A stretch of 64,000 nucleotides of DNA from Curtobacterium sp. MCJR17_055 (GTDB lineage: Bacteria; Actinomycetota; Actinomycetes; Actinomycetales; Microbacteriaceae). Numbering within the stretch: position 1 is the stretch's first letter; each line of letters opens with the position of its first letter. The stretch lies in contig NZ_QKLF01000004.1 of NCBI RefSeq assembly GCF_003224335.1, positions 248,001 through 312,000 on the forward strand. Direction: 5' to 3'. A model generated the notes under the pieces. That model had not been told where the DNA came from, did not search any database, and saw only the letters and a list, made by a program, of their open reading frames with translations. Position numbers and translations under genes: made by a program. Shown piece by piece: positions 1-64,000 of the stretch.

Positions 1-1176
1 GACCGCGCGGGCGGGCGGGTGGTCGCGTGGGTGTCCGCGTCCCTGTTCGCGATCGGCACGGCGGTCGTCATGGTCGCTCCGACTATGCCGGTGTTCCTGG
101 CCGGTCGACTCGTGGAGGGCTTCGGCGCGGGTGCGATCGACGTCGTGCTCTACGTCCTCGTGGCCCGGGTCTTCCCGGCCGACCTGCACGGCTCGGTGTT
201 CGCCGGGTTCGCGGCCGCCTGGGTGGTGCCCGCCCTCGTCGGACCGGCGGTGGCCGGCATCGTGACCGACGCCCTGGGCTGGCACTGGGTGTTCGCCGGG
301 GCACTCGTGATCGCCGTCGTCGCGTTCGCGTGCCTGGTCCCGACGCTGCGGCACCTGCGGCCGCCCGCACCGGAGGCCCGACCGCCCTGGCAGGGTCGGC
401 GCATCGCCTGGTCGGTGGCCGCGTCCGCCGCCGTGCTCCTGCTCAACACCGCTCCCGACCTGCCCCTCGCCGTCCGCTTCGTGGCGGTCGGGGTGGGACT
501 GGTCGGCGCGTGGACGGCGCTCCGTCCGCTCCTGCCCCGGCGCACGTTCACGGGCGGCGCGGGCCTGCCGTCGGTCGTGCTCCTCCGCGGGGTCCTCGCC
601 GCCGGGTTCTTCGGCAGTGAGGCGTACGTCCCCTTCCTGCTCCAGGCGCAGCACGGCCTGGAACCCTCGGCGGCCGGACTCGCGCTCACCGTGGCCGCCC
701 TGAGCTGGGCCGGTGCGAGCTGGTTGCACGGGCGCCTGGGGGAGCAGCACCTCCCGGCCACACGGGCCTTCGGCGCCGGACTGGGGCTCGTCCTGGTGAG
801 CCTGCTGTCCGCGCTCGCGGTCGCCCTGGTGGACCTGCCCGTGTGGGTGCTCGTCGCCGGCTGGTTCGTCGGCGGCGCCGGCATGGGGGTGGCGTACCCG
901 CGGACGTCGATGCTCACGCTCCGGTTCTCGCGAGAGGGCGACGACGGATTCGCCAGTTCCGCCCTGACGATCGCGGACGCGTCCGGCAGCGTCGTCGGGT
1001 TGGCGATCGCCGGTCTGCTGTTCACCACCGCGGGCGGCCGGGAGGAGCCGACGGCCTTCGCGCTCGTGTTCGCCGCGATGACGGTGGTCGCCCTCGTCGG
1101 GCTCGTGGCCGTGCGGCGGCTCGGACCGGTCCCACCGCCGCCGCGGTCGCCGTCACCGGAGGCACCGGGCGGGTAG
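1..1176 (+). CDS. MFS transporter, 5' end cut by window
   Basis: Integral membrane secondary transporter of the major facilitator superfamily, probably an exporter. The frame is open from base 1 and the first residues read DRAGGRV, the cytoplasmic loop 2-3 signature (D-R-x-G-x-R), so about 60-70 N-terminal residues with the first two helices lie outside the window. The remaining 391 residues are a run of hydrophobic helices with a long hydrophilic loop around visible residues 112-138 (rich in P, R and A) typical of the centre of MFS proteins. Total size near 460 residues would fit either a 12-helix or a 14-helix drug exporter. The stop TAG (1174-1176) coincides with a possible -10 hexamer (TAGCCT, 1174-1179) for the next gene. 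Substrate cannot be told. Confidence 0.85.
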   Translation, partial: DRAGGRVVAWVSASLFAIGTAVVMVAPTMPVFLAGRLVEGFGAGAIDVVLYVLVARVFPADLHGSVFAGFAAAWVVPALVGPAVAGIVTDALGWHWVFAGALVIAVVAFACLVPTLRHLRPPAPEARPPWQGRRIAWSVAASAAVLLLNTAPDLPLAVRFVAVGVGLVGAWTALRPLLPRRTFTGGAGLPSVVLLRGVLAAGFFGSEAYVPFLLQAQHGLEPSAAGLALTVAALSWAGASWLHGRLGEQHLPATRAFGAGLGLVLVSLLSALAVALVDLPVWVLVAGWFVGGAGMGVAYPRTSMLTLRFSREGDDGFASSALTIADASGSVVGLAIAGLLFTTAGGREEPTAFALVFAAMTVVALVGLVAVRRLGPVPPPPRSPSPEAPGG

Positions 1177-1204
1177 CCTGGCAGACCCGGACCGAGGAGG
1201 ACCC

Positions 1205-1795
1205 GTGCGTCGCACCGCAGCAGTCGTGCTGACCGCCACGCTGGCGGTCGGCGCCCTCGTGCTCACGGGGTGCAGCGGGACGACCACGACGGCTCCGACG
1301 CCGGTGCGGAGCACCGACCTCACGAGCTCGGACGGCGGGTTCGCCGAGGACGCCGTGATCGGGGTCGTGCTGACGGCTGACGCGGCGACGCCGACCGACT
1401 CCGGTGACGGCCGTTCGCTGGCGACCCGGTTCCGCGAGGAACTCACCGAGGCCGGGTTCCGCCCGGACGTCCGGGTCGCGGGGGCCGACCAGCCCGCCCG
1501 ACAGCGGGCGGCCGTGCACGACCTGGTCCGGACCGGCGCCAAGGCGCTCGTCGTCCGGGCAGCGGACCCCGACGCGCTCCGCACGGAGCTCCGCGACGCA
1601 CACGACGCGGGCGTCGTGGTCGTGGCGCTCGGCGGTGCCCTGCCGTCCTCGGGCGGCGGGAACGACGGACTCGCGTCGGACTACCGCATCGACGGCGCGG
1701 ACTCGGAGGCCGACCTCGTCAGCCGGAGCGTCGCGATGGTGTCGTCACTGCAGCGCGGCGAGGAGCCGCGGGACGGGGACGACCCCGCGCAGTAG
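1205..1795 (+). CDS. Small lipoprotein resembling part of a sugar-binding periplasmic protein
   Basis: Secreted lipoprotein of 196 residues. It has an Arg-start signal peptide and a lipobox (LTGC, lipidated Cys23), then a Thr/Ser-rich linker. Residues about 50-150 look like the first Rossmann-like lobe of type 1 periplasmic binding proteins: an initial IGVVLTAD strand, a helix (ATRFREELTEAGF), then LVRTGAKALVVRAADP, the classical 'region where substrates are listed as ids' pattern, and a VVVVALGG strand. The second lobe is missing, so it cannot be a full ABC binding protein; it may be a sensor or degenerate remnant. Start is GTG with a strong ribosome-binding site (GAGGAGG, 1194-1200). It stands alone between an MFS gene and a convergent regulator. 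Confidence 0.75.
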   Translation: MRRTAAVVLTATLAVGALVLTGCSGTTTTAPTPVRSTDLTSSDGGFAEDAVIGVVLTADAATPTDSGDGRSLATRFREELTEAGFRPDVRVAGADQPARQRAAVHDLVRTGAKALVVRAADPDALRTELRDAHDAGVVVVALGGALPSSGGGNDGLASDYRIDGADSEADLVSRSVAMVSSLQRGEEPRDGDDPAQ

Positions 1796-1803
1796 TGCCG
1801 TGT

Positions 1804-1846
1804 CCGACCGCCGGCGCGGTGGGCCGGGAGGCCCGTGGGCGGTCGG
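1804..1846. terminator. Bidirectional terminator-like hairpin between convergent genes
   Basis: Nine-base outer arms CCGACCGCC (1804-1812) and GGCGGTCGG (1838-1846) enclose an inner GGGCC/GGCCC stem. No T-run. It carries the GGGAGGCC core shared by many hairpins in this window and lies between two genes that face each other. Confidence 0.6.
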
Positions 1847-1923
1847 CGACGTCGGGGCGGGGCAGCGTGCCACCAGGGCGTTCAAGCAGCGCCACCAGGG
1901 GACGGGCCGGCGACAGGGACGGG

Positions 1924-2505
1924 TCAGCGCCACCAGGCCGGGAACGAGCGCGTGATCGTCTCGACGAGGGCCTTCCGGGAGCGTCGAGGACCGCCGAGCC
2001 ACGCCTCGATCGCACCGACGAACCCCTGCGCGACGAAGCCGGCGGCCACCTCGTCGATGATGTCCGGCTTCACCGCGGGGTCGAGCTCGTCGATGTGCAT
2101 GGCGCTCGACACGGTGAAGTGCCCGACCAGCAGACGGTGCAGTGAGGCGTCGTTCGGGTCGGGGAGCGCGAGGGCGTAGACGTCCCGGTGGGCCGTCACG
2201 TGGTCGATGACGGCCTCGATACCGCGGCGGGTGATGGTGGCGAGCTCGTCGGGACCGGCCCCTCGCTCGACGGCTGCGCGGTGTGCCTCGGCGTCGTCGG
2301 CACGGATGCGGTCGAGTTCGGGTGTGAGCACGTCGGCGAGCAACGACCCGGGGGACACCGCGTGCGAGTAGAACGTCGCACGGTTGATGCCGGCGGCGCG
2401 GGTGACGTCCGCGACCGTGATCTGCGACACCGGGCGGTCGGCAGCGAGTCGGAGCACGGCCTCCTTGAGGGCAGCCGTCGTGTGCAGGATCCGAGCGTCG
2501 ACCAT
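1924..2505 (-). CDS. TetR/AcrR-like transcriptional regulator
   Basis: DNA-binding repressor of 193 residues. The N-terminus (residues 1-50) has the TetR helix-turn-helix layout: a helix, then PVSQITVADVTRAAGI and NRATFYSH, the recognition helix with the characteristic FY-x-H. The rest is a ligand-binding/dimer domain without recognisable ligand motif. Start ATG at 2505 is supported by GGGAGGAG eight bases upstream on the minus strand; longer in-frame openings upstream have no such site. It is divergent from a Bcr/CflA-type drug exporter, so by the usual TetR logic it probably represses that gene and itself from the 301-bp shared region, releasing when the drug is bound. Confidence 0.85.
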   Translation of the reverse strand: MVDARILHTTAALKEAVLRLAADRPVSQITVADVTRAAGINRATFYSHAVSPGSLLADVLTPELDRIRADDAEAHRAAVERGAGPDELATITRRGIEAVIDHVTAHRDVYALALPDPNDASLHRLLVGHFTVSSAMHIDELDPAVKPDIIDEVAAGFVAQGFVGAIEAWLGGPRRSRKALVETITRSFPAWWR

Positions 2506-2707
2506 GACGCTCCTCCCATCTCGTTCGCGGTGCTCCCGGCGCACCTCGGCCGGGAGTCCGACGCTACCGCACCGTCGGGCCGCGCCACCGGTCCGCCGCA
2601 CCCTCGTGTGGACGCGCGCCGGGCCTCGCGGCCGGGGGAACCGGAGCCGAGCGACGGCCGCGCGTCCGGTCCGCGCGTCCGGTACGCGCGGACGTCCGCG
2701 TCCGCGC

Positions 2708-2761
2708 TTGTCGTCGTGTCGCACCGACCCGTACCATGATGGAACGGACCGAATCGATTCG
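2708..2761 (+). promoter_or_regulatory. Promoter and palindromic operator of the Bcr/CflA exporter
   Basis: Possible -35 TTGTCG (2708-2713), an 18-base spacer and -10 TACCAT (2732-2737). A perfect 12-bp palindrome CGAATCGATTCG (2750-2761) follows just after the predicted transcription start, where a TetR-type repressor would block RNA polymerase. The rest of the divergent region 2506-2707 shows nothing else I recognise. Confidence 0.5.
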
Positions 2762-2806
2762 AGCGGCCGATCCCATCCCACCGCCTGCCTTTCGGAGGAT
2801 CTCGTC

Positions 2807-4063
2807 GTGTCCGCGCCTGCGACCACCGGCTCACTCAAGGTCATCCTGCACCCGGGCGACTCGCTCACCCGGGCGCAGCGACTCGTCTACGTCTTCGTGC
2901 TCGGCGCGCTCACGGCGCTCGGACCGTTCACGATCGACCTCTACCTGCCGGCGTTCCCGTCGCTCGAGCGGGACCTCGGCATCTCCGCCGGCGCGGTGCA
3001 GCTCACGCTCACCGCGACCACGATCGGCTTCGCGATCGGGCAGCTCCTGGTCGGTCCGTGGAGCGACAAGGTGGGCCGCCGTCTCCCGCTCATCATCGCG
3101 ACGAGCCTGCACGTCACCGCCTCGGTCTGCGCCGCCCTCGCGCCGAACGTCGAGGTCCTCGCGCTGTTCCGTGTCCTGCAGGGCATGGGCGCCGCGGCCG
3201 GTGGCGTCGTCGCGATGGCGACCGTGCGTGACCTGTTCGGCGGGAAGCCGCTGGTCCGCATGCTGTCGCGACTGGCGATGGTGAACGGGCTGGCCCCGAT
3301 CCTCGCGCCGCTCATCGGCTCGCAGATGCTCCGCTTCTTCCCGTGGCGCGGGATCTTCGTGTTCCTCGCCTGCTACGGCCTGGCGGTCGTCATCGCCTCG
3401 ATCCTGCTCATCGTCGAGACGCTGCCGAAGGAACGCCGGCAGGAGGCCGGACACTCGACCATCGGCCAGCGGTACCGCGCGCTGTTCTCCGACCGGATCT
3501 TCGTCGGGGTGGCGCTCATCGGTGCGATGGTGTTCAGCGGGTTGTTCTCGTACCTCAGTGCGTCGCCGTTCCTGTTCCAGGGGGTGTTCGGCCTCGATGC
3601 GCAGCAGTACGGCCTGCTCTTCGCCGTGAACTCGGTCGGTGTCGTCCTCGGCGTGCAGATCTCCTCGCGGCTGGCGCAGCGCGTCGGACCGCAGTGGATC
3701 CTGGCCTGTTCGACCGCGACGCTCTTCCTGGCCGCGCTGGCGATCGTCGTGCTGGACCAGCTCGACGCGGGTCTGGTCGGCGTGCTCGTCCCGCTCTGGT
3801 TCTACATCGCGGCGTGCGGGTTCTCGTTCCCGCTCGTGCAGGTGATCGGTCTCGCGTCGCACGGCAAGGAGGCCGGCACCGCGGCGTCCCTCCTCGGTGC
3901 GCTGAACTTCGGCGTCGCCGGGATCATCTCGCCGGTCGTGGGCCTGCTCGGCATCTCGACGGCCACCCCGATGGCCATGGTGATGGGGACGACCGCGTTC
4001 GTCGCGATCCTCGTGCTGTGGTTCGTCGTGCGTCCGAGGACGGTCCCGGCCCTCAGTCACTGA
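2807..4063 (+). CDS. Bcr/CflA family multidrug efflux MFS transporter
   Basis: Proton-driven 12-helix exporter of 418 residues in the cytoplasmic membrane; family members export bicyclomycin, chloramphenicol or sulfonamides. Diagnostic features are the first helix GPFTIDLYLPAFP (conserved D-Y-PA-P of the Bcr/CflA group), the loop 2-3 motif GPWSDKVGRRLPL, and the antiporter motif C region RVLQGMGAAAGGVV. Start is GTG 2807 with GGAGGA seven bases upstream (2794-2799). The gene faces away from a TetR-like regulator with a palindromic operator between them, a common drug-inducible efflux arrangement. Substrate is inferred only from family. Confidence 0.9.
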   Translation: MSAPATTGSLKVILHPGDSLTRAQRLVYVFVLGALTALGPFTIDLYLPAFPSLERDLGISAGAVQLTLTATTIGFAIGQLLVGPWSDKVGRRLPLIIATSLHVTASVCAALAPNVEVLALFRVLQGMGAAAGGVVAMATVRDLFGGKPLVRMLSRLAMVNGLAPILAPLIGSQMLRFFPWRGIFVFLACYGLAVVIASILLIVETLPKERRQEAGHSTIGQRYRALFSDRIFVGVALIGAMVFSGLFSYLSASPFLFQGVFGLDAQQYGLLFAVNSVGVVLGVQISSRLAQRVGPQWILACSTATLFLAALAIVVLDQLDAGLVGVLVPLWFYIAACGFSFPLVQVIGLASHGKEAGTAASLLGALNFGVAGIISPVVGLLGISTATPMAMVMGTTAFVAILVLWFVVRPRTVPALSH

Positions 4064-4084
4064 GGGCGGGCGGTGACCGGGCGG

Positions 4085-4726
4085 TCACTTCCGGACGAGG
4101 CCGACCGTCTCCGCGACGAGCAGTCCGCCGACGGTCAGCACGGCCGCTCCGCCGACCAACACCGCCGCCGCAGGTCGCTCGTACCAGTGGCGGAGCCGGG
4201 GCCAGCGACGGGAGAACTCCCGGGCCGACATCGTGCCGGGGAGGCGCTCCGTCCGGACGTCGAACCGATCGACCAGCCGCTCGACACCGTCGTCGCCCCA
4301 CACGTCGCCCCGGACACGGAACAGCGCTTCGCCCGCGGGGTCGAGCGCGACGAGGTCACGGCTGGCGCGCTCCGCCGACGCGCCGTGCCGGGTGACGAGC
4401 AGGACGTCGTGCACGCGGGAGCGGGCGACCGTCCGGGTGCCGGTGAGCACGCCGCGGATCGTGACGCTGTCCTGGTGGACCGCGACGAACGCGGTGCGGA
4501 GCCGGAGGTAGGCGGCGGCGACCACCGCGGCGAGCAGGAGCACGACCGCGGCGACCACGGCGCCGAGTCCCGTCGGGACCGCCGACCAGACGACCGCGAC
4601 CGCGATCGGCAGGGCGGAGAAGCCGATGCTCAGTCCGGTGGAGCGGACGAGTGCCGCCCGCGGTCGCACGAGCTCCTCGGCCGTGCTCGTGTCGAGCGGT
4701 GTCGCTCGCGCCGTCGTTTCCCCCAC
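4085..4726 (-). CDS. Membrane protein with PH-like domain
   Basis: Protein of 213 residues, function unknown. Two transmembrane helices lie near residues 28-48 and 53-74, followed by a beta-rich cytoplasmic segment (LRTAFVAVHQDSVTIRGVLTG...) like the bacterial PH domains of small actinobacterial membrane proteins; a third helix is near residues 186-207. Start GTG at 4726 is supported by a GAGGAGA site upstream; the frame continues further upstream but without one. It is convergent with the Bcr/CflA gene, only 21 bases away, and monocistronic. A possible minus-strand -10 (TATGCT, 4850-4845) would give a leader of about 110 bases. Confidence 0.7.
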   Translation of the reverse strand: MGETTARATPLDTSTAEELVRPRAALVRSTGLSIGFSALPIAVAVVWSAVPTGLGAVVAAVVLLLAAVVAAAYLRLRTAFVAVHQDSVTIRGVLTGTRTVARSRVHDVLLVTRHGASAERASRDLVALDPAGEALFRVRGDVWGDDGVERLVDRFDVRTERLPGTMSAREFSRRWPRLRHWYERPAAAVLVGGAAVLTVGGLLVAETVGLVRK

Positions 4727-5067
4727 GGCAGGTCTCCTCGTCCCCGGAGTGCACGGGCGCGGCGGAGCGCCGGGCCCGCGACGGCGCCCCTGCCGTCCGA
4801 TGCTGGTCGAGTGCGTCGGGTCCCTCCGGCGCGCTCGTCCGGTCAGCATAGGGGAGTGGTCGCGGCGGGGACAGGCGGTCGGCCGCTTTCCGGAGGGTCG
4901 GTCCGCGACGGGGTGCGCGCGGGTCCGCCGCCTGGGGGACCAGTGGGACCAGCGGGACCACCCGGACCGACGCCGGCGGAACCGGCGGGACCAGCGTGAC
5001 CGGCCTGGCGGGTGCGCCCGGGGCCTCCCGGCACGGCCACCGCCCGCGGTGGTGCACCCCGGAACGA
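4727..5067. other. Intergenic region with a 9-bp GGGACCAGC-type repeat
   Basis: About 340 bp between the PH-like gene and the tRNA-Ser terminator. Apart from the possible promoter near 4845-4850, the visible structure is a short degenerate tandem repeat of GGGACCAGYG (4936-4995, period 9). On the minus strand one frame of it would encode Gly-X-Y triplets, but no ribosome-binding site precedes it. Confidence 0.5.
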
Positions 5068-5096
5068 CGGAACCCCCGCACAGGGCGGGGGTTCCG
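5068..5096 (-). terminator. Terminator downstream of tRNA-Ser
   Basis: Perfect 12-bp stem (5068-5079 with 5085-5096) closed by a 5-base loop, 11 bases beyond the 3' end of the tRNA on the same strand. The T-tract is weak, as usual in this genome. Confidence 0.75.
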
Positions 5097-5106
5097 GTTC
5101 GTCGTG

Positions 5107-5191
5107 CGGAGGATGGGGGATTCGAACCCCCGAGGGCTTGCACCCAACACGCTTTCCAAGCGTGCGCCATAGGCCACTAGGCGAATCCTCC
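5107..5191 (-). tRNA. serT: tRNA-Ser(GGA)
   Basis: Seven-base acceptor stem GGAGGAT/ATCCTCC with discriminator G, D-arm, a seven-base anticodon loop TTGGAAA giving anticodon GGA (codons UCC/UCU), a long variable arm typical of serine tRNA, and a T-arm with GGTTCGAATCC. Length 85 without CCA; CCA is not encoded. Confidence 0.97.
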
Positions 5192-5324
5192 GGGCGCCAC
5201 CTCGCGGTGACGACACCCTATGGTACAGGTCCCGGAGGGTGCTGACGACCACCCCCCGTCGGGCCTCCGTCGGACCCGTCCTCGGCCGAGGTCGAGCGCC
5301 CCGGGTCCGTCCGGGGACGAGGGC

Positions 5325-5337
5325 TACCCTGGGTCAC
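5325..5337 (+). promoter_or_regulatory. -10 element placing the pta start at +1 (leaderless)
   Basis: TACCCT at 5325-5330 ends seven bases before the GTG start of pta and there is no Shine-Dalgarno sequence, so the transcript should begin at or next to the start codon. Confidence 0.55.
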
Positions 5338-7467
5338 GTGTCGAGCCGCATCTACATCACGTCAGCAGAAGGACACACCGGCAAGAGCACCGTCGCACTG
5401 GGGGTGCTCGAGACCCTCGCCCGGACCGTGGGGCGTGTGGGGGTCTTCCGACCGGTCGCGCGGTCGGTCGACGAACCCGACTACGTGCTCGAGCTGCTGC
5501 TCCAGCACACCGGCGTCGACATCCCCTACGACGACGCCGTCGGTGTCACGTACGACGACGTGCACGCGGACCCGGACGCCGCGCTCGCCACCATCCTCAC
5601 CCGCTTCGCCGGGGTCGAGCGCCGCTGTGACGCCGTCGTCGTCCTCGGCTCCGACTACACCGACGTCGGCAGCCCGACGGAGCTGTCGTTCAACGCCAAG
5701 GTCGCGGCGAACCTCGGCGCACCCGTGCTGCTCGTGCTCGGCGGGCGCGACTCGGCGGAGCGCGCGGCCCGATCGGCGGACGGCATGGCGCAGGTCGCCG
5801 ACGTCACGACGAGCGAACTCCGCGCCGAGCACGCCCAGCTCCTCGGCGTCGTCGTGAACCGCGCCGACCCGGACGCCCTCGACGCGATCGTCGCGAGCGT
5901 CAGCACCGCCGTGCACGACCACCACCCGGACGCCCCGGTGTGGGCGATCCCGGAGGACGCGGTCCTGGTCGCCCCGACCGTGCGTGCGCTCCTCGCGGCC
6001 ACCGACGCGACGCTCGTCCGCGGCGACGAGGCGCTGCTCGACCGCGAGGCCCTCGGCACCGTCGTCGCCGGCATGAGCATGGAGAACGTCCTGCCGCGGC
6101 TCATCGAGGGCGGCATCGTCGTCGTGCCGGGCGACCGGAACGACGTCCTCATCGCCACGCTGCTCGCGAACCAGTCGGAGACGTTCCCGAGCCTGGCCGG
6201 CGTCATCCTCAACGGCGGGTTCGAGACCGCCCCGCAGGTCTCCCGGCTGCTCGAGGGCCTGTCGAGCTCCCTGCCGATCGCGCAGAACGCCCTGGGCACG
6301 TACGACACGGCGCTGCGGATCACGCAGACCCGTGGTCGTCTCGCCGCCGACTCCCCGCGCAAGGCCGACCTGGCACTGGCGCTGTTCGAGCGGCACGTCG
6401 ACGCCGAGGCCCTGCGCGCCCGTCTGCAGCTCACGCCGTCGGGTGTCGTCACACCGCTCATGTTCGAGCACGGGCTCATCGACCGGGCCCGCGAGCACCG
6501 GAAGCACATCGTCCTGCCGGAGGGCGACGACGACCGCATCCTCCGCGCGGCCTCCACGCTCCTGCAGCGCCAGGTGTGCGCGCTCACGATCCTCGGCGAC
6601 CCGGGCGCGATCCGGGCCCGGGCGACCGAGCTCGGACTCGACCTCGAGGGCGCACAGCTGCTGTCCCCGTTCGACCCCGAGCTCCGCGAGCGGTTCGCGC
6701 AGGAGTACACGGCACTGCGGGCGCACAAGGGCATGAGCGTCGAGCTCGCCCGCGACACGGTGACCGACGTGTCGTACTTCGGGACGATGATGGTGCAGCT
6801 CGGGCTCGCCGACGGCATGGTCTCCGGCGCGAAGCACACCACGGCCCACACCATCCGGCCGTCGTTCGAGATCATCAAGACCCGTCCGGACACCTCCATC
6901 GTGTCGAGCGTGTTCCTCATGGCCCTCGCCGACCGGGTCCTCGTCTACGGCGACTGCGCGGTGATCCCCGATCCGACGAGCGAGCAGCTCGCGGACATCG
7001 CGATCTCGTCCGCCGAGACCGCGACGCAGTTCGGCATCGAGCCGCGCGTCGCGATGCTCAGCTACTCCACCGGCGACAGCGGGTCCGGCGCCGACGTGGA
7101 CAAGGTGCGCGCGGGCACCGCGTTCGTGCGGGAGCGTCGGCCGGACCTGCTCGTCGAGGGGCCGATCCAGTACGACGCCGCAGCCGACCCGACGGTCGCG
7201 AGCGCGAAGATGCCGGGTTCCCCGGTGGCCGGTCAGGCGACGGTGTTCATCTTCCCCGACCTCAACACGGGCAACAACACGTACAAGGCCGTGCAGCGGT
7301 CCGCCGGCGCCGTCGCGGTCGGTCCCGTCCTGCAGGGGCTCCGCAAGCCGATCAACGACCTCTCGCGCGGGGCCCTCGTCAGCGACATCGTGAACACGGT
7401 CGCGATCACCGCCATCCAGGCCGGCACCGCGGCCCCCGCACCCCGCACAGAAGGTGACCCCTCGTGA
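5338..7467 (+). CDS. pta: Phosphate acetyltransferase
   Basis: Converts acetyl-CoA and phosphate to acetyl phosphate and CoA in the cytoplasm; with AckA it forms the reversible acetate overflow/assimilation pathway. The 709-residue protein is the long form: an N-terminal P-loop/dethiobiotin-synthetase-like domain (SAEGHTGKST near residues 9-18), a central DRTGG domain, and the C-terminal catalytic PTA_PTB domain beginning near LPEGDDDRILRA, with SYSTGDSGSG and GPIQYDAA motifs around the active site. Start GTG 5338 has no ribosome-binding site but a -10 hexamer seven bases upstream. It overlaps ackA by four bases (GTGA), so the two are translationally coupled. Confidence 0.97.
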   Translation: MSSRIYITSAEGHTGKSTVALGVLETLARTVGRVGVFRPVARSVDEPDYVLELLLQHTGVDIPYDDAVGVTYDDVHADPDAALATILTRFAGVERRCDAVVVLGSDYTDVGSPTELSFNAKVAANLGAPVLLVLGGRDSAERAARSADGMAQVADVTTSELRAEHAQLLGVVVNRADPDALDAIVASVSTAVHDHHPDAPVWAIPEDAVLVAPTVRALLAATDATLVRGDEALLDREALGTVVAGMSMENVLPRLIEGGIVVVPGDRNDVLIATLLANQSETFPSLAGVILNGGFETAPQVSRLLEGLSSSLPIAQNALGTYDTALRITQTRGRLAADSPRKADLALALFERHVDAEALRARLQLTPSGVVTPLMFEHGLIDRAREHRKHIVLPEGDDDRILRAASTLLQRQVCALTILGDPGAIRARATELGLDLEGAQLLSPFDPELRERFAQEYTALRAHKGMSVELARDTVTDVSYFGTMMVQLGLADGMVSGAKHTTAHTIRPSFEIIKTRPDTSIVSSVFLMALADRVLVYGDCAVIPDPTSEQLADIAISSAETATQFGIEPRVAMLSYSTGDSGSGADVDKVRAGTAFVRERRPDLLVEGPIQYDAAADPTVASAKMPGSPVAGQATVFIFPDLNTGNNTYKAVQRSAGAVAVGPVLQGLRKPINDLSRGALVSDIVNTVAITAIQAGTAAPAPRTEGDPS

Positions 7468-8660
7468 GCGCAGCACTCGTCGTCAACTCCGGCTCGAGTT
7501 CGTTCAAGTACCAGCTGGTCGAACTCGAGGACGAGCGCACCCTCGCCTCCGGCCTGGTCGAACGGATCGGCGAGTCGACCGGCTCGTGGAAGCACACGAA
7601 CGCGCTGACGGGGGAGACCTCGTCGAACGACAGCGCCGAGGTGCCCGACCACGCCGCCGGCTTCCAGGCGATGATCGACGCCTTCCGGAAGGTCGGCCCG
7701 TCCTTCGACGAGCACCCGCCGGCCGTCGTCGGGCACCGCGTCGTGCACGGCGGCACCCGCTTCGACGCCGCCACGGTCGTCACCGACGAGGTCGAGCAGC
7801 AGATCGACGACCTGTCGAGCCTCGCACCGCTCCACAACCCGGCCAACCTCGAGGGGATCCGGGCCGCGAAGCAGGTGTTCTCGGACGTCCCGCACGTGGC
7901 GGTCTTCGACACCGCGTTCCACCAGACCATGCCGCCGCACGCCTACACCTACGCGATCCCCGCCGACCTGGCCGAGCAGTACCAGATCCGCCGCTACGGC
8001 ATGCACGGCACGAGCCACAAGTACGTGTCCGAGCAGGTCGCGGTGTTCCTGGACCGGCCGTTGTCCGAGTTGAAGACGATCGTGCTGCACCTCGGCAACG
8101 GGGCGTCCGCCGCGGCGATCGACGGCGGGAGGTCGATCGAGACGTCGATGGGTCTCACCCCGCTCGAGGGTCTCGTCATGGGCACCCGCTCGGGCGACCT
8201 CGACCCCGCCGTGCTCGTGCACCTGCACCGCGAAGCCGGCATGTCGTTCGAGGACCTCGACACGATGCTCAACAAGCGGTCCGGTCTGCTCGGCCTGACC
8301 GGCAGCGGTGACATGCGCGACGTGCAGGACGCCGCGACGAAGGGCGACGAGACGGCCGAGGCGGCGCTCGCCGTGTACCGGCACCGGATCCGTCGCTACG
8401 TCGGCGCGTACACCGCGCAGCTCGGCGGGCTGGACGCGGTCGTCTTCACCGCGGGTGTGGGGGAGAACAACGCGCTGCTCCGGCGTCGTGTGCTGGCCGG
8501 TCTCGAACACCTCGGCATCGAGGTCGACCCGGACCGCAACGAACTCCACTCGAAGGAGGCACGTCGGATCTCCACGGACGCGTCCCGCGTCGCCGTCCTC
8601 GTCATCCCCACGAACGAGGAACTCGAGATCGCCCGGCAGTCGGCGGCCGTCGCGCTCTGA
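7464..8660 (+). CDS. ackA: Acetate kinase
   Basis: Transfers phosphate between acetyl phosphate and ADP, giving acetate and ATP, or the reverse when acetate is consumed. The 398-residue protein has the full acetate kinase signature: VNSGSSSFKYQ at the N-terminus, the HRVVHGG and FDTAFHQTMP motifs, GTSHKYV, HLGNGASAAAI and GLMMGTRSGDLDP-like (GLVMGTRSGDLDP) phosphate-binding segments, and FTAGVGEN near the C-terminus. GTG start overlaps the pta stop by four bases; AAGGTG lies upstream inside pta. Followed by a strong hairpin, so pta-ackA is a two-gene operon. An acetyl-CoA synthetase gene about 20 kb away gives a second acetate route. Confidence 0.98.
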   Translation: MSAALVVNSGSSSFKYQLVELEDERTLASGLVERIGESTGSWKHTNALTGETSSNDSAEVPDHAAGFQAMIDAFRKVGPSFDEHPPAVVGHRVVHGGTRFDAATVVTDEVEQQIDDLSSLAPLHNPANLEGIRAAKQVFSDVPHVAVFDTAFHQTMPPHAYTYAIPADLAEQYQIRRYGMHGTSHKYVSEQVAVFLDRPLSELKTIVLHLGNGASAAAIDGGRSIETSMGLTPLEGLVMGTRSGDLDPAVLVHLHREAGMSFEDLDTMLNKRSGLLGLTGSGDMRDVQDAATKGDETAEAALAVYRHRIRRYVGAYTAQLGGLDAVVFTAGVGENNALLRRRVLAGLEHLGIEVDPDRNELHSKEARRISTDASRVAVLVIPTNEELEIARQSAAVAL

Positions 8661-8691
8661 GGCGCGGCCGGCCTCAGCAGCGTCCGCAGCG

Positions 8692-8741
8692 GACGGCCAG
8701 GAGGCCCGTCCACCGGTCCGGTGGTGGGCCTCCTGGCCGTC
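8692..8741. terminator. Strong bidirectional hairpin terminator after ackA
   Basis: Sixteen-base perfect outer stem (8692-8707 with 8726-8741) with an inner CCACC/GGTGG stem, between convergent ackA and the oxidoreductase gene. Contains the GGAGGCCC/GGGCCTCC core shared with other hairpins in the window. Confidence 0.8.
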
Positions 8742-8756
8742 GTCGGGTCGGCTCGG

Positions 8757-9431
8757 TCAGCCGAGCGCGTGCAGGGCCGCCGGGATGGGCGTGTCCCCGC
8801 TCGTGACCTCGAACTGCTGGCCCACCGCGCTGTCATCGAGGAGCGCGTGCAGGACCACCGCCGCCACGTCGGCGCGGGGGATCGAGCCACGCGGCACCGT
8901 CCTGCCGACCGAGACAGTGCCCTGCGGCGGGGTGTCGAGCAGGGCGCCGGGACGGACGATCGTCCACCGGAACCGGCGCATCCGGACGTTGGCGTCCGCC
9001 TCCGCCTTCGCGCGGAGGTAGACCTGGAAGACGCCGTCCTCGTCCTCGGCGGGCAACCTCGCGGCCTCGGGGTCGTACGAGTCGGCGCCCATCGCCGAGA
9101 TCATCACGTAGCGGTCGATGTCGAGGCGCACCGCGGCCTCCGCGAGCAGCACGGCCGCGTCCCGGTCGACCGAGAGCTTCCGCTCGGCGCCGCTGTTCGG
9201 CCCGGCACCGGCGGCGAAGACCACCGCGTCGAAGCCGCGGAGGCGGAGGGCGAGGTCCTCCTCCGACAGCTGCTCGAGGTCGGCGACGAGCGCCTTCGCG
9301 CCCGTCTGTTCGACGTCGGCGACGTGTGCTGGGTTGCGGACGATGCCGACGGCGTCGTGGCCGGCTTCGGTGATGAGGCGTTCGAGGATCAGGGCGATCT
9401 GCCCGTGGCCTCCGGCGATGGCGATCTTCAT
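8757..9431 (-). CDS. NAD(P)-binding oxidoreductase (atypical SDR family)
   Basis: Predicted cytoplasmic Rossmann-fold protein of 224 residues. The N-terminus MKIAIAGGHGQIALILERLI has the G-x-x-G-x-I dinucleotide-binding loop of NAD(P)H-binding/NmrA-like atypical short-chain dehydrogenases, followed by VVFAAGAGPNSG and a conserved YVMISAMGAD strand; the classical YxxxK catalytic pair is replaced by YLRAKAEAD. Substrate unknown. Start ATG 9431; a GAGGAG site lies about 13 bases upstream, a rather long spacing. Its start region overlaps the divergent promoter of the SRP RNA gene. Confidence 0.8.
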   Translation of the reverse strand: MKIAIAGGHGQIALILERLITEAGHDAVGIVRNPAHVADVEQTGAKALVADLEQLSEEDLALRLRGFDAVVFAAGAGPNSGAERKLSVDRDAAVLLAEAAVRLDIDRYVMISAMGADSYDPEAARLPAEDEDGVFQVYLRAKAEADANVRMRRFRWTIVRPGALLDTPPQGTVSVGRTVPRGSIPRADVAAVVLHALLDDSAVGQQFEVTSGDTPIPAALHALG

Positions 9432-9434
9432 GCG

Positions 9435-9464
9435 TTCGATGCTGCTCCTCGCGTCCGGTAGAGT
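9435..9464 (+). promoter_or_regulatory. Promoter of the SRP RNA gene
   Basis: -35 TTCGAT (9435-9440), 18-base spacer, -10 TAGAGT (9459-9464). The predicted start at about 9471 falls exactly where the SRP RNA terminal helix begins. Confidence 0.6.
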
Positions 9465-9470
9465 GTTCAG

Positions 9471-9559
9471 CGGCTCCTCACGTGACGCCATCCAGGCCAA
9501 CTCCCCCAGGGCGGAAACGCAGCAAGGGTAACCGGGCTCTGGCGGGTGCGTGAGGAGTC
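9471..9559 (+). ncRNA. ffs: Signal recognition particle RNA, small bacterial type (4.5S)
   Basis: RNA scaffold of the signal recognition particle, which with Ffh targets nascent membrane proteins to FtsY. The conserved domain IV apex is clear: CAGGGCGGAAACGCAGCAAG followed by GGTAACCGGGCTCTGG, matching the G-GAA tetraloop and asymmetric-loop layout of actinobacterial SRP RNA. The ends pair as a terminal helix (CTCCTCACG 9474-9482 with CGTGAGGAG 9549-9557). About 89 bases long. It precedes dnaX-recR, as in many Gram-positive bacteria. The 3' strand of the helix is the first part of a 66-bp tandem repeat. Confidence 0.93.
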
Positions 9560-9697
9560 TTCTTCATTTCCTGGGGCGGCGTTGCGGGGGAACCGGGGCT
9601 GTGCCGGTTCCGTGCGTGAGGGGTCTTCTTCATTTCCTGGGGCGGCGTTGCGGGGGAACCGGGGCTGTGCCGGTTCCGTGCGTGAGGAGTCTTCTTC
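9546..9697 (+). repeat. 66-bp tandem repeat that duplicates the SRP RNA 3' end
   Basis: Copy 1 is 9546-9611, copy 2 is 9612-9677 with a single difference (A to G at 9622), and copy 3 keeps only its first 20 bases (9678-9697). Each unit starts with the 3' strand of the SRP RNA (GTGCGTGAGGAGTC), then a pyrimidine-rich TCTTCTTCATTT, then a GGAACCGG/CCGGTTCC hairpin (9589-9611 and 9655-9677). The units may act as serial terminators for the SRP RNA. Confidence 0.9.
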
Positions 9698-9745
9698 GTC
9701 TTCCGGGGCTGTGGAGAGCGGTGCCGAGGTGTCGGCGGTGCCGAC

Positions 9746-9757
9746 TACCCTGGTCGC
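9746..9757 (+). promoter_or_regulatory. -10 element of leaderless dnaX transcript
   Basis: TACCCT (9746-9751) ends six bases before the GTG start of dnaX; no ribosome-binding site is present. Confidence 0.55.
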
Positions 9758-12724
9758 GTGGTCACCGCCCTGTATCGCCGTTACCGGCCCGAGAACTTCG
9801 CCGAACTCATCGGGCAGTCGCAGGTGACGGACCCCCTCCGCACGGCGCTCCGGACGAACCGCGTCAACCACGCGTACCTGTTCAGCGGGCCGCGCGGCTG
9901 CGGCAAGACCACCTCGGCGCGCATCCTCGCGCGCTGCCTGAACTGCGCCGAGGGCCCGACCGACACACCCTGCGGCGTCTGCCCCAGCTGCGTCGAACTC
10001 GCCCGCGGCGGCGGGGGATCGCTCGACGTCATCGAGATCGACGCCGCGAGCCACAACGGCGTCGACGACGCCCGCGACCTCCGCGACCGTGCGGTCTTCG
10101 CGCCCGCTCGCGACCGCTACAAGATCTTCATCCTCGACGAAGCGCACATGGTGACGCCGCAGGGCTTCAACGCCCTGCTCAAGCTCGTCGAGGAGCCGCC
10201 GGAGCACGTGAAGTTCATCTTCGCGACGACCGAACCCGAGAAGGTCATCGGCACCATCCGCTCGCGCACCCACCACTACCCGTTCCGGTTGGTCCCGCCC
10301 GCGACGATGCTCGAGTACATCGAGCAGCTGTGCGCGCAGGAGTCGGTGTCGGTCGCGCCGGGCGTGCTGCCGCTCGTCGTGCGCGCCGGCGGCGGGTCCG
10401 TGCGCGACACCCTGTCCCTGCTCGACCAGCTGATGGCCGGCAGCGAGGACGGTGCGATCGCCTACGAACGGGCCGTCGCGCTCCTCGGGTACACCGACGC
10501 CGCACTGCTCGACGACGTCGTCGACGCGCTCGCCGTGGCCGACCCGGCATCGGCGTTCTCGGCGATCGACCGCGTCGTGCAGACCGGACAGGACCCGCGG
10601 CGCTTCGTCGAGGACCTGCTCGAACGCCTCCGCGACCTGATCGTCGTCGCGGCCACGAACGAGAGCGCGGGCGCCGTGCTGCGCGGCGTCTCGCCCGAGG
10701 AGCTCGACACCATGTCCCGGCAGGCCGGGGTGTTCGGCGCGACGGCGCTGTCCCGCGGAGCCGACATCGCCAACCGTGCGCTCACCGAGATGACCGGGGC
10801 GACCTCGCCGCGACTGCACCTCGAACTCATGGTCGCGCGCATGCTCGTGCCGGAGTCCGACGACACCCAGCGCGGTGCGCTCGCACGTGTCGAACGGCTC
10901 GAGCGTCGCGTCGGCGTCGGCGACGCCGGGGGCCACCAGGCCGGACCGGCGGAGCTGCCGACGGCCGCTCCTGCCGCCGTCGCACCTGCTGCTGTTCCCG
11001 CCCGGCCGGCGACGGCCGCGCCGACCACGCCGACACCGGCGACGACGGCCGCGCAGGTACCGGCGGCACCCGCGACGTCGGCACCCGTGTCGGCGGCCCC
11101 CGGTTCGACGACCAGCACGACCGCTCCGGTCGCCGGGTCCGCCCCTGCCGCAGGGACGTCCGAGCAGGCCGGGTCGCCGCCAGCCCCGACCGTCGACGCC
11201 GCCCGGAGCGCGGCGGCCTCGTGGGCTGCCGCCGTCCCCGAGAGCACTCCTGCGCCGGCGGCGTCCCCGTCCCCGCAGACCAGCGATGGCCAGGCGTCGC
11301 CGTCGTCCACCGGTGTCGGCACCGTGATCGGTGACGAGCCGGCCGTGCGGTCGGTCACCCCGGTCGGCCTCCAGCAGATGCGCGACACCTGGCCGCAGAT
11401 CGTCGAGCACGTCCAACGGGCCAAGCGCTCCGCGTGGGCGGTCGTCGCGACGGCGCAGGTCACCGCGCTCAAGGACGACGTCCTCACGCTGACCTTCCCG
11501 AGCCAGCAGGACGTGGCGTCGTTCAAGGAGATGAGCGACCCGAACACGAGCGTCAGCGAGCACCTGCGTGCCGCGATCAACGACGTGCTCGGCTTCCGGG
11601 TGAAGTTCGTCGCCCGCGGGCCCGGAGGCGGTGCTGCCGGGGCCGGTGCGACGCGACCGCCGAGCCCGCCGACGCAGGCCGGGCCGACGCAGGCTGCTCC
11701 GGCGCAGGCGGCTCGGACGCAGGCTGCTCCCCAGGCCGGTGCGGGGCGAGCCGAGGCGCGCCAGGCAGCTCCGGCGCAGTCCGCCCGGACGCAGGACGCT
11801 CCGGCGCAGGCGGCGCCCGACCGACAGGGCGGCCCGAGCGGCGCAGCGGTGTCGCGCGCCCAGCAGGAGACGCCGAGCGCCGGTGCCTCGGCGCCGTCCG
11901 CCGGATCGCGACCCGCTGCCCGCCAGGGCACGACGGCGGACCGTCCGTCGGGCTCCGGCTCGACACCGGCCGTCGACCGCTCGGAGGGCCGGCCGACGGA
12001 GCGCACCGCCCCGCAGCGGGACACCACTGCCCGGCAGGACGCCGAGCCGCGGGACGCCGCTCAGCAGGACGCCGGCCCGGTAACGGAGTGGGCCGTCGCG
12101 ACCATCCCCGCCTCGGACCCGACGGCCGGTGCCGTCCCCGAGGACATCGAGCCGTCGTGGGCCGCCCCCTTCGGTACCGTGCCCGCCGACGCAGCCGTCG
12201 CGCCGGCCGAGCGGACGGCGCCGCAGCCGGCGCCGGCCGCTGCTCTCGCCGCCTCGGGTCCGGTCGGTGCACCTGCCCGAACCGGGAGCGACGACCAGGC
12301 GATCCGTGCCGACGCGGTCACGCAGGGCGGGCCTCCCGGCCGAGACGCACCCCGGACCGCAGCCGGCGTCCCCTCGGATGCCGTACCGGTCGACGACTAC
12401 CCGCTCGACGACGAGCCGTTCGACGACGGTGCGCCGCACCCGGACCCCGGTCCGGGTGGTGGTCGTCCGGCGCAGACGGCTCCGCAACGGCAGATGGCTC
12501 CGCAGCAGCAGACCGCTCCGCGTCAGCAGTCGGCGCCGCCGCGGACCGCGCAACCGTCCGGTGGCCAGCAGCAGCCCACCGCGCAGCAGGGGCAGCAGGC
12601 CGCCGGCAACCAGTCCGGTGTCCGCCGGACCGCCGTGCCCGGGCGCTACGGCGAGGCCGTCGTGCGTGAGATCCTCGGCGCGCAGTTCATCGAGGAGACG
12701 TCGCTGACCGAGGGGGGTGTCTGA
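9758..12724 (+). CDS. dnaX: DNA polymerase III subunits gamma and tau
   Basis: ATPase subunit of the clamp loader that places the beta clamp on primed DNA and bridges polymerases. Residues 1-240 are the AAA+ module: Walker A GPRGCGKT (44-51), zinc cysteines C63, C72, C75 and C78, Walker B FILDEAH, and the sensor [11 protein letters not shown]. The collar domain follows to about residue 370, and a tau-specific domain near residues 530-620 ([15 protein letters not shown]...). At 988 residues it is long for the family because two low-complexity Ala/Pro/Thr and Ala/Gln/Pro stretches flank that domain. No A-rich frameshift site for a separate gamma product was seen. Stop overlaps the recR start by one base. 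Confidence 0.97.
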
Positions 12725-13323
12725 TGTACGACGGCATCGTGCAGGACCTCATCGACGAGTTCGGGCGTCTGCCCGGCATCGGGCCGAAGTCGGCACAGCG
12801 CATCGCGTTCCACATCCTGCAGACCGAGTCCTTCGACCCGACACGGCTGTCCAAGCTCCTCGGCACGGTGAAGGAGAAGGTCCGGTTCTGCGAGGTGTGC
12901 GGCAACGTCACCGAGAACGTCCGGTGCAGCATCTGCCGCGACCCACGTCGGTCGCCGAGCACGATCTGCGTGGTCGAGGAGGCCAAGGACGTCGCGGCGA
13001 TCGAGCGCACGCGGGAGTTCCGCGGGCTCTACCACGTGCTCGGCGGTGCGATCAGCCCGATCGACGGCGTCGGCCCGGACGACCTGCGCATCCAGCAGCT
13101 CATGGTGCGGCTCGCGGACGGGACCGTGGACGAGGTCATCATCGCCACCGACCCGAACCTCGAGGGCGAGGCGACAGCGACGTACCTCAGCCGCCTCCTC
13201 GTGCCGATGGGCATCCGGACGACCCGCCTGGCGTCCGGCCTGCCGGTCGGTGGTGACCTGGAGTACGCCGACGAGGTGACGCTCGGCCGCGCGTTCGAGG
13301 GTCGACGGGTCGTCGGCGGCTGA
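12724..13323 (+). CDS. recR: Recombination mediator RecR
   Basis: Works with RecO (and RecF) to load RecA on single-stranded gaps during recombinational repair. The 199-residue protein has the family layout: helix-hairpin-helix [15 protein letters not shown] (residues 16-30), a four-cysteine zinc motif C56-C59-C68-C71 (FCEVCGN...RCSICRD), and a C-terminal TOPRIM domain with [12 protein letters not shown] and the acidic [12 protein letters not shown] motif. ATG overlaps the dnaX stop (TGATG), so it is co-translated with dnaX. Confidence 0.98.
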
Positions 13324-13340
13324 TCCGACCGCGCGGGATC

Positions 13341-13391
13341 GTTGCGTCGCGACCCGCTCCGACGCAACATCCGAGGAACACCGGCTACGAT
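13341..13391 (+). promoter_or_regulatory. Inverted repeat and -10 element upstream of lysC
   Basis: A perfect 9-bp inverted repeat (GTTGCGTCG 13341-13349, CGACGCAAC 13360-13368) with a 10-base centre is followed 17 bases later by a -10-like TACGAT (13386-13391), so the right arm sits where a -35 box would be. It could be an operator, or the recR terminator; there is no T-tract. Confidence 0.45.
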
Positions 13392-13440
13392 CGTCGAGCC
13401 GCGTGACGTCGCGGTGAACCGTCCCCAGGAGTGCGTGCCC

Positions 13441-15784
<2,344 letters not shown>

Positions 15785-15802
15785 CCCGACGGCCGCACGA
15801 CG

Positions 15803-15902
15803 GACGGGAGGTGGGCCCCGCCGGCCGGTACCGGCGGGACGCGCCAACGGCGCGACGGCCGTGCCTGGAGGGACGGTGCCGGCTGGTACCGCGCCTCCCG
15901 TC
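15803..15902. repeat. Expanded GACGGGAGG/CCTCCCGTC inverted repeat after asd
   Basis: Outer arms GACGGGAGG (15803-15811) and CCTCCCGTC (15894-15902) belong to the recurrent palindrome family; between them lie further hairpins (CCCGCCGG/CCGGCGGG around 15818-15838 and GCGCC/GGCGC). Probably terminates lysC-asd. Confidence 0.65.
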
Positions 15903-15921
15903 GTCGGACAGGCAGCGGCGG

Positions 15922-15933
15922 TAGGCTCGACGG
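15922..15933 (+). promoter_or_regulatory. -10 element of leaderless mqo transcript
   Basis: TAGGCT (15922-15927) ends six bases before the GTG start of mqo; no Shine-Dalgarno sequence is visible. Confidence 0.55.
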
Positions 15934-17421
15934 GTGGCAGTGAAGCAGGTGGACCCCATCGATGTCGTCCTCGTCGGCGGAGGGATCATGAGCGCCACGC
16001 TCGCCGCGATCATCCACCGGCTCGAGCCGGACTGGACGATCCGCGTGTACGAGCGGCTGGGCAGCGCGGCGCAGGAGTCCTCCAACCCGTGGAACAACGC
16101 CGGGACGGGCCACTCGGCGCTCTGCGAGCTCAACTACACGCCCGAGCTCCCCGACGGCCGCGTGGACATCGCGAAGGCCGTGACGGTCAACGAGCAGTTC
16201 CAGGTGTCCCGGCAGTTCTGGTCGCACCTGGTCGAGGACGGGACGTTGCCCGACCCGACGAGCTTCATCAACCCGACGCCGCACATCTCCTTCGTGTGGG
16301 GCGCGGACAACGTCGCGTACATGCGCGCGCGCTACGACGCCATGAAGGACCACCCGCTCTTCGCCGGGCTCGAGTACAGCGAGGACGCCGAGCAGATCCG
16401 GAAGTGGGCACCGGCCCTCATCCCGGGGCGCAAGAAGGACCAGCCGATCGCGGCGACGTACTCGGCGGCGGGCTCCGACGTCGACTTCGGGTCCCTCACC
16501 CGGCAGCTCTTCGACCAGCTCGAGATCGACGGCCTGCAGTTCGAACCGTCGCACCGCGTGACGAAGATCGCCCGCTCGAAGGTCTCCGACGGCTGGGTGC
16601 TCGACGTCCGCAACGAGGTCGGTCGCTCGAAGCAGCGCATCGCGGCGAAGTTCGTGTTCGTCGGTGCCGGCGGCGGGGCGCTGCAGCTGCTGCAGAAGTC
16701 CGGCATCCCGGAGATCCGCGGCTACGGCGGCTTCCCGGTGTCCGGCGAGTTCCTGCGCACCGACGACCCGGAGGTGGTGCAGAAGCACGCGGCGAAGGTC
16801 TACGGCAAGGCGAGCGTGGGGGCTCCGCCGATGTCGGTGCCGCACCTGGACACCCGCATCGTCGACGGGCAGGCGTCGCTCATGTTCGGACCGTACGCGG
16901 GGTTCAGCCCGAAGTTCCTCAAGCAGGGGTCGGTGCTCGACCTGTTCACGTCGATCCGCCCGCACAACCTCCGTCCGATGCTCGCGGTCGCGTTCTCCAA
17001 CTTCGACCTGGTGAAGTACCTGGTCGGGCAGCTCCTGGCCTCGAAGCGCACGAAGTTCGACGCGCTCCGCGAGTTCATGCCGAGCGCGCGGCCGGAGCAC
17101 TGGCACCGCATCACCGCGGGGCAGCGGGTGCAGGTCATCAAGCCGGACCCCGAGAAGGGCGGTGTCCTGCAGTTCGGCACGCAGGTCATCACGTCCGGGG
17201 ACGGGTCGATCGCCGGCCTGCTCGGTGCCTCCCCGGGAGCGTCCACCGCGGTCCCGATCATGCTCGGGCTGCTGCAGCGGTGCTTCCCGGACCGGTGGGA
17301 CGGCTGGCAGGCGTCGGTGCGTGAGATGGTGCCGACGTACGGTCAGGACCTCGGCGACGACGCGGCCCTGGCGAGCGCCACGCTGGACCGTACGGCGGCG
17401 GTGCTGGGCCTGCACCGCTGA
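15934..17421 (+). CDS. mqo: Malate:quinone oxidoreductase
   Basis: Peripheral membrane FAD enzyme that oxidises malate to oxaloacetate and passes electrons to menaquinone, replacing or complementing NAD-dependent malate dehydrogenase in the citric acid cycle. The 495 residues begin with the FAD loop VVLVGGGIMSATLA, followed by the family signature ESSNPWNNAGTGHSALCELN and the FINPTPHISFVWG segment; the C-terminus has GLLGASPGASTAVPIML. Length is normal. GTG 15934 appears to be leaderless. It is monocistronic; the SOS-controlled radical SAM gene starts 46 bases after it. Confidence 0.97.
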   Translation: MAVKQVDPIDVVLVGGGIMSATLAAIIHRLEPDWTIRVYERLGSAAQESSNPWNNAGTGHSALCELNYTPELPDGRVDIAKAVTVNEQFQVSRQFWSHLVEDGTLPDPTSFINPTPHISFVWGADNVAYMRARYDAMKDHPLFAGLEYSEDAEQIRKWAPALIPGRKKDQPIAATYSAAGSDVDFGSLTRQLFDQLEIDGLQFEPSHRVTKIARSKVSDGWVLDVRNEVGRSKQRIAAKFVFVGAGGGALQLLQKSGIPEIRGYGGFPVSGEFLRTDDPEVVQKHAAKVYGKASVGAPPMSVPHLDTRIVDGQASLMFGPYAGFSPKFLKQGSVLDLFTSIRPHNLRPMLAVAFSNFDLVKYLVGQLLASKRTKFDALREFMPSARPEHWHRITAGQRVQVIKPDPEKGGVLQFGTQVITSGDGSIAGLLGASPGASTAVPIMLGLLQRCFPDRWDGWQASVREMVPTYGQDLGDDAALASATLDRTAAVLGLHR

Positions 17422-17432
17422 CGTCCCCCTCC

Positions 17433-17467
17433 TTGCACCTCGTTCGAACATGTGTTCGAATGGGAGC
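17433..17467 (+). promoter_or_regulatory. LexA SOS box inside a leaderless promoter
   Basis: TTCGAACATGTGTTCGAA (17443-17460) has 8-bp perfect arms and matches the Gram-positive/actinobacterial LexA box CGAAC-N4-GTTCG. It lies between a -35-like TTGCAC (17433-17438) and a -10-like TCGAAT (17456-17461, 17-base spacer), and the -10 ends six bases before the ATG, so LexA would cover the promoter and the message would be leaderless. Confidence 0.85.
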
Positions 17468-18709
17468 ATGCGTTGGGACGGGCAGGCGATCACGGCCGAG
17501 CGGAGCGACATGCTCCCCGGACTCGAGTCGAACAGCGGGTTCGTCCGGAGCGTGACGACCCCTGAGTTCGTCGGGGTGACCTTCCACGAGGTCCTGGCGA
17601 AGTCCGCGCTGAACAAGGTCGGGGGAGCGGACGGCGGCACGTGGGGGTGGACGATCAACCCCTACCGCGGCTGCAGTCATGCCTGCGTGTACTGCTTCGC
17701 CCGTCCGACCCACACCTACCTGGAGTTCGACGGCGGGGCGGACTTCGACCAGCAGATCGTCGTGAAGACGAACGTCGCCGACGTGCTCACTCGGGAACTC
17801 GCGAAGCCGAGCTGGGACCGGCACCCGGTCGCCCTCGGCACGAACACCGACCCGTACCAGCGCGCAGAGGGACGGTACCGGCTCATGCCCGGGATCATCC
17901 GCGCCCTGGCCGACTCCGGCACGCCCTTCAGCATCCTCACCAAGGGCAGTCTGCTCCGACGGGACATCCCGCTCCTGGTCGAAGCCGCGAAGTCCGTCCC
18001 GGTCGACATCGCGATGTCCATCGCGGTGTACGACGACGACCTGCAGCAGTCCGTCGAGCCCGGCACCCCGACGACCTCTGCACGCCTGGCCACGGTACGG
18101 GCGGTCCGCGACGCCGGGCTCGACTGCTCGGTGTTCCTCATGCCGGTCCTGCCGTACATCACGGACACGCGGGCGCACCTGCAGGACGCGGTCGGGCGCG
18201 CGGCTGCCTCCGGTGCGACGAGCCTGATGTACTCGGCGCTGCACCTCAAGCCCGGCATCAAGCCGTGGTGGTACGAGTGGCTGGGCCGGACGCACCCCGA
18301 CCTCGTGGGGCGCTACCGGGCCATGTACCTCGACAACACGTACGCGCCGAAGGACTACCGGCGCTGGTTGGCCGAGCGGGTCCGGCCGATCCTGCACGAG
18401 CACGGCCTGTCCCTGGGGAAGGTCGACCCGGCGACCGGATCGATGGGGTTCTCGGACGACGCCGTGCCCCGGACGTCGGACCAGTCGCCGCTCAAGCGCG
18501 CGGACCCCGGGTACGCCCACCGCGCCGAGTACCGGCCGTCGAACGGGCTCGGCCCGGGCGCCGGGGCCCCCGGTGTGGCCGCTTCTGCCCCGGCCTCGGC
18601 GGGGGCGGGTCGGCCGACGGGCCCGACCCGGCTGACGGAGGCGACCCGTCCGACGGGTGCGGTCCGCGAGACGGGTGCGGTCCGCACGGCGGAACCGCGT
18701 CTCTTCTGA
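17468..18709 (+). CDS. Rv2578c-family radical SAM protein (SplB-like), SOS-regulated
   Basis: Predicted iron-sulfur enzyme of 413 residues that cleaves S-adenosylmethionine; reaction unknown. The cluster motif C69-x3-C73-x2-C76 sits in YRGCSHACVYCFARPTH, the form typical of spore-photoproduct-lyase-like (SplB) proteins, followed by the conserved LGTNTDPYQRAE and FSILTKGSLLRRD segments. The last 90 residues are a low-complexity Gly/Ala/Pro/Thr tail with tandem (L/V)TEATRPTGAVRETGAV-like units. The LexA box directly upstream, together with the homology to DNA lesion lyases, suggests a role in DNA damage response. ATG 17468 has no ribosome-binding site at usable spacing. Confidence 0.9.
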   Translation: MRWDGQAITAERSDMLPGLESNSGFVRSVTTPEFVGVTFHEVLAKSALNKVGGADGGTWGWTINPYRGCSHACVYCFARPTHTYLEFDGGADFDQQIVVKTNVADVLTRELAKPSWDRHPVALGTNTDPYQRAEGRYRLMPGIIRALADSGTPFSILTKGSLLRRDIPLLVEAAKSVPVDIAMSIAVYDDDLQQSVEPGTPTTSARLATVRAVRDAGLDCSVFLMPVLPYITDTRAHLQDAVGRAAASGATSLMYSALHLKPGIKPWWYEWLGRTHPDLVGRYRAMYLDNTYAPKDYRRWLAERVRPILHEHGLSLGKVDPATGSMGFSDDAVPRTSDQSPLKRADPGYAHRAEYRPSNGLGPGAGAPGVAASAPASAGAGRPTGPTRLTEATRPTGAVRETGAVRTAEPRLF

Positions 18710-18876
18710 TCGTCGATCCCGCTTCCGGGGGACAGTGGCCCGTCGGTGGTCGCCGTTACCATGGACGAGTCCGCCGCCTGGCGATCTGATCGGGGTACAC
18801 ACCAGCACCCATCGTGGTTGGATCGAAGACGGCGCCCCCGCCGCTGACGGACCACCCCACGGTCTGACGCGGCGGT

Positions 18877-18899
18877 GAGCACTCGGAGTCCGAGTGCTC
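18877..18899 (+). promoter_or_regulatory. Hairpin in the leader of the histidine kinase operon
   Basis: Perfect 10-bp arms GAGCACTCGG (18877-18886) and CCGAGTGCTC (18890-18899) with a 3-base loop, ending 34 bases before the chosen kinase start. A -10-like TACCAT lies at 18757-18762; the rest of the 224-bp intergenic stretch (18710-18933) shows no other clear element. The hairpin may end the radical SAM transcript or modulate the operon. Confidence 0.5.
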
Positions 18900-18933
18900 C
18901 GTGTCCCCTCGACCGCACGGAAGGACAGCCCCG

Positions 18934-20175
18934 GTGCTCGGCATCCCCACGCATCTCGCGCCACGGGTGAACGCGTGGTCGACCGTGCGCGCCTTCCACG
19001 CAGCCGCGATCGGGTCCCTCGTCGCCGCTGCGCTCCTGCTGCTGCTCTACCGCGTCGACGCTCCGACGGACCACGTCCTCGGCGCGGTGCTCGCCGTGGT
19101 CCCCATGCTCGTGATGATCGGTGTGCACGTCCACGTCGGCACCTGGCGGTCGGCGGCTGCGTTCCTCGTCGTCGGGGGGATCTGCGCGTACTGGTTCGCG
19201 ACCGTCGTGCAACGCGAACTCGCCGGGGTCCCGTGGGTCACCTCGTACCTGCTCTCCCTGGTCGTCGTGCCGCTCGTGCTCATCGGCGGCACCGGCAGCG
19301 GGACGCTCCGCGTGGTGCTCTGGTCGGTGTCCGGCTTCGTCGTGGGCCGGGTCGTGACGTCGGTCGTCGCCGCACAGGCCGGCGGCCCCGACCACCCGCT
19401 CGTGCTCGCGTGGGTGACGCTCGGGTTCGTCATCGGTCTCGTGGTGGCGGTGAACCGGTCGACCAGGCGGTCCGAGCGCATCCAACCCGAGCTGCTGCGG
19501 TCGGCCCGCGAAGAGCACGTGACGGCGTACCGGGCGGGGATCGAGGCCGAAGCCGCGGCGATCCTGCACGACACCGTCCTGAACCACCTCAACGCGATCG
19601 CGTTGGCGCCGGCCGGTCCGATGGACGAGCACCTCGTGCAGACGATGGAGGCGGACGTCGCGATGCTCACCGGGCGTGCCTGGCTCGCGGCGGACGGTCC
19701 GGCGGCGGACGACGGCGCCGACGACACGACCACGGTCGCGGTCGCGGCCTTCGACCGCATGCTCGACGAGCAACGGTCCACGGGGTTGCAGATCACCGTG
19801 ACCGGTGACCCGGTGTCGGTCGCCCGGCTCGACCCACAGGCGATGACCGCGGTGCTCCGTGCGGTCGCCCAGTGCCTGACGAACGTCCGCAAGCACGCCG
19901 GCACCGACGCGGCCGAGGTCAGCGTCTTCGACGACGGCCTGGCGTGCACCGTGATGGTCGTGGACGACGGGCGCGGGTTCGACGAACAGGCCACCGGAGC
20001 CGACCGCATGGGGCTCCGCAACTCGGTCCGCGAGCGCATCGGCCGGGTCGGCGGGGACGTGCAGGTGTGGTCCTCGCCCGGGTCGGGGACGAGCGTCATG
20101 ATGAGCGTGCCGTACGGGTCGGCGAACGCTCCCGTGCCCCTCCGACCGCACGACGACGTGGAGCGGGCCTCGTGA
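18934..20175 (+). CDS. Membrane sensor histidine kinase, NarL/DesK type
   Basis: Autophosphorylating sensor of 413 residues for the LuxR-type regulator two genes downstream. Five or six transmembrane helices occupy residues 22-175, forming a membrane sensor with no extracellular domain. The dimerisation/phosphorylation helix has ILHDTVLNHLN with phosphoacceptor H212, the form of HisKA_3-like kinases; the ATPase domain has the N box (QCLTNVRKHAG, about 311-321), the G1 box VVDDGRGFD and a GxGTSVMM G2 segment. GTG 18934 is preferred because GGAAGGA lies upstream; an in-frame GTG at 18901 lacks one. GTGA overlap with the next gene. Confidence 0.88.
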   Translation: MLGIPTHLAPRVNAWSTVRAFHAAAIGSLVAAALLLLLYRVDAPTDHVLGAVLAVVPMLVMIGVHVHVGTWRSAAAFLVVGGICAYWFATVVQRELAGVPWVTSYLLSLVVVPLVLIGGTGSGTLRVVLWSVSGFVVGRVVTSVVAAQAGGPDHPLVLAWVTLGFVIGLVVAVNRSTRRSERIQPELLRSAREEHVTAYRAGIEAEAAAILHDTVLNHLNAIALAPAGPMDEHLVQTMEADVAMLTGRAWLAADGPAADDGADDTTTVAVAAFDRMLDEQRSTGLQITVTGDPVSVARLDPQAMTAVLRAVAQCLTNVRKHAGTDAAEVSVFDDGLACTVMVVDDGRGFDEQATGADRMGLRNSVRERIGRVGGDVQVWSSPGSGTSVMMSVPYGSANAPVPLRPHDDVERAS

Positions 20176-21338
20176 GCCGCACCACGCGCCGCGGTCCGGG
20201 ACGACGGACCGCGCAGCAGTACGACCCGCTCGGCGCGATGGGGTCCCGACCGCTCGCGGTCGTCCTCGGCGCCGGCGGCGTGCTCTGGGCCTCCCTGGTG
20301 TCGATCCTCGACCGGGACGTGGTCGGCGCGCCGACGTTGAGCGCCCTGACCGTCCTGTTGCTCGCCGCCTCCGCGGTCGTCGTGTTCAGCGCCTCCAGTC
20401 CGTTCCGGGCGCCCTTCACCCGGTGGGCGTTCGTCGCCCACGTCGCACTGCTCGCGCTCGCGACCGTGACCGCGGCGGCCGCGCAGTGGGGTCCCGACCG
20501 GTCGCTCGTGAACGACTTCATGGTGCTGCTCGGTGCGATCGGCATCGTGGTCGTCGCCCCGTACCGTCCGTGGACGGACCTCGTCGCGGGCGGTCTCGCC
20601 CTCGCCGTCGTGGGGGCCGCCACCGGTGGGGCGGTCGCGTTCGTGCACCCTGCGGGCGTCCCGGTGCCGGTCGCGGCGTTCCTGGCTGCCGCTCCGACCC
20701 TCGTCCTCACCGCCGCGTCGGCCGTGTTCGCCCACACCTTCGCCGGTCTGGCGGAGCGCGTGCAGATCCGTGCGGGGTCGTACTCGGTGGAACGTGCCGA
20801 ACGCGACGGCATCACGTCGAGCGTGCAGCAGGACCGGTCGACGATCCTCGCGCGGGACGTCGCCCCCTTCTTCGCCGAGCTCCGCACGCGGACGACGCTG
20901 ACGGACGCGGACCGGGCGCGGGCACGGGCCATCGCCGACGGCATCCGGCAGGTCATGGTCGCCGAGGCGGACCGCACGTGGTTGGAGTACGCCGTGCGCA
21001 TCGCGGGGGACCCCGCCGCCACCGTCGTCGACCCGCTCGGCCTCGCTGCGGCGATGGACGCCGACCAGCGGACCGTCGTCCGGACCTTCGTGCGCGTGGT
21101 GCTCGCGGCCGACACCGTCGACCCGGCCGGCGTCCGGGTGACGGTCGCGCCTCCCGACCCGTCGGCTGCGGGCAGCGCGGTCACGATGACCTTCGACGTC
21201 GCCGTGGCCGACTCCGACGTCGGCATCCACCGGGCGTTCGATCCGTACGTCGCCGTGCTCCGCGTGACGTTCCCGGACCTCGACGTCGCCGTCCGACCAT
21301 CGTCCCTGACATTAAGGTTCTCGTATGACCAGCACTGA
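20172..21338 (+). CDS. Membrane protein resembling a histidine kinase without catalytic motifs
   Basis: Protein of 388 residues, function unknown. N-terminal membrane helices at about residues 27-200 are followed by a cytoplasmic part that parallels a NarL-type kinase: a helix pair (VQQDRSTILARDVAPFFAEL, then an Ala/Arg-rich helix and VAEADRTWLEYAVR) and a final alpha/beta segment (DQRTVVRTFVRVVLAA...VTMTFDVAV). Neither a phosphoacceptor His in an H box nor N, G1 or G2 boxes can be seen, so it cannot be a working kinase. It overlaps the kinase gene before it (GTGA) and the regulator gene after it (14 bases). A regulatory pseudo-kinase or heterodimer partner is an inference. Confidence 0.75.
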   Translation: MSRTTRRGPGRRTAQQYDPLGAMGSRPLAVVLGAGGVLWASLVSILDRDVVGAPTLSALTVLLLAASAVVVFSASSPFRAPFTRWAFVAHVALLALATVTAAAAQWGPDRSLVNDFMVLLGAIGIVVVAPYRPWTDLVAGGLALAVVGAATGGAVAFVHPAGVPVPVAAFLAAAPTLVLTAASAVFAHTFAGLAERVQIRAGSYSVERAERDGITSSVQQDRSTILARDVAPFFAELRTRTTLTDADRARARAIADGIRQVMVAEADRTWLEYAVRIAGDPAATVVDPLGLAAAMDADQRTVVRTFVRVVLAADTVDPAGVRVTVAPPDPSAAGSAVTMTFDVAVADSDVGIHRAFDPYVAVLRVTFPDLDVAVRPSSLTLRFSYDQH

Positions 21339-22026
21339 CCCGACCCGGTTCCCGGAGGGCGGTCCCGCCATGCCGGCCCCGGGTTCCCGCCGGGTGCGTT
21401 TGGCCATCCTCGACGACCACGAGGTCCTGCTCGACAGCCTGTCGAGCTGGATCGCGGTGAACGCCTTCGACTTCGACCTGGCCCTCACCGCACACACCTG
21501 GCTCGAGATGGTGCACAGCGACAGCTTCCCGACCGACCTGGTGTTCCTCGACTTCCAGCTCAAGGAGCCGGTGTCGATCGAGGCCCGCGTCCGCACGTGC
21601 CGAGCAGCCGGGGCGAAGGTGATCGTCCTGTCGAGCGTCGACGCCCGCGAGTCCCGCGACCGCTCCCTCGCAGCCGGTGCGGCGGCGTTCCTCTCGAAGT
21701 CCCTGCCGATGCGCGAGGTGATGGACATCGCGCGTGAGGTGATGGGCGTGGCGCGCGAGACGCCGGCACAGCGCGAATGGCGTCCGCTGCCGACGGGGGC
21801 GAGCGCCCACCAGCGTCCGAAGCTCAGCCACGGCGAGGAGGAAGCGCTCCGCCTGTACGTGTCGGGCTACTCGACGAACGAGGTCGCGGCGCAGATGAAC
21901 GTGCAGTACGAGACCGCCAAGACGTACCTCCGCCGTGTCCGTGAGAAGTACGCGAAGGTCGGCCGTCCGGCGTCGAAGAAGTCCGACCTCATCCGTCGCG
22001 CGGCGGAGGACGGGTTCCTCGCGTAG
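21325..22026 (+). CDS. LuxR/NarL-like response regulator
   Basis: Transcription factor of 233 residues. The receiver domain has the acidic pair D30-D31, phosphoacceptor D76 in LVFLDFQLKE, the conserved Ser/Thr in KVIVLSS and Lys in AFLSKSLP. The C-terminal helix-turn-helix (residues about 167-225: SHGEEEALRLYVSGYSTNEV, VQYETAKTYLRRVREKY) is a LuxR-like domain with a sigma-4-like sequence. An unusual N-terminal extension of about 23 residues precedes the receiver. AAGG lies upstream of the ATG. It should be phosphorylated by the kinase encoded at 18934. Confidence 0.9.
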   Translation: MTSTDPTRFPEGGPAMPAPGSRRVRLAILDDHEVLLDSLSSWIAVNAFDFDLALTAHTWLEMVHSDSFPTDLVFLDFQLKEPVSIEARVRTCRAAGAKVIVLSSVDARESRDRSLAAGAAAFLSKSLPMREVMDIAREVMGVARETPAQREWRPLPTGASAHQRPKLSHGEEEALRLYVSGYSTNEVAAQMNVQYETAKTYLRRVREKYAKVGRPASKKSDLIRRAAEDGFLA

Positions 22027-22661
22027 TGGCCAAGCTCTACTTCCGCTTCGGCGCGATGAACAGCGGCAAGAGCACCGGGCTCCTGCAGGCCGCGTACAAC
22101 TACGAGGAGCGCGGCCAGCGCGTCCTGCTCGCCAAGCCCAGCGTCGACACCAAGGGCGACCGCGAGATCGTCTCGCGGCTCGGTGTGACGCGGACCGTGG
22201 ACGTCGTGCTCCCCGCCGAGGCGGACGTCCGTGCTGCGGTGGCCGAGGCGGGCGCGACCGATCCGGAGTCGGCAGCACTCGACGGCATGGTCCGGCCGGT
22301 CAGCTGTGTGCTCGTGGACGAGGCGCAGTTCCTCACGCCCCGGCAGGTCGACGACCTGCTCCGGATCGCCGTCCTCGACGAGATCCCCGTCCTCGCGTAC
22401 GGCATCCGCACCGACTTCCGCACCGAGGCGTTCCCCGGCAGCCGTCGCCTCCTCGAAGTCGCGCACTCCCTCGAGGAACTCAAGACCATCTGCCGCTGCG
22501 GGCGCAAGGCCGTGTTCAACGCCCGGAAAGTCGACGGCCGGTTCGTGTTCGACGGGTCACAGGTCGCGATCGACGGCGTCGACGTCGAGTACGAGTCACT
22601 CTGCGCCAACTGCTACCTCACCGAGTCCGGCGGCCGGTTGGACGGCGAGACCGGACACTGA
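22026..22661 (+). CDS. tdk: Thymidine kinase
   Basis: Salvage enzyme that phosphorylates thymidine to dTMP. The 211 residues show the type II fold: Walker A GAMNSGKST (residues 9-17), the DEAQF Walker B, the lasso region FRTEAFPGS, and a zinc site made of CRC near residue 157 and CANC near 198. The GTG start overlaps the stop of the response regulator by one base (TAGTG) and no other start fits, so tdk is the fourth gene of the kinase operon. Two 19-bp direct repeats and a hairpin follow. Confidence 0.95.
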   Translation: MAKLYFRFGAMNSGKSTGLLQAAYNYEERGQRVLLAKPSVDTKGDREIVSRLGVTRTVDVVLPAEADVRAAVAEAGATDPESAALDGMVRPVSCVLVDEAQFLTPRQVDDLLRIAVLDEIPVLAYGIRTDFRTEAFPGSRRLLEVAHSLEELKTICRCGRKAVFNARKVDGRFVFDGSQVAIDGVDVEYESLCANCYLTESGGRLDGETGH

Positions 22662-22698
22662 GCCCGGTCCGGACAGGAGAGCCCGGTCCGGACAGGAG
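22661..22698 (+). repeat. Two tandem 19-bp repeats at the tdk stop
   Basis: AGCCCGGTCCGGACAGGAG occurs at 22661-22679 and again at 22680-22698; the first copy overlaps the last base of the tdk stop codon. Confidence 0.85.
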
Positions 22699-22713
22699 GC
22701 GCAGACCGGACCG
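22684..22713 (+). terminator. Terminator-like hairpin after tdk
   Basis: CGGTCCGG (22684-22691) pairs with CCGGACCG (22706-22713) around a 14-base loop; the second 19-bp repeat supplies the left arm. No T-tract. Confidence 0.5.
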
Positions 22714-22778
22714 ATCCCGGGCCTCCCATCCAACACGTGTCCCGGAATGGGCGCGCGACGCGGCGCGTTGGTGTGGAC

Positions 22779-23819
22779 ATGAGTGACGCACCCCTGCACC
22801 TTTCCGTCCTCGACCTCGCGACGCGCGAGTACGGGCAGTCGAACACCGAGGCCCTGCAGGGCTCGATCGACATGGCCGTCCGGGCCGAACAGCTTGGCTA
22901 CGAGCGCTTCTGGGTCGCGGAACACCACGGCATGCCGGGCATCACCTCGTCCGCGCCGGCGGTCTTGCTGAGCGCCGTTGGTGCCGCGACCTCCACGATT
23001 CGCATCGGTTCCGGTGGCGTCATGCTGCCGAACCACGCCCCGCTCGTCATCGCGGAGCAGTTCGGCACCCTCCGAGCGCTGTACGGCGACCGCGTCGACC
23101 TCGGCATCGGCCGCGCGCCCGGGACGGACGGGGCGACCGCGATGGCCCTCCGGCGGACGGACCGGCTCGACGTCGACGACTTCCCGCAGCAGCTGGCCGA
23201 CCTGGTCGGCTTCTTCACCGGTATGGAGGAGTCGAACCCGCTCGCCCGCATCCGTGCCGTGCCCGGTTACGGCGACGTCCCGGAGTTCTGGCTGCTCGGG
23301 TCGTCGGGCTACAGTGCACAGGTCGCCGGGGCGCTGGGGATCCCGTTCGCCTTCGCGCACCACTTCGCGTCCGACAACACGGAGGCGGTGCTCGCGCTGT
23401 ACCACCAGGCGTTCCGACCCTCGCGTTTCCGTTCCGAGCCGCTCGCGTTGATCGGCGTGCAGGTCGTCACCGACGAGGACCCGGCCGTCGTGGACGAGCA
23501 GAGCGCGCCCGGGATGATCTCGTTCATCCGCATGCGTCAGGGCGCGAAGCCCGAGCCGGTCTCGATGGAGGAGGCGCGCGCGTACGAGTTCTCCGACCTC
23601 GAGCGACGGTTCATCGCCGCCCGGACGGAACGTCAGGCGTACGGCTCCCGCGACCAGGTCGCGGCGAAGATCAACGAGTTGGTCGAGTCGACCGGCGCCG
23701 ACGGGGTGATCGTCGCTCCCGGGGCCGCGCAGGCACGCTACCGGCACCAGGCGCTCGAGGTCGTGGCGGGGCTGCACGCCGAGGGGCGGCTCGTCCGGCC
23801 GGGCGTCGCCGTCGCCTGA
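22779..23819 (+). CDS. Luciferase-like (LLM class) flavin-dependent oxidoreductase
   Basis: Cytoplasmic FMN-dependent monooxygenase or reductase of 346 residues with a TIM-barrel fold. Landmarks are LDLATREYGQS near the N-terminus, YERFWVAEHHGMPGI (the conserved EHH), TIRIGSGGVMLPNHAP, GDRVDLGIGRAPGTD and FWLLGSSGYSAQVA, the pattern of the small LLM subgroup often annotated as alkanal monooxygenase-like. Substrate unknown. ATG 22779 is chosen from the conserved start of the family; the ribosome-binding site is weak. Confidence 0.9.
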   Translation: MSDAPLHLSVLDLATREYGQSNTEALQGSIDMAVRAEQLGYERFWVAEHHGMPGITSSAPAVLLSAVGAATSTIRIGSGGVMLPNHAPLVIAEQFGTLRALYGDRVDLGIGRAPGTDGATAMALRRTDRLDVDDFPQQLADLVGFFTGMEESNPLARIRAVPGYGDVPEFWLLGSSGYSAQVAGALGIPFAFAHHFASDNTEAVLALYHQAFRPSRFRSEPLALIGVQVVTDEDPAVVDEQSAPGMISFIRMRQGAKPEPVSMEEARAYEFSDLERRFIAARTERQAYGSRDQVAAKINELVESTGADGVIVAPGAAQARYRHQALEVVAGLHAEGRLVRPGVAVA

Positions 23820-23914
23820 CGCCGCGCGGACCGGGTGCGCGTCAGCGCGCAGCTTGGACCGTCCGCACGACGCCGGCTTGCGCGACGCGGGCTTGCGTGG
23901 CGCGTTCTGGACGT

Positions 23915-23974
23915 GCACAACAGGAACCGGCCCGAACCACGGACTCCCGTGGTTCGGGCCGGTTCCTGTTGTGC
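23915..23974. terminator. Perfect 28-bp hairpin between the LLM gene and tRNA-Pro
   Basis: Left arm 23915-23942 and right arm 23947-23974 are exact reverse complements over 28 bp with a 4-base loop (ACTC). It lies between convergent transcription units and probably stops both, though the stem is far longer than an intrinsic terminator needs. Confidence 0.85.
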
Positions 23975-24014
23975 CGACGAAGTCCGGCGGCGCCGGAGAA
24001 CTCCGGGAACGGCG

Positions 24015-24046
24015 AAGGCCCCGGCTTCCTGAGAAGCCGGGGCCTT
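24015..24046 (-). terminator. Terminator downstream of tRNA-Pro
   Basis: Perfect 14-bp stem AAGGCCCCGGCTTC/GAAGCCGGGGCCTT with a CTGA loop, ending five bases beyond the 3' end of the tRNA on the minus strand. Confidence 0.8.
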
Positions 24047-24050
24047 GTGT

Positions 24051-24125
<75 letters not shown>

Positions 24126-24234
24126 CGGTGTGATCACTCCGTTCCCGGAGCAACCCCAGAAGTCTATCCGATGATCGGGGGTGCTCACGACCACGCGGTG
24201 TCAGCCGGGCGCGTCGCGATCGACGGGGGAGCGG

Positions 24235-25188
24235 TCAGGTCCGGGCCGTCAGCGTGACGACGACCGCCTCCGGCCGGACGGCGAACCGCACGGGCGCGTA
24301 GATCGAGGTCCCGAGTCCGGCCGAGACGTTCAACCAGGACCAGTGCGTGCGGTTCTGCCACTGGTGCAGGCCGCTCGCGTACCGGCGCGGCAGGTCCGAG
24401 TTCGTCACGAGCGCGCCGACGCCCGGGACGGCCACCTGGCCGCCGTGCGTGTGCCCGGCGAAGACGATGTCCGCGCCCTGTGTCACGAAGGCGTCCAGGA
24501 CGCGACGGTAGGGCGCGTGCGTGATGCCGATGGAGACGGGGGAGGGGCCGCTCTCGTCCTCCGACCACGGCACCTCGGAGCGCATCTCGTCGACGTTCGC
24601 CGGCAGGAGGTCGAGCCGGTCCCAGTCGCGGTGTGCGTCCGACGTGCCGAAGAGCTCGAAGCGTGACCCGCGGATCTCGACGGCGCGGGCGTGGTCGTTG
24701 AGGTCCAGCCACCCGAGGGACTCGAAGAAGGCCGTCTGGCGGTCCACGTCGAGCTTCGCCGGCTCGGCATGGGCCCGCATGGTGCTCGGCCCGGCGAGGT
24801 ACTGCGCGGGGTTGCGGGGTGACGGTGCGAAGAAGTCGTTCGACCCGTAGACGAAGGCGCCCGGGATCCCGCGGAACGGCTCGAGGGCGTACTCGACGGC
24901 GGCGTTCGCGGTCGCGTGGCCGAGGTTGTCGCCGGTGTTCACGATGAAGTCCGGCTCGACCAGGCTGAGGTCGCGGATCCACTGCTGCTTGTCCGCCTGC
25001 CACGGGGCCATGTGGATGTCGGACAGGTGCAGGACGGTGACGTCCCGGGAGCCGACCGGCAGCACCGGGACGGTCTCCCACCGGAGGGTGTACGCGCGGC
25101 GCTCCACGAGGGAGCCCCAGGCGGCGGAGGCGACTCCGAGCGCGGCGCCCGCGGCGAGGACGCCGAGGGCACCACGCGCTCGGGTCAC
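24235..25188 (-). CDS. Membrane-anchored metallophosphoesterase
   Basis: Calcineurin-like phosphoesterase of 317 residues with one N-terminal transmembrane helix, so the catalytic domain probably faces outside or is membrane-bound. Metal ligands are visible in order: HLSDIHMAP (D-x-H), VNTGDNLGH (GD), YGSNDFF (GN-like, here SND), THAPYRR and GHTHGGQ. This is the family of YkuE-like enzymes. The GTG start overlaps the stop of the upstream penicillin-binding protein by four bases, so the two are co-translated; this pairing is common in actinobacteria and suggests a role in cell envelope metabolism. Confidence 0.92.
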   Translation of the reverse strand: MTRARGALGVLAAGAALGVASAAWGSLVERRAYTLRWETVPVLPVGSRDVTVLHLSDIHMAPWQADKQQWIRDLSLVEPDFIVNTGDNLGHATANAAVEYALEPFRGIPGAFVYGSNDFFAPSPRNPAQYLAGPSTMRAHAEPAKLDVDRQTAFFESLGWLDLNDHARAVEIRGSRFELFGTSDAHRDWDRLDLLPANVDEMRSEVPWSEDESGPSPVSIGITHAPYRRVLDAFVTQGADIVFAGHTHGGQVAVPGVGALVTNSDLPRRYASGLHQWQNRTHWSWLNVSAGLGTSIYAPVRFAVRPEAVVVTLTART

Positions 25189-27821
25189 CGGCAGCCCTTC
25201 GGCGACTTGCCGTTCTTGTTGCCGTACACGGACAGGGTGATCCCGGTGTCCTTCGACACCGCCGTGCCCTGGCCGGGGTCGACCGCGGCCACGAGGCACT
25301 CGTTGTCGCCGTTCCCCTTGGGGTAGTCCTTCGACACGGAGACGTTCGTGAACCCGGCGTCGGCGAGGGCGTCCTGCGCGTCGCCGATCTGCTTGCCGGT
25401 CACCTCGGGGATGGCGGTCTGTGAACCGTCGGTCGTGTACACGGTCACGCTCGACCCCTTGGAGAGCTGCAGCCCGGCTGCCGGGTTGGTCGAGAGGACC
25501 GTGCCCGGCGTACCGCCGCCGGCCTGGACGCCGCCGTCCACGTAGGTCAGGCCGGCCGCTGCGATCGCTGCGCGAGCCGCCTCCGGGGTCTGACCCTGGA
25601 CGTTCGGCACCGCGACGCTGTTGCCGCGGATTGCGGCGGGCGACGGGTCGGCGAACTGACCACCCGGGTACTGCGTGTTCACGATCGTCTGCGCCTGGCG
25701 CCACAGTGCCGTGCGGGAGCCGGCGTAGGCGCCGTTCGGGCCGTAGACGTAGCGGAGGTTCTGCTTGCCGACGGTGTTGCCCAACCACGCGGCGGTCGCG
25801 ACCTTCGTGGTGGCCCCGACGAGCCAGATCTGGTCGGCCTCGTCAGTCGTACCGGTCTTGCCGAACTCGTCGAAGCCGTCCGCGGTCCGAGCACCGGGAG
25901 CGGTGCCGATGGTCATGACCTTCTTCAGCGCGTAGATGGCCGTCGCCGCGACCTGCGGGTCGATGGCCTGCGTGCAGTCCTTCTCCTGGCCGCCGAGGGA
26001 CTTGCCGTCCGCGTTCGTCACGTTGTCGATCGCGATGGGACGGCAGAACGTGCCGTTGTTCGCGATGCCGGCGTAGGCCGCCGCCATGGTGAGCGGCGCG
26101 ATGTAGTTCGTGCCCAGCACGAACGACGCGTTCGTCCGGACCGAGGTCGTCGTCTTCTTCGAGGTGTCGTCCGCGAACTCGGCCGAGGTCTCGCGCGGGG
26201 CGGCGAGGTGCACGCCGAGCGACTCCGCGGTCTTGCGGATGTCGCAGTAGTCGAGCTTCTGCGCCATGTTCACGTAGGAGACGTTCACCGAGCGGTAGGT
26301 CGCGTTCTCGACGGTCATGTTGCCGCCCTCACCGGGGGCGTCGTTCTTGGGCGTGTACGTCACTCCGACGGGGCTGCCGCACTGGTTGAAGCTCGGGAAC
26401 GGTCGGGGAGTACCGTTCACGATCTCGCCGAGGCCGTGGCCGTTCTGCAGCCAGTTGAGGAGCGTGAACGGCTTGAACGTCGACCCGGTCTGGAAGCCCT
26501 CACCGCCGCCGTACCGCTCGTCGACGCTGTAGTTGATCCCCGTGTCGGTCGCCGGAGCGCAGGCGTTCGGGTCGGCGCCCTCGGTTCCGCAGCCCGCGAG
26601 CTGGTTGTAGTTCTTGTTCTGGACCATCGTGAGCACGCGGCCGGTGTCGGCTTCCACCGAGTTCAGGACCCCGCCCAGGGCGAGCCGGGCCTCGGTGTTC
26701 GGCGCGTAGGCGTTGATCAGGTCCTTCTGCGCGTTGTTGAGGTCGAGGTTCAGCGTGGTCTGGATCGTGTAGCCGCCGTTGCGCCAGGCGGCGTCGCGTG
26801 CCTTCTGGGTCGAGCCGAGCTGGGACATCTCCTTGACGACCTGCACCGCGTAGTCGCAGAAGAACTGGGATCCGTTGCCGGCGGCGGCCTTGCAGCCCTG
26901 GGTCGGGTCGGTCAGGTGCACGTAGTCGGCGGGCTTGGAGGCGATGGCCTCCTTGAAGTCCTTGGTGTTGATGTGCTTCTGGGCGTACATCGACTTCAAG
27001 ATCACGTCACGCCGGGCGACGTTCGCTTCGTAGTACTTCGGGTCGGACAGGTTGCGCGTGTTCGGCGACTGCACGATCGCCAGGATCGAGGCGGCCTCGG
27101 CGGCGGTGAGGTCGGTGGCGCTCTTGCCGAAGTAGTGCTGCGCCGCGGCCTGGACGCCGTACGTCTGGTCACCGAAGTAGGCGATGTTCAGGTAGCCGGT
27201 GAGGATGTCCTTCTTCGGGTACTTCTTCGCCAGCCCGATCGCGAGCTTCATCTCCTCGAGCTTGCGGGAGACGGAGACCTTGGTCGCCTCGTTGTAGGCC
27301 TTGATCCGCTGCTCCTGCGTGGGGAGCTCGAGTGCCTGCTGCATCTTGATGTTGCGGACGAGCTGCATGGTGAGCGTCGACCCACCGCCGGAGTCGCCGA
27401 GGCCACCCCCGGCGACGGTGCCGACACCGGCGCGGACGAGCGAGGTCATGTCGACGCCGCCGTGGTGCCAGAAGCGCTTGTCCTCACCGTCGATCGCGGC
27501 GTTCTTGAGGTTCTCGCTGATCTGGTCGTACTTCAGCTCCTGGCGGTTCTGGTCGTAGACCGTCGCCAGGTGGGTCGGCTTGCCGCCCGAGTACGCCAGC
27601 ACCTCGTTGCGCTGGGGCAGGTCGCCGAGCTCGATGTACTCGGGCAGCGACTCGAAGACGCCGATCGTCGAGGTCGTCGTGACACCGGCGACCGCGATCG
27701 CCGGCGTGACACCGATGGTGACGAGCAGGCCGGCGAGTGCGCTGAAACCGACGAAACCGACGAAGGCGCCGACTGCGGAGACGGGCTTGGTCCGGCGGGC
27801 AGACGTCTTCTGGGCAGACAT
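25185..27821 (-). CDS. Bifunctional class A penicillin-binding protein with PASTA domains
   Basis: Peptidoglycan synthase of 878 residues, anchored by one N-terminal helix (about 16-47). The GT51 glycosyltransferase domain has its catalytic Glu113 in DGEDKRFWHHGG and the second motif GGGSTLTMQL; the transpeptidase domain has Ser447 in TGSTFKPF (SxxK), a SVN motif and KTGTT. Two PASTA domains (about residues 730-870) may sense muropeptides or beta-lactams. It polymerises glycan strands and cross-links stem peptides outside the membrane. ATG 27821 is chosen because a TAGGCT -10 hexamer ends seven bases before it; an in-frame start 42 bases upstream has no support. Confidence 0.95.
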   Translation of the reverse strand: MSAQKTSARRTKPVSAVGAFVGFVGFSALAGLLVTIGVTPAIAVAGVTTTSTIGVFESLPEYIELGDLPQRNEVLAYSGGKPTHLATVYDQNRQELKYDQISENLKNAAIDGEDKRFWHHGGVDMTSLVRAGVGTVAGGGLGDSGGGSTLTMQLVRNIKMQQALELPTQEQRIKAYNEATKVSVSRKLEEMKLAIGLAKKYPKKDILTGYLNIAYFGDQTYGVQAAAQHYFGKSATDLTAAEAASILAIVQSPNTRNLSDPKYYEANVARRDVILKSMYAQKHINTKDFKEAIASKPADYVHLTDPTQGCKAAAGNGSQFFCDYAVQVVKEMSQLGSTQKARDAAWRNGGYTIQTTLNLDLNNAQKDLINAYAPNTEARLALGGVLNSVEADTGRVLTMVQNKNYNQLAGCGTEGADPNACAPATDTGINYSVDERYGGGEGFQTGSTFKPFTLLNWLQNGHGLGEIVNGTPRPFPSFNQCGSPVGVTYTPKNDAPGEGGNMTVENATYRSVNVSYVNMAQKLDYCDIRKTAESLGVHLAAPRETSAEFADDTSKKTTTSVRTNASFVLGTNYIAPLTMAAAYAGIANNGTFCRPIAIDNVTNADGKSLGGQEKDCTQAIDPQVAATAIYALKKVMTIGTAPGARTADGFDEFGKTGTTDEADQIWLVGATTKVATAAWLGNTVGKQNLRYVYGPNGAYAGSRTALWRQAQTIVNTQYPGGQFADPSPAAIRGNSVAVPNVQGQTPEAARAAIAAAGLTYVDGGVQAGGGTPGTVLSTNPAAGLQLSKGSSVTVYTTDGSQTAIPEVTGKQIGDAQDALADAGFTNVSVSKDYPKGNGDNECLVAAVDPGQGTAVSKDTGITLSVYGNKNGKSPKGCR

Positions 27822-27834
27822 AGGATGCAGCCTA
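27822..27834 (-). promoter_or_regulatory. -10 element of leaderless PBP transcript
   Basis: On the minus strand TAGGCT (27834-27829) ends seven bases before the ATG; no Shine-Dalgarno sequence. Only 50 bp separate this start from the divergent DUF4177 gene. Confidence 0.55.
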
Positions 27835-27871
27835 AACGACACCTCGGACTGGAAAGCTGGCAAGGAACCGC

Positions 27872-28030
27872 ATGAGCCGCTGGGAATACCTCACGACCCC
27901 GTTGATCATCCACAACACCACCGCCATCCTCAACAACTTCGGTGAGCAGGGCTGGGAACTGGTCCAGGTCGTCACCGGCCCGGAGGGCGGGCTCGTCGCC
28001 TACCTGAAGCGTCCGAAGGCCGAGGCATGA
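27872..28030 (+). CDS. Small DUF4177-like protein
   Basis: Fifty-two residues reading MSRWEYLTTPLIIHNT then a helix and GWELVQVVTG, then GLVAYLKRP. This is the W-E-Y ... GWEL-V ... AYLKR pattern of DUF4177 and related small actinobacterial proteins encoded next to RidA. AAGGAA lies eight bases before the ATG. The stop overlaps the RidA start (ATGA). Function unknown; the constant pairing suggests it acts with RidA or the divergent PBP. Confidence 0.8.
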   Translation: MSRWEYLTTPLIIHNTTAILNNFGEQGWELVQVVTGPEGGLVAYLKRPKAEA

Positions 28031-28488
28031 GCGTCGCCGAGCGCCTGACCGAGCTCGGCATCACGGTGCCGGAGGTCGCGGCTCCCGTCGCCGCGTACGT
28101 CCCCGCCGTCGTCTCCGGCGCACACGTCTTCACCGCTGGGCAGCTGCCGTTCGTCGACGGCGCCCTGCCGGTGACGGGCAAGGTCGGGTCAGCGGTCGAC
28201 GCCGAGACGGCGACGGCGCAGGCCCGGGTGGCGGCGCTCAACGCCCTCGCCGCGGTGCAGAGCGTCGCCGGGTCGCTCGACCGGGTCGCCCGGGTCGTCA
28301 AGGTGACGGTCTTCGTGGCCTCCGACCCCTCGTTCACCGGGCAGCCGGCGGTCGCGAACGGAGCGTCGCAGCTCGTCGGCGACGTGTTCGGCGAAGCCGG
28401 CGTCCACGCGCGCAGCGCGGTCGGCGTCGCGGTCCTGCCGCTGGACGCACCGGTCGAGGTCGAGCTGGTCGTCGAGCTGACGGTCTGA
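28027..28488 (+). CDS. RidA family protein
   Basis: Cytoplasmic trimeric protein of 153 residues of the YjgF/YER057c/UK114 family; archetypes deaminate reactive 2-aminoacrylate-type enamines. Visible features are VFTAGQLPFVDG (conserved S/T-GQ-P loop near the N-terminus), the helix NALAAVQSVAGSLDRVARVVKVTVFVAS and the ARSAVGVAVLPLDAPVEVEL end, where the Arg is the usual carboxylate-binding residue. Starts within the stop of the DUF4177 gene; followed by a double hairpin. Confidence 0.9.
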   Translation: MSVAERLTELGITVPEVAAPVAAYVPAVVSGAHVFTAGQLPFVDGALPVTGKVGSAVDAETATAQARVAALNALAAVQSVAGSLDRVARVVKVTVFVASDPSFTGQPAVANGASQLVGDVFGEAGVHARSAVGVAVLPLDAPVEVELVVELTV

Positions 28489-28491
28489 CCA

Positions 28492-28566
28492 CCCACGGAC
28501 GCGACGCGTCCGTGGGACGCAGGAAGGGCCTCCCGGCCGGTGTGACGGGAGGCCCTTCCTGCGTCC
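28492..28566. terminator. Double hairpin terminator between convergent ridA-like gene and acs
   Basis: First hairpin: 12-bp arms 28492-28503 and 28505-28516 around one base. Second: perfect 21-bp arms 28515-28535 and 28546-28566 with a 10-base loop, containing the GGGCCTCCCG/CGGGAGGCCC core. The two overlap by two bases, so they may be alternative structures. Confidence 0.85.
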
Positions 28567-28572
28567 GCCCGG

Positions 28573-30537
28573 CTACATCAGGTCCGCGATGGTCGCCATG
28601 ATCGTCGGGTCGGCCAGCGTCGTCGTGTCGCCGATGCGACGCCCCTCGGCCGCGTCGCGGAGGAGGCGGCGCATGATCTTGCCGGACCGCGTCTTCGGCA
28701 GCTCCGGGACGATGACGACCTGACGGGGCTTCGCGATCGGGCCGATCCGCTTGCCGACCCAGGAGCGCAGCTCGGCGGCGGAGGCCTCGCGGTCGACGCC
28801 CTCGGCCGCCTCGGCGGTGAGGATCACGAACGCGACGACGGCCTGCCCGGTCGTCTCGTCGGCGGCACCGACGACCGCTGCTTCGGCGACTCCCTCGTGT
28901 CCGACGAGCGCGGACTCGATCTCCGCGGTGGACAGTCGGTGCCCGGAGACGTTCATCACGTCGTCGACGCGTCCCTGCACCCAGATGTCGCCCTGGCCGT
29001 CGAGCCGGGCGCCGTCGCCGGCGAAGTAGCGGCCCGGGAACCGTGACCAGTACGTCTCGACGAAGCGGTCGTCGTCGCCCCAGATGCCGCGCGCCATCGA
29101 CGGCCACGGCTCGGTGACGGTGAGGTAGCCGCTGCCGCCGGGACCCACGGGGGTGCCGTCCTCGTCCACGATCTCGGTGACGATCCCCGGCAGCGGGGTC
29201 TGTGCCGCGCCGGGCTTGAGCTTCGTCACGCCGGGCAGCGCCGAGATCATGATCGCGCCGGTCTCCGTCTGCCACCACGTGTCGACGATCGGGGTCCGGT
29301 CGTGGCCGATGACCTGCCGGTACCACTGCCACGCCTCGGGGTTGATCGGCTCGCCGACGCTGCCCAGCAGCCGGAGCGACTCGAGGCTGCGTGCTTCCGG
29401 GATCTGACGACCGGCCTTCATCGCGGCGCGGACCGCGGTCGGTGCCGTGTAGAGGACCGTGACCCCGTACGCGTCCACGATGTCCCACCAGCGACCGGGC
29501 TGTGGCTCGTCCGGCGTGCCCTCGTACAGGACCTGCGTCACGCCGTTCGCGAGGGGACCGTAGACGACGTACGTGTGACCGGTGATCCAGCCGATGTCGG
29601 CCGTGCACCAGTAGACGTCCTTCTCCGGGTGCATGTCGAAGACGTTCCGGTGCGTGTAGGCCGCCTGGGTGAGGTACCCGCCGGAGGTGTGCACGATGCC
29701 CTTCGGCTTCCCGGTCGTGCCCGAGGTGTACAGGATGAACAGGGGCGTCTCGGCGGGGAAGGCCTGCGCCTCGTGATCGGGAGCGGCGGCGGCGAACTCG
29801 TCGTGCCACCACCGGTCGCGGTCGGTCCAGGCGATCTCGTTGCCGCCGCGCTGCACGACGAGCACGTGCTCGACGCTGCCCGTGCCCTCGCCCTGCAGGG
29901 CCTCGTCCACGGCGGGCTTGAGCGGGGAGACGGCACCGCGACGCCATCCGCCGTCCGCGGTCACGACGACCTTCGCGCCGGCGTCCTCGATCCGGGCGCG
30001 GAGGCTCTCGGCGCTGAAGCCGCCGAAGACGACGGAGTGGATCGCGCCGAGCCGGGCGATCGCGAGCATCGTGACGACGGCCTCCGGGATGAGGGGGAGG
30101 TACACGACGACACGGTCACCACGCCCGACGCCGAGACCCTGCAGCATGTTCGCCGCGCGCTGCACGTCCGCCGTCAGCTCGGCGTAGGTGACGGTGCGGG
30201 TGTCGCCGTTCGCGCCCTCGAAGTGGATCGCGACGCGGTCGCCGTTGCCGGCGCGGACGTGCCGGTCGAGGCAGTTCTCGGCGACGTTGAGCTCCCCGTC
30301 CGCGAACCACCGGGCGAACGGTGCCCCGGACCAGTCGAGCGTCGTCGTGAAGGGCGTCCGCCAGTTGAGCAGGGCTCGGGACTGCTCCGCCCAGAACGCC
30401 ACCCGGTCGGCGCTCGCGGCGTCGTGGAGGCCCTGGTCGGCGACGGCGTCCGCGACGAACTCGGGCGACGGTGGGAACGTCGTCGCGTCGTCGGAGGTGT
30501 CGGCCTGCTGTGGAGCGGCCTGCTGCGGAATCGTCAT
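28573..30537 (-). CDS. acs: Acetyl-CoA synthetase (AMP-forming)
   Basis: Activates acetate to acetyl-AMP and then acetyl-CoA, the high-affinity acetate assimilation route. The 654-residue protein is full length: ANL superfamily ATP loop YTSGTTGKPKG, DTWWQTETGAIM, YFAGDGARLD (hinge Asp region), SGHRLSTAE and catalytic Lys620 in RSGKIMRR, the site that is acetylated in other bacteria to switch the enzyme off. AAAGGA lies before the ATG. Convergent with the RidA gene. With pta-ackA in the same window the cell has both acetate pathways. Confidence 0.97.
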   Translation of the reverse strand: MTIPQQAAPQQADTSDDATTFPPSPEFVADAVADQGLHDAASADRVAFWAEQSRALLNWRTPFTTTLDWSGAPFARWFADGELNVAENCLDRHVRAGNGDRVAIHFEGANGDTRTVTYAELTADVQRAANMLQGLGVGRGDRVVVYLPLIPEAVVTMLAIARLGAIHSVVFGGFSAESLRARIEDAGAKVVVTADGGWRRGAVSPLKPAVDEALQGEGTGSVEHVLVVQRGGNEIAWTDRDRWWHDEFAAAAPDHEAQAFPAETPLFILYTSGTTGKPKGIVHTSGGYLTQAAYTHRNVFDMHPEKDVYWCTADIGWITGHTYVVYGPLANGVTQVLYEGTPDEPQPGRWWDIVDAYGVTVLYTAPTAVRAAMKAGRQIPEARSLESLRLLGSVGEPINPEAWQWYRQVIGHDRTPIVDTWWQTETGAIMISALPGVTKLKPGAAQTPLPGIVTEIVDEDGTPVGPGGSGYLTVTEPWPSMARGIWGDDDRFVETYWSRFPGRYFAGDGARLDGQGDIWVQGRVDDVMNVSGHRLSTAEIESALVGHEGVAEAAVVGAADETTGQAVVAFVILTAEAAEGVDREASAAELRSWVGKRIGPIAKPRQVVIVPELPKTRSGKIMRRLLRDAAEGRRIGDTTTLADPTIMATIADLM

Positions 30538-30780
30538 CGATGTCCTTTCGTCTCGTCCGCCCGGGACGCGGTCGGACCACCGAGGCAGACGACGACCGGG
30601 CGCAGTCGGAGACTACTCCCGACCGCGCTCCCGGCGGAGGACCCGGCCCGGTGCCGGCAGCGAGCGCCGTCCTGCGGTCCGGCCCGTCACCGCGGACCTG
30701 CCGGCGCGCAGCGGGACAGTCGATCCGCGCAGGTCCTCGCGTTCCGCGTCCAGGAGTGTCGGCGCATCCCCTTCGTGGGG

Positions 30781-30786
30781 TACAGT
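30781..30786 (+). promoter_or_regulatory. -10 element of the 6C RNA
   Basis: TACAGT (30781-30786), preceded by a small CCCC/GGGG hairpin (30768-30780); no consensus -35 is seen. Predicted start about 30793. Confidence 0.5.
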
Positions 30787-30792
30787 GTTCCC

Positions 30793-30891
30793 TGCCGGGC
30801 TCGTTCCCGGTGGCACCGGTCACGATTCCCCCCAATCACCCCGGTGTCCAGGCGGCACCCGTTCCCCCCAACAGGTGCCGCCTCTTCTTCT
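30793..30891 (+). ncRNA. 6C small RNA
   Basis: Two hairpins each expose a loop of six cytosines, the defining feature of the actinobacterial 6C RNA (B11 in mycobacteria). Hairpin 1: CACCGG (30814-30819) with CCGGTG (30841-30846) and an inner GATT-CCCCCC-AATC (30824-30837). Hairpin 2: AGGCGGCACC (30850-30859) with GGTGCCGCCT (30874-30883) and an inner GTT-CCCCCC-AAC (30861-30872). The second hairpin is followed by CTTCTTCTTCCC and doubles as a rho-independent terminator. Known 6C RNAs act in trans on mRNAs through the C-rich loops; the 5' end here is inferred from the -10. Confidence 0.92.
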
Positions 30892-31210
30892 TCCCGGCTG
30901 GACCGCACGGGCGTGCGTCGGACGGAACGGGCGCGACGCCGCCGATCGGCAGCAGGACGCGGCCGACGTGGACAGACCGGTCGGCCCAGCCCCGCGCCCC
31001 ACGCCGGTCTCGTCGCGCTCATCGGGACCCACTCGTCCCGGTCCGCCCTTCGGCGGACCCGCGACCTCGGCGCCGGATCGCTGCAGCACCCGGACATCCG
31101 GAACGGGGTACGAAGGCGATCGTCGGGGTACAAATCGCTCACGGTCGTGACGTCGGGCAGGGCTGTCCACCGGTCCGGCCGGGAGGCGCGGATCACCTGA
31201 AGCGCGGCCG
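30892..31210. other. Intergenic region without recognised gene
   Basis: About 320 bp between the 6C RNA and the tad ATPase. Open frames on both strands lack ribosome-binding sites and resemble nothing I know. A short direct repeat CGGGGTAC occurs twice (near 31103 and 31125). The stretch 30538-30780 upstream of the 6C RNA likewise holds only the presumed acs promoter (minus-strand TAGTCT, 30615-30610). Confidence 0.5.
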
Positions 31211-31222
31211 TACCGTCGCGCC
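31211..31222 (+). promoter_or_regulatory. -10 element of leaderless tad operon transcript
   Basis: TACCGT (31211-31216) ends six bases before the ATG of the tad ATPase; no ribosome-binding site. Confidence 0.55.
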
Positions 31223-32461
31223 ATGCACCGCCATCGCGCTCCGTTCCTGCCCGGGTCTCCGCCTCCTCACCATCGGCGGCGTGCCGCGTCGTTGGTCGAC
31301 TTCGAGGAGCTCGCGCCCCTGGTCGCCGACGACCGCGTGACGGACGTACTGGTCCTGGGCGGACGGGGCGTCTGGACCGACCGGGGCGCCGGGTTGGTCG
31401 TCGTGCCGGGACTCGTCCTGCCGGAGGACCGCGCCCGCGACCTCGCCCGTGCCCTGGTCGCCCGCGGCGGACGGCACGTCGACGAGACCACACCCTGCGC
31501 CGACGTCCGGCACGGAGACGGGATCCGTGTGCACGCGGTGCTCGCTCCGGTGTCCGTGCACGGGACGGCGATCTCCGTCCGGCTGCCACGCGACGAGCGA
31601 CCCACGATCGACCGCCTGGCCGACCGAGGGTTCTTCGAGCGGGTGCCGCGCCGGCTCGTCGAGCGGGCCGTGCACGAACGGCAGAACGTGCTCGTGACGG
31701 GGGCCACCGGGAGCGGGAAGACCACGCTCCTCGCAGCGATGCTCGCGCAGGTGCCGGCCCGCGAACGCATCATCACGGTGGAGGACGTCGCCGAACTCCG
31801 GGTCGACCACCCGCACGTCGTCGCGCTCGAGGCCCGGCAGGCGAACGCGGAGGGCGCCGGCGAGCTGGGTCTCGGTCGACTGCTCCGCGAAGCGCTCCGG
31901 ATGCGACCAGACCGGATCGTCGTGGGGGAGTGCCGGGGCGCCGAGGTCCGGGAGCTCACGTCGGCCCTCAACACCGGGCACGACGGGGGCGCGGGGACCG
32001 TGCATGCGAACGGCCTCGACGACGTCGCCGCGCGACTCGAAGCGCTCGGTGCGCTGGCCGGGCTCGGACCCGAGTCGCTCGCGCGACAGGCGGCGAGTGC
32101 GTTCGACCTGGTGCTGCACGTGGAGCGCCGGCACGGGGTGCGGCGGTTGGCAGCGGTGGGCCGGATGCACGTCGACCGCGCCGGACGGTTGGTGGTCGCC
32201 GACGTCGAGGCCGTGCTGAGCCGGGCGGCGTCGAGCCGGGGCGCGCCGAGCCGGGTCGTGTCGAGCAGCGGGGACCGGGTGGCGGCACCTGAGGGCGCGA
32301 GGACGGGCGGGCCGGCCCGGATCGACGGTTGCGGCTCGTCGGCGCCCCGCAGTGGCTCCCGACCCGCGGGCGACGCTCGACGTGATGCGCGGCGGGTCGA
32401 CGACGAGCAGTGCCGCCGGAGGACAGGCGGGGCGCACCGACGTCCCCGTGACGGCTCGTGA
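31223..32461 (+). CDS. tadA: TadA/CpaF-type pilus secretion ATPase
   Basis: Hexameric ATPase of the GspE superfamily that powers assembly of Flp-type (tight adherence) pili at the cytoplasmic membrane. Of 412 residues, 24-320 form the N-terminal and ATPase domains: Walker A GATGSGKT (160-167), Asp box ITVEDVAEL, Walker B region RPDRIVVGECRGAEV and His box NTGHDGGAGTVHAN. The last 80 residues are an Arg/Ser/Gly-rich tail not seen in typical members. ATG 31223 appears leaderless. First gene of a five-gene operon; GTGA overlap with the next. Confidence 0.92.
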   Translation: MHRHRAPFLPGSPPPHHRRRAASLVDFEELAPLVADDRVTDVLVLGGRGVWTDRGAGLVVVPGLVLPEDRARDLARALVARGGRHVDETTPCADVRHGDGIRVHAVLAPVSVHGTAISVRLPRDERPTIDRLADRGFFERVPRRLVERAVHERQNVLVTGATGSGKTTLLAAMLAQVPARERIITVEDVAELRVDHPHVVALEARQANAEGAGELGLGRLLREALRMRPDRIVVGECRGAEVRELTSALNTGHDGGAGTVHANGLDDVAARLEALGALAGLGPESLARQAASAFDLVLHVERRHGVRRLAAVGRMHVDRAGRLVVADVEAVLSRAASSRGAPSRVVSSSGDRVAAPEGARTGGPARIDGCGSSAPRSGSRPAGDARRDARRVDDEQCRRRTGGAHRRPRDGS

Positions 32462-33471
32462 CGACGCCCCGCGCGCGGACCGGTGATCGCGCCGGACCGA
32501 GGACCGATCCCCTCGGCCGACCGCTGGACCTCGCACGGACGCTGGACCGCGTCGCCGTGCTGGTCGCTGCCGGCGTCCCACCGCCGCGGGCGTGGGCGCT
32601 CGTGACCGCGGCGGCAGCCGCACCGACCCAGAGGCGGTCGTACCCGGCCACTGGCCAACCGGAGCCGCGCCGGGGACGGGCGGGACTGGTCCGACGCCGG
32701 ACCCGTCCATCCCGCAGGACGGTACGAGGACGTGGCCCGGCGGGCGGCGGTCGCGGGTCGTGGGACCCCTCGACCGAGCGGGACGTCGAGGGGGTGCTCG
32801 CCGTCGCGGCCCGGACGGGAGCGCCGGTGGCACCGACACTCCGGGCGCTCGCAGTGTCCCTGCGCGATGCCGAACAGACGGCGCGGTCGATCCGCACCGC
32901 GCTCGCCGGTCCGCGCGCGAGCACACGGGTCGTGTTGACGCTCCCGGTCTTCGGGGCGCTGCTCGGGTGGGCCTGGGGTGTCGACTCGGTCGGCGTCCTG
33001 GTGGGCAGCCCTGTCGGCTCGGTCTGCCTGGTCACGGCGGTGGTGCTCGTCGCGGTCGCGCACCGGTGGACGCAGCGACTCGTGGCCTCCGCTGCGGAGA
33101 ACGAGCCGATGCCGGGGCTGCTGCTCGACGTCTGGGCCGTGGCGCTCTCCGGCGGTGGCGCCTGGACCGACGCCGGCGCCAGCGTCGACGCCGTGTTCGC
33201 CGATCGGGCCTGGCCGCAGCCGGACCGTGACCGGCTCGCGGAGACCCTGGCGCTCGCCGGACGAGCCGGGGTCCCGGCCGCCGGGCTCCTCCGCGCGTGC
33301 GCCCTCGACCGGCGGGCGGACGCCGCTGCCGAGGGTCTCGCGCGCGCCGAGCGGCTGGGGGTACGGCTCGTGCTGCCGCTCGGGGTGTGCATCCTGCCGG
33401 CGTTCGTACTGGTGGGGGTGGTGCCCGTGGTCGTGGGCATCCTCTCCTCCACATCGGGTGCCTTCGGCTGA
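32458..33471 (+). CDS. TadB/TadC-like type II secretion F-family membrane protein
   Basis: Platform protein for Flp pilus assembly, 337 residues. The N-terminal soluble part (residues 20-150) contains the F-domain start (ARTLDRVAVLVAAGVPPPRAW) interrupted by an Arg/Gly-rich insert at about 56-105; two transmembrane helices lie near 155-200, and a second F-type repeat (LLDVWAVALSGGGAWTDA) with a final helix near 310-335 follows. Canonical systems have separate TadB and TadC; only this one is present here. Starts within the stop of the ATPase gene. Confidence 0.8.
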   Translation: MTTPRARTGDRAGPRTDPLGRPLDLARTLDRVAVLVAAGVPPPRAWALVTAAAAAPTQRRSYPATGQPEPRRGRAGLVRRRTRPSRRTVRGRGPAGGGRGSWDPSTERDVEGVLAVAARTGAPVAPTLRALAVSLRDAEQTARSIRTALAGPRASTRVVLTLPVFGALLGWAWGVDSVGVLVGSPVGSVCLVTAVVLVAVAHRWTQRLVASAAENEPMPGLLLDVWAVALSGGGAWTDAGASVDAVFADRAWPQPDRDRLAETLALAGRAGVPAAGLLRACALDRRADAAAEGLARAERLGVRLVLPLGVCILPAFVLVGVVPVVVGILSSTSGAFG

Positions 33472-33527
33472 CCCCTCCACGGACGGTCGCGGGTGCCGAT
33501 CGCACGACCGGCGCCTCGCCGAGACTC

Positions 33528-33547
33528 GGACCAGGGCCCGCTGGTCC
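33528..33547 (+). promoter_or_regulatory. Hairpin in the leader of the pilin gene
   Basis: GGACCAG (33528-33534) pairs with CTGGTCC (33541-33547) in the 160-bp gap before the pilin-like gene, the only real gap in the tad operon. It could be an attenuator or protect the abundant pilin message; no separate promoter is clear. Confidence 0.4.
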
Positions 33548-33631
33548 AGCAACCGCGGGGCCGAGACCGTCCGGCCGGGACCGACGGGCCCGGATCGGAC
33601 ACACGAGACAAGACAGAAGGAAGGACACCAC

Positions 33632-33850
33632 ATGGAGAAGGACATCCCGAGTGCGGACCTGCCGCCGGCGGAGGCGCGACCGGAGCGTCGGAGGACGCGG
33701 CTGCGGGACGACGACGGGTCCGCCACGGCGGAGTACGCGGTGGTCATCTTGGCGGCCGTGGCCTTCGCCGGCGTCCTGGTCGCGGTGATGCGGTCCGGCG
33801 AGGTACAGGTCCTGCTCACCGAACTCGTCCGCACCGCGCTCACGCCGTGA
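33632..33850 (+). CDS. DUF4244 Flp-pilin-like protein
   Basis: Seventy-two residues: a charged N-terminus, then DDDGSATAEYAVVILAAVAFAGVLVAVM, i.e. the prepilin-like G-x4-E-Y junction with Glu+5 followed by one hydrophobic helix, and a short C-terminal end (VQVLLTELVRTAL). This is the DUF4244 family found in actinobacterial tad loci, taken to be the major Flp pilin. Strong GAAGGAAGG site before the ATG. GTGA overlap with the TadE gene. Confidence 0.88.
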   Translation: MEKDIPSADLPPAEARPERRRTRLRDDDGSATAEYAVVILAAVAFAGVLVAVMRSGEVQVLLTELVRTALTP

Positions 33851-34272
33851 GTCCGCGGCGAACCCGCCCACCAGCAGACGAACGCGGATCGGTCACCGTC
33901 GAGTTCGCCGTCGCGCTACCGGTCGTCGCCGCCGTCCTGGCCGCGGGAATCGGCGGCGTGCGGGTCGTCGACGCGCAGGGCCGTCTGCAGGCCGCCGCGG
34001 TCACGGCCGCCCGGGCGTTCGGACGCGGCGACGACGACGCGGGCCGCCGGGCGCTCCGGACGGCGGGAGCCGGGTCGTTCCGCATCGACCACACACAGGG
34101 CTTGGTCTGTGTGCACGCCGGGCGGGCCGCGGGGAGCGGTCCGTTCGCGGCGCTCGTGCTGCGGGAGAGCGCCTGCTCGGTCGACGAGCGTGACCCGGCC
34201 GAGCACGACCTGGGTGACCACGTCGCGGACGGGCTGGCCGAAGACGGGCCCGACGGCGGCGGCCCGTCGTGA
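33847..34272 (+). CDS. TadE-like pseudopilin
   Basis: Protein of 141 residues with an N-terminal ADERGSVTVEFAVALPVVAAVL segment: the E-F of TadE prepilins followed by a membrane helix, then a small extracellular domain with two Cys. TadE/TadF pseudopilins are minor components needed for Flp pilus assembly. Coupled by four-base overlaps to both neighbours. Confidence 0.85.
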   Translation: MSPRRTRPPADERGSVTVEFAVALPVVAAVLAAGIGGVRVVDAQGRLQAAAVTAARAFGRGDDDAGRRALRTAGAGSFRIDHTQGLVCVHAGRAAGSGPFAALVLRESACSVDERDPAEHDLGDHVADGLAEDGPDGGGPS

Positions 34273-34910
34273 CCCGGCCGATCCGGATCGCTCCCGGTGC
34301 CCGGTCGGGCGGAGCGGCGTACCTGTCCGTTCGGTCTCGACCGTCGGTCGCCGGGCGGGCAGACGACGGAGGATCGGTGGCGGTCGTGCTCGTCGCGGTC
34401 CTCGCTGCCGTCTCGCTCGTCGTCGTGTCGGCGCTCGCCGCCGCCGGCCTCCGCGTCGCATCGGCTCGGGCGCAGGGGGCAGCGGACACCGCGGCACTCA
34501 GCGCAGCGGCCGCGACGGTCGGACTGGCGCCGGGCCCGCCGTGCGCTGCTGCTCGCCGCTCCGCCCGGGCCGTCCGGGCCGACGTCCGCACCTGCTCCGT
34601 CACCGGGGCCGTCGCGCGTGTCGCCGTCGTGGTCGGGTCCGGGCCGCTGTCCGTCGGGGCCGTGGCGGTCGCCGGACCGCACGGCGGCGCAGACGCCTCG
34701 GCCGGGGCGACGGACACCGGCCGTGTCGTCCAGCCGGAGGTCGCGGACCACCTCCGGCTCCGCCGGGCATCCCCACCGGAGTGTGTATGGTGTGCCTGTC
34801 GGCCCGCCGGTCACCGAGTTCCCGGTCGACCCGGACGCATCCACGACGTCCGTCGGCTGACCAGCACCATCGATCAAGGAGACACGTGCCAGGCACGAAG
34901 AAGCTCGTGA
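34269..34910 (+). CDS. Rv3654c-like TadE-related membrane protein
   Basis: Protein of 213 residues. DDGGSVAVVLVAVLAAVSLVVVSA is a GS-start membrane helix, followed by SARAQGAADTAALSAAAA, the R-x-Q-x-AADxAALAAA pattern shared by Rv3654c-type proteins at the end of actinobacterial tad loci. The last 60 residues (from about 155) do not look conserved, run through the topA promoter region and overlap the first 25 bases of topA in another frame, so the natural end could be a relic of a shifted stop. Role in Flp pilus assembly is inferred from position. Confidence 0.75.
   Translation: MTRPIRIAPGARSGGAAYLSVRSRPSVAGRADDGGSVAVVLVAVLAAVSLVVVSALAAAGLRVASARAQGAADTAALSAAAATVGLAPGPPCAAARRSARAVRADVRTCSVTGAVARVAVVVGSGPLSVGAVAVAGPHGGADASAGATDTGRVVQPEVADHLRLRRASPPECVWCACRPAGHRVPGRPGRIHDVRRLTSTIDQGDTCQARRSS
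34786..34791 (+). promoter_or_regulatory. Possible topA -10 element
   Basis: TATGGT at 34786-34791 inside the end of the preceding gene would start a transcript near 34798, giving topA its own promoter with an 88-base leader. No clear -35. Confidence 0.35.
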
Positions 34911-37705
34911 TCGTCGAGAGCCCCGCGAAGGCCAAGACGATCGCGCAATACCTCGGCGACGGATACGAAGTCCAGGCGTCCGTCGGACACATCCGCGACC
35001 TCGTCGAGCCCAAGAACCTGCCCGCCGAGCTCAAGAAGGGCTCCCTCGGCAAGTTCTCGGTCGACGTCGACAACGGGTTCGAGCCGTACTACGTCGTCTC
35101 CGATGCCAAGAAGAAGACCGTCGCCGACCTCAAGCGCGCCTTGAAGGACGCCGACGAGCTCTACCTCGCAACAGATGAAGACCGCGAGGGCGAGGCCATC
35201 GCGTGGCACCTGCTGCAGGTCCTGAAGCCCAAGGTGCCCGTCAAGCGCATGGTCTTCCACGAGATCACCAAGGAAGCGATCCAGCGCGCGCAGGAAGCCA
35301 CGCGGGAACTCGACACCGCGCTCGTCGATGCGCAGGAGACCCGTCGGATCCTCGACCGTCTCTACGGGTACGAGGTCTCGCCGGTCCTGTGGCGCAAGGT
35401 CGGCCCGGGCCTGTCCGCCGGCCGCGTGCAGTCGGCCGCGACCCGACTCGTGGTCGACCGGGAGCGCGAGCGCTTGGCCTTCGTCTCGGCGAACTACTGG
35501 GACCTGACCGCCCGGTTCGAGAAGGCCGACGACGGGACGTTCACCGCACGCCTCGCCCGGATCCACGGGAAGCGCGTCGCCTCCGGACGCGACTTCGACG
35601 ACCGCGGCGCGACCACGTCCGACGTCGTCCGGCTCGACGAGACGTCGGCGAGTGCGCTCTCCGCGGTCCTCGAGCGCGCCGGCGACGCGGTCGTCCGCAG
35701 CGTCGAGTCGAAGCCGTACACCCGCCGACCAGCCGCGCCGTTCACGACGTCGACCCTGCAGCAGGAGGCGGCACGCAAGCTCCGCTTCTCCGCGCGGCAG
35801 ACGATGAGCGTCGCGCAGGGCCTGTACGAGAACGGTCACATCACCTACATGCGTACCGACTCCGCCTCGCTCTCGCAGCAGGCGGTCTCGGCGGCGCGGA
35901 AGCAGGCGACCGCGCTCTACGGTGCCGACTCCGTCCCGGCGAAGCCGCGCTCGTACGCCGGCAAGAGCAAGAACGCGCAGGAGGCGCACGAGGCCATCCG
36001 GCCCGCGGGTGACACCTTCAAGACGCCATCCCAGATGGAGGGCGTCCTGCGCGGCAACGACCTCCGGCTGTACGACCTCATCTGGAAGCGCACCGTCGCC
36101 TCGCAGATGGCGGACGCCAAGGGGTCGACCGCGTCCGTCGTGCTCGGCATCACCTCGACCGAACCGGTGGAGGGCCTGGCGTCCACGGCGTCCGGCACCG
36201 ACGTGGAGTTCACCGCGTCCGGCACGGTCATCACCTTCCGCGGGTTCCTCAACGCCTACGAGGAAGGTCGTGACGAGGAGCGCGCCGCGGGGGACTCCGC
36301 CGACGACGCCAAGCTGCCGCAGATGACCGAGGGCGACCACCTCGGCGTCCACGACGTCGCCGCCAAGGGGCACGACACCTCGGCACCGCCCCGTTACACC
36401 GAGGCGAGCCTGGTGAAGACGCTCGAGGAGCTCGGCATCGGCCGTCCCTCGACCTACGCCGCGATCATCTCCACGATCATGGACCGCGGGTACGTCACGC
36501 AGCGTGGAACGGCCCTCGTGCCGAACTGGATCGCGTTCAGCGTCGTCCGACTCCTCGAGGAGTACTTCGGCGACCTCGTGCAGTACGACTTCACCGCCGA
36601 GATGGAGAGCGACCTCGACCGCATCGCGAGCGGTGACGAGGACCGGGTCGACTGGCTCAAGGGCTTCTACTTCGGCGGCGACGACCAGCGCGGCCTCCGG
36701 ACGGTCATCGACAACCTCGGGGAGATCGACGCCCGCGAGATCAACTCGGTCGAACTCGCACCGGGACTGACCCTCCGCATCGGTCGGTACGGCCCGTACA
36801 TCGAGACGCCGAGCGACGACCCCGAGAAGCCGCGGCGGGTGAACGTCCCCGAGGACATCGCCCCCGACGAACTCACGCTCGAGAAGGCGCGGGAGCTCGT
36901 CGAGGCACCCGTGATCGGTGACCGGGTCGTCGGCATCAACCCGGAGACCGGCAAGGAGGTCCTCGCCAAGGACGGCCGCTTCGGTCCGTACGTGACCGAG
37001 CGCACCCCGGAGCCCGAGCCGACGGTCGACCCGGCGACGGGCGAGGTCCTGCCGGCGACGGCCGAGTCGGACCCGTCGGCGGCAGCGGAAGCCACCACGA
37101 CGACGACGACCACCACGAAGACCACCGCGACGAAGACGGCGGCCAAGGGGAAGACCCCGGCGGCGAAGAAGACGACGAAGAAGGCGGCAGCAGCCCCGAA
37201 GGAGCGCACGGCGTCCCTGTTCAAGTCGATGGACCCGCAGACCGTCGACCTCGAGACCGCGCTCAAGCTCCTCGACCTGCCCCGCACGGTCGGCACGGAC
37301 CCGGAGTCCGGCGAGGAGATCACGGCGCAGAACGGCCGCTACGGTCCGTACCTCAAGAAGGGCACGGACACCCGGACGCTCCCGAGCGAGGACGCGATCT
37401 TCGACGTCGATCTACCCGGCGCCCTCGAGTTGTTCGCGCAGCCGAAGTACGGCGCCAAGCGTGCCGCCAGCGCGGCGCTGAAGGAGTTCGACGCCGACCC
37501 GGTGTCCGGCAAGCCGATCAAGGTGAAGGACGGCCGTTTCGGTCCGTACGTCACCGACGGTGAGACGAACGCGACGATCCCGCGCGGCGAGGAGGTCGAG
37601 GCGGTCGATTTCGAGCGCGCGGTCCAGCTCCTCGCCGACAAGCGCGCGAAGGGTCCGGTCAAGAAGAAGGCCCCCGCCCGACGCGCCCCCGCCAAGAAGA
37701 AGTGA
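34886..37705 (+). CDS. topA: DNA topoisomerase I
   Basis: Type IA topoisomerase that relaxes negative supercoils. The 939 residues start with the TOPRIM domain (KKLVIVESPAKAKTIAQYLG, then the acidic DEDREGEAIAWHL), continue with the toroidal core and active-site Tyr321 in HITYMRTDS, and end in three topoisomerase C-terminal repeats (RFGPYVTERT, RYGPYLKKGT, RFGPYVTDG) in place of zinc fingers. Between the first and second repeat is a Thr-rich then Lys/Ala-rich linker, and the protein ends in a Lys/Ala/Pro basic tail, as in mycobacterial TopA. GTG 34886 follows AAGGAG at good spacing. GTGA overlap with tmk. Confidence 0.97.
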   Translation: MPGTKKLVIVESPAKAKTIAQYLGDGYEVQASVGHIRDLVEPKNLPAELKKGSLGKFSVDVDNGFEPYYVVSDAKKKTVADLKRALKDADELYLATDEDREGEAIAWHLLQVLKPKVPVKRMVFHEITKEAIQRAQEATRELDTALVDAQETRRILDRLYGYEVSPVLWRKVGPGLSAGRVQSAATRLVVDRERERLAFVSANYWDLTARFEKADDGTFTARLARIHGKRVASGRDFDDRGATTSDVVRLDETSASALSAVLERAGDAVVRSVESKPYTRRPAAPFTTSTLQQEAARKLRFSARQTMSVAQGLYENGHITYMRTDSASLSQQAVSAARKQATALYGADSVPAKPRSYAGKSKNAQEAHEAIRPAGDTFKTPSQMEGVLRGNDLRLYDLIWKRTVASQMADAKGSTASVVLGITSTEPVEGLASTASGTDVEFTASGTVITFRGFLNAYEEGRDEERAAGDSADDAKLPQMTEGDHLGVHDVAAKGHDTSAPPRYTEASLVKTLEELGIGRPSTYAAIISTIMDRGYVTQRGTALVPNWIAFSVVRLLEEYFGDLVQYDFTAEMESDLDRIASGDEDRVDWLKGFYFGGDDQRGLRTVIDNLGEIDAREINSVELAPGLTLRIGRYGPYIETPSDDPEKPRRVNVPEDIAPDELTLEKARELVEAPVIGDRVVGINPETGKEVLAKDGRFGPYVTERTPEPEPTVDPATGEVLPATAESDPSAAAEATTTTTTTTKTTATKTAAKGKTPAAKKTTKKAAAAPKERTASLFKSMDPQTVDLETALKLLDLPRTVGTDPESGEEITAQNGRYGPYLKKGTDTRTLPSEDAIFDVDLPGALELFAQPKYGAKRAASAALKEFDADPVSGKPIKVKDGRFGPYVTDGETNATIPRGEEVEAVDFERAVQLLADKRAKGPVKKKAPARRAPAKKK

Positions 37706-38373
37706 CGCCGGACGCCGCCGTGTCCGGACCGTCGCCCGTCGCCGCCCGCGGGTGGTTCATCACCCTCGAGGGTGGCGACGGCGCCGGCAAGACCACCCAG
37801 GCCGAGCGCCTCGAGCAGTGGCTCGTGGACCACGGCCTGGAGGTCGTCCGGACGCGGGAGCCGGGCGGAACGCCCCTCGGGCAGCGCATCCGCGAGATCG
37901 TGCTGCACGAGCGTGGTCACGTCGCCCCGCGCGCCGAGGCACTGCTGTACGCGGCCGACCGAGCGCACCACGTCGAGACCGTCGTGCGTCCGGCACTCGC
38001 CCGTGGTGCGGTCGTGCTCCAGGACCGGTACATCGACTCCTCGGTGGCCTACCAGGGCGTCGCACGCGGCCTCGGTGCGGAGCAGATCCGGACCGTCTCG
38101 GACTGGGCTGCCGACGGCTTGACGCCGGACCTCACCGTGCTGCTCGACGTCGACGTGTCCATCGGACGGGCCCGGGTCGCCGCGGCCCGCGGCGACGTCT
38201 TCGACCGCCTTGAGTCCGAAGCGGAGATGTTCCACGAGACGGTGCGCGCGGCCTTCCTCGCGATGGCGGGGGCGGAGCCCGAGCGGTTCCTCGTCGTCGA
38301 CGCCGCGGAACCCGCCGACACGGTGCAGGGACACATCCGTGCAGCGGTCTCCGGCCGCGTCGGGGTCTCCTGA
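37702..38373 (+). CDS. tmk: Thymidylate kinase
   Basis: Phosphorylates dTMP to dTDP for DNA synthesis. The 223-residue protein has the P-loop LEGGDGAGKTT (residues 22-32), the DR motif in LQDRYIDSSVAYQG and the lid region ARGDVFDRLE. GTG starts within the topA stop, giving a topA-tmk-holB order known from many actinobacteria. A thymidine kinase gene elsewhere in the window supplies the salvage route to its substrate. Confidence 0.96.
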   Translation: MTPDAAVSGPSPVAARGWFITLEGGDGAGKTTQAERLEQWLVDHGLEVVRTREPGGTPLGQRIREIVLHERGHVAPRAEALLYAADRAHHVETVVRPALARGAVVLQDRYIDSSVAYQGVARGLGAEQIRTVSDWAADGLTPDLTVLLDVDVSIGRARVAAARGDVFDRLESEAEMFHETVRAAFLAMAGAEPERFLVVDAAEPADTVQGHIRAAVSGRVGVS

Positions 38374-38419
38374 TGCCCGCGACCGGTCGGCCGTCGGTGG
38401 CGGCTGGGAAGATCGCCCC

Positions 38420-39562
38420 GTGAGCGTGTGGGAGGGCCTGACCGGGCAGGAGGAGTCCGTGGCTGCACTGCGCAGCGCCGCGGAGTCGACCGACGGCACC
38501 GGGGGCATGACCCACTCGTGGCTCATCACCGGTCCGCCCGGGTCGGGACGGTCGAACGTCGCCGCCGCCTTCGCCGCAGCACTCGTGGGGAACGGTCCGG
38601 ACGACGACCACACGCTGCGGCTCATCGCCGCGGGCACGCATCCGGACGTGTCGCGGCTCACCACCCAGCGGGTCATCATCACCATCGACGAGATCCGTGC
38701 GCTCGTGACCTCGTCGCACTTCTCGCCCTCGGTCGGCCGGTACCGCGTGATGATCGTCGAGGACGCCGACCGGATGACCGAACGCACCTCGAACCTGCTG
38801 CTCAAAGCGCTCGAGGAACCGCCTGAGCGCACCGTGTGGATCCTGTGCGCGCCGAGTGAGGCGGACCTCCTCCCGACCATCCGGTCACGCGTCCGCTCCG
38901 TGCGCCTGCGGGTGCCCGGGATCGAGTCTGTGGCCGACCTCATCGTCGCCCGCACCGGCGTGGACCGGGTCCTCGCGACCGATGCCGCCCGGCAGGCGCA
39001 GAGCCACATCGGGATGGCCCAACGGCTCGCCACCAGCGAGGACGCCCGTGACCGCCGCCGTCGCACCCTGACGACCGTGCTCGGGATCCGGAGCGTCGGC
39101 GACGCCGTGAACGCCGCGGCCGCGCTGCTCGCCGTGGCGGACGAGGACGCCAAGGCGATCACGCTCGAACGTGACGCCGAGGAACGCGACGCAGCGCTCC
39201 GGTCGCTCGGCGTGCAGCCGGGCGGGACGGTGCCGCCGGCGCTCCGGTCGCAGCTGCGTGCGCTGGAGGAAGACCAGAAGCGGCGCGCGACCCGGAGCCT
39301 CCGTGACGGGTTGGACCGTATCCTCGTGGACGTCTCCTCGCTCTACCGGGATCTGTTGCTCCTCGGTCTCGGCGCACCGGCGGAACCGGTGAACCTGACG
39401 ATCCGGCACGAGCTCGAGCGGGCGCTGCCGTCCGTGCCGCCGGCCGCCGCGCTGGAGGTGCTCGACGCGATCGCCACCGCACGACAGCGGATCGGCGCGA
39501 ACGTCGCGGCCCTCCTGGCGCTCGAGGCCCTGCTCGTCACGGTGGCCCGCGCCGTCCGCTGA
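38420..39562 (+). CDS. holB: DNA polymerase III delta' subunit
   Basis: Clamp-loader stator subunit of 380 residues with an AAA+ fold. The P-loop reads GPPGSGRSN with Arg instead of Lys, as expected for a non-ATP-binding delta'. The sensor region RVMIVEDADRMTERTSNLLLKALEEPP is clear. Two departures from the family: the four-cysteine zinc module normally between the P-loop and the AGTHPDV motif is gone, leaving VGNGPDDDHTLRLIAAGTHPDV, and the SRC arginine-finger motif reads SRV. GTG 38420 has no strong ribosome-binding site. It lies 46 bases after tmk. Confidence 0.93.
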   Translation: MSVWEGLTGQEESVAALRSAAESTDGTGGMTHSWLITGPPGSGRSNVAAAFAAALVGNGPDDDHTLRLIAAGTHPDVSRLTTQRVIITIDEIRALVTSSHFSPSVGRYRVMIVEDADRMTERTSNLLLKALEEPPERTVWILCAPSEADLLPTIRSRVRSVRLRVPGIESVADLIVARTGVDRVLATDAARQAQSHIGMAQRLATSEDARDRRRRTLTTVLGIRSVGDAVNAAAALLAVADEDAKAITLERDAEERDAALRSLGVQPGGTVPPALRSQLRALEEDQKRRATRSLRDGLDRILVDVSSLYRDLLLLGLGAPAEPVNLTIRHELERALPSVPPAAALEVLDAIATARQRIGANVAALLALEALLVTVARAVR

Positions 39563-39650
39563 CCGACGGCGCCGCCATCGGGTGCGCACGGGCCGTTCCC
39601 GCGCGTCCTCTCATGCCGCCCGCTGCGGTGCGCGTGCGAGGATCGTGCCC

Positions 39651-40307
39651 ATGACCGATGCCGAACCGGGCCTCCGCGAGCGGAAGCGCCGCGCCACCCG
39701 ACTGGCGATCCAGCAGGCCGCGCTGCACGTCGCGCTCGAGCACGGTCTCGCCGCGGTCACCGTCGACGAGGTGTCCCGCCGTGCCGACATCTCGCCCCGC
39801 ACGTTCTTCAACTACTTCCCGAGCAAGGAACAGGCGATCCTCGGCGACGACCCGACGCTGCCGCAGGGGGAGGAGGTCGAGGTGTTCGTCGCCGGCGGTC
39901 CCTCGGGCGAACTGCTGTCCGACCTCGGCGCCCTGCTCGTGCACTCGGCGCGTGAACTCGTCGAGGAGCGCGGTCTGATCGGGGAGCGGCAGCAGGTCCT
40001 CCGTGCGAACCCGGAACTGTTCAGTCGACGGATGGCCTCGATGCAGGAGTTCCAGGCCGAGCTCCAGACGGTGGTCGAGCGGCGGCTCCAGCGCGACGCC
40101 ACCCTGAGCGGTGACGAGGCCACCGCGGACGCCGATGTCCCTCCGGCCCTCCGCCGACGTGCCCGGCTCGCGACGCTCGTCGGACTGGCGGCACTCCGGC
40201 ACGCCTGGTGGGAGTGGTCCGAACCGGGGTCGGCGGTGCACCTGACCGATGAGCTGGAGCGGTCGTTCGACGATCTCGGCGCGCTCGTTTCGCGCTCGCT
40301 CGTCTGA
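39651..40307 (+). CDS. TetR family transcriptional regulator
   Basis: Repressor of 218 residues. Residues 10-60 are a typical TetR DNA-binding domain: RERKRRATRLAIQQAAL, then HGLAAVTVDEVSRRADISPRTFFNYFPSKEQAI, the F-NYF-SKE recognition region. The C-terminal domain is of the MftR/ 'large actinobacterial TetR' type with a conserved RLATLVGLAALRHAWWEW helix. No target gene is adjacent: holB precedes it on the same strand and a tRNA follows. The start ATG has no Shine-Dalgarno sequence; the hexamer GAGGAT seven bases upstream only weakly resembles a -10. Confidence 0.9.
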   Translation: MTDAEPGLRERKRRATRLAIQQAALHVALEHGLAAVTVDEVSRRADISPRTFFNYFPSKEQAILGDDPTLPQGEEVEVFVAGGPSGELLSDLGALLVHSARELVEERGLIGERQQVLRANPELFSRRMASMQEFQAELQTVVERRLQRDATLSGDEATADADVPPALRRRARLATLVGLAALRHAWWEWSEPGSAVHLTDELERSFDDLGALVSRSLV

Positions 40308-40312
40308 TCCTG

Positions 40313-40351
40313 TACAGTTGTTTCTCGTGCCGCTCCGGGTCATCCGGAGCG
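40313..40351 (+). promoter_or_regulatory. tRNA-Thr promoter and leader hairpin
   Basis: -10 TACAGT (40313-40318) with the extended TG upstream. A perfect 8-bp hairpin CGCTCCGG/CCGGAGCG with a five-base loop (40331-40351) follows just before the mature tRNA, either in its 5' leader or as the terminator of the TetR gene. Confidence 0.5.
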
Positions 40352-40354
40352 TCC

Positions 40355-40427
40355 GCCGCCTTAGCTCAGTCGGTAGAGCGATTCACTCGTAATGAATAGG
40401 TCGTCGGTTCGATTCCGACAGGCGGCT
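40355..40427 (+). tRNA. thrT: tRNA-Thr(CGT)
   Basis: Acceptor stem GCCGCCT/AGGCGGC with discriminator T, D-arm with TAGCTCAGTCGGTAGAGC, anticodon stem ATTCA/TGAAT around loop CTCGTAA (anticodon CGT, codon ACG), T-arm GGTTCGATTCC. 73 bases, CCA not encoded. Confidence 0.97.
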
Positions 40428-40433
40428 CCGACC

Positions 40434-40463
40434 ACCCCCTCGTTCCTCCGGGAGCGAGGGGGT
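40434..40463 (+). terminator. Terminator after tRNA-Thr
   Basis: Thirteen-bp stem with one G-T pair (40434-40446 with 40451-40463) and a four-base loop, followed by TCGTGCTTCC. Confidence 0.8.
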
Positions 40464-40528
40464 TCGTGCTTCCCGGGGCGGCCCGCGTCAGGCTTGGTCG
40501 CGGGCAGGGTCGCCGGCCGGGAGGCCCG

Positions 40529-42223
40529 TCACCGGCACACGTGCACGCGCGCCTCCCACGGACGCAACATCCCGGTCGAGCCCGGCTCCCCGAGGTTCCC
40601 GAGCACGAGGTCGCCCGTCCGCCCCGCGATGCCGTCGGGCAGGACGAGGTCCGACGACGACAGGTTCGCGACGACGACGAGCGGTGGGTCGTCCTCGTTC
40701 CCGGTCGACCCGTCCGGGAGTGCCCGCGTGAACGCCCACAGCACCGGGTGCTCCGGCTCGAGGAGCGTGAAGGTGCCGAGCTGCACGGTCCGCGACCGGT
40801 GCCGCAGCGCGATGAGCCGCCGGTGGTGTTCGTACACGGACCGGTCCCCGGCGGCGCGGTCCGCCGCGACGGTGACGTGCGGCCAGCCCTGCCCCATCCC
40901 GATCCACGGCTCCGCGGTCGAGAACCCACCGGCAGGCTCGCTGTCGTCCCAGGGGATCGGCGTCCGGGCGTTGTCACGACTGCGGAACGCCAGTGCCTCG
41001 AGCGCCGACGCGGCGGACATGCCCCGGCCGACGGTCCCGCGGAACCAGTTCACCGACTCGACGTCGCGGTACTGCTCGATCGCGGTGAACCCCGCGTTCA
41101 CCAAGCCGATCTCGTCGCCCTGGTAGACGTACGGCGTCCCGCGGTGCAGGTGCAGCACGGTGGCGAGCAGCGTCGCCGACTCGTAGCGGAAGGCGAACGG
41201 GTCGTCAAACTCCGCCCGTGCCGCCGCCCCGAAGCGCGACACCGGCCGCGGCTGGTCGTGGTTCGACAGGTACAGCGAGTTCCAGCCGCGCTGCTCGAGC
41301 CCCGTCTGCCACCGCGCGAGCGAGGCCTTCAGCGCCGGTAGGTCAGTTTCCTGCCGGGTGAACTTCGACGCCGGCGCGTGGTCGAGCCCGACGTGCTCGA
41401 ACTGGAACACCATGCCGAGTTCGTGCCGCTCCGGAGCGGTGAACAGCACGGCGTCCTCGACCGAGACGCCCGGCATCTCGCCGACGGTGAGCAGCGCGTC
41501 CCGGCCGGCGAACACCCGGTCGTGCATCTCCTGCAGGTGCTCGTGGACCCGCGGCTGCATGACGTAGGCGTCGCTGTCGCCGGACAGGGCGTCGTCGTCC
41601 TTCGCGATGTGGTTGATGACGTCCATCCGGAAGCCGTCGACGCCGCGGTCGAGCCAGCGGTTCATCATGTCGTACACGGCGGCACGCATGTCCGGGTTCT
41701 CCCAGTTCAGGTCCGGCTGCTGCGGCGTGAACATGTGCAGGTAGTACTGGCCGGTGCCGGGGTCCCACGACCATGCGGGGCCGCCGAACGCGGCGCGCCA
41801 GCGGTTCGGCTCGTGCCCGTCGACCGGGTCCCGCCAGATGTACCAGTCGTGCTTCGGGCACGTCCGGGAGCGGAGTGCCGCGCGGAACCAGGGGTGCTGG
41901 TCGCTGGTGTGGTTGACGACGAGGTCCATGACGAGCCGCATGCCCCGCCGGTGCACCTCGACGAGCAGCGCGTCGAACTCGTCGATCGTGCCGAACAGCG
42001 GGTCGATGTCCTCGTGGTCCGAGATGTCGTACCCGTTGTCGACCTGCGGTGAGCGGTAGACGGGGGAGAGCCAGACGACGTCGACGCCGAGGTCGGCGAT
42101 GTGGTCGAGGTGCCGGCGCAGCCCGGCGAGGTCACCGACGCCGTCGCCGTTCCCGTCGGCGAAGCTCCGTGGGTACACCTGGTAGACGACGGCTCTCGTC
42201 CACCACGGTTCCGGTCCGGTCAC
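40529..42223 (-). CDS. Alpha-glucosidase / oligo-1,6-glucosidase-like GH13 enzyme
   Basis: Cytoplasmic glycoside hydrolase family 13 enzyme of 564 residues that releases glucose from the non-reducing end of small alpha-glucosides (maltose, isomaltose, sucrose or trehalulose types cannot be told apart). The (beta/alpha)8 barrel is complete: DLVVNHTSD (region I), GFRMDVIN with nucleophile D201, LTVGEMPG with acid/base E249, and SNHDQPR with D323. GTG 42223 has a strong GAGGAGG site. No transporter or LacI regulator is adjacent. The last codons run into a half copy (40512-40536) of the GGGAGGCC palindrome. Confidence 0.92.
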   Translation of the reverse strand: MTGPEPWWTRAVVYQVYPRSFADGNGDGVGDLAGLRRHLDHIADLGVDVVWLSPVYRSPQVDNGYDISDHEDIDPLFGTIDEFDALLVEVHRRGMRLVMDLVVNHTSDQHPWFRAALRSRTCPKHDWYIWRDPVDGHEPNRWRAAFGGPAWSWDPGTGQYYLHMFTPQQPDLNWENPDMRAAVYDMMNRWLDRGVDGFRMDVINHIAKDDDALSGDSDAYVMQPRVHEHLQEMHDRVFAGRDALLTVGEMPGVSVEDAVLFTAPERHELGMVFQFEHVGLDHAPASKFTRQETDLPALKASLARWQTGLEQRGWNSLYLSNHDQPRPVSRFGAAARAEFDDPFAFRYESATLLATVLHLHRGTPYVYQGDEIGLVNAGFTAIEQYRDVESVNWFRGTVGRGMSAASALEALAFRSRDNARTPIPWDDSEPAGGFSTAEPWIGMGQGWPHVTVAADRAAGDRSVYEHHRRLIALRHRSRTVQLGTFTLLEPEHPVLWAFTRALPDGSTGNEDDPPLVVVANLSSSDLVLPDGIAGRTGDLVLGNLGEPGSTGMLRPWEARVHVCR

Positions 42224-42281
42224 GGCGCCTCCTCGCGTCCGGTCCGTGCGCTCGGCGCGCGGACCAACCACCTGTCGGACT

Positions 42282-42313
42282 GGAGGCCTGTCACCCGCCC
42301 GGTGCGGGCCTCC
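42282..42313. repeat. GGAGGCC palindrome in a divergent promoter region
   Basis: GGAGGCC (42282-42288) pairs with GGCCTCC (42307-42313), with an inner CACC/GGTG stem. It lies between two genes that diverge (starts at 42223 and 42430), so termination of either is not its obvious purpose. The rest of this 206-bp region shows only a TAGACA hexamer (42418-42423) six bases before the right-hand gene. Confidence 0.7.
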
Positions 42314-42429
42314 CGTCCGTCTCCTGGTGGACAGCACGGTACGCCGCGCGTCCTGACCGGGCACGGACCGACGGGTGCTCGGTGCAGGCGACACCGGTCC
42401 CGTCACGGCGCGCCTGGTAGACAGGCCGC

Positions 42430-43440
42430 ATGACCGTTCGATGGGGAGTGCTCGGGACCGGTGGCATCGCCCGGTCCTTCGTGGTGGACTGCACCGCCGC
42501 GGGGGTGGAGTTCGTCGCGGTCGGGTCCCGTACCGAGGAGGGCGCCCGTGCCTTCGCGGAGGAGCACGGCATCCCGCGTGCACACGGCGACTACGCGTCC
42601 CTCGTCGCCGACGACCAGGTGGACGCCGTCTACGTGGCGACGCCGCACTCCCGGCACGCCGAGGACGCCCTCCTCGCGATCGCGGCCGGCAAGCACGTCC
42701 TCGTGGAGAAGGCCTTCACGATCACCGCGGCCCAGGCGCGGCGGGTCCGCGACGCCGCACGCGAGCGCGGAGTCCTCGTCGTCGAGGCGATGTGGACCCG
42801 GTTCCTGCCGCAGACCGCGATGATCCGCCGGGTCCTCGCCGAGGGGCGGATCGGGACGCCGCGGTTGGTCGAGGCGACCCACCACCAGGCCCTCCCGACC
42901 GACCCGCGGCACCGGCTCAACGACCCGGCGCTCGGTGGCGGCGCCCTCCTCGACCTCGGGGTGTACCCCGTCTCGTTCGCGGTCGACGTCCTCGGCGTCC
43001 CGACCGGTCTCGTGGCGGCCGGCACGCTCAGTGACCAGGGCGTCGACACCCAGATGGGGATCGTGATGACGCACGAGGGCGGTGCGCAGTCGACCGTGCA
43101 CTTCGCGCTCGACGTGCGGAGCCCGAACAGCGCGTCGATCATCGGGACGGCTGGGCGGATCGACATCGACCCGACCTGGTACACGCCGACCACCTGGCGC
43201 ATCCGGGACGCGGACGGGGCAGTGATCGAGGAGTTCGACGGGCGCGAGGAGCTCGCCGGCTACGCGCACGAGGCCCGTGCCCTCGAGGCCGCGGTCACGG
43301 CGGCGCCCGCCGGGGGCGGACCGGTCGAGACCGCGGAGGACGGTCCGGCCGGCATCGACCACACCGTCGCGGTGATGGCGGTCATGGACGAGGCACGTCG
43401 CCAGGTGGGCGTCCGCTACGCGGCCGACGACGCCGACTGA
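42430..43440 (+). CDS. Gfo/Idh/MocA family oxidoreductase
   Basis: NAD(P)-dependent dehydrogenase of 336 residues, probably acting on a sugar or inositol derivative in the cytoplasm. The Rossmann loop GVLGTGGIAR (residues 6-15), VYVATPHSRHAEDA, the catalytic EKAFT (the EKP motif with Pro replaced by Ala) and GGGALLDLGVYPVSFA, with the D-x-G-x-Y of the family, are visible. Such genes often accompany sugar utilisation; the divergent alpha-glucosidase gives a loose link. No Shine-Dalgarno sequence; possibly leaderless. Confidence 0.92.
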   Translation: MTVRWGVLGTGGIARSFVVDCTAAGVEFVAVGSRTEEGARAFAEEHGIPRAHGDYASLVADDQVDAVYVATPHSRHAEDALLAIAAGKHVLVEKAFTITAAQARRVRDAARERGVLVVEAMWTRFLPQTAMIRRVLAEGRIGTPRLVEATHHQALPTDPRHRLNDPALGGGALLDLGVYPVSFAVDVLGVPTGLVAAGTLSDQGVDTQMGIVMTHEGGAQSTVHFALDVRSPNSASIIGTAGRIDIDPTWYTPTTWRIRDADGAVIEEFDGREELAGYAHEARALEAAVTAAPAGGGPVETAEDGPAGIDHTVAVMAVMDEARRQVGVRYAADDAD

Positions 43441-43498
43441 CCGGCCGTTCCCGCACCGGACGGCCGGTCCCGCCCTGGAGGCCCGACCGCGCGTCTCG

Positions 43499-43511
43499 TA
43501 GGATCGTCCCG
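43499..43511 (+). promoter_or_regulatory. -10 element of leaderless dacB-like transcript
   Basis: TAGGAT (43499-43504) ends seven bases before the ATG; no ribosome-binding site. Confidence 0.55.
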
Positions 43512-45020
43512 ATGTCCGAGCAGTCACCCGAGCCGTCCGCCGGCGGTCCCGTCTCCCGTTCCGTCGCCGCGCTCCGTGCCTCCGCGAACCGCCGACCGGT
43601 CCCGTGGGCGATCGGCGGGCTCGTCGCGGTCCTCGTCGTCGGGTCCGGCGGCGCGGTCGCCGTGGGTGCTGCGAGCGGGGAGCAGCCGCGAGCCGCGGTG
43701 TCCGCCAGCGCCGCCCGGACGCCGACCGCCAGCGCGACGCCGACCGTGAGCCCCTCGGCGTCCCCGGAGCCGACGGCGACCGTCACGCCCACCGCGAAGC
43801 CGACCCCGACCCCGACGCCGAGCGCCCGTGCCGCCGCGCGGACCTGCTCGATCGCCGGTGCCGCCTCCGCGAGCGGCCTCGGTCGGTTCGAGGGGTACGT
43901 GATGAACGCGACCACCGGTGAGGAACTGTTCTCCCGCGACGGCGGCACCCCGGCCCAGACCGGCAGCGTGATGAAGACCCTCACGAGCGCGACCGCACTC
44001 GCCGTGCTCGGGGGCGACCACACCATCCCGACCACCGTCACCGACGAGGGCGACGGCACGATCGCCCTCGTCGGGCACGGTGACGCGACCCTGTCGGCGG
44101 GCAACGGCACCGTCTACCCCGGTGCACCCACGCTGCAGCAGCTCGCGCAGCAGGTGAAGGCCCGCCTCGGCGACGCGCCCGTCCGGTCGATCGTCGCGGA
44201 CGGCACGTGGTGGAGCGAGGCCGACGCCTGGCACCCCACCTGGCCGGTGAGCGAGCGCACGATCGGCTACCAGCCCGAGGTGACCGCGCTCATGGTCGAC
44301 GGTGACCGTGCGAACCCGGCCGCCGCCACCTCACCGCGCTCCGAGGACCCGATCGGCCGGGCCGGTGACGCGTTCCGGACGGCCCTGGTCAACGCAGGGG
44401 TCGTCGGGGCCGCGACGGCACCGGTCACGAAGCGCGCGACGACCTCGCAGGCCACGATCGCGCAGGTGCAGTCGCAGCCGGTCTCCACGCTCATCGGGCA
44501 GATGATCCCGAACTCGGACAACACCCTCGCCGAGATGCTCGCGCGGGTGTCCTCGAAGGAGGCCGGTGCGGGCGGGACCGCGGCGTCGCTCACCGGGGTG
44601 TACGCCTCGGCCCTGCGCGGCTACGGGGTCGACCCGGCCGGGATCACGATCATCGACGGTTCCGGGGAGAGTGCGGCCAACGCCGTGTCGCCGTCCTTCG
44701 TCGCCCACCTCATGGTCCCGGTGACCCGGGGTGAGCGAGGGCTCGGGACGCTCGCATCGGTGCTGCCGGTGTCCGGCGTCTCGGGCACCCTGTCGAGCCG
44801 CTTCACGGGGGCGAACGCCGACGCCCGGGGCAAGGTCCACGCCAAGACCGGGTGGATCGACAGTGCGAACACCCTGGGCGGCTTCATCGACGCCGCAGAC
44901 GGCACGAAGCTGACGTTCGCGTTCTACGCCATCGGGTCGTCGCGGGCCGCCGCATTGCCGGCGCTCGACGCCGTGACGGCCGCCGCCTACCGCTGCGGCG
45001 GGTCCCTCGCCGCCTCCTGA
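43512..45020 (+). CDS. dacB: D-alanyl-D-alanine carboxypeptidase/endopeptidase, PBP4 type
   Basis: Extracytoplasmic penicillin-binding protein of 502 residues (peptidase family S13) that trims D-Ala from stem peptides and cleaves cross-links. One membrane helix (about 31-52) follows a cytoplasmic start, then a Thr/Pro/Ser linker (residues 60-108) of the kind that spans the wall. Catalytic Ser152-x-x-Lys155 lies in TGSVMKTLTSA, the SDN motif in PNSDNTLAEML, and KTG in HAKTGWID. The Dac subdomain characteristic of PBP4 sits between the first two motifs. Stands alone with its own leaderless-type promoter. Confidence 0.94.
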   Translation: MSEQSPEPSAGGPVSRSVAALRASANRRPVPWAIGGLVAVLVVGSGGAVAVGAASGEQPRAAVSASAARTPTASATPTVSPSASPEPTATVTPTAKPTPTPTPSARAAARTCSIAGAASASGLGRFEGYVMNATTGEELFSRDGGTPAQTGSVMKTLTSATALAVLGGDHTIPTTVTDEGDGTIALVGHGDATLSAGNGTVYPGAPTLQQLAQQVKARLGDAPVRSIVADGTWWSEADAWHPTWPVSERTIGYQPEVTALMVDGDRANPAAATSPRSEDPIGRAGDAFRTALVNAGVVGAATAPVTKRATTSQATIAQVQSQPVSTLIGQMIPNSDNTLAEMLARVSSKEAGAGGTAASLTGVYASALRGYGVDPAGITIIDGSGESAANAVSPSFVAHLMVPVTRGERGLGTLASVLPVSGVSGTLSSRFTGANADARGKVHAKTGWIDSANTLGGFIDAADGTKLTFAFYAIGSSRAAALPALDAVTAAAYRCGGSLAAS

Positions 45021-45110
45021 CCCGGCGCTCGCTGCGTCCTGACCCCGGCGTACCTGGCCGGACGGGTGCCCCGTCAACGGGTGCTCTGGTGCCAGGTGTT
45101 GGATGGGGTC

Positions 45111-45731
45111 ATGGCTCGGGCACTGCTCATCATCGACGTCCAGAACGACTTCACCGAGGGCGGCGCGCTCGCGGTCGACGGAGGAGCGGCGGTGGCCGGA
45201 CGGATCACCGCCTTCCTCCGACGGCACGCCGACGAGTACGACCTCGTCGTCGCCTCCCGCGACTGGCACGACGCCACCGGGGACAACGGCGGGCACTTCG
45301 CCGGCCCGGACGGCCCCGACTTCCGGACGACCTGGCCGGTGCACTGCGTGGCCGACAGCCCGGGTGCCGAGTACCACCCGGCGCTCGACCTGTCCGCCGT
45401 GGACGTGCACGTGCGGAAGGGGCAGGGCGAGCCGGCCTACTCGGCGTTCGAGGGGACGACCGACACGGGCGCGGACCTGGTGGACGTCTTCTTCGACCGC
45501 GAGGTCCACGCCGTCGACGTCGTCGGCATCGCCACCGACCACTGCGTGCGGGCATCGGCGCTCGACGGCGTGCACGCGGGCCTGGACGTGTTCGTGTACG
45601 AGGACCTCGTCGTCGGCGTCGACCGCGCGGCCAGCGAGGCGGCGCTCGAGGAGGTCCGGGACGAGGGCGGCCACACCGGACGCAGTGACATGGACGAGGG
45701 GCGGCAGCGCCCGGGAGGAGCGGTCCTGTGA
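45111..45731 (+). CDS. pncA: Nicotinamidase / isochorismatase-family hydrolase
   Basis: Hydrolyses nicotinamide to nicotinate in NAD salvage (206 residues). The catalytic triad is visible: Asp9 in LIIDVQNDF, Lys in VRKGQGE and Cys in VGIATDHCVRASA; metal ligands are in SRDWHDATGDNGGHF. The nicotinamidase-specific order of these motifs makes this more likely than a generic isochorismatase. The C-terminal 25 residues are an extension past the family end. No ribosome-binding site; a TTGGAT hexamer lies six bases upstream. GTGA overlap with the dehydrogenase gene. Confidence 0.9.
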   Translation: MARALLIIDVQNDFTEGGALAVDGGAAVAGRITAFLRRHADEYDLVVASRDWHDATGDNGGHFAGPDGPDFRTTWPVHCVADSPGAEYHPALDLSAVDVHVRKGQGEPAYSAFEGTTDTGADLVDVFFDREVHAVDVVGIATDHCVRASALDGVHAGLDVFVYEDLVVGVDRAASEAALEEVRDEGGHTGRSDMDEGRQRPGGAVL

Positions 45732-47266
45732 CCGACACGACCGTCACGACCGACACGACCGACACGACCGACACGACCGACACGACCGTCACGACCGTCA
45801 CCGACGAGCACGTCAGCGTCCCCGGCGTTCCCACCGGCCTGTTCATCGGGGGCTCCTGGCGACCGGCCTCGGGCGGCGCGACGTTCGACGTCCGCGACCC
45901 GTCGACCGGCGCCGTCCTCGCGAGCGTGGCCGACGCCACACCGGAGGACGGCATCGCCGCGCTCGACGCCGCGGTCGCTGCACAGGAGGAGTGGGCCGCC
46001 ACCGCCCCGCGCCGCCGCTCGGACCTGCTCCGCCGCGCCTTCGACCTCGTGCACGAGCACGCCGACGACATCGCCGCGGTGATGACGCTCGAGATGGGCA
46101 AGCCCCTCGCCGAGTCGCACGGCGAGGTCGTCTACGGCGCCGAGTTCCTCCGCTGGTTCTCCGAGGAGGCCGTCCGCATCGGCGGCGACTACCGGACGAA
46201 CCCGGAGGGCACCGGTCGTGGCATCGTGCTGAAGCGCCCGGTCGGTCCGGTCTACGCGATCACCCCGTGGAACTTCCCGCTCGCGATGGCGACCCGGAAG
46301 ATCGCACCGGCCCTCGCCGCCGGCTGCACGGTCGTGCTGAAGCCCGCCGACCTCACCCCGCTGACGACCCTGTACCTCGTCGAGCTGTTCCGCCGGGCCG
46401 GACTGCCGGACGGCGTGCTCAACGTCGTGCCGTCCTCGGACGCGAAGGCACTGTCCGCACCGGTCATCGCGGACCGTCGACTCCGGAAGCTCACCTTCAC
46501 CGGCTCGACGCCGGTCGGGTCCGCGCTCCTCAAGCAGGCGGCCGACACCGTGCTGAGAACGAGCATGGAGCTCGGCGGCAACGCCCCGCTGCTCGTGTTC
46601 GACGACGCCGACCTGGACCGTGCGGTGGACGCCGCCATGCAGGCCAAGTTCCGGAACGTCGGGGAGGCCTGCACCGCCGCGAACCGGTTCTTCGTGCAGG
46701 AGGGCATCGCAGACGCGTTCACGGCGGCCCTGACCGAACGGATCGAGGCACTCCGCATCGGGCGCGGGACCGAGGACGGCACCGACATCGGCCCGCTCAT
46801 CGACGGCCGGGCCGTCGACAAGGCGGCCGGGCTCGTCGACGACGCCGTCGAGCGTGGCGCCACGCTGGTGACGGGTGGTCGGCGGGTCGATCGTGCGGGC
46901 ACGTACTACGCGCCGACGCTCCTCGACGACGTCCAGCCGGGGTCGGACATCCTGACGACCGAGATCTTCGGGCCCGTCGTCTCGATCACGCGGTTCGCCA
47001 CCGAGGAGGAGGGCATCCGGCTCGCGAACGACACCGAGTACGGGCTCGTCGCCTACGCCTTCACCGAGGACATGCGGCGCGGGCAGCGCCTGGCCGAGCG
47101 GTTGGAGACGGGCATGCTCGGCTGGAACACCGGCGTGGTGTCGAACGCCGCGTTCCCGTTCGGCGGCGTCAAGGCGTCCGGCCTGGGCCGCGAGGGCTCG
47201 CACGAGGGCCTCGAGGAGTACCTGGAGACCGTGTACGTGCTCACCCCGGACCCCTTCGCCGCCTGA
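45728..47266 (+). CDS. gabD: NAD(P)-dependent succinate-semialdehyde dehydrogenase-like enzyme
   Basis: Aldehyde dehydrogenase of 512 residues, best match in layout to succinate-semialdehyde dehydrogenase, which oxidises the GABA-derived aldehyde to succinate. The active site has Glu281 in MELGGNAPL and Cys315 in GEACTAANRF; AITPWNFPLAMATRK, FTGSTPVGSALL and the C-terminal FGGVKASGLGREGSHEG are all typical. The first 26 residues are an extra Thr/Asp/Val tract encoded by eight 9-bp repeats and are not part of the family fold. Starts inside the stop of the nicotinamidase gene. Substrate assignment is from family resemblance only. Confidence 0.88.
   Translation: MTDTTVTTDTTDTTDTTDTTVTTVTDEHVSVPGVPTGLFIGGSWRPASGGATFDVRDPSTGAVLASVADATPEDGIAALDAAVAAQEEWAATAPRRRSDLLRRAFDLVHEHADDIAAVMTLEMGKPLAESHGEVVYGAEFLRWFSEEAVRIGGDYRTNPEGTGRGIVLKRPVGPVYAITPWNFPLAMATRKIAPALAAGCTVVLKPADLTPLTTLYLVELFRRAGLPDGVLNVVPSSDAKALSAPVIADRRLRKLTFTGSTPVGSALLKQAADTVLRTSMELGGNAPLLVFDDADLDRAVDAAMQAKFRNVGEACTAANRFFVQEGIADAFTAALTERIEALRIGRGTEDGTDIGPLIDGRAVDKAAGLVDDAVERGATLVTGGRRVDRAGTYYAPTLLDDVQPGSDILTTEIFGPVVSITRFATEEEGIRLANDTEYGLVAYAFTEDMRRGQRLAERLETGMLGWNTGVVSNAAFPFGGVKASGLGREGSHEGLEEYLETVYVLTPDPFAA
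45731..45802 (+). repeat. Eight 9-bp coding repeats at the start of gabD
   Basis: Units ACCGACACG or ACCGTCACG (last one ACCGTCACC) run without interruption from the second codon, encoding TDT/TVT triplets. Loss or gain of a unit keeps the frame. Confidence 0.9.
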
Positions 47267-47284
47267 CCCTGCGGGGCGGGGCGC

Positions 47285-49123
47285 TCAGACCAGCAGCTGG
47301 TGCTTCGCCAGGTCGCGGTAGAGCGGGGTGCTCTGCACCAGCTCGGAGTGCGTGCCGATGCCGACGACGCGGCCGTGCTCGAGCACGACGATGACGTCGG
47401 AGTCCACGACGGTCGACAGCCGGTGCGCGATGACGAGCAGCGTCCGGTCCTCGGCCACCGCGTCGATCGCCAGCCGCATCTTCTGCTCGTTCACCCCGTC
47501 GAGCGAGGACGTCGACTCGTCGAGCAGCAGGATCGGGGGAGCGGCGAGGAGCGCCCGGGCGATCGCGAGCCGCTGGCGTTCACCGCCGGAGAGCATCACG
47601 CCGTCCTCGCCGACCTGCGCGTCGAGTCCGCGCGGGTCGCGGTGGAGCACGTCGCCGAGGTTGACCGCTTCGAGCACCCGGACGCACTCGGACTCCGGCG
47701 CGTCCGGCGAGCCGAGCAGCAGGTTCGCGCGGATCGTGCCGGCGAGCACCGGGGCGTCCTGTTCGACGTAGCCGATCTGGGCACGGAGCTCGGCCCGGTC
47801 GAGGCCGCGGACGTCGAGCCCGCCGAGGCGGATGACGCCCTCGGTGGGGTCGTAGAAGCGCTCGATGAGGGCCAGGGTCGTGGACTTCCCGGCGCCCGAC
47901 GGTCCGACGAGGGCGACCCGGGTGCCACGGGGCACGCTGAACGACACGTCGTGCAGGACAGCCTGCTCGCCGACGCCGGCGGTGGGAGCGGGGGCACTGA
48001 CGTCCCCCGACCCGGCCGCTCCGTCCGACCCCACGGCGTCCGGTGTCGCGGCGTAGCGGAACGTGACGTGCTCGAAGGTGATGGCGTCGTCGGTCGCGAC
48101 CGCGGCGGCGGGGTGGACGGCAGCGTCGTCCTGGTCCTCGGTCGGCAGGTGCAGGATCTCCTCGATGCGTCCGAGCGCGCCGAGGGCCTGCGCCACGGCG
48201 ACGACCGCGCCGAGCGCCTGCCCGAGCGGCATGATCATCATGAAGAGCAGCAGGATGAACGTGATGAGGGTGGCGATCGTGATCGTCCCCGCCGCCACCT
48301 GCGCGCCGCCGATGCCGAGCACCGCGATGAACGCGACCTGCATGACGATGCTCGCGACCGGGACGACGAAGGCGGACATGCGCGCGATGACGAGCCCACG
48401 GCGGTAGGCCTCGGTCGCGTGTGCGTCGACCTCGCTGACCTCGCGGGCGGTGGCCCCGGCGGCGCGGATGGTCCGGACGGCGCCGATGCCCCGCTCGACC
48501 GCCGCCGTGAGGTCGCCGACCTTCTCCTGCGCGGCCTTCGAGGCGACCCGGATGCGCCGGCTGAGGCCGCCGACGACGACGACCGCGACGATGACGATCA
48601 CGACGACCACGACGAGCAGCAGCGGGTCGATGACGGCCATCGCGACGACCGCGCCGACGAAGGTGAGGGCACCGCCGATCGACTCGATGAGGCCCTGGGT
48701 CAGGACGGCGCGGAGGAGCGTGGTGTCGCTGCCGACGCGGGACACCAGGTCGCCGGTGCGGCGGACGTCGAACTCCGAGATCGGCAGGTTGAGGATGCGG
48801 GCGATGAGCTTCCGCCGTGTCGACAGCACGACGCCCTCTCCGGCGCGCTGGAGCAGGAAGTGCTGCACACCGTTCAGGACGCCGGCGACGAGCACGAGGA
48901 CGACGAGCGCCCACACGAGCGTCGACATGCCGGTACCCTGCTGGACCGCCGTGACGACCTGGTTGACGAGCAGCGGCTGGGCGAGGGACGCCGCGGCACC
49001 GAGGATGCTCAGCACGATGATGACGACCATCGCCGGCTTGTTCTCGAACAGGTAGGACAGCAGGCGGCCGAAGGTGGCACGGGGCCCGTCGGTCGGCTTC
49101 GGGCGTGCGAACGGGTTGCTCAT
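47285..49123 (-). CDS. ABC exporter, fused permease and ATPase
   Basis: Half-transporter of 612 residues (type IV exporter fold) that forms a dimer and exports a lipid, peptide or drug. Six membrane helices span residues about 25-310 with long intracellular loops; the ATPase domain has Walker A GPSGAGKST, Q-loop GYVEQDAPV, signature MLSGGERQRLAIA and Walker B ILLLDESTSSLD. An insert of about 40 residues (Gly/Ala/Asp-rich, near 350-390) lies just before the Walker A strand. Convergent with gabD, 18 bases away. Only a weak GAGAG precedes the ATG. Confidence 0.92.
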   Translation of the reverse strand: MSNPFARPKPTDGPRATFGRLLSYLFENKPAMVVIIVLSILGAAASLAQPLLVNQVVTAVQQGTGMSTLVWALVVLVLVAGVLNGVQHFLLQRAGEGVVLSTRRKLIARILNLPISEFDVRRTGDLVSRVGSDTTLLRAVLTQGLIESIGGALTFVGAVVAMAVIDPLLLVVVVVIVIVAVVVVGGLSRRIRVASKAAQEKVGDLTAAVERGIGAVRTIRAAGATAREVSEVDAHATEAYRRGLVIARMSAFVVPVASIVMQVAFIAVLGIGGAQVAAGTITIATLITFILLLFMMIMPLGQALGAVVAVAQALGALGRIEEILHLPTEDQDDAAVHPAAAVATDDAITFEHVTFRYAATPDAVGSDGAAGSGDVSAPAPTAGVGEQAVLHDVSFSVPRGTRVALVGPSGAGKSTTLALIERFYDPTEGVIRLGGLDVRGLDRAELRAQIGYVEQDAPVLAGTIRANLLLGSPDAPESECVRVLEAVNLGDVLHRDPRGLDAQVGEDGVMLSGGERQRLAIARALLAAPPILLLDESTSSLDGVNEQKMRLAIDAVAEDRTLLVIAHRLSTVVDSDVIVVLEHGRVVGIGTHSELVQSTPLYRDLAKHQLLV

Positions 49124-49158
49124 CGTGCGTCGATTCTCTCACCGCTGCACCGACAGAC

Positions 49159-49201
49159 GGACGGGAGGCTGTCCACCAGCCTGGTGGGCAGCCTCCCGTC
49201 C
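49159..49201 (-). terminator. Palindromic terminator after the MHS transporter gene
   Basis: GGACGGGAGGCTG (49159-49171) pairs with CAGCCTCCCGTCC (49189-49201), with an inner CCACCAG/CTGGTGG stem. Family member of the GGGAGGC palindromes, 14 bases past the stop of the minus-strand transporter gene. Confidence 0.75.
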
Positions 49202-49214
49202 GATCAGGCCGCGG

Positions 49215-50612
49215 TCAGCGCGCGTCGCGTCCGGCCGCGACGGCCTGCCGCGCCTCGGCCTCGTCGAGGTCAGTGCCGCGCGTCTCGCGGACGAGCAGGA
49301 GCGCGACCAGGGTGACGACCGCCGCGATCGTCAGGTACAGGCCGACCAGGAAGATGTCCCCGTCCGGCTTCCACAGCGCGACCGCGATCGTCGGGGCCAG
49401 GGACGCCCCGAGGATCGACGCGAGGTTGTAGGCGAGCGCGGAGCCGGTGTAGCGGACGTTCGTCGGGAACAGCTCCGGCAGCAGGGCCCCCATCGGCCCG
49501 AAGGTCAGTCCCATCAGCGACAGCCCGACGATGAGGAACGTGACGACCGTGATCGGGCCCTGCGACGCGGCGAACCACAGCTGGAAGGTCAGCCCGAAGA
49601 GCGCGATGCCGATCGTGGTCGGGATGAGCGTGCGACGACGTCCGAACTTGTCCGCGAGGATCCCGGCGACCGGCGTGAAGATCCCGAAGAACACGACGCC
49701 GATCATGAGGAGGGTGAGGAACTCACCGCGCGTGTACCCGAGGCCGACCTTCGGGACCATCGAGGTCGCGGTGGTGCCGTACGCCAGCGTGAAGGTCGTC
49801 ATGAAGTAGAAGAGAACGTACGTGGCGACCATGCCGAAGGTGCCGACGACGACGGCCTGCCACGAGGTGCGGAACACCCGGGCGAGCGGGACCTTCGCGA
49901 CCGAGCCGGTCTCCTGCACGCCGCGGAAGGCGGGCGACTCGACGAGCCGGAACCGCACGTAGAGGCCGATGAGCACGAGCACGGCGGACAGCAGGAACGG
50001 GATGCGCCATCCCCAGGCCTGGAAGTCGGCGTTCGGGGTGCCGTCCGCACCGGCCGGCATGGCGGCGTTGATCGCGATGAACAGACCGTTCGCCAGGAGG
50101 AACCCGATCGGGGCGCCGAGCTGCGGCATCGAGCCGAACACCCCGCGCTTGCCCTGCGGCGCGTTCTCGGTCGCGAGGAGCGCGGCGCCGGACCATTCGC
50201 CGCCGAGGCCGACGCCCTGCGCGAAGCGCATCACGGCGAGGAGCACGGGCGCCCAGATGCCGATCGTGTCGAAGGTCGGCAGGCAGCCGATGAGGAACGT
50301 CGCCGTCCCCATCACGAGCAGCGAGGCGACGAGGGTGGTCTTCCGGCCGATGCGGTCCCCGAAGTGGCCGAAGAGGACGGAGCCGACCGGGCGGGCGAAG
50401 AACGCCAGCGCGAAGGTGACGAAGGAGGACAGCTGCGACGCGGTCGGGTCCTCGTTCGGGAAGAAGAGCGTCGGGAACACGAGGACCGCGGCCGTCGCGT
50501 AGACGTAGAAGTCGTAGAACTCGATGGAGGTGCCGACGAGGCTCGCGATGACGACGCGCGAGCGCGGGTTCGTCTTCGGGGCGGACGTCGGGGTGGCCGG
50601 TGCGGCGGTCAT
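49215..50612 (-). CDS. MHS-family MFS transporter (organic acid/osmolyte symporter type)
   Basis: Twelve-helix proton symporter of 465 residues. SLVGTSIEFYDFYVYATAAVL in helix 1 (the E-F/Y-D-F-Y signature), GHFGDRIGRKTTLV in loop 2-3 and FAQGVGLGGEWSGAALLATENAP in helix 4 to loop 4-5 identify the metabolite:H+ symporter family, whose members import proline/betaine, shikimate, citrate or alpha-ketoglutarate; the substrate cannot be told. ATG 50612 is chosen by the length of the family; no good ribosome-binding site is present, and an in-frame start 33 codons upstream is less likely. Confidence 0.9.
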   Translation of the reverse strand: MTAAPATPTSAPKTNPRSRVVIASLVGTSIEFYDFYVYATAAVLVFPTLFFPNEDPTASQLSSFVTFALAFFARPVGSVLFGHFGDRIGRKTTLVASLLVMGTATFLIGCLPTFDTIGIWAPVLLAVMRFAQGVGLGGEWSGAALLATENAPQGKRGVFGSMPQLGAPIGFLLANGLFIAINAAMPAGADGTPNADFQAWGWRIPFLLSAVLVLIGLYVRFRLVESPAFRGVQETGSVAKVPLARVFRTSWQAVVVGTFGMVATYVLFYFMTTFTLAYGTTATSMVPKVGLGYTRGEFLTLLMIGVVFFGIFTPVAGILADKFGRRRTLIPTTIGIALFGLTFQLWFAASQGPITVVTFLIVGLSLMGLTFGPMGALLPELFPTNVRYTGSALAYNLASILGASLAPTIAVALWKPDGDIFLVGLYLTIAAVVTLVALLLVRETRGTDLDEAEARQAVAAGRDAR

Positions 50613-50807
50613 GGGCGTGAGGGCACTTTCGCGGTGCGCGCGCTCGCGGGGGAGCGCAGCGTGGGGCCGGACTGCGGACGCCGACCGGTTCGCGCGGGGT
50701 GGCGCGGACACCGGGTCGGGTGCGTTCGGGGTGGTGGTCCCGCTCGTGACGGGGTCCTCAGTGTACGACGGATGTCGCCCACCTGCGAATCCGCCCGGAA
50801 GGAGCCG

Positions 50808-51460
<653 letters not shown>

Positions 51461-51464
<4 letters not shown>

Positions 51465-52570
51465 GGGGTGCTCCGGTCGGTGGGGGCCCCGTCGACCGCG
51501 TGATCGGACCGCTGGGGGACCGGACGGGCGCGGACCAGCAGATCGGGGCCGAGGCTGGACGTCGACAGTACACGCAACATCCGCGCTCCCTGGATGCTTC
51601 CCACCCCGATGTCGTCGAGTGCCACCCGGGGACCGCCGAGCAGCACGGGGGCGAGGTAGACGAGCAGCTCGTCGGCGAGCCCGGCCGCGATGAACGCCGA
51701 CGCGACGGTCGGCCCGCCCTCGACGAGCACGCTGTGCACCCCCTGCTCGCGGAGGGACCGGAGTGCGCCGTCCAGGTCGTGGCCGGGGATCGTGACGAGA
51801 CCACGGGGGTGCCGGTGCAGGGCCGCGTCGGCAGGCAGCGGCCGGTCGCCGAGGACGACGGGCAGGGGCTGGTCGGCGAGGAACTCCCCGGCGTCGCCGC
51901 GGGCGGTCAGGCTCGGGTCGTCCGCCAGCGCGGTCCCGGTACCGACGAGGACGGCGTCGTGCGCGGCACGCTGCTCGTGCACGTGCTGCCGGGCGGCGGC
52001 ACCGGTGATCCACCGGCTCGACCCGTCCGCCGCCGCAGCGCGGCCGTCGAGGCTGGAGGCCCACTTCACCGTCACCCAGGGTCGCCCGAGCCGGACCGAG
52101 AGCAGCCACCGCTCGAGGAACGCCTCGGCGTCGTCGGCGAGGACCCCCGGCACGACGTCGACGCCGGCGGCACGGAGCCGGTCCGCCCCGCCGTGTGCCG
52201 CCGCCCCCGGGTCGTCGACGGCGTACACGACCCGGCCGACGCCGGCGTCGATGAGGGCGACCGAGCAGGGCCCGGTCCGGCCGGTGTGGTCGCACGGCTC
52301 CATGGTCACGACGGCGGTCGCACCGCGGAGCAGGGCCGGATCGACCTTCCGCATCGCGTCGACCTCGGCGTGCGCGGTACCGGCGCCCTTGTGCCAGCCC
52401 TCTGCCAGCACGTCACCCGCGGGGGAGAGGAGGACGGCGCCGACCCGGGCGTGGTCGCCGACGGCGGGGCCGCGGGCGGCGAGCTCGAGCGCCCGGCGCA
52501 TGGCGCGGACCTCGACGTCGCGGACCCCGACGTCGCGGACCGGGGTCGTGTCGGGTGCGGAGTCGCTCAC
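51461..52570 (-). CDS. ribD: Bifunctional riboflavin deaminase/reductase
   Basis: Deaminates then reduces the pyrimidine made by RibA. Of 369 residues, 20-145 are the zinc deaminase (HAEVDAM, then MEPCDHTGRTGPC) and 160-350 the NADPH-dependent reductase (WVTVKWASSLDGR, SRWITG, SVLVEGGPTVASAF). GTG 52570 starts in the stop of the acetyltransferase gene and the stop overlaps ribA. No FMN riboswitch is possible in the overlapping junction. Confidence 0.95.
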
Positions 52571-53154
52571 GGAGCGAGACTACCGGCGGGGCCCGTCATC
52601 GAGTCGGGCGGCCAGGGCAGGTCCGACGCCGGGGTGCCGTCCGCCCGACGGAGCCCCTTCCACGCGGCGGCGGGGGACCCGTCCCGGTTCGGGACGAGGG
52701 CGTCGCCGGTGCCGGTGTACGCGAAGCCGGCGCGCCGGGCGACCGCGGCCGAGGCGGTGTTGCCGACGTAGCACTCCCAGTACACGTCGGGCGCGCCGCG
52801 GTCGAACGCGAACCCGACGACGAGCTCGACGGCGTCGTGCACGAGCCCGAGGCCCCGGGCAGACGGGGCGAGCCAGAACCCGAGGTCCCGGCGGGCGGTC
52901 CGGTAGCTGATCACCCCGTCGAGCCAGGTCGAACCGGGTCGACGGATCGCCCAGGTGTACTCACGGTCGGAGGCCCACCCCGGCCCGACGAGCGCGTCGA
53001 CGAACGTCGTGGCGTCCTGCTGTCGGTAGGGCTGCGGGATCGTCGTCCAGCGCACGATCTCCGGGTCCTGGCAGGCTTGCGTGATCGCGGGCGCGTCGGT
53101 GCGGGTGGGGACGTCGAGCCGGACCCGCGCCGACTCGAGCGTGACGGGGAGCAC
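52567..53154 (-). CDS. GNAT family N-acetyltransferase
   Basis: Acetyl-CoA-dependent acetyltransferase of 195 residues, RimJ/RimL-like (acetyltransf_3): an initial SARVRLDVPTRTDAPAI, then DLGFWLAPSARGLGLVHDAV (acetyl-CoA pyrophosphate loop, here R-G-L-G) and YVGNTASAAVARRAGFAYTG. Substrate unknown; homologues modify protein N-termini or small amines. GTG start lies six bases after trpS with no ribosome-binding site; the C-terminus overlaps ribD by four bases, placing it in the xth-trpS-ribD operon. Confidence 0.88.
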   Translation of the reverse strand: MLPVTLESARVRLDVPTRTDAPAITQACQDPEIVRWTTIPQPYRQQDATTFVDALVGPGWASDREYTWAIRRPGSTWLDGVISYRTARRDLGFWLAPSARGLGLVHDAVELVVGFAFDRGAPDVYWECYVGNTASAAVARRAGFAYTGTGDALVPNRDGSPAAAWKGLRRADGTPASDLPWPPDSMTGPAGSLAP

Positions 53155-53160
53155 GGGCGC

Positions 53161-55046
<1,886 letters not shown>

Positions 55047-55058
55047 GCACCAACCCTA
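55047..55058 (-). promoter_or_regulatory. -10 element of leaderless xth transcript
   Basis: On the minus strand TAGGGT (55058-55053) ends six bases before the ATG of xth. Confidence 0.55.
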
Positions 55059-55111
55059 CCGGCGCGCCCCGACGCCCCGGGCGTGCCCGCGGGAGGGGCG
55101 ACCGGACGACG

Positions 55112-55151
55112 GACGGGAGGCCCGTCACCAGCTGGTGACGGGCCTCCCGTC
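55112..55151 (-). terminator. Perfect 40-bp palindrome after ptsH
   Basis: Arms 55112-55131 and 55132-55151 are exact reverse complements with no loop (centre CAG|CTG). Lies 40 bases beyond the ptsH stop; same family as the mtlD palindrome. Starts GACGGGAGGCCCG. Confidence 0.8.
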
Positions 55152-55191
55152 GGCACGGCGACCGTGTGGTCGCGCGGACTCCGGACGCGCG

Positions 55192-55464
55192 TCAGGCCGC
55201 GTCGTGGTCCGTCTGCAGGAAGTCGACGAGGCTGTCCGCGGTGGTCTCGGCGTCGTCGCCGGACACGGTCAGCACGACCTCGTCACCGTTCTCCACACCG
55301 AGGCCGAGCAGGCCGAGGATGCTGCCGGCGTTGGCCGACTTCTCACCCTTGGCGATCGTGACCTGGTGGCCGGACGCGGTGACGTTCTGGACGAACAGCG
55401 AGGCGGGGCGGGCGTGCAGGCCGGACGCGCTCGCGACGGTGACGGTGCGGGTGGCTTCGGACAT
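55192..55464 (-). CDS. ptsH: Phosphocarrier protein HPr
   Basis: Relays phosphate from enzyme I to the IIA domains of sugar phosphotransferase systems. Ninety residues with phosphorylated His17 in ASGLHARPASLF and the regulatory-Ser region NAGSILGLLGLGV (Ser48). ATG 55464 has CAGGAG eight bases upstream. Lies 99 bases after the DeoR-type regulator on the same strand, while ptsI is on the other side of that regulator; the genes form one sugar-uptake module. Confidence 0.95.
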   Translation of the reverse strand: MSEATRTVTVASASGLHARPASLFVQNVTASGHQVTIAKGEKSANAGSILGLLGLGVENGDEVVLTVSGDDAETTADSLVDFLQTDHDAA

Positions 55465-55563
55465 CGATGGACTCCTGTCGATGGGTGGTGCGCTCATGCT
55501 AGCGAGCGCCTGGCGGGTGGTTCCCGGGTCTCGTGGACGCGGACGGCCGACGTGCGGGGACGG

Positions 55564-56334
55564 TCAGTCGCGCCCGGGCCAGAAGACCTCGGTACCGGCG
55601 GCCTCGACCTCGCGGACGAGGTCCAGGTTGACGCCGGGGTCGGTGATGATCGTGTCGATCGCGGCGAGCGGGGCGACCCGGCCGAACTCCTCGCGCCCGA
55701 ACTTGGTGTGGTCGGCGAGCAGGATGCTCCGGCGGGCGGACTTGATCATGGCGCTCTTCACGGCCGCCTCGGCCATGTTGTGCGTCGTCAGGCCGCGCTC
55801 GGGGGTGATCCCGTTGATGCTGACGAACGCGACGTCGACGCTCACCATGCCGATGAGCTGGTGCGTCCACGTGCCGACGCCCGCGAGCGAGTCGCTGCGG
55901 ATGTTGCCACCGAGCAGGTGCAGGTCGATGCCGGGCCGGTTCGCGACGGCCATCGCGACGGGGAGCGAGTGCGTGACGACGGTGAGGCCGCGGTCGGTCG
56001 GCAGCAGCTCGGCGAGGCAGATCGTCGACGTGCCGGCGTCGATCATCACCGACCCGTTCTCGGGCAGCTCCTCGAGCGCGGCCTCGGCGATGACCATCTT
56101 CTCCGTCTGGTTGATGCCGCCGCGGTCACCGACGCCCGGGTGCAGGGTGACGCGCTCGACGGGGATCGCACCACCGTGGGCACGCCGGACGAGCCCGCGG
56201 CGCTCCAGGCTCGTCAGGTCGCGTCGGATTGTCTCCGGCGTGACGGCGAGCAGTTCGGCGAGGTCCTTCACGTCGACCCGGCCGTGCGCGCGCGCCTGTT
56301 CGACGATGCGCTGGTGGCGTTCTGGTGCGTACAT
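55564..56334 (-). CDS. DeoR-family sugar phosphotransferase regulator (SugR/FruR-like)
   Basis: Repressor of 256 residues. The DeoR helix-turn-helix occupies residues 5-57 (RHQRIVEQARAHGRVDVKDL, then VTPETIRRDLTSLERRGLVRRAHGG), followed by the sugar-phosphate isomerase-like sensor domain (VMIDAGTSTICLAEL, VVTHSLPVAMAVA, LLGGNIRSDSLAGVG, FVSINGITPERGLTT). GAGGCAC precedes the ATG. Divergent from ptsI across an A+T-rich promoter with GT-rich boxes; most likely it represses the mannitol module and is released by a sugar phosphate such as fructose or mannitol phosphates. The exact effector is inference. Confidence 0.9.
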   Translation of the reverse strand: MYAPERHQRIVEQARAHGRVDVKDLAELLAVTPETIRRDLTSLERRGLVRRAHGGAIPVERVTLHPGVGDRGGINQTEKMVIAEAALEELPENGSVMIDAGTSTICLAELLPTDRGLTVVTHSLPVAMAVANRPGIDLHLLGGNIRSDSLAGVGTWTHQLIGMVSVDVAFVSINGITPERGLTTHNMAEAAVKSAMIKSARRSILLADHTKFGREEFGRVAPLAAIDTIITDPGVNLDLVREVEAAGTEVFWPGRD

Positions 56335-56412
56335 CGGTGCCTCGTCGGATCGGAACGGACAAGCTCGGGCACGATCGCCGCGAGTGACCCGCGGCCGGAC
56401 GTCCCGGCAGAC

Positions 56413-56483
56413 GCAAACGGGCATCTGTTTCTGCATTTTTATCCCCGGATGTGTTTGTTTGTCAACGCGGGGCGATGTAAGGT
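56413..56483. promoter_or_regulatory. Divergent promoters and DeoR-type operator between regulator and ptsI
   Basis: Rightward promoter: -35 TTGTTT (56455-56460), 17 bases, -10 TAAGGT (56478-56483) with a TG before it. Leftward promoter on the minus strand: consensus -35 TTGACA (56465-56460), 18 bases, -10 TAAAAA (56441-56436). The two -35 boxes overlap. GT-rich GTGTTTGTTTGTC (56451-56463) and a CAAAC...GTTT inverted pair (56414-56430) resemble operators of DeoR-type SugR regulators. Further downstream a TGCAGCAC motif is repeated (from 56500 to 56525). The segment is far richer in A+T than anything around it. Confidence 0.65.
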
Positions 56484-56575
56484 GCTGCAAGACCGTCCGG
56501 ATGCAGCACGCCCCGGATGCAGCACCGCCCCCGAACCGCCCACCGCTGCTGCGCGTGAGATGAAGGAGTCTCCCC

Positions 56576-58234
56576 ATGTCCGATCTGCTCGGAACCGGCG
56601 TCGGTCGCGGCGTTGCCCACGGCCCGGTGCTCCGGATGGCGGACCCGCTGGGAGAGCCGTCGACCACCCCGCTCGAGGGCTCGGCCGAGGACGCGAAGCA
56701 GGCCGTGCACGCCGCGCTCGCCGCGGTCGCCGAGGACCTCACGAAGCGCGGCCAGCTCGCAGGCGGCGACGCCCAGGCCGTGCTCGAGGCGCAGGCGCTC
56801 ATGGCGCAGGACCCGACCCTCCTCGACGACGTGCACGCGCGCATCGACGGCGGCACGAACGCCGAGCGTGCCGTGTACGAGGCGTTCGCGCAGTTCCGCG
56901 ACCTGCTCGTCGGCATGGGCGGCTACATGGGGGAGCGCGCGGCCGACCTCGACGACGTCGCCCAGCGCATCGTCGCGAAGCTCCGCGGCGTCCCGGCCCC
57001 CGGCGTCCCCGAGTCGGACGCCCCGTTCGTGCTTGTCGCCCGCGACCTCGCACCGGCCGACACCGCGCTCCTCGACCTCGACAAGGTCCTCGCCCTCGTC
57101 ACCCGTGACGGCGGCCCGACCTCGCACACCGCGATCCTCGCCCGCGCCAAGGGCATCACGGCCGTCGTCGGCGTGAGCGGTGCCGACGACCTGGTCGAGG
57201 GGCAGCAGGTCGTCGTCGACGCCGTCGCCGGCACCGTCGTGACCGACCCCTCCGCCGAACTCGTCGCCGACGTCGAGCAGCGCATCGCCGACCGGCGCGC
57301 CGCCGCCGCCGCACCGCTCACGGCGGGCGCGCTCGCCGACGGGCACGTCGTCCCGCTGCTGGCGAACCTCGGCAGCCCCGCCGACGCGCAGGCCGCGGTG
57401 GACCTCGGCGCCGAGGGCGTCGGACTGTTCCGCACCGAGTTCCTGTTCCTCGACGCGCCGACGGCACCGACGGTGGAGTCGCAGCAGAAGTCGTACGAGC
57501 AGCTGCTCGCCGCGTTCCCCGGCAAGAAGGTCGTGGTCCGCGCGCTCGACGCCGGTGCCGACAAGCCGCTCCCGTTCCTCACCGACAAGGACGAGGAGAA
57601 CCCGGCGCTCGGTCGTCGTGGCCTCCGCGCCCTGCGGAACCAGGAGCAGGTCCTCCGCGACCAGCTCACCGCACTCGCCCGGGCCGACGCCGCGACCGAG
57701 GCCGACCTCTGGGTGATGGCCCCGATGGTCGCCGACGCCGAGGAGACCGAGTACTTCGTCGGGCTCGCCCGCGAACTCGGCATCCGCACCGCCGGCGTGA
57801 TGGCCGAGGTGCCGTCGCTCGCGCTGATGGCCGAGCAGGTGTTCCGCTCCGCCGACTTCGTGTCGATCGGCACGAACGACCTGACGCAGTACACGATGGC
57901 CGCCGACCGGATGCTCGGCACCGTCGCGAGCTACCAGGACCCGTGGCACCCCGCCGTCCTGCGCCTCGTCGCGCAGCTCGGTGCGGCCGGTGCCGACGCC
58001 GGCAAGGCGGTCGGCATCTGCGGTGAGGCGGCAGCCGACCCGCTGCTCGCCGTCGTCCTCGTCGGACTCGGTGCCACCACCCTCTCCATGACCCCCGCGG
58101 CCCTCGCCGACGTGCGTGCCGAACTCGGCCAGCACACCCTCGACGAGGCCCGCGAGATGGCGACGGCAGCACTCGCCGCGAGCACGGCAGCGACCGCCCG
58201 GTCCGCCGCCGCAGCCGCGGTGCACGCCGCCTGA
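56576..58234 (+). CDS. ptsI: Phosphotransferase system enzyme I
   Basis: Takes phosphate from phosphoenolpyruvate and passes it to HPr. Of 552 residues, 1-140 bind HPr, the phosphohistidine domain carries His184 in GGPTSHTAILAR, and the C-terminal TIM barrel binds PEP (GVGLFRTEFLF, SIGTNDLTQYTMAADR, and ICGEAAADPL where the usual active-site Cys is seen). Slightly shorter than the E. coli enzyme, as usual in actinobacteria. GAAGGAG before the ATG. Leads the ptsI-mtlA-mtlF-mtlD operon. Confidence 0.97.
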   Translation: MSDLLGTGVGRGVAHGPVLRMADPLGEPSTTPLEGSAEDAKQAVHAALAAVAEDLTKRGQLAGGDAQAVLEAQALMAQDPTLLDDVHARIDGGTNAERAVYEAFAQFRDLLVGMGGYMGERAADLDDVAQRIVAKLRGVPAPGVPESDAPFVLVARDLAPADTALLDLDKVLALVTRDGGPTSHTAILARAKGITAVVGVSGADDLVEGQQVVVDAVAGTVVTDPSAELVADVEQRIADRRAAAAAPLTAGALADGHVVPLLANLGSPADAQAAVDLGAEGVGLFRTEFLFLDAPTAPTVESQQKSYEQLLAAFPGKKVVVRALDAGADKPLPFLTDKDEENPALGRRGLRALRNQEQVLRDQLTALARADAATEADLWVMAPMVADAEETEYFVGLARELGIRTAGVMAEVPSLALMAEQVFRSADFVSIGTNDLTQYTMAADRMLGTVASYQDPWHPAVLRLVAQLGAAGADAGKAVGICGEAAADPLLAVVLVGLGATTLSMTPAALADVRAELGQHTLDEAREMATAALAASTAATARSAAAAAVHAA

Positions 58235-58296
58235 CCCGCCCCCTCCCGCACCACTCCCGATCCCTGCAGCAGCACACACACAGAGAGTCAACGCAC

Positions 58297-59856
58297 ATGA
58301 CAACGTCGTCCGTTGCAGCGCCAGACACCCGCGACAAGTCGCGGGGTGGCGCTCGCGTCGCCGTCCAGAAGTTCGGCACGTTCCTGTCCGGCATGGTGAT
58401 GCCAAACATCGCGATCTTCATCGCGTGGGGCCTCATCACCGCGTTCTTCATCGAGACCGGCTGGACGCCCGTCGGCGTCCTCGGCGGCTTCGGCGAGACG
58501 GACGGCGTGGCCAACATCGGCCTCGTCGGCCCGATCCTGACCTACCTCATCCCGCTCGCGATCGCCTTCCAGGGCGGCCGGATGGTCTACGACACCCGCG
58601 GCGCGGTCGTCGGTTCGATCATGGCCATGGGCGTCATCATCGGCGCCAACGGCACGATCATGATCCTCGGCGCGATGATCTGCGGCCCGCTCGGCGCCTG
58701 GCTCATCAAGCAGATCGACAAGATCTGGGACGGCAAGATCAAGCCCGGCTTCGAGATGCTCGTGAACAACTACGCGGCCGGCATCCTCGGCTTCGTGCTC
58801 GCGCTGATCGGGTTCTTCTGGCTCGCCCCGCTGTTCAAGCTCATCGCCGAGGGCCTCGGCGCCGCGGTGAAGTTCCTCGTCGACAGCTCGCTGCTGCCGC
58901 TCGCCAGCGTCATCATCGAGCCGGCCAAGGTCTTCTTCCTCAACAACGCGATCAACCACGGCGTGCTCGACCAGCTCGGCGCGCAGCAGGTCCAGGACTC
59001 CGGCAAGTCGATCCTGTTCCTCCTCGAGGCGAACCCCGGTCCCGGTCTCGGCATCCTCCTCGCCTTCACCTTCTTCGGTGTCGGCATCGCCCGCTCGACC
59101 GCTCCCGGTGCGATCCTCATCCAGTTCTTCGGTGGCATCCACGAGATCTACTTCCCGTACGTGCTGCAGAAGCCGATCCTGTTCGTCGCCGTCATCCTCG
59201 GCGGCGCGACCGGTGTCGCCACGAACGTCGCCTTCCAGTCCGGCCTCGTCGCCCCGGCGTCGCCCGGTTCGATCATCGCGGTCCTCACCGCGACGGCGAA
59301 GGACAGCTACGTCGGCGTCATCCTCTCGGTGGTCCTGTCGGCGGCCGTGTCCTTCGCGGTGGCCTCGTTCTTCCTCCTCGCCAGCCGCAAGCGTGACCTC
59401 GCCGCGGGCAACGCCGGCGACATGAGCGCCGCCATGGCGAAGCTCCAGCAGAACAAGGGCCGCGACGTCAACGCCGCGACCTCGGGCCTGCTCGGCGACA
59501 ACTCCCCGGCCAACGAGGAAGAGGCCCAGGCCTCGCTCGGCGGCGTCGGTTCTGCCAGCACCGCCACGGCGACGCGCGTCGAGAACGTCGTCTTCGCCTG
59601 CGACGCCGGCATGGGCTCGAGCGCCATGGGTGCGAGTGTCCTGCGGAACAAGATCAAGAAGGCTGGTATCGAGGGTGTGACGGTCGTCAACAAGGCGATC
59701 GCGAACCTCTCGGGTGACGAGGACCTCATCATCACCCAGGAGGAGCTCACGGACCGCGCGAAGCAGAAGAACCCGAACGCCCAGCACGTCTCGGTCGGCA
59801 ACTTCATGAACGCTCCGCAGTACGACCAGGTCGTCGACCAGCTCAAGAACCAGTAA
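58297..59856 (+). CDS. mtlA: Mannitol phosphotransferase permease, EIICB
   Basis: Membrane permease that imports mannitol and phosphorylates it to mannitol 1-phosphate. Of 519 residues, about 25-345 form the IIC channel (FLSGMVMPNIAIFIAWGL, then VIIGANGTIMILGAMICGPL and the substrate-site GGIHEIYFPYV with the conserved G-G-I-H-E), then an Ala/Asn-rich linker, then the IIB domain with phosphorylated Cys435 in VFACDAGMGSSAMGA. The IIA domain is encoded separately by mtlF. The ribosome-binding site is weak (AGAGAG). Confidence 0.96.
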   Translation: MTTSSVAAPDTRDKSRGGARVAVQKFGTFLSGMVMPNIAIFIAWGLITAFFIETGWTPVGVLGGFGETDGVANIGLVGPILTYLIPLAIAFQGGRMVYDTRGAVVGSIMAMGVIIGANGTIMILGAMICGPLGAWLIKQIDKIWDGKIKPGFEMLVNNYAAGILGFVLALIGFFWLAPLFKLIAEGLGAAVKFLVDSSLLPLASVIIEPAKVFFLNNAINHGVLDQLGAQQVQDSGKSILFLLEANPGPGLGILLAFTFFGVGIARSTAPGAILIQFFGGIHEIYFPYVLQKPILFVAVILGGATGVATNVAFQSGLVAPASPGSIIAVLTATAKDSYVGVILSVVLSAAVSFAVASFFLLASRKRDLAAGNAGDMSAAMAKLQQNKGRDVNAATSGLLGDNSPANEEEAQASLGGVGSASTATATRVENVVFACDAGMGSSAMGASVLRNKIKKAGIEGVTVVNKAIANLSGDEDLIITQEELTDRAKQKNPNAQHVSVGNFMNAPQYDQVVDQLKNQ

Positions 59857-59873
59857 GACAAGAGCACGATGGG

Positions 59874-59899
59874 AGAGGGGACGGGCGACCGTCCCCTCT
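59874..59899 (+). terminator. Intercistronic hairpin between mtlA and mtlF
   Basis: Perfect 11-bp stem AGAGGGGACGG/CCGTCCCCTCT with a GCGA loop, 17 bases after the mtlA stop and 32 bases before mtlF. May be a partial terminator or RNA-stabilising element inside the operon. Confidence 0.6.
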
Positions 59900-59931
59900 T
59901 CCGCCGTCACCCACGAACAAGGAGACCCCGA

Positions 59932-60369
59932 ATGCCCGTCCTGCAGGAGAGCCAGATCCGCATCCACACCGAGGACGCCGCGCCGACCAAGTCGGAGGCG
60001 ATGAAGGAGGCGGCTGCGATCCTCCAGGACGCCGGTGCGGTCACCGCGGACTACTACCCCGCCATGCTCGAGCGCGAGAAGAGCGTCTCGACCTACATGG
60101 GCAACTTCCTGGCGATCCCGCACGGGACGAACGACGCGAAGGACGCCATCAAGGCGTCGGCGCTCTCGTTCGTCCGGTACGCCACCCCGATCGACTGGGA
60201 CGGCAACGACGTCCGGTTCGTCGTGGGCATCGCGGGGGTCAACAACGAGCACCTCGACATCCTCAGCAAGATCGCGATCGTGTTCTCCGACGAGGACCAG
60301 GTCCAGGCCCTGACCGAGGCGCCCGACGCCGCGGCCGTCCTCGCGATCCTCGGTGAGGTCAACGAGTGA
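59932..60369 (+). CDS. mtlF: Mannitol phosphotransferase EIIA
   Basis: Cytoplasmic phosphocarrier of 145 residues that passes phosphate from HPr to MtlA. The phosphorylated His64 lies in [12 protein letters not shown], the standard PTS IIA type 2 motif. AAGGAG eight bases before the ATG. Overlaps mtlD by four bases (GTGA). Confidence 0.96.
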
Positions 60370-61517
60370 GCACCGCCGTCCACTTCGGCGCCGGCAACAT
60401 CGGCCGCGGCTTCGTCGGCCTCCTGCTGCACCAGGCCGGCTACGAGGTCGTCTTCGCCGACGTCGCCGCACCGCTCATCGACGCCCTCGCCGCCGCCGAC
60501 ACGTACACCGTGCACGAGGTCGGCGCAGGTGCGCAGGACCACGAGGTCACCGGCTTCCGCGCCGTGAACAGCGCGCAGGACGAGGCCGGCGTCGTCGCCG
60601 AGATCGCGACCGCCGACATCGTCACCTGCGCGGTCGGCCCGACCGTCCTCAAGTTCATCGCACCCGTCATCGCGAAGGGCCTGCAGGAGCGTTCCGTCGA
60701 CGCCGCCCCGCTCGTCGTGATGGCGTGCGAGAACGCGATCAACGCGACGGACCGCCTCCGCGAGTTCATCGTCGCCGCCCTGCCCGAGGACGCGCGCGAG
60801 GGCGCGCTGGCCAAGGCCGTGTTCGCCAACACCGCCGTCGACCGGATCGTGCCCGCGCAGCCCGCGGACGGCGGCCTCGACGTCACGGTCGAGACCTACT
60901 TCGAGTGGGCCATCGACCGCACGCCCTTCGCCGGTGCCGAGCCGACGATCCCCGGCGCGCACTACGTCGACGGCCTCGCCGCATCGATCGAGCGCAAGCT
61001 CTTCACCGTGAACACCGGCCACGCCACGGTCGCCTACCACGGCTTCCTCGCCGGCGCGGACAAGATCTCGGACGCCGTCGCCCTCCCGACCGTGCGCTCG
61101 GCGCTGGAGGCCGTGCTCGCCGAGACGAGCGACCTGCTCGTCCGCCGGCACGAGCTCGACCCCGAGGTGCACCGCGCCTACGTCGAGGCGATCATCGCCC
61201 GCTTCGAGAACCCGCACCTCCCGGACACGGTCACCCGTGTCGGTCGGCAGCCCCTCCGGAAGCTCTCGCGCGACGAGCGCTTCGTCTCCCCGGCGGCGGC
61301 CCTGGCGGAGAACGGCGCCGAGCCGACGGCACTGCTCGACGCGATGGCAGCGGTGCTCCGCTTCGACGTCGCGGACGACGAGCAGAGCGTCGAACTCCAG
61401 GCACTGCTGCGGTCCGACCGGTCGGACGCCGACATCGCGTCCGAGATCACCGGTCTCGGCGGTGAACACCCGCTGCACGCGTCCTTCACCGGACGGGTCG
61501 GAGCGGCGCGCGCCTGA
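60366..61517 (+). CDS. mtlD: Mannitol-1-phosphate 5-dehydrogenase
   Basis: NAD-dependent conversion of mannitol 1-phosphate to fructose 6-phosphate, feeding glycolysis. The 383-residue protein begins with [14 protein letters not shown] (Rossmann loop), continues with [13 protein letters not shown] and [11 protein letters not shown], and has the catalytic [16 protein letters not shown] segment, all typical of polyol-specific long-chain dehydrogenases. Last gene of the operon, closed by a 54-bp perfect palindrome. Confidence 0.97.
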
Positions 61518-61530
61518 GCGCTCGCGACCA

Positions 61531-61584
61531 CGAGACGGACGGGAGGCCCGGTACCAGCTGGTACCGGGCCTCCCGTCCGTCTCG
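61531..61584 (+). terminator. Perfect 54-bp palindrome after mtlD
   Basis: Arms 61531-61557 and 61558-61584 are exact reverse complements with no loop (centre CAG|CTG). Longest member of the GGACGGGAGGCCCG palindrome family here, 13 bases after the mtlD stop. Confidence 0.85.
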
Positions 61585-61617
61585 GCATCGCCTGTCGACC
61601 GAGCGATCGGCTCCGAG

Positions 61618-61630
61618 TACCGTCGCGGCC
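61618..61630 (+). promoter_or_regulatory. -10 element of leaderless quinone oxidoreductase transcript
   Basis: TACCGT (61618-61623) ends seven bases before the ATG; no ribosome-binding site. Confidence 0.55.
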
Positions 61631-62563
61631 ATGACGAAGCAGTGGGTGGCGACGCGTCCCGGTGGCAGTGAGACCTTCGAACTGGTGGACGTCGCGGTCC
61701 CGGCGCCCGGTCCCGGTGAGGTGACCGTCAGCGTCCGGGCCGCCGGTGTGAACCCGGCCGATGCCAAGCACACCCGGGACGGCGACCCCGCCGACTTCCC
61801 GCTCCCGATCGGGTACGAGGTCGCGGGCGTCGTCACGGCGGTCGGGCCGGACACGGACATCGCCTCGGGCCCGGTCGCACCGGGCGACGAGGTCCTGGCG
61901 TTCCGGGTGCGGGGCGGATGGGCCGAGGCGGTCACCCTGCCAGCCCGTGACGTCTTCGCGAAGCCGCCCGCGATGGGGTTCGCGGAGGCCGCGAACCTGC
62001 TGCTCGCCGGCACGACCGCTGCGGACCTCATCCGGGTGACCGACGTCGCCGCCGGTGAGACCGTGCTCGTGCACGGAGCCTCCGGGGCCGTCGGCGTCAG
62101 CCTGCTGCAACAGCTCCGGATGCTCGGGGCGCGAGCGATCGGCACCGCCTCCGCCGCGAACACCGACACCGTCCGCCGCTCCGGCGGCGAGTGGGTCCCG
62201 TACGGCGACGGCCTGGAAGCGCGGGTCCGCGACCTCGCGCCGCATGGCGTCGACGTGGCCCTGGACTGCGTCGGCTCCGACGAGGCCGTCGACGTCTCAC
62301 TCGCGTTGGTCGCCGACCGGGCACGCATCGCGACGATCGCGGCCTTCACCCGCGCTCCGGACGCGGGGATCACGGCCATCGGCGGGTCGCAGCCGGAGAG
62401 CGCGGCCTTCCGCGACGCCGTCCGGCAGCGGCTCGTCGACCTGGCCGGTCGAGGGGAACTCGTCGTCCCGGTCGCTCGGACGTTCCCGCTCACCGAGGCA
62501 CGCGCGGCGCTCGACCTGCTCGAGTCCGGGCACCCGGGCGGGAAGATCGCCCTCCTGCCCTGA
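61631..62563 (+). CDS. Zinc-independent quinone oxidoreductase-like NADP oxidoreductase (MDR family)
   Basis: Cytoplasmic medium-chain dehydrogenase/reductase of 310 residues. The catalytic domain has AAGVNPADAKHTRDG and IGYEVAGVVTAVG; no zinc ligands are present, as in zeta-crystallin-type quinone reductases. The cofactor domain has VLVHGASGAVGVSLLQQ (G-x-x-G-x-x-G, NADPH) and the C-terminus ends PLTEARAALDLLESGHPGGKI, typical of QOR. It probably reduces quinones or other electrophiles. Monocistronic. Confidence 0.92.
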   Translation: MTKQWVATRPGGSETFELVDVAVPAPGPGEVTVSVRAAGVNPADAKHTRDGDPADFPLPIGYEVAGVVTAVGPDTDIASGPVAPGDEVLAFRVRGGWAEAVTLPARDVFAKPPAMGFAEAANLLLAGTTAADLIRVTDVAAGETVLVHGASGAVGVSLLQQLRMLGARAIGTASAANTDTVRRSGGEWVPYGDGLEARVRDLAPHGVDVALDCVGSDEAVDVSLALVADRARIATIAAFTRAPDAGITAIGGSQPESAAFRDAVRQRLVDLAGRGELVVPVARTFPLTEARAALDLLESGHPGGKIALLP

Positions 62564-62724
62564 AGTCGGTCGTCGTCGGACATCGAGCACTGGCACACTG
62601 GGTGCAGCGCGCCGGGCCAGCGTGCGGGGGAGTGGGGCGGCCGTGACCGACGTCGCGGAGGTCCAGCCTCCGCAGACCGCTGGACGATCCCGGGCGTCTC
62701 GTCACCGTCTTCGGAAGGAACCCC

Positions 62725-63426
62725 GTGAGCGACCAGTACCCACCGCAGGACCCCTACGGCAAGCGACCCGGCGACGGGCGGTCCGACGGGCAGTCGCCGT
62801 ACGGGCAGGCCCCGGGCGGGCAGTCGCCGTACGGGCAGGCCTCGGGCGGGCAGTCGCCGTACGGGCAGGCCTCGGGCGGGCAGTCGCCGTACGGACAGCA
62901 GCCGTACGGGCAGCCCTCGGGTGGGCAGTCGCCGTACGGGCAGCAGCCGTACGGGCAGCAGCCGTACGGATCTGGCCAGTACGGGCAGCAGCCGGCGCAG
63001 CAGCAGCCCTACGGGCAGCAGCCGGTGACGCAGGGTGAGCCGCCGCTCTGGGCGCCCTGGTACGGCATCCCGTTCCCCAAGGCCTTCACGCGGTTCTGGA
63101 AGAAGTACGTGCGCTTCGACGGCCGCGCCAGCCGGAGCGAGTTCTGGTTCTGGGCACTCTGGTGGGCGATCGGCAACATCGTCACGGGCACGATCGACAC
63201 GGCCATCGGCGGGAGTGACTCCAACGTGGTCGGTGGCCTCTGGGCGCTCGCGACGCTCGTCGGCTTCATCGCGCTGACGGTGCGACGCCTGCACGACGTC
63301 AACATGTCGGGCCTGCTCGCCCTGCTGTTCATCATCCCGCCGGTGGGCGCCGTCTTCGCGCTCGTCATCGGGCTCCTGCCGTCCGTGCCCGCCGGCACAC
63401 GGTTCGACGAGCCGCACCGCGGCTGA
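62725..63426 (+). CDS. DUF805 membrane protein with PYGQ-repeat N-terminus
   Basis: Protein of 233 residues, function unknown. Residues 1-102 are a hydrophilic, disordered tract made of [10 protein letters not shown] and QPYGQ repeats; the rest is the DUF805 domain: a [20 protein letters not shown] lead, [17 protein letters not shown] entering helix 1, and [17 protein letters not shown] near the last helices (R-RLHD-x-x-SG is the family signature). GGAAGGA precedes the GTG. A second DUF805 gene follows after 33 bases, so the two are a tandem pair. Confidence 0.88.
62791..62880 (+). repeat. Three 30-bp coding repeats in the DUF805 gene
   Basis: Units 62791-62820, 62821-62850 and 62851-62880 are identical except for one C/T position, and a fourth partial unit follows. 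They encode [10 protein letters not shown]-type decapeptides. Confidence 0.9.
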
Positions 63427-63459
63427 CCACTTCCGATCATCGACACCCTGGGGGACCTC

Positions 63460-64000
63460 GTGACCGATCACCATCCCGTGCCGGACGCCGGCGGACAGCC
63501 CGGCAGCCAGCAGCCGTACGGGAAGCAGCCGTACGGCGAGCACCAGTACGGACAGCCGCAGTACGGACAGCCGCAGTACGGACAGCAGACGCCGGGTGCA
63601 GCGGCTCCCGTCGGGCCGGACGGGCAGCCGCCGCTCTGGGCGCCCTGGTACGGCATCTCACTGCCGAAGGCCGTCGGCCGCTTCTTCCGGAAGTACGCGA
63701 CCTTCAGCGGCCGCGCGAGCCGCAGCGAGTTCTGGTGGTGGACGCTCGTCACCGCCGTCGTCTCCACGGTGCTCACCGGCGGTGGATTCCTGCTCGCCGC
63801 CGCCCTCGCGTCGACCCGGACGGTCCAGACGGACTACGGCACCTACGAGGTGCAGAACCCGGCACCGCCGATCGCCTTCGTGTTCCTCATCGCCGGCCTG
63901 CTGTGGGCGCTCGCGACGCTCGTGCCGTCCCTCGCGCTCGGCTGGCGTCGGCTGCACGACGCGAACCTGTCGGGTGCACTGTGGATCATCGCGCTCTTCG
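63460..64000 (+). CDS. Second DUF805 membrane protein, 3' end cut by window
   Basis: Paralogue of the preceding gene; 180 residues are visible. The N-terminal 60 residues are a shorter disordered tract with KQPYGEHQYGQPQYGQ repeats (15-bp units at 63544-63573), followed by [20 protein letters not shown] and [16 protein letters not shown], then the same WRRLHDANLSGALWII signature at the window edge. GTG 63460 has GGGGA upstream. It differs from its neighbour in having a longer loop (TVQTDYGTYEVQNPAPP) between helices 1 and 2. Confidence 0.88.
   Translation, partial: MTDHHPVPDAGGQPGSQQPYGKQPYGEHQYGQPQYGQPQYGQQTPGAAAPVGPDGQPPLWAPWYGISLPKAVGRFFRKYATFSGRASRSEFWWWTLVTAVVSTVLTGGGFLLAAALASTRTVQTDYGTYEVQNPAPPIAFVFLIAGLLWALATLVPSLALGWRRLHDANLSGALWIIALF

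Follow-up and report, generated by a model that had tools for sequence, protein, structure and literature searches.

The locus and its gene

The window, i.e. the whole stretch of DNA analysed (64,000 nucleotides of Curtobacterium sp. MCJR17_055, in an assembly of 3.29 Mb), contains a radical SAM gene with a predicted LexA operator directly ahead of its start codon. The following features were recorded.

15934-17421: open reading frame 5' of the radical SAM gene, ending 46 bp ahead of its start
17433..17438, + strand: putative -35 element TTGCAC, with TTG at a like spacing in relatives
17443..17460, no strand: predicted LexA operator TTCGAACATGTGTTCGAA, perfect at all 14 specified positions
17456..17461, + strand: putative -10 element TCGAAT in the right half of the operator, with TGT just ahead as in an extended -10
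17462..17467, + strand: six-base gap from -10 to ATG, without space for a Shine-Dalgarno sequence at usable distance
17468..18709, + strand: radical SAM gene, Rv2578c family, 413 aa (open reading frame list, NF038135, PF04055)
17672..17695, + strand: codons of the [4Fe-4S]-AdoMet motif CSHACVYC (C69, C73, C76), from an alignment of 23 sequences
17837..17857, + strand: codons of GTNTDPY, at the place of C140-T-S-D-I of spore photoproduct lyase (SPL), without cysteine

The protein matches the equivalog model NF038135 ("Rv2578c family radical SAM protein") with E 2.9e-147 and 489.8 bits (cut-off 430), its residues 1-314 aligning with positions 1-316 of the 317 of the profile, and it reaches 54.6 bits for the radical SAM domain PF04055 (cut-off 29.5), which places it in that domain family. 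The start codon at 17468 agrees with that of the family, as residue 1 falls on position 1 of the NF038135 profile and the protein begins with MRW like its relatives. Compared with the NF038135 family, which carries no name beyond that of Rv2578c, the protein lies over the curated cut-off at full length with the same N-terminal start and cluster motif, and differs in nothing of weight except its C-terminal tail (residues 327-413), which is longer and modelled with low confidence. The second-best NCBIfam family, setting aside the intein form, is the PA0069 family (NF033668), whose cut-off of 360 is not reached (217.6 bits). The nearest named relatives are chiefly from Curtobacterium. The preceding reading frame (15934-17421), recognised by eye, we take to be malate:quinone oxidoreductase. 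The window also contains a bacterial small SRP RNA (9469-9565) and tRNA-Ser, tRNA-Pro and tRNA-Thr.

Promoter and predicted operator

The putative promoter consists of TTGCAC, 17 nt, TCGAAT and six nt up to the ATG (17468-17470), and the palindrome overlaps the end of the spacer and most of the -10. These positions bear out the first-pass annotation, which had described an exact 18-base LexA box (a perfect palindrome at 17443-17460), its extension over the spacer and the -10 (17456-17461), and a -10 that ends six bases ahead of the ATG (17461 and 17468, respectively).

With up to two mismatches the 18-mer has a single match in the window, and 100 dinucleotide shuffles gave a mean of 0.05, four of them containing at least one. 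The 16-base core TCGAACN4GTTCGA occurs in exactly five copies in the 3.29 Mb genome. Loose boxes are abundant in this TCGA-rich genome, with 67 in the window at up to three mismatches (17 expected) and 585 genome-wide at up to two; a loose box alone therefore says little, and only exact or conserved boxes count. Both hexamers are weak, the -10 having no A at position 2 and TTGCAC agreeing with TTGACA at 3/6 positions, and a generic sigma-70 promoter scan did not list the promoter at 17433-17461. The assignment of this putative promoter depends on comparison with relatives, not on the single sequence.

Other LexA boxes of the genome

The five exact core boxes are located before the radical SAM gene (one), before the gene for ImuA' (two, 53 bp apart) and before short open reading frames (two). 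The ImuA' gene (G000:C1:117415-117870) matches NF058630 with E 3.8e-52. Boxes with one mismatch precede lexA and a gene that we take, from its sequence, to be recA. LexA is encoded at G000:C1:51013-51627 with both LexA domains by Pfam, and lexA was found over the cut-off in 78 of 80 Microbacteriaceae genomes.

One of the boxes before short frames (G000:C1:187610 onward, L289:3611-4004) has TTGACG as its -35 and is followed at 7 nt by a GTG that opens a frame of 123 aa. This frame has no NCBIfam match, its 89-aa end has no Pfam match, and its matches in 17/80 Microbacteriaceae genomes are mainly remote. The other (G000:C5:244819, L290:3319-3614) lies 14 nt 5' of a short frame beginning MMIVDTAAT, which has a GAGGAGG ribosome site and no Pfam or NCBIfam match. 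Upstream of lexA (L291:2297-2324), an ATG is found 7 nt behind the one-mismatch box and in frame with LexA (frame of 270 aa), so that this genome may encode a leaderless LexA with an extended N-terminus.

Conservation of the distance between box and start

The geometry of a locus was called near when an 18-mer agreeing at 9 or more of the 14 specified positions ended 6-8 nt before the start. Altogether 236 loci were taken up, of which L150 (N-terminus absent) and L178 (contig edge) were left unscored; the 234 scored loci comprise 232 distinct ones, four of them being two identical pairs common to the named and the Microbacteriaceae set. The counts cover homologues with the N-terminal MRW start, with locus L080 left out, and as the scored sequences share descent they express preserved structure, not independent gains.

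Near geometry is present at 199 of the 234 scored loci (71+56+9+63). Among the named loci, 72 were found and all 71 scored are near (L150 left out). The Microbacteriaceae sample comprises 80 genomes from 77 genera, 59 of which possess the radical SAM gene. The first-pass annotation had suggested a search for the box upstream of homologues; run on Microbacteriaceae, it placed the box 6-8 nt before the start in 56/58 scored homologues, nearly all from separate genera (L178 left out), at distances of 7 nt (47 loci), 8 nt (8 loci) and 6 nt (one locus). Shuffled upstream regions are near in 0.46% of tries, which is the expectation per Microbacteriaceae locus. The exceptions are L219, without a box, and L212, whose perfect box lies 39 nt ahead of the start. 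In L212 a GTG lies 7 nt behind the perfect box, out of frame with the gene, and this locus may have changed from leaderless to leadered.

Ten further loci of the same family include nine with near geometry, and the remaining one (L260) has a score of 8 with the site 7 nt away. The remaining actinobacterial loci are near in 17/18 (family f6), 20/20 (f88), 0/22 (f5) and 26/35 cases (all others). The box of locus L165 lies 4 nt from the start. Among the 35 loci that are not near, 22 belong to family f5 (Streptomyces-like), where 18/22 possess a site of at least 9/14 at 28-33 nt upstream, with scores of 9-12 of 14 only. As shuffles of f5 reach a score of 9 anywhere within 150 nt in 15%, the recurring position carries the weight in this family.

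A probably leaderless message

With the -10 ending six bases upstream of the start codon, transcription is expected to begin on the A of the ATG or on a base adjoining it. A Shine-Dalgarno sequence, defined as one of GGAGG, GAGGA, AGGAG and AAGGAG within the 14-base stretch that a ribosome site would occupy, occurs in 0/199 near loci versus 24/35 others (21/22 in family f5). Shuffles of the near loci yield one in 2%, so that the contrast outweighs the zero itself. A TTG is located 17 nt (137 loci) or 18 nt (16 loci) ahead of the -10 in 153/184 near loci, with spacings of 15-19 allowed and shuffles giving 3.2% for three spacings, and 183/184 have T as the last base of the -10. A leaderless mRNA of the radical SAM gene is likely on this comparative evidence, and the message without 5' UTR predicted in the first-pass annotation gains strong support from conservation.

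A similar arrangement is found at imuA', which is present over the cut-off in 59/80 Microbacteriaceae genomes. Like the radical SAM gene, it possesses a LexA-like box (at least 11/14) upstream in 29/30 fetched loci, directly before an in-frame start that follows 9 nt behind the box in 27 of the 29. Clear imuA' promoters, read by eye, have the form TTGACA-17-GAATAT-6-start. The box thus ends 9 nt before the start at imuA' versus 7 nt at the radical SAM gene, and the -10 lies two to three bases further along; operator phase differs, and the distance from promoter to start is the same, as read by eye.

The protein and spore photoproduct lyase

An AlphaFold2 model built from 23 sequences has a moderate mean pLDDT of 67.8; most of the barrel is modelled well, the tail and the cluster loop (residues 68-87 below 50) poorly. 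With this model, both Foldseek and VIA-align rank SPL entries first, six of them at Z 14.7-15.2 (best rmsd 3.7, 253 aligned residues, about 12% identity). Lipoyl synthase is the next fold (Z 13.7, 1.5 Z under the best), and NifB and viperin also follow after SPL. A PDB sequence search with the single protein gave no match, and a PDB profile search found SPL weakly (E 0.012). The modelled similarity to SPL is one of shared fold and not proof of kind.

The hydrogen donor of SPL is C140, located here from the C140S and C140A chains in the context FEA-A-C-T-S-D-I. The matching stretch reads VALGTNTDPY, and the cysteine is absent in 23/23 sequences, whether the place is taken without gaps (T125; 22 T, 1 S) or by hhalign (L123, invariant). 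Only C69, C73 and C76 are invariant cysteines among the 23 sequences, C220 being present in 17/23. The cysteine-free motif also occurs in five alphaproteobacterial relatives. Y75 is located at SPL Y96 and is invariant; at SPL Y98, F is found in 20/23 and Y in 3/23. The SplB-like fold noticed in the first-pass annotation thus holds to the extent that SPL structures are the closest; the analogy ends before the chemistry, which is not transferable as it stands because the hydrogen-donor cysteine is missing.

Inserts, viral relatives and co-occurrence

Several homologues contain intein-like in-frame inserts exactly between Y75 and C76.

Insert of 328-348 aa: L144, L146-L149, L151, L075, L076, L079, L198, L199, L169
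Insert of 152 aa: L156, L163

As the insert precedes the third cluster cysteine, the cluster site would form only after splicing; NCBIfam has the intein form as NF038136. In the record of L145 (C. flaccumfaciens Sample7_18) the frame of the gene is lost just past residue 88, by a frameshift or an assembly error. A search for phage cargo with the protein against viral contigs found no relative, and the alignment as query found two distant ones (33% and 39%). Among the 80 Microbacteriaceae genomes, 51 possess both the radical SAM gene and ImuA', 8 only the former, 8 only the latter and 13 neither, with ImuA' counted over its cut-off and the tally made by hand; as 10 of the 13 genomes with neither measure at most 2.2 Mb, no co-inheritance is deduced from these numbers.

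Proposed mechanism and alternative readings

Regulon membership was judged by a conserved operator on the promoter and a LexA in the same genome, and both are found here. LexA control of the radical SAM gene is very likely, given the sequence comparisons, and the predicted LexA operator over the -10, as claimed in the first-pass annotation, is strongly supported by its recurrence in the 56/58 Microbacteriaceae and 199/234 loci overall. The annotation had also named Rv2578c as a LexA target, which we take to be plausible.

As long as the DNA is undamaged, a LexA dimer bound at 17443-17460 would cover the -10 and exclude RNA polymerase. Upon DNA damage, RecA filaments would lead to self-cleavage of LexA, polymerase would then bind TTGCAC/TCGAAT, and transcription would begin on the A of the start codon at 17468 or on a base adjoining it, giving a leaderless message on which translation begins directly at the 5' end. 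Most likely the product would be an AdoMet-radical enzyme with damaged DNA as substrate, possibly a UV or cross-link lesion, related to SPL in fold and devoid of its cysteine hydrogen donor. As a whole, this proposal of a LexA-repressed, damage-induced leaderless gene for a DNA-lesion radical SAM enzyme that does without the cysteine donor of SPL appears to us fairly probable.

An SOS-induced enzyme with a substrate other than DNA (a modified nucleotide, tRNA or protein), serving recovery rather than repair, would be in line with the many substrates of radical SAM folds and with lipoyl synthase, NifB and viperin following SPL in the ranking; DNA as the substrate is what we infer. However, the recognisable genes behind the other boxes of the genome are those of SOS and DNA repair (ImuA', RecA, LexA) and SPL is the best fold match, and we consider a non-DNA substrate unlikely, if quite conceivable.

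Control by LexA with a leadered message, starting upstream of the box or arising by read-through and translated from the weak ribosome site GGGAGC, would be suggested by the short distance of just 46 bp to the preceding reading frame, by the lack of a terminator-like site in the scan, by the leadered appearance of the f5 homologues and by GGGAG adjoining the ATG. A ribosome site one base from the start codon is too close, however, and GGGAG is not kept in the relatives compared. The complete lack of Shine-Dalgarno sequences at near loci and the distance of about six bases from -10 to start, which is constant across genera and recurs at imuA' by eye reading, make a leader improbable, and the leaderless message is preferred.

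A true SPL, with the lesion and the cysteine-relay chemistry of SplB, would explain the top rank of SPL entries, Y75 at the place of Y96 and the C-x3-C-x2-C motif common to both, but it is very improbable in view of the lack of a cysteine at or near C140 (T or S at T125), the limitation of invariant cysteines to the three cluster ligands, the predominant F at the Y98 place and the low identity over the fold. That the palindrome belongs to another regulator, or comes about by chance in TCGA-rich sequence where loose matches are frequent, is hardly credible against an exact match, a box at a like place in nearly all Microbacteriaceae homologues and the occurrence of this motif ahead of ImuA', lexA and recA too. 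A chance box in particular was rejected on exactness (five genome copies), shuffles and conservation.

The gene thus probably encodes an SOS-induced DNA-lesion radical SAM enzyme with a chemistry other than that of SPL, as judged from the sequences. The first-pass description of a conserved but uncharacterised DNA damage enzyme fits in that NF038135 is named only for Rv2578c and SPL structures are the closest; its DNA substrate is the deduced part. A gene of uncharacterised biochemistry is LexA-boxed very consistently in the Actinobacteria examined, and sharp predictions follow: the RNA should begin with the A of the ATG, and a lesion should be repaired without the cysteine of SPL. If true, cells would possess a dedicated radical SAM response to some DNA lesion outside sporulation, and the fixed promoter geometry would allow leaderless SOS genes to be called by sequence alone.

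A wider reading is offered tentatively, as possible and on balance doubtful. The Rv2578c and PA0069 families would make up a second class of radical SAM enzymes, distinct from SPL, which reverse a DNA lesion directly in growing cells, without the SPL cysteine donor and under LexA control across phyla with differing LexA motifs; in many Actinobacteria the gene would be part of a leaderless SOS promoter set together with imuA', with the -10-to-start distance fixed and the operator phase varying.

Comparison with known systems

Relatives are found in 69 plasmid records, seven of which were fetched (five alphaproteobacterial, two actinobacterial); the two actinobacterial ones have near geometry, read by eye. 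GTTCN7GTTC, presumably the LexA motif of this alphaproteobacterial group, is located upstream of the gene in 5/5 alphaproteobacterial relatives examined and occurs six times in total in the five loci (22,684 bases, both strands). Two of the five carry the PA0069 family annotation. The PA0069 family (NF033668) resembles the present gene in its cysteine-free motif, G[TA]NTDPYQ. According to published work, splB is an SOS gene in alpha- and beta-Proteobacteria (PMC3323433) and in Bacteroidetes (PMC8565304), and SplB-like genes are tied to SOS modules by gene neighbourhood (PMC3765255). The alphaproteobacterial boxes agree with this published SOS control of splB-like genes (PMC3323433, PMC8565304, PMC3765255, PMC9380542). 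PA0069 and the proteobacterial "splB", so labelled by the paper itself (PMC3323433), differ from the present gene in box (GTTCN7GTTC) and phylum.

In Streptomyces venezuelae, the radical SAM gene vnz_31145 is 19.97-fold up with mitomycin C and LexA-bound, according to PMC9380542. Its box TCGACCGTTCGCTC at -61 was sought in 343 genomes of one genus (19 genomes matched), and 0/20 loci had an MRW start 20-75 nt behind it; vnz_31145 is therefore compared here as a radical SAM gene, which may or may not be of the Rv2578c family and share its operator.

SPL itself (SplB, PDB 4fhc and mutants) shares the best fold, the C-x3-C-x2-C cluster and the tyrosine at Y96. Unlike SplB, the present protein has no C140, has relatives with mostly F for Y98, is only about 12% identical and lies behind a LexA-type operator. 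A Streptomyces member is 17.6% identical to SplB with an RMSD above 4 A, and the 2026 paper in question urges caution with the label (PMC12924846). The same paper places the attB site of the phage Samy integrase inside a gene of the Rv2578c family in Streptomyces (PMC12924846).

The lexA gene of M. tuberculosis is leaderless by experiment, translation beginning at the transcription start (PMC2897130). It is also an SOS gene, but another gene and one with experiment behind it, whereas the geometry described here comes from sequence. The literature on leaderless SOS promoters, with subscription papers partly covered, yielded this M. tuberculosis lexA and nothing on the radical SAM gene. SplB-like SOS genes in Proteobacteria, Bacteroidetes and Streptomyces and the leaderless M. 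tuberculosis lexA were known in outline (PMC3323433, PMC8565304, PMC9380542, PMC2897130). The present finding is solid and, for the most part, a clear case of something already known. Two points are new as far as the literature searched goes (subscription papers in part): that the leaderless geometry hardly varies across many genera, and that the SPL cysteine is missing.
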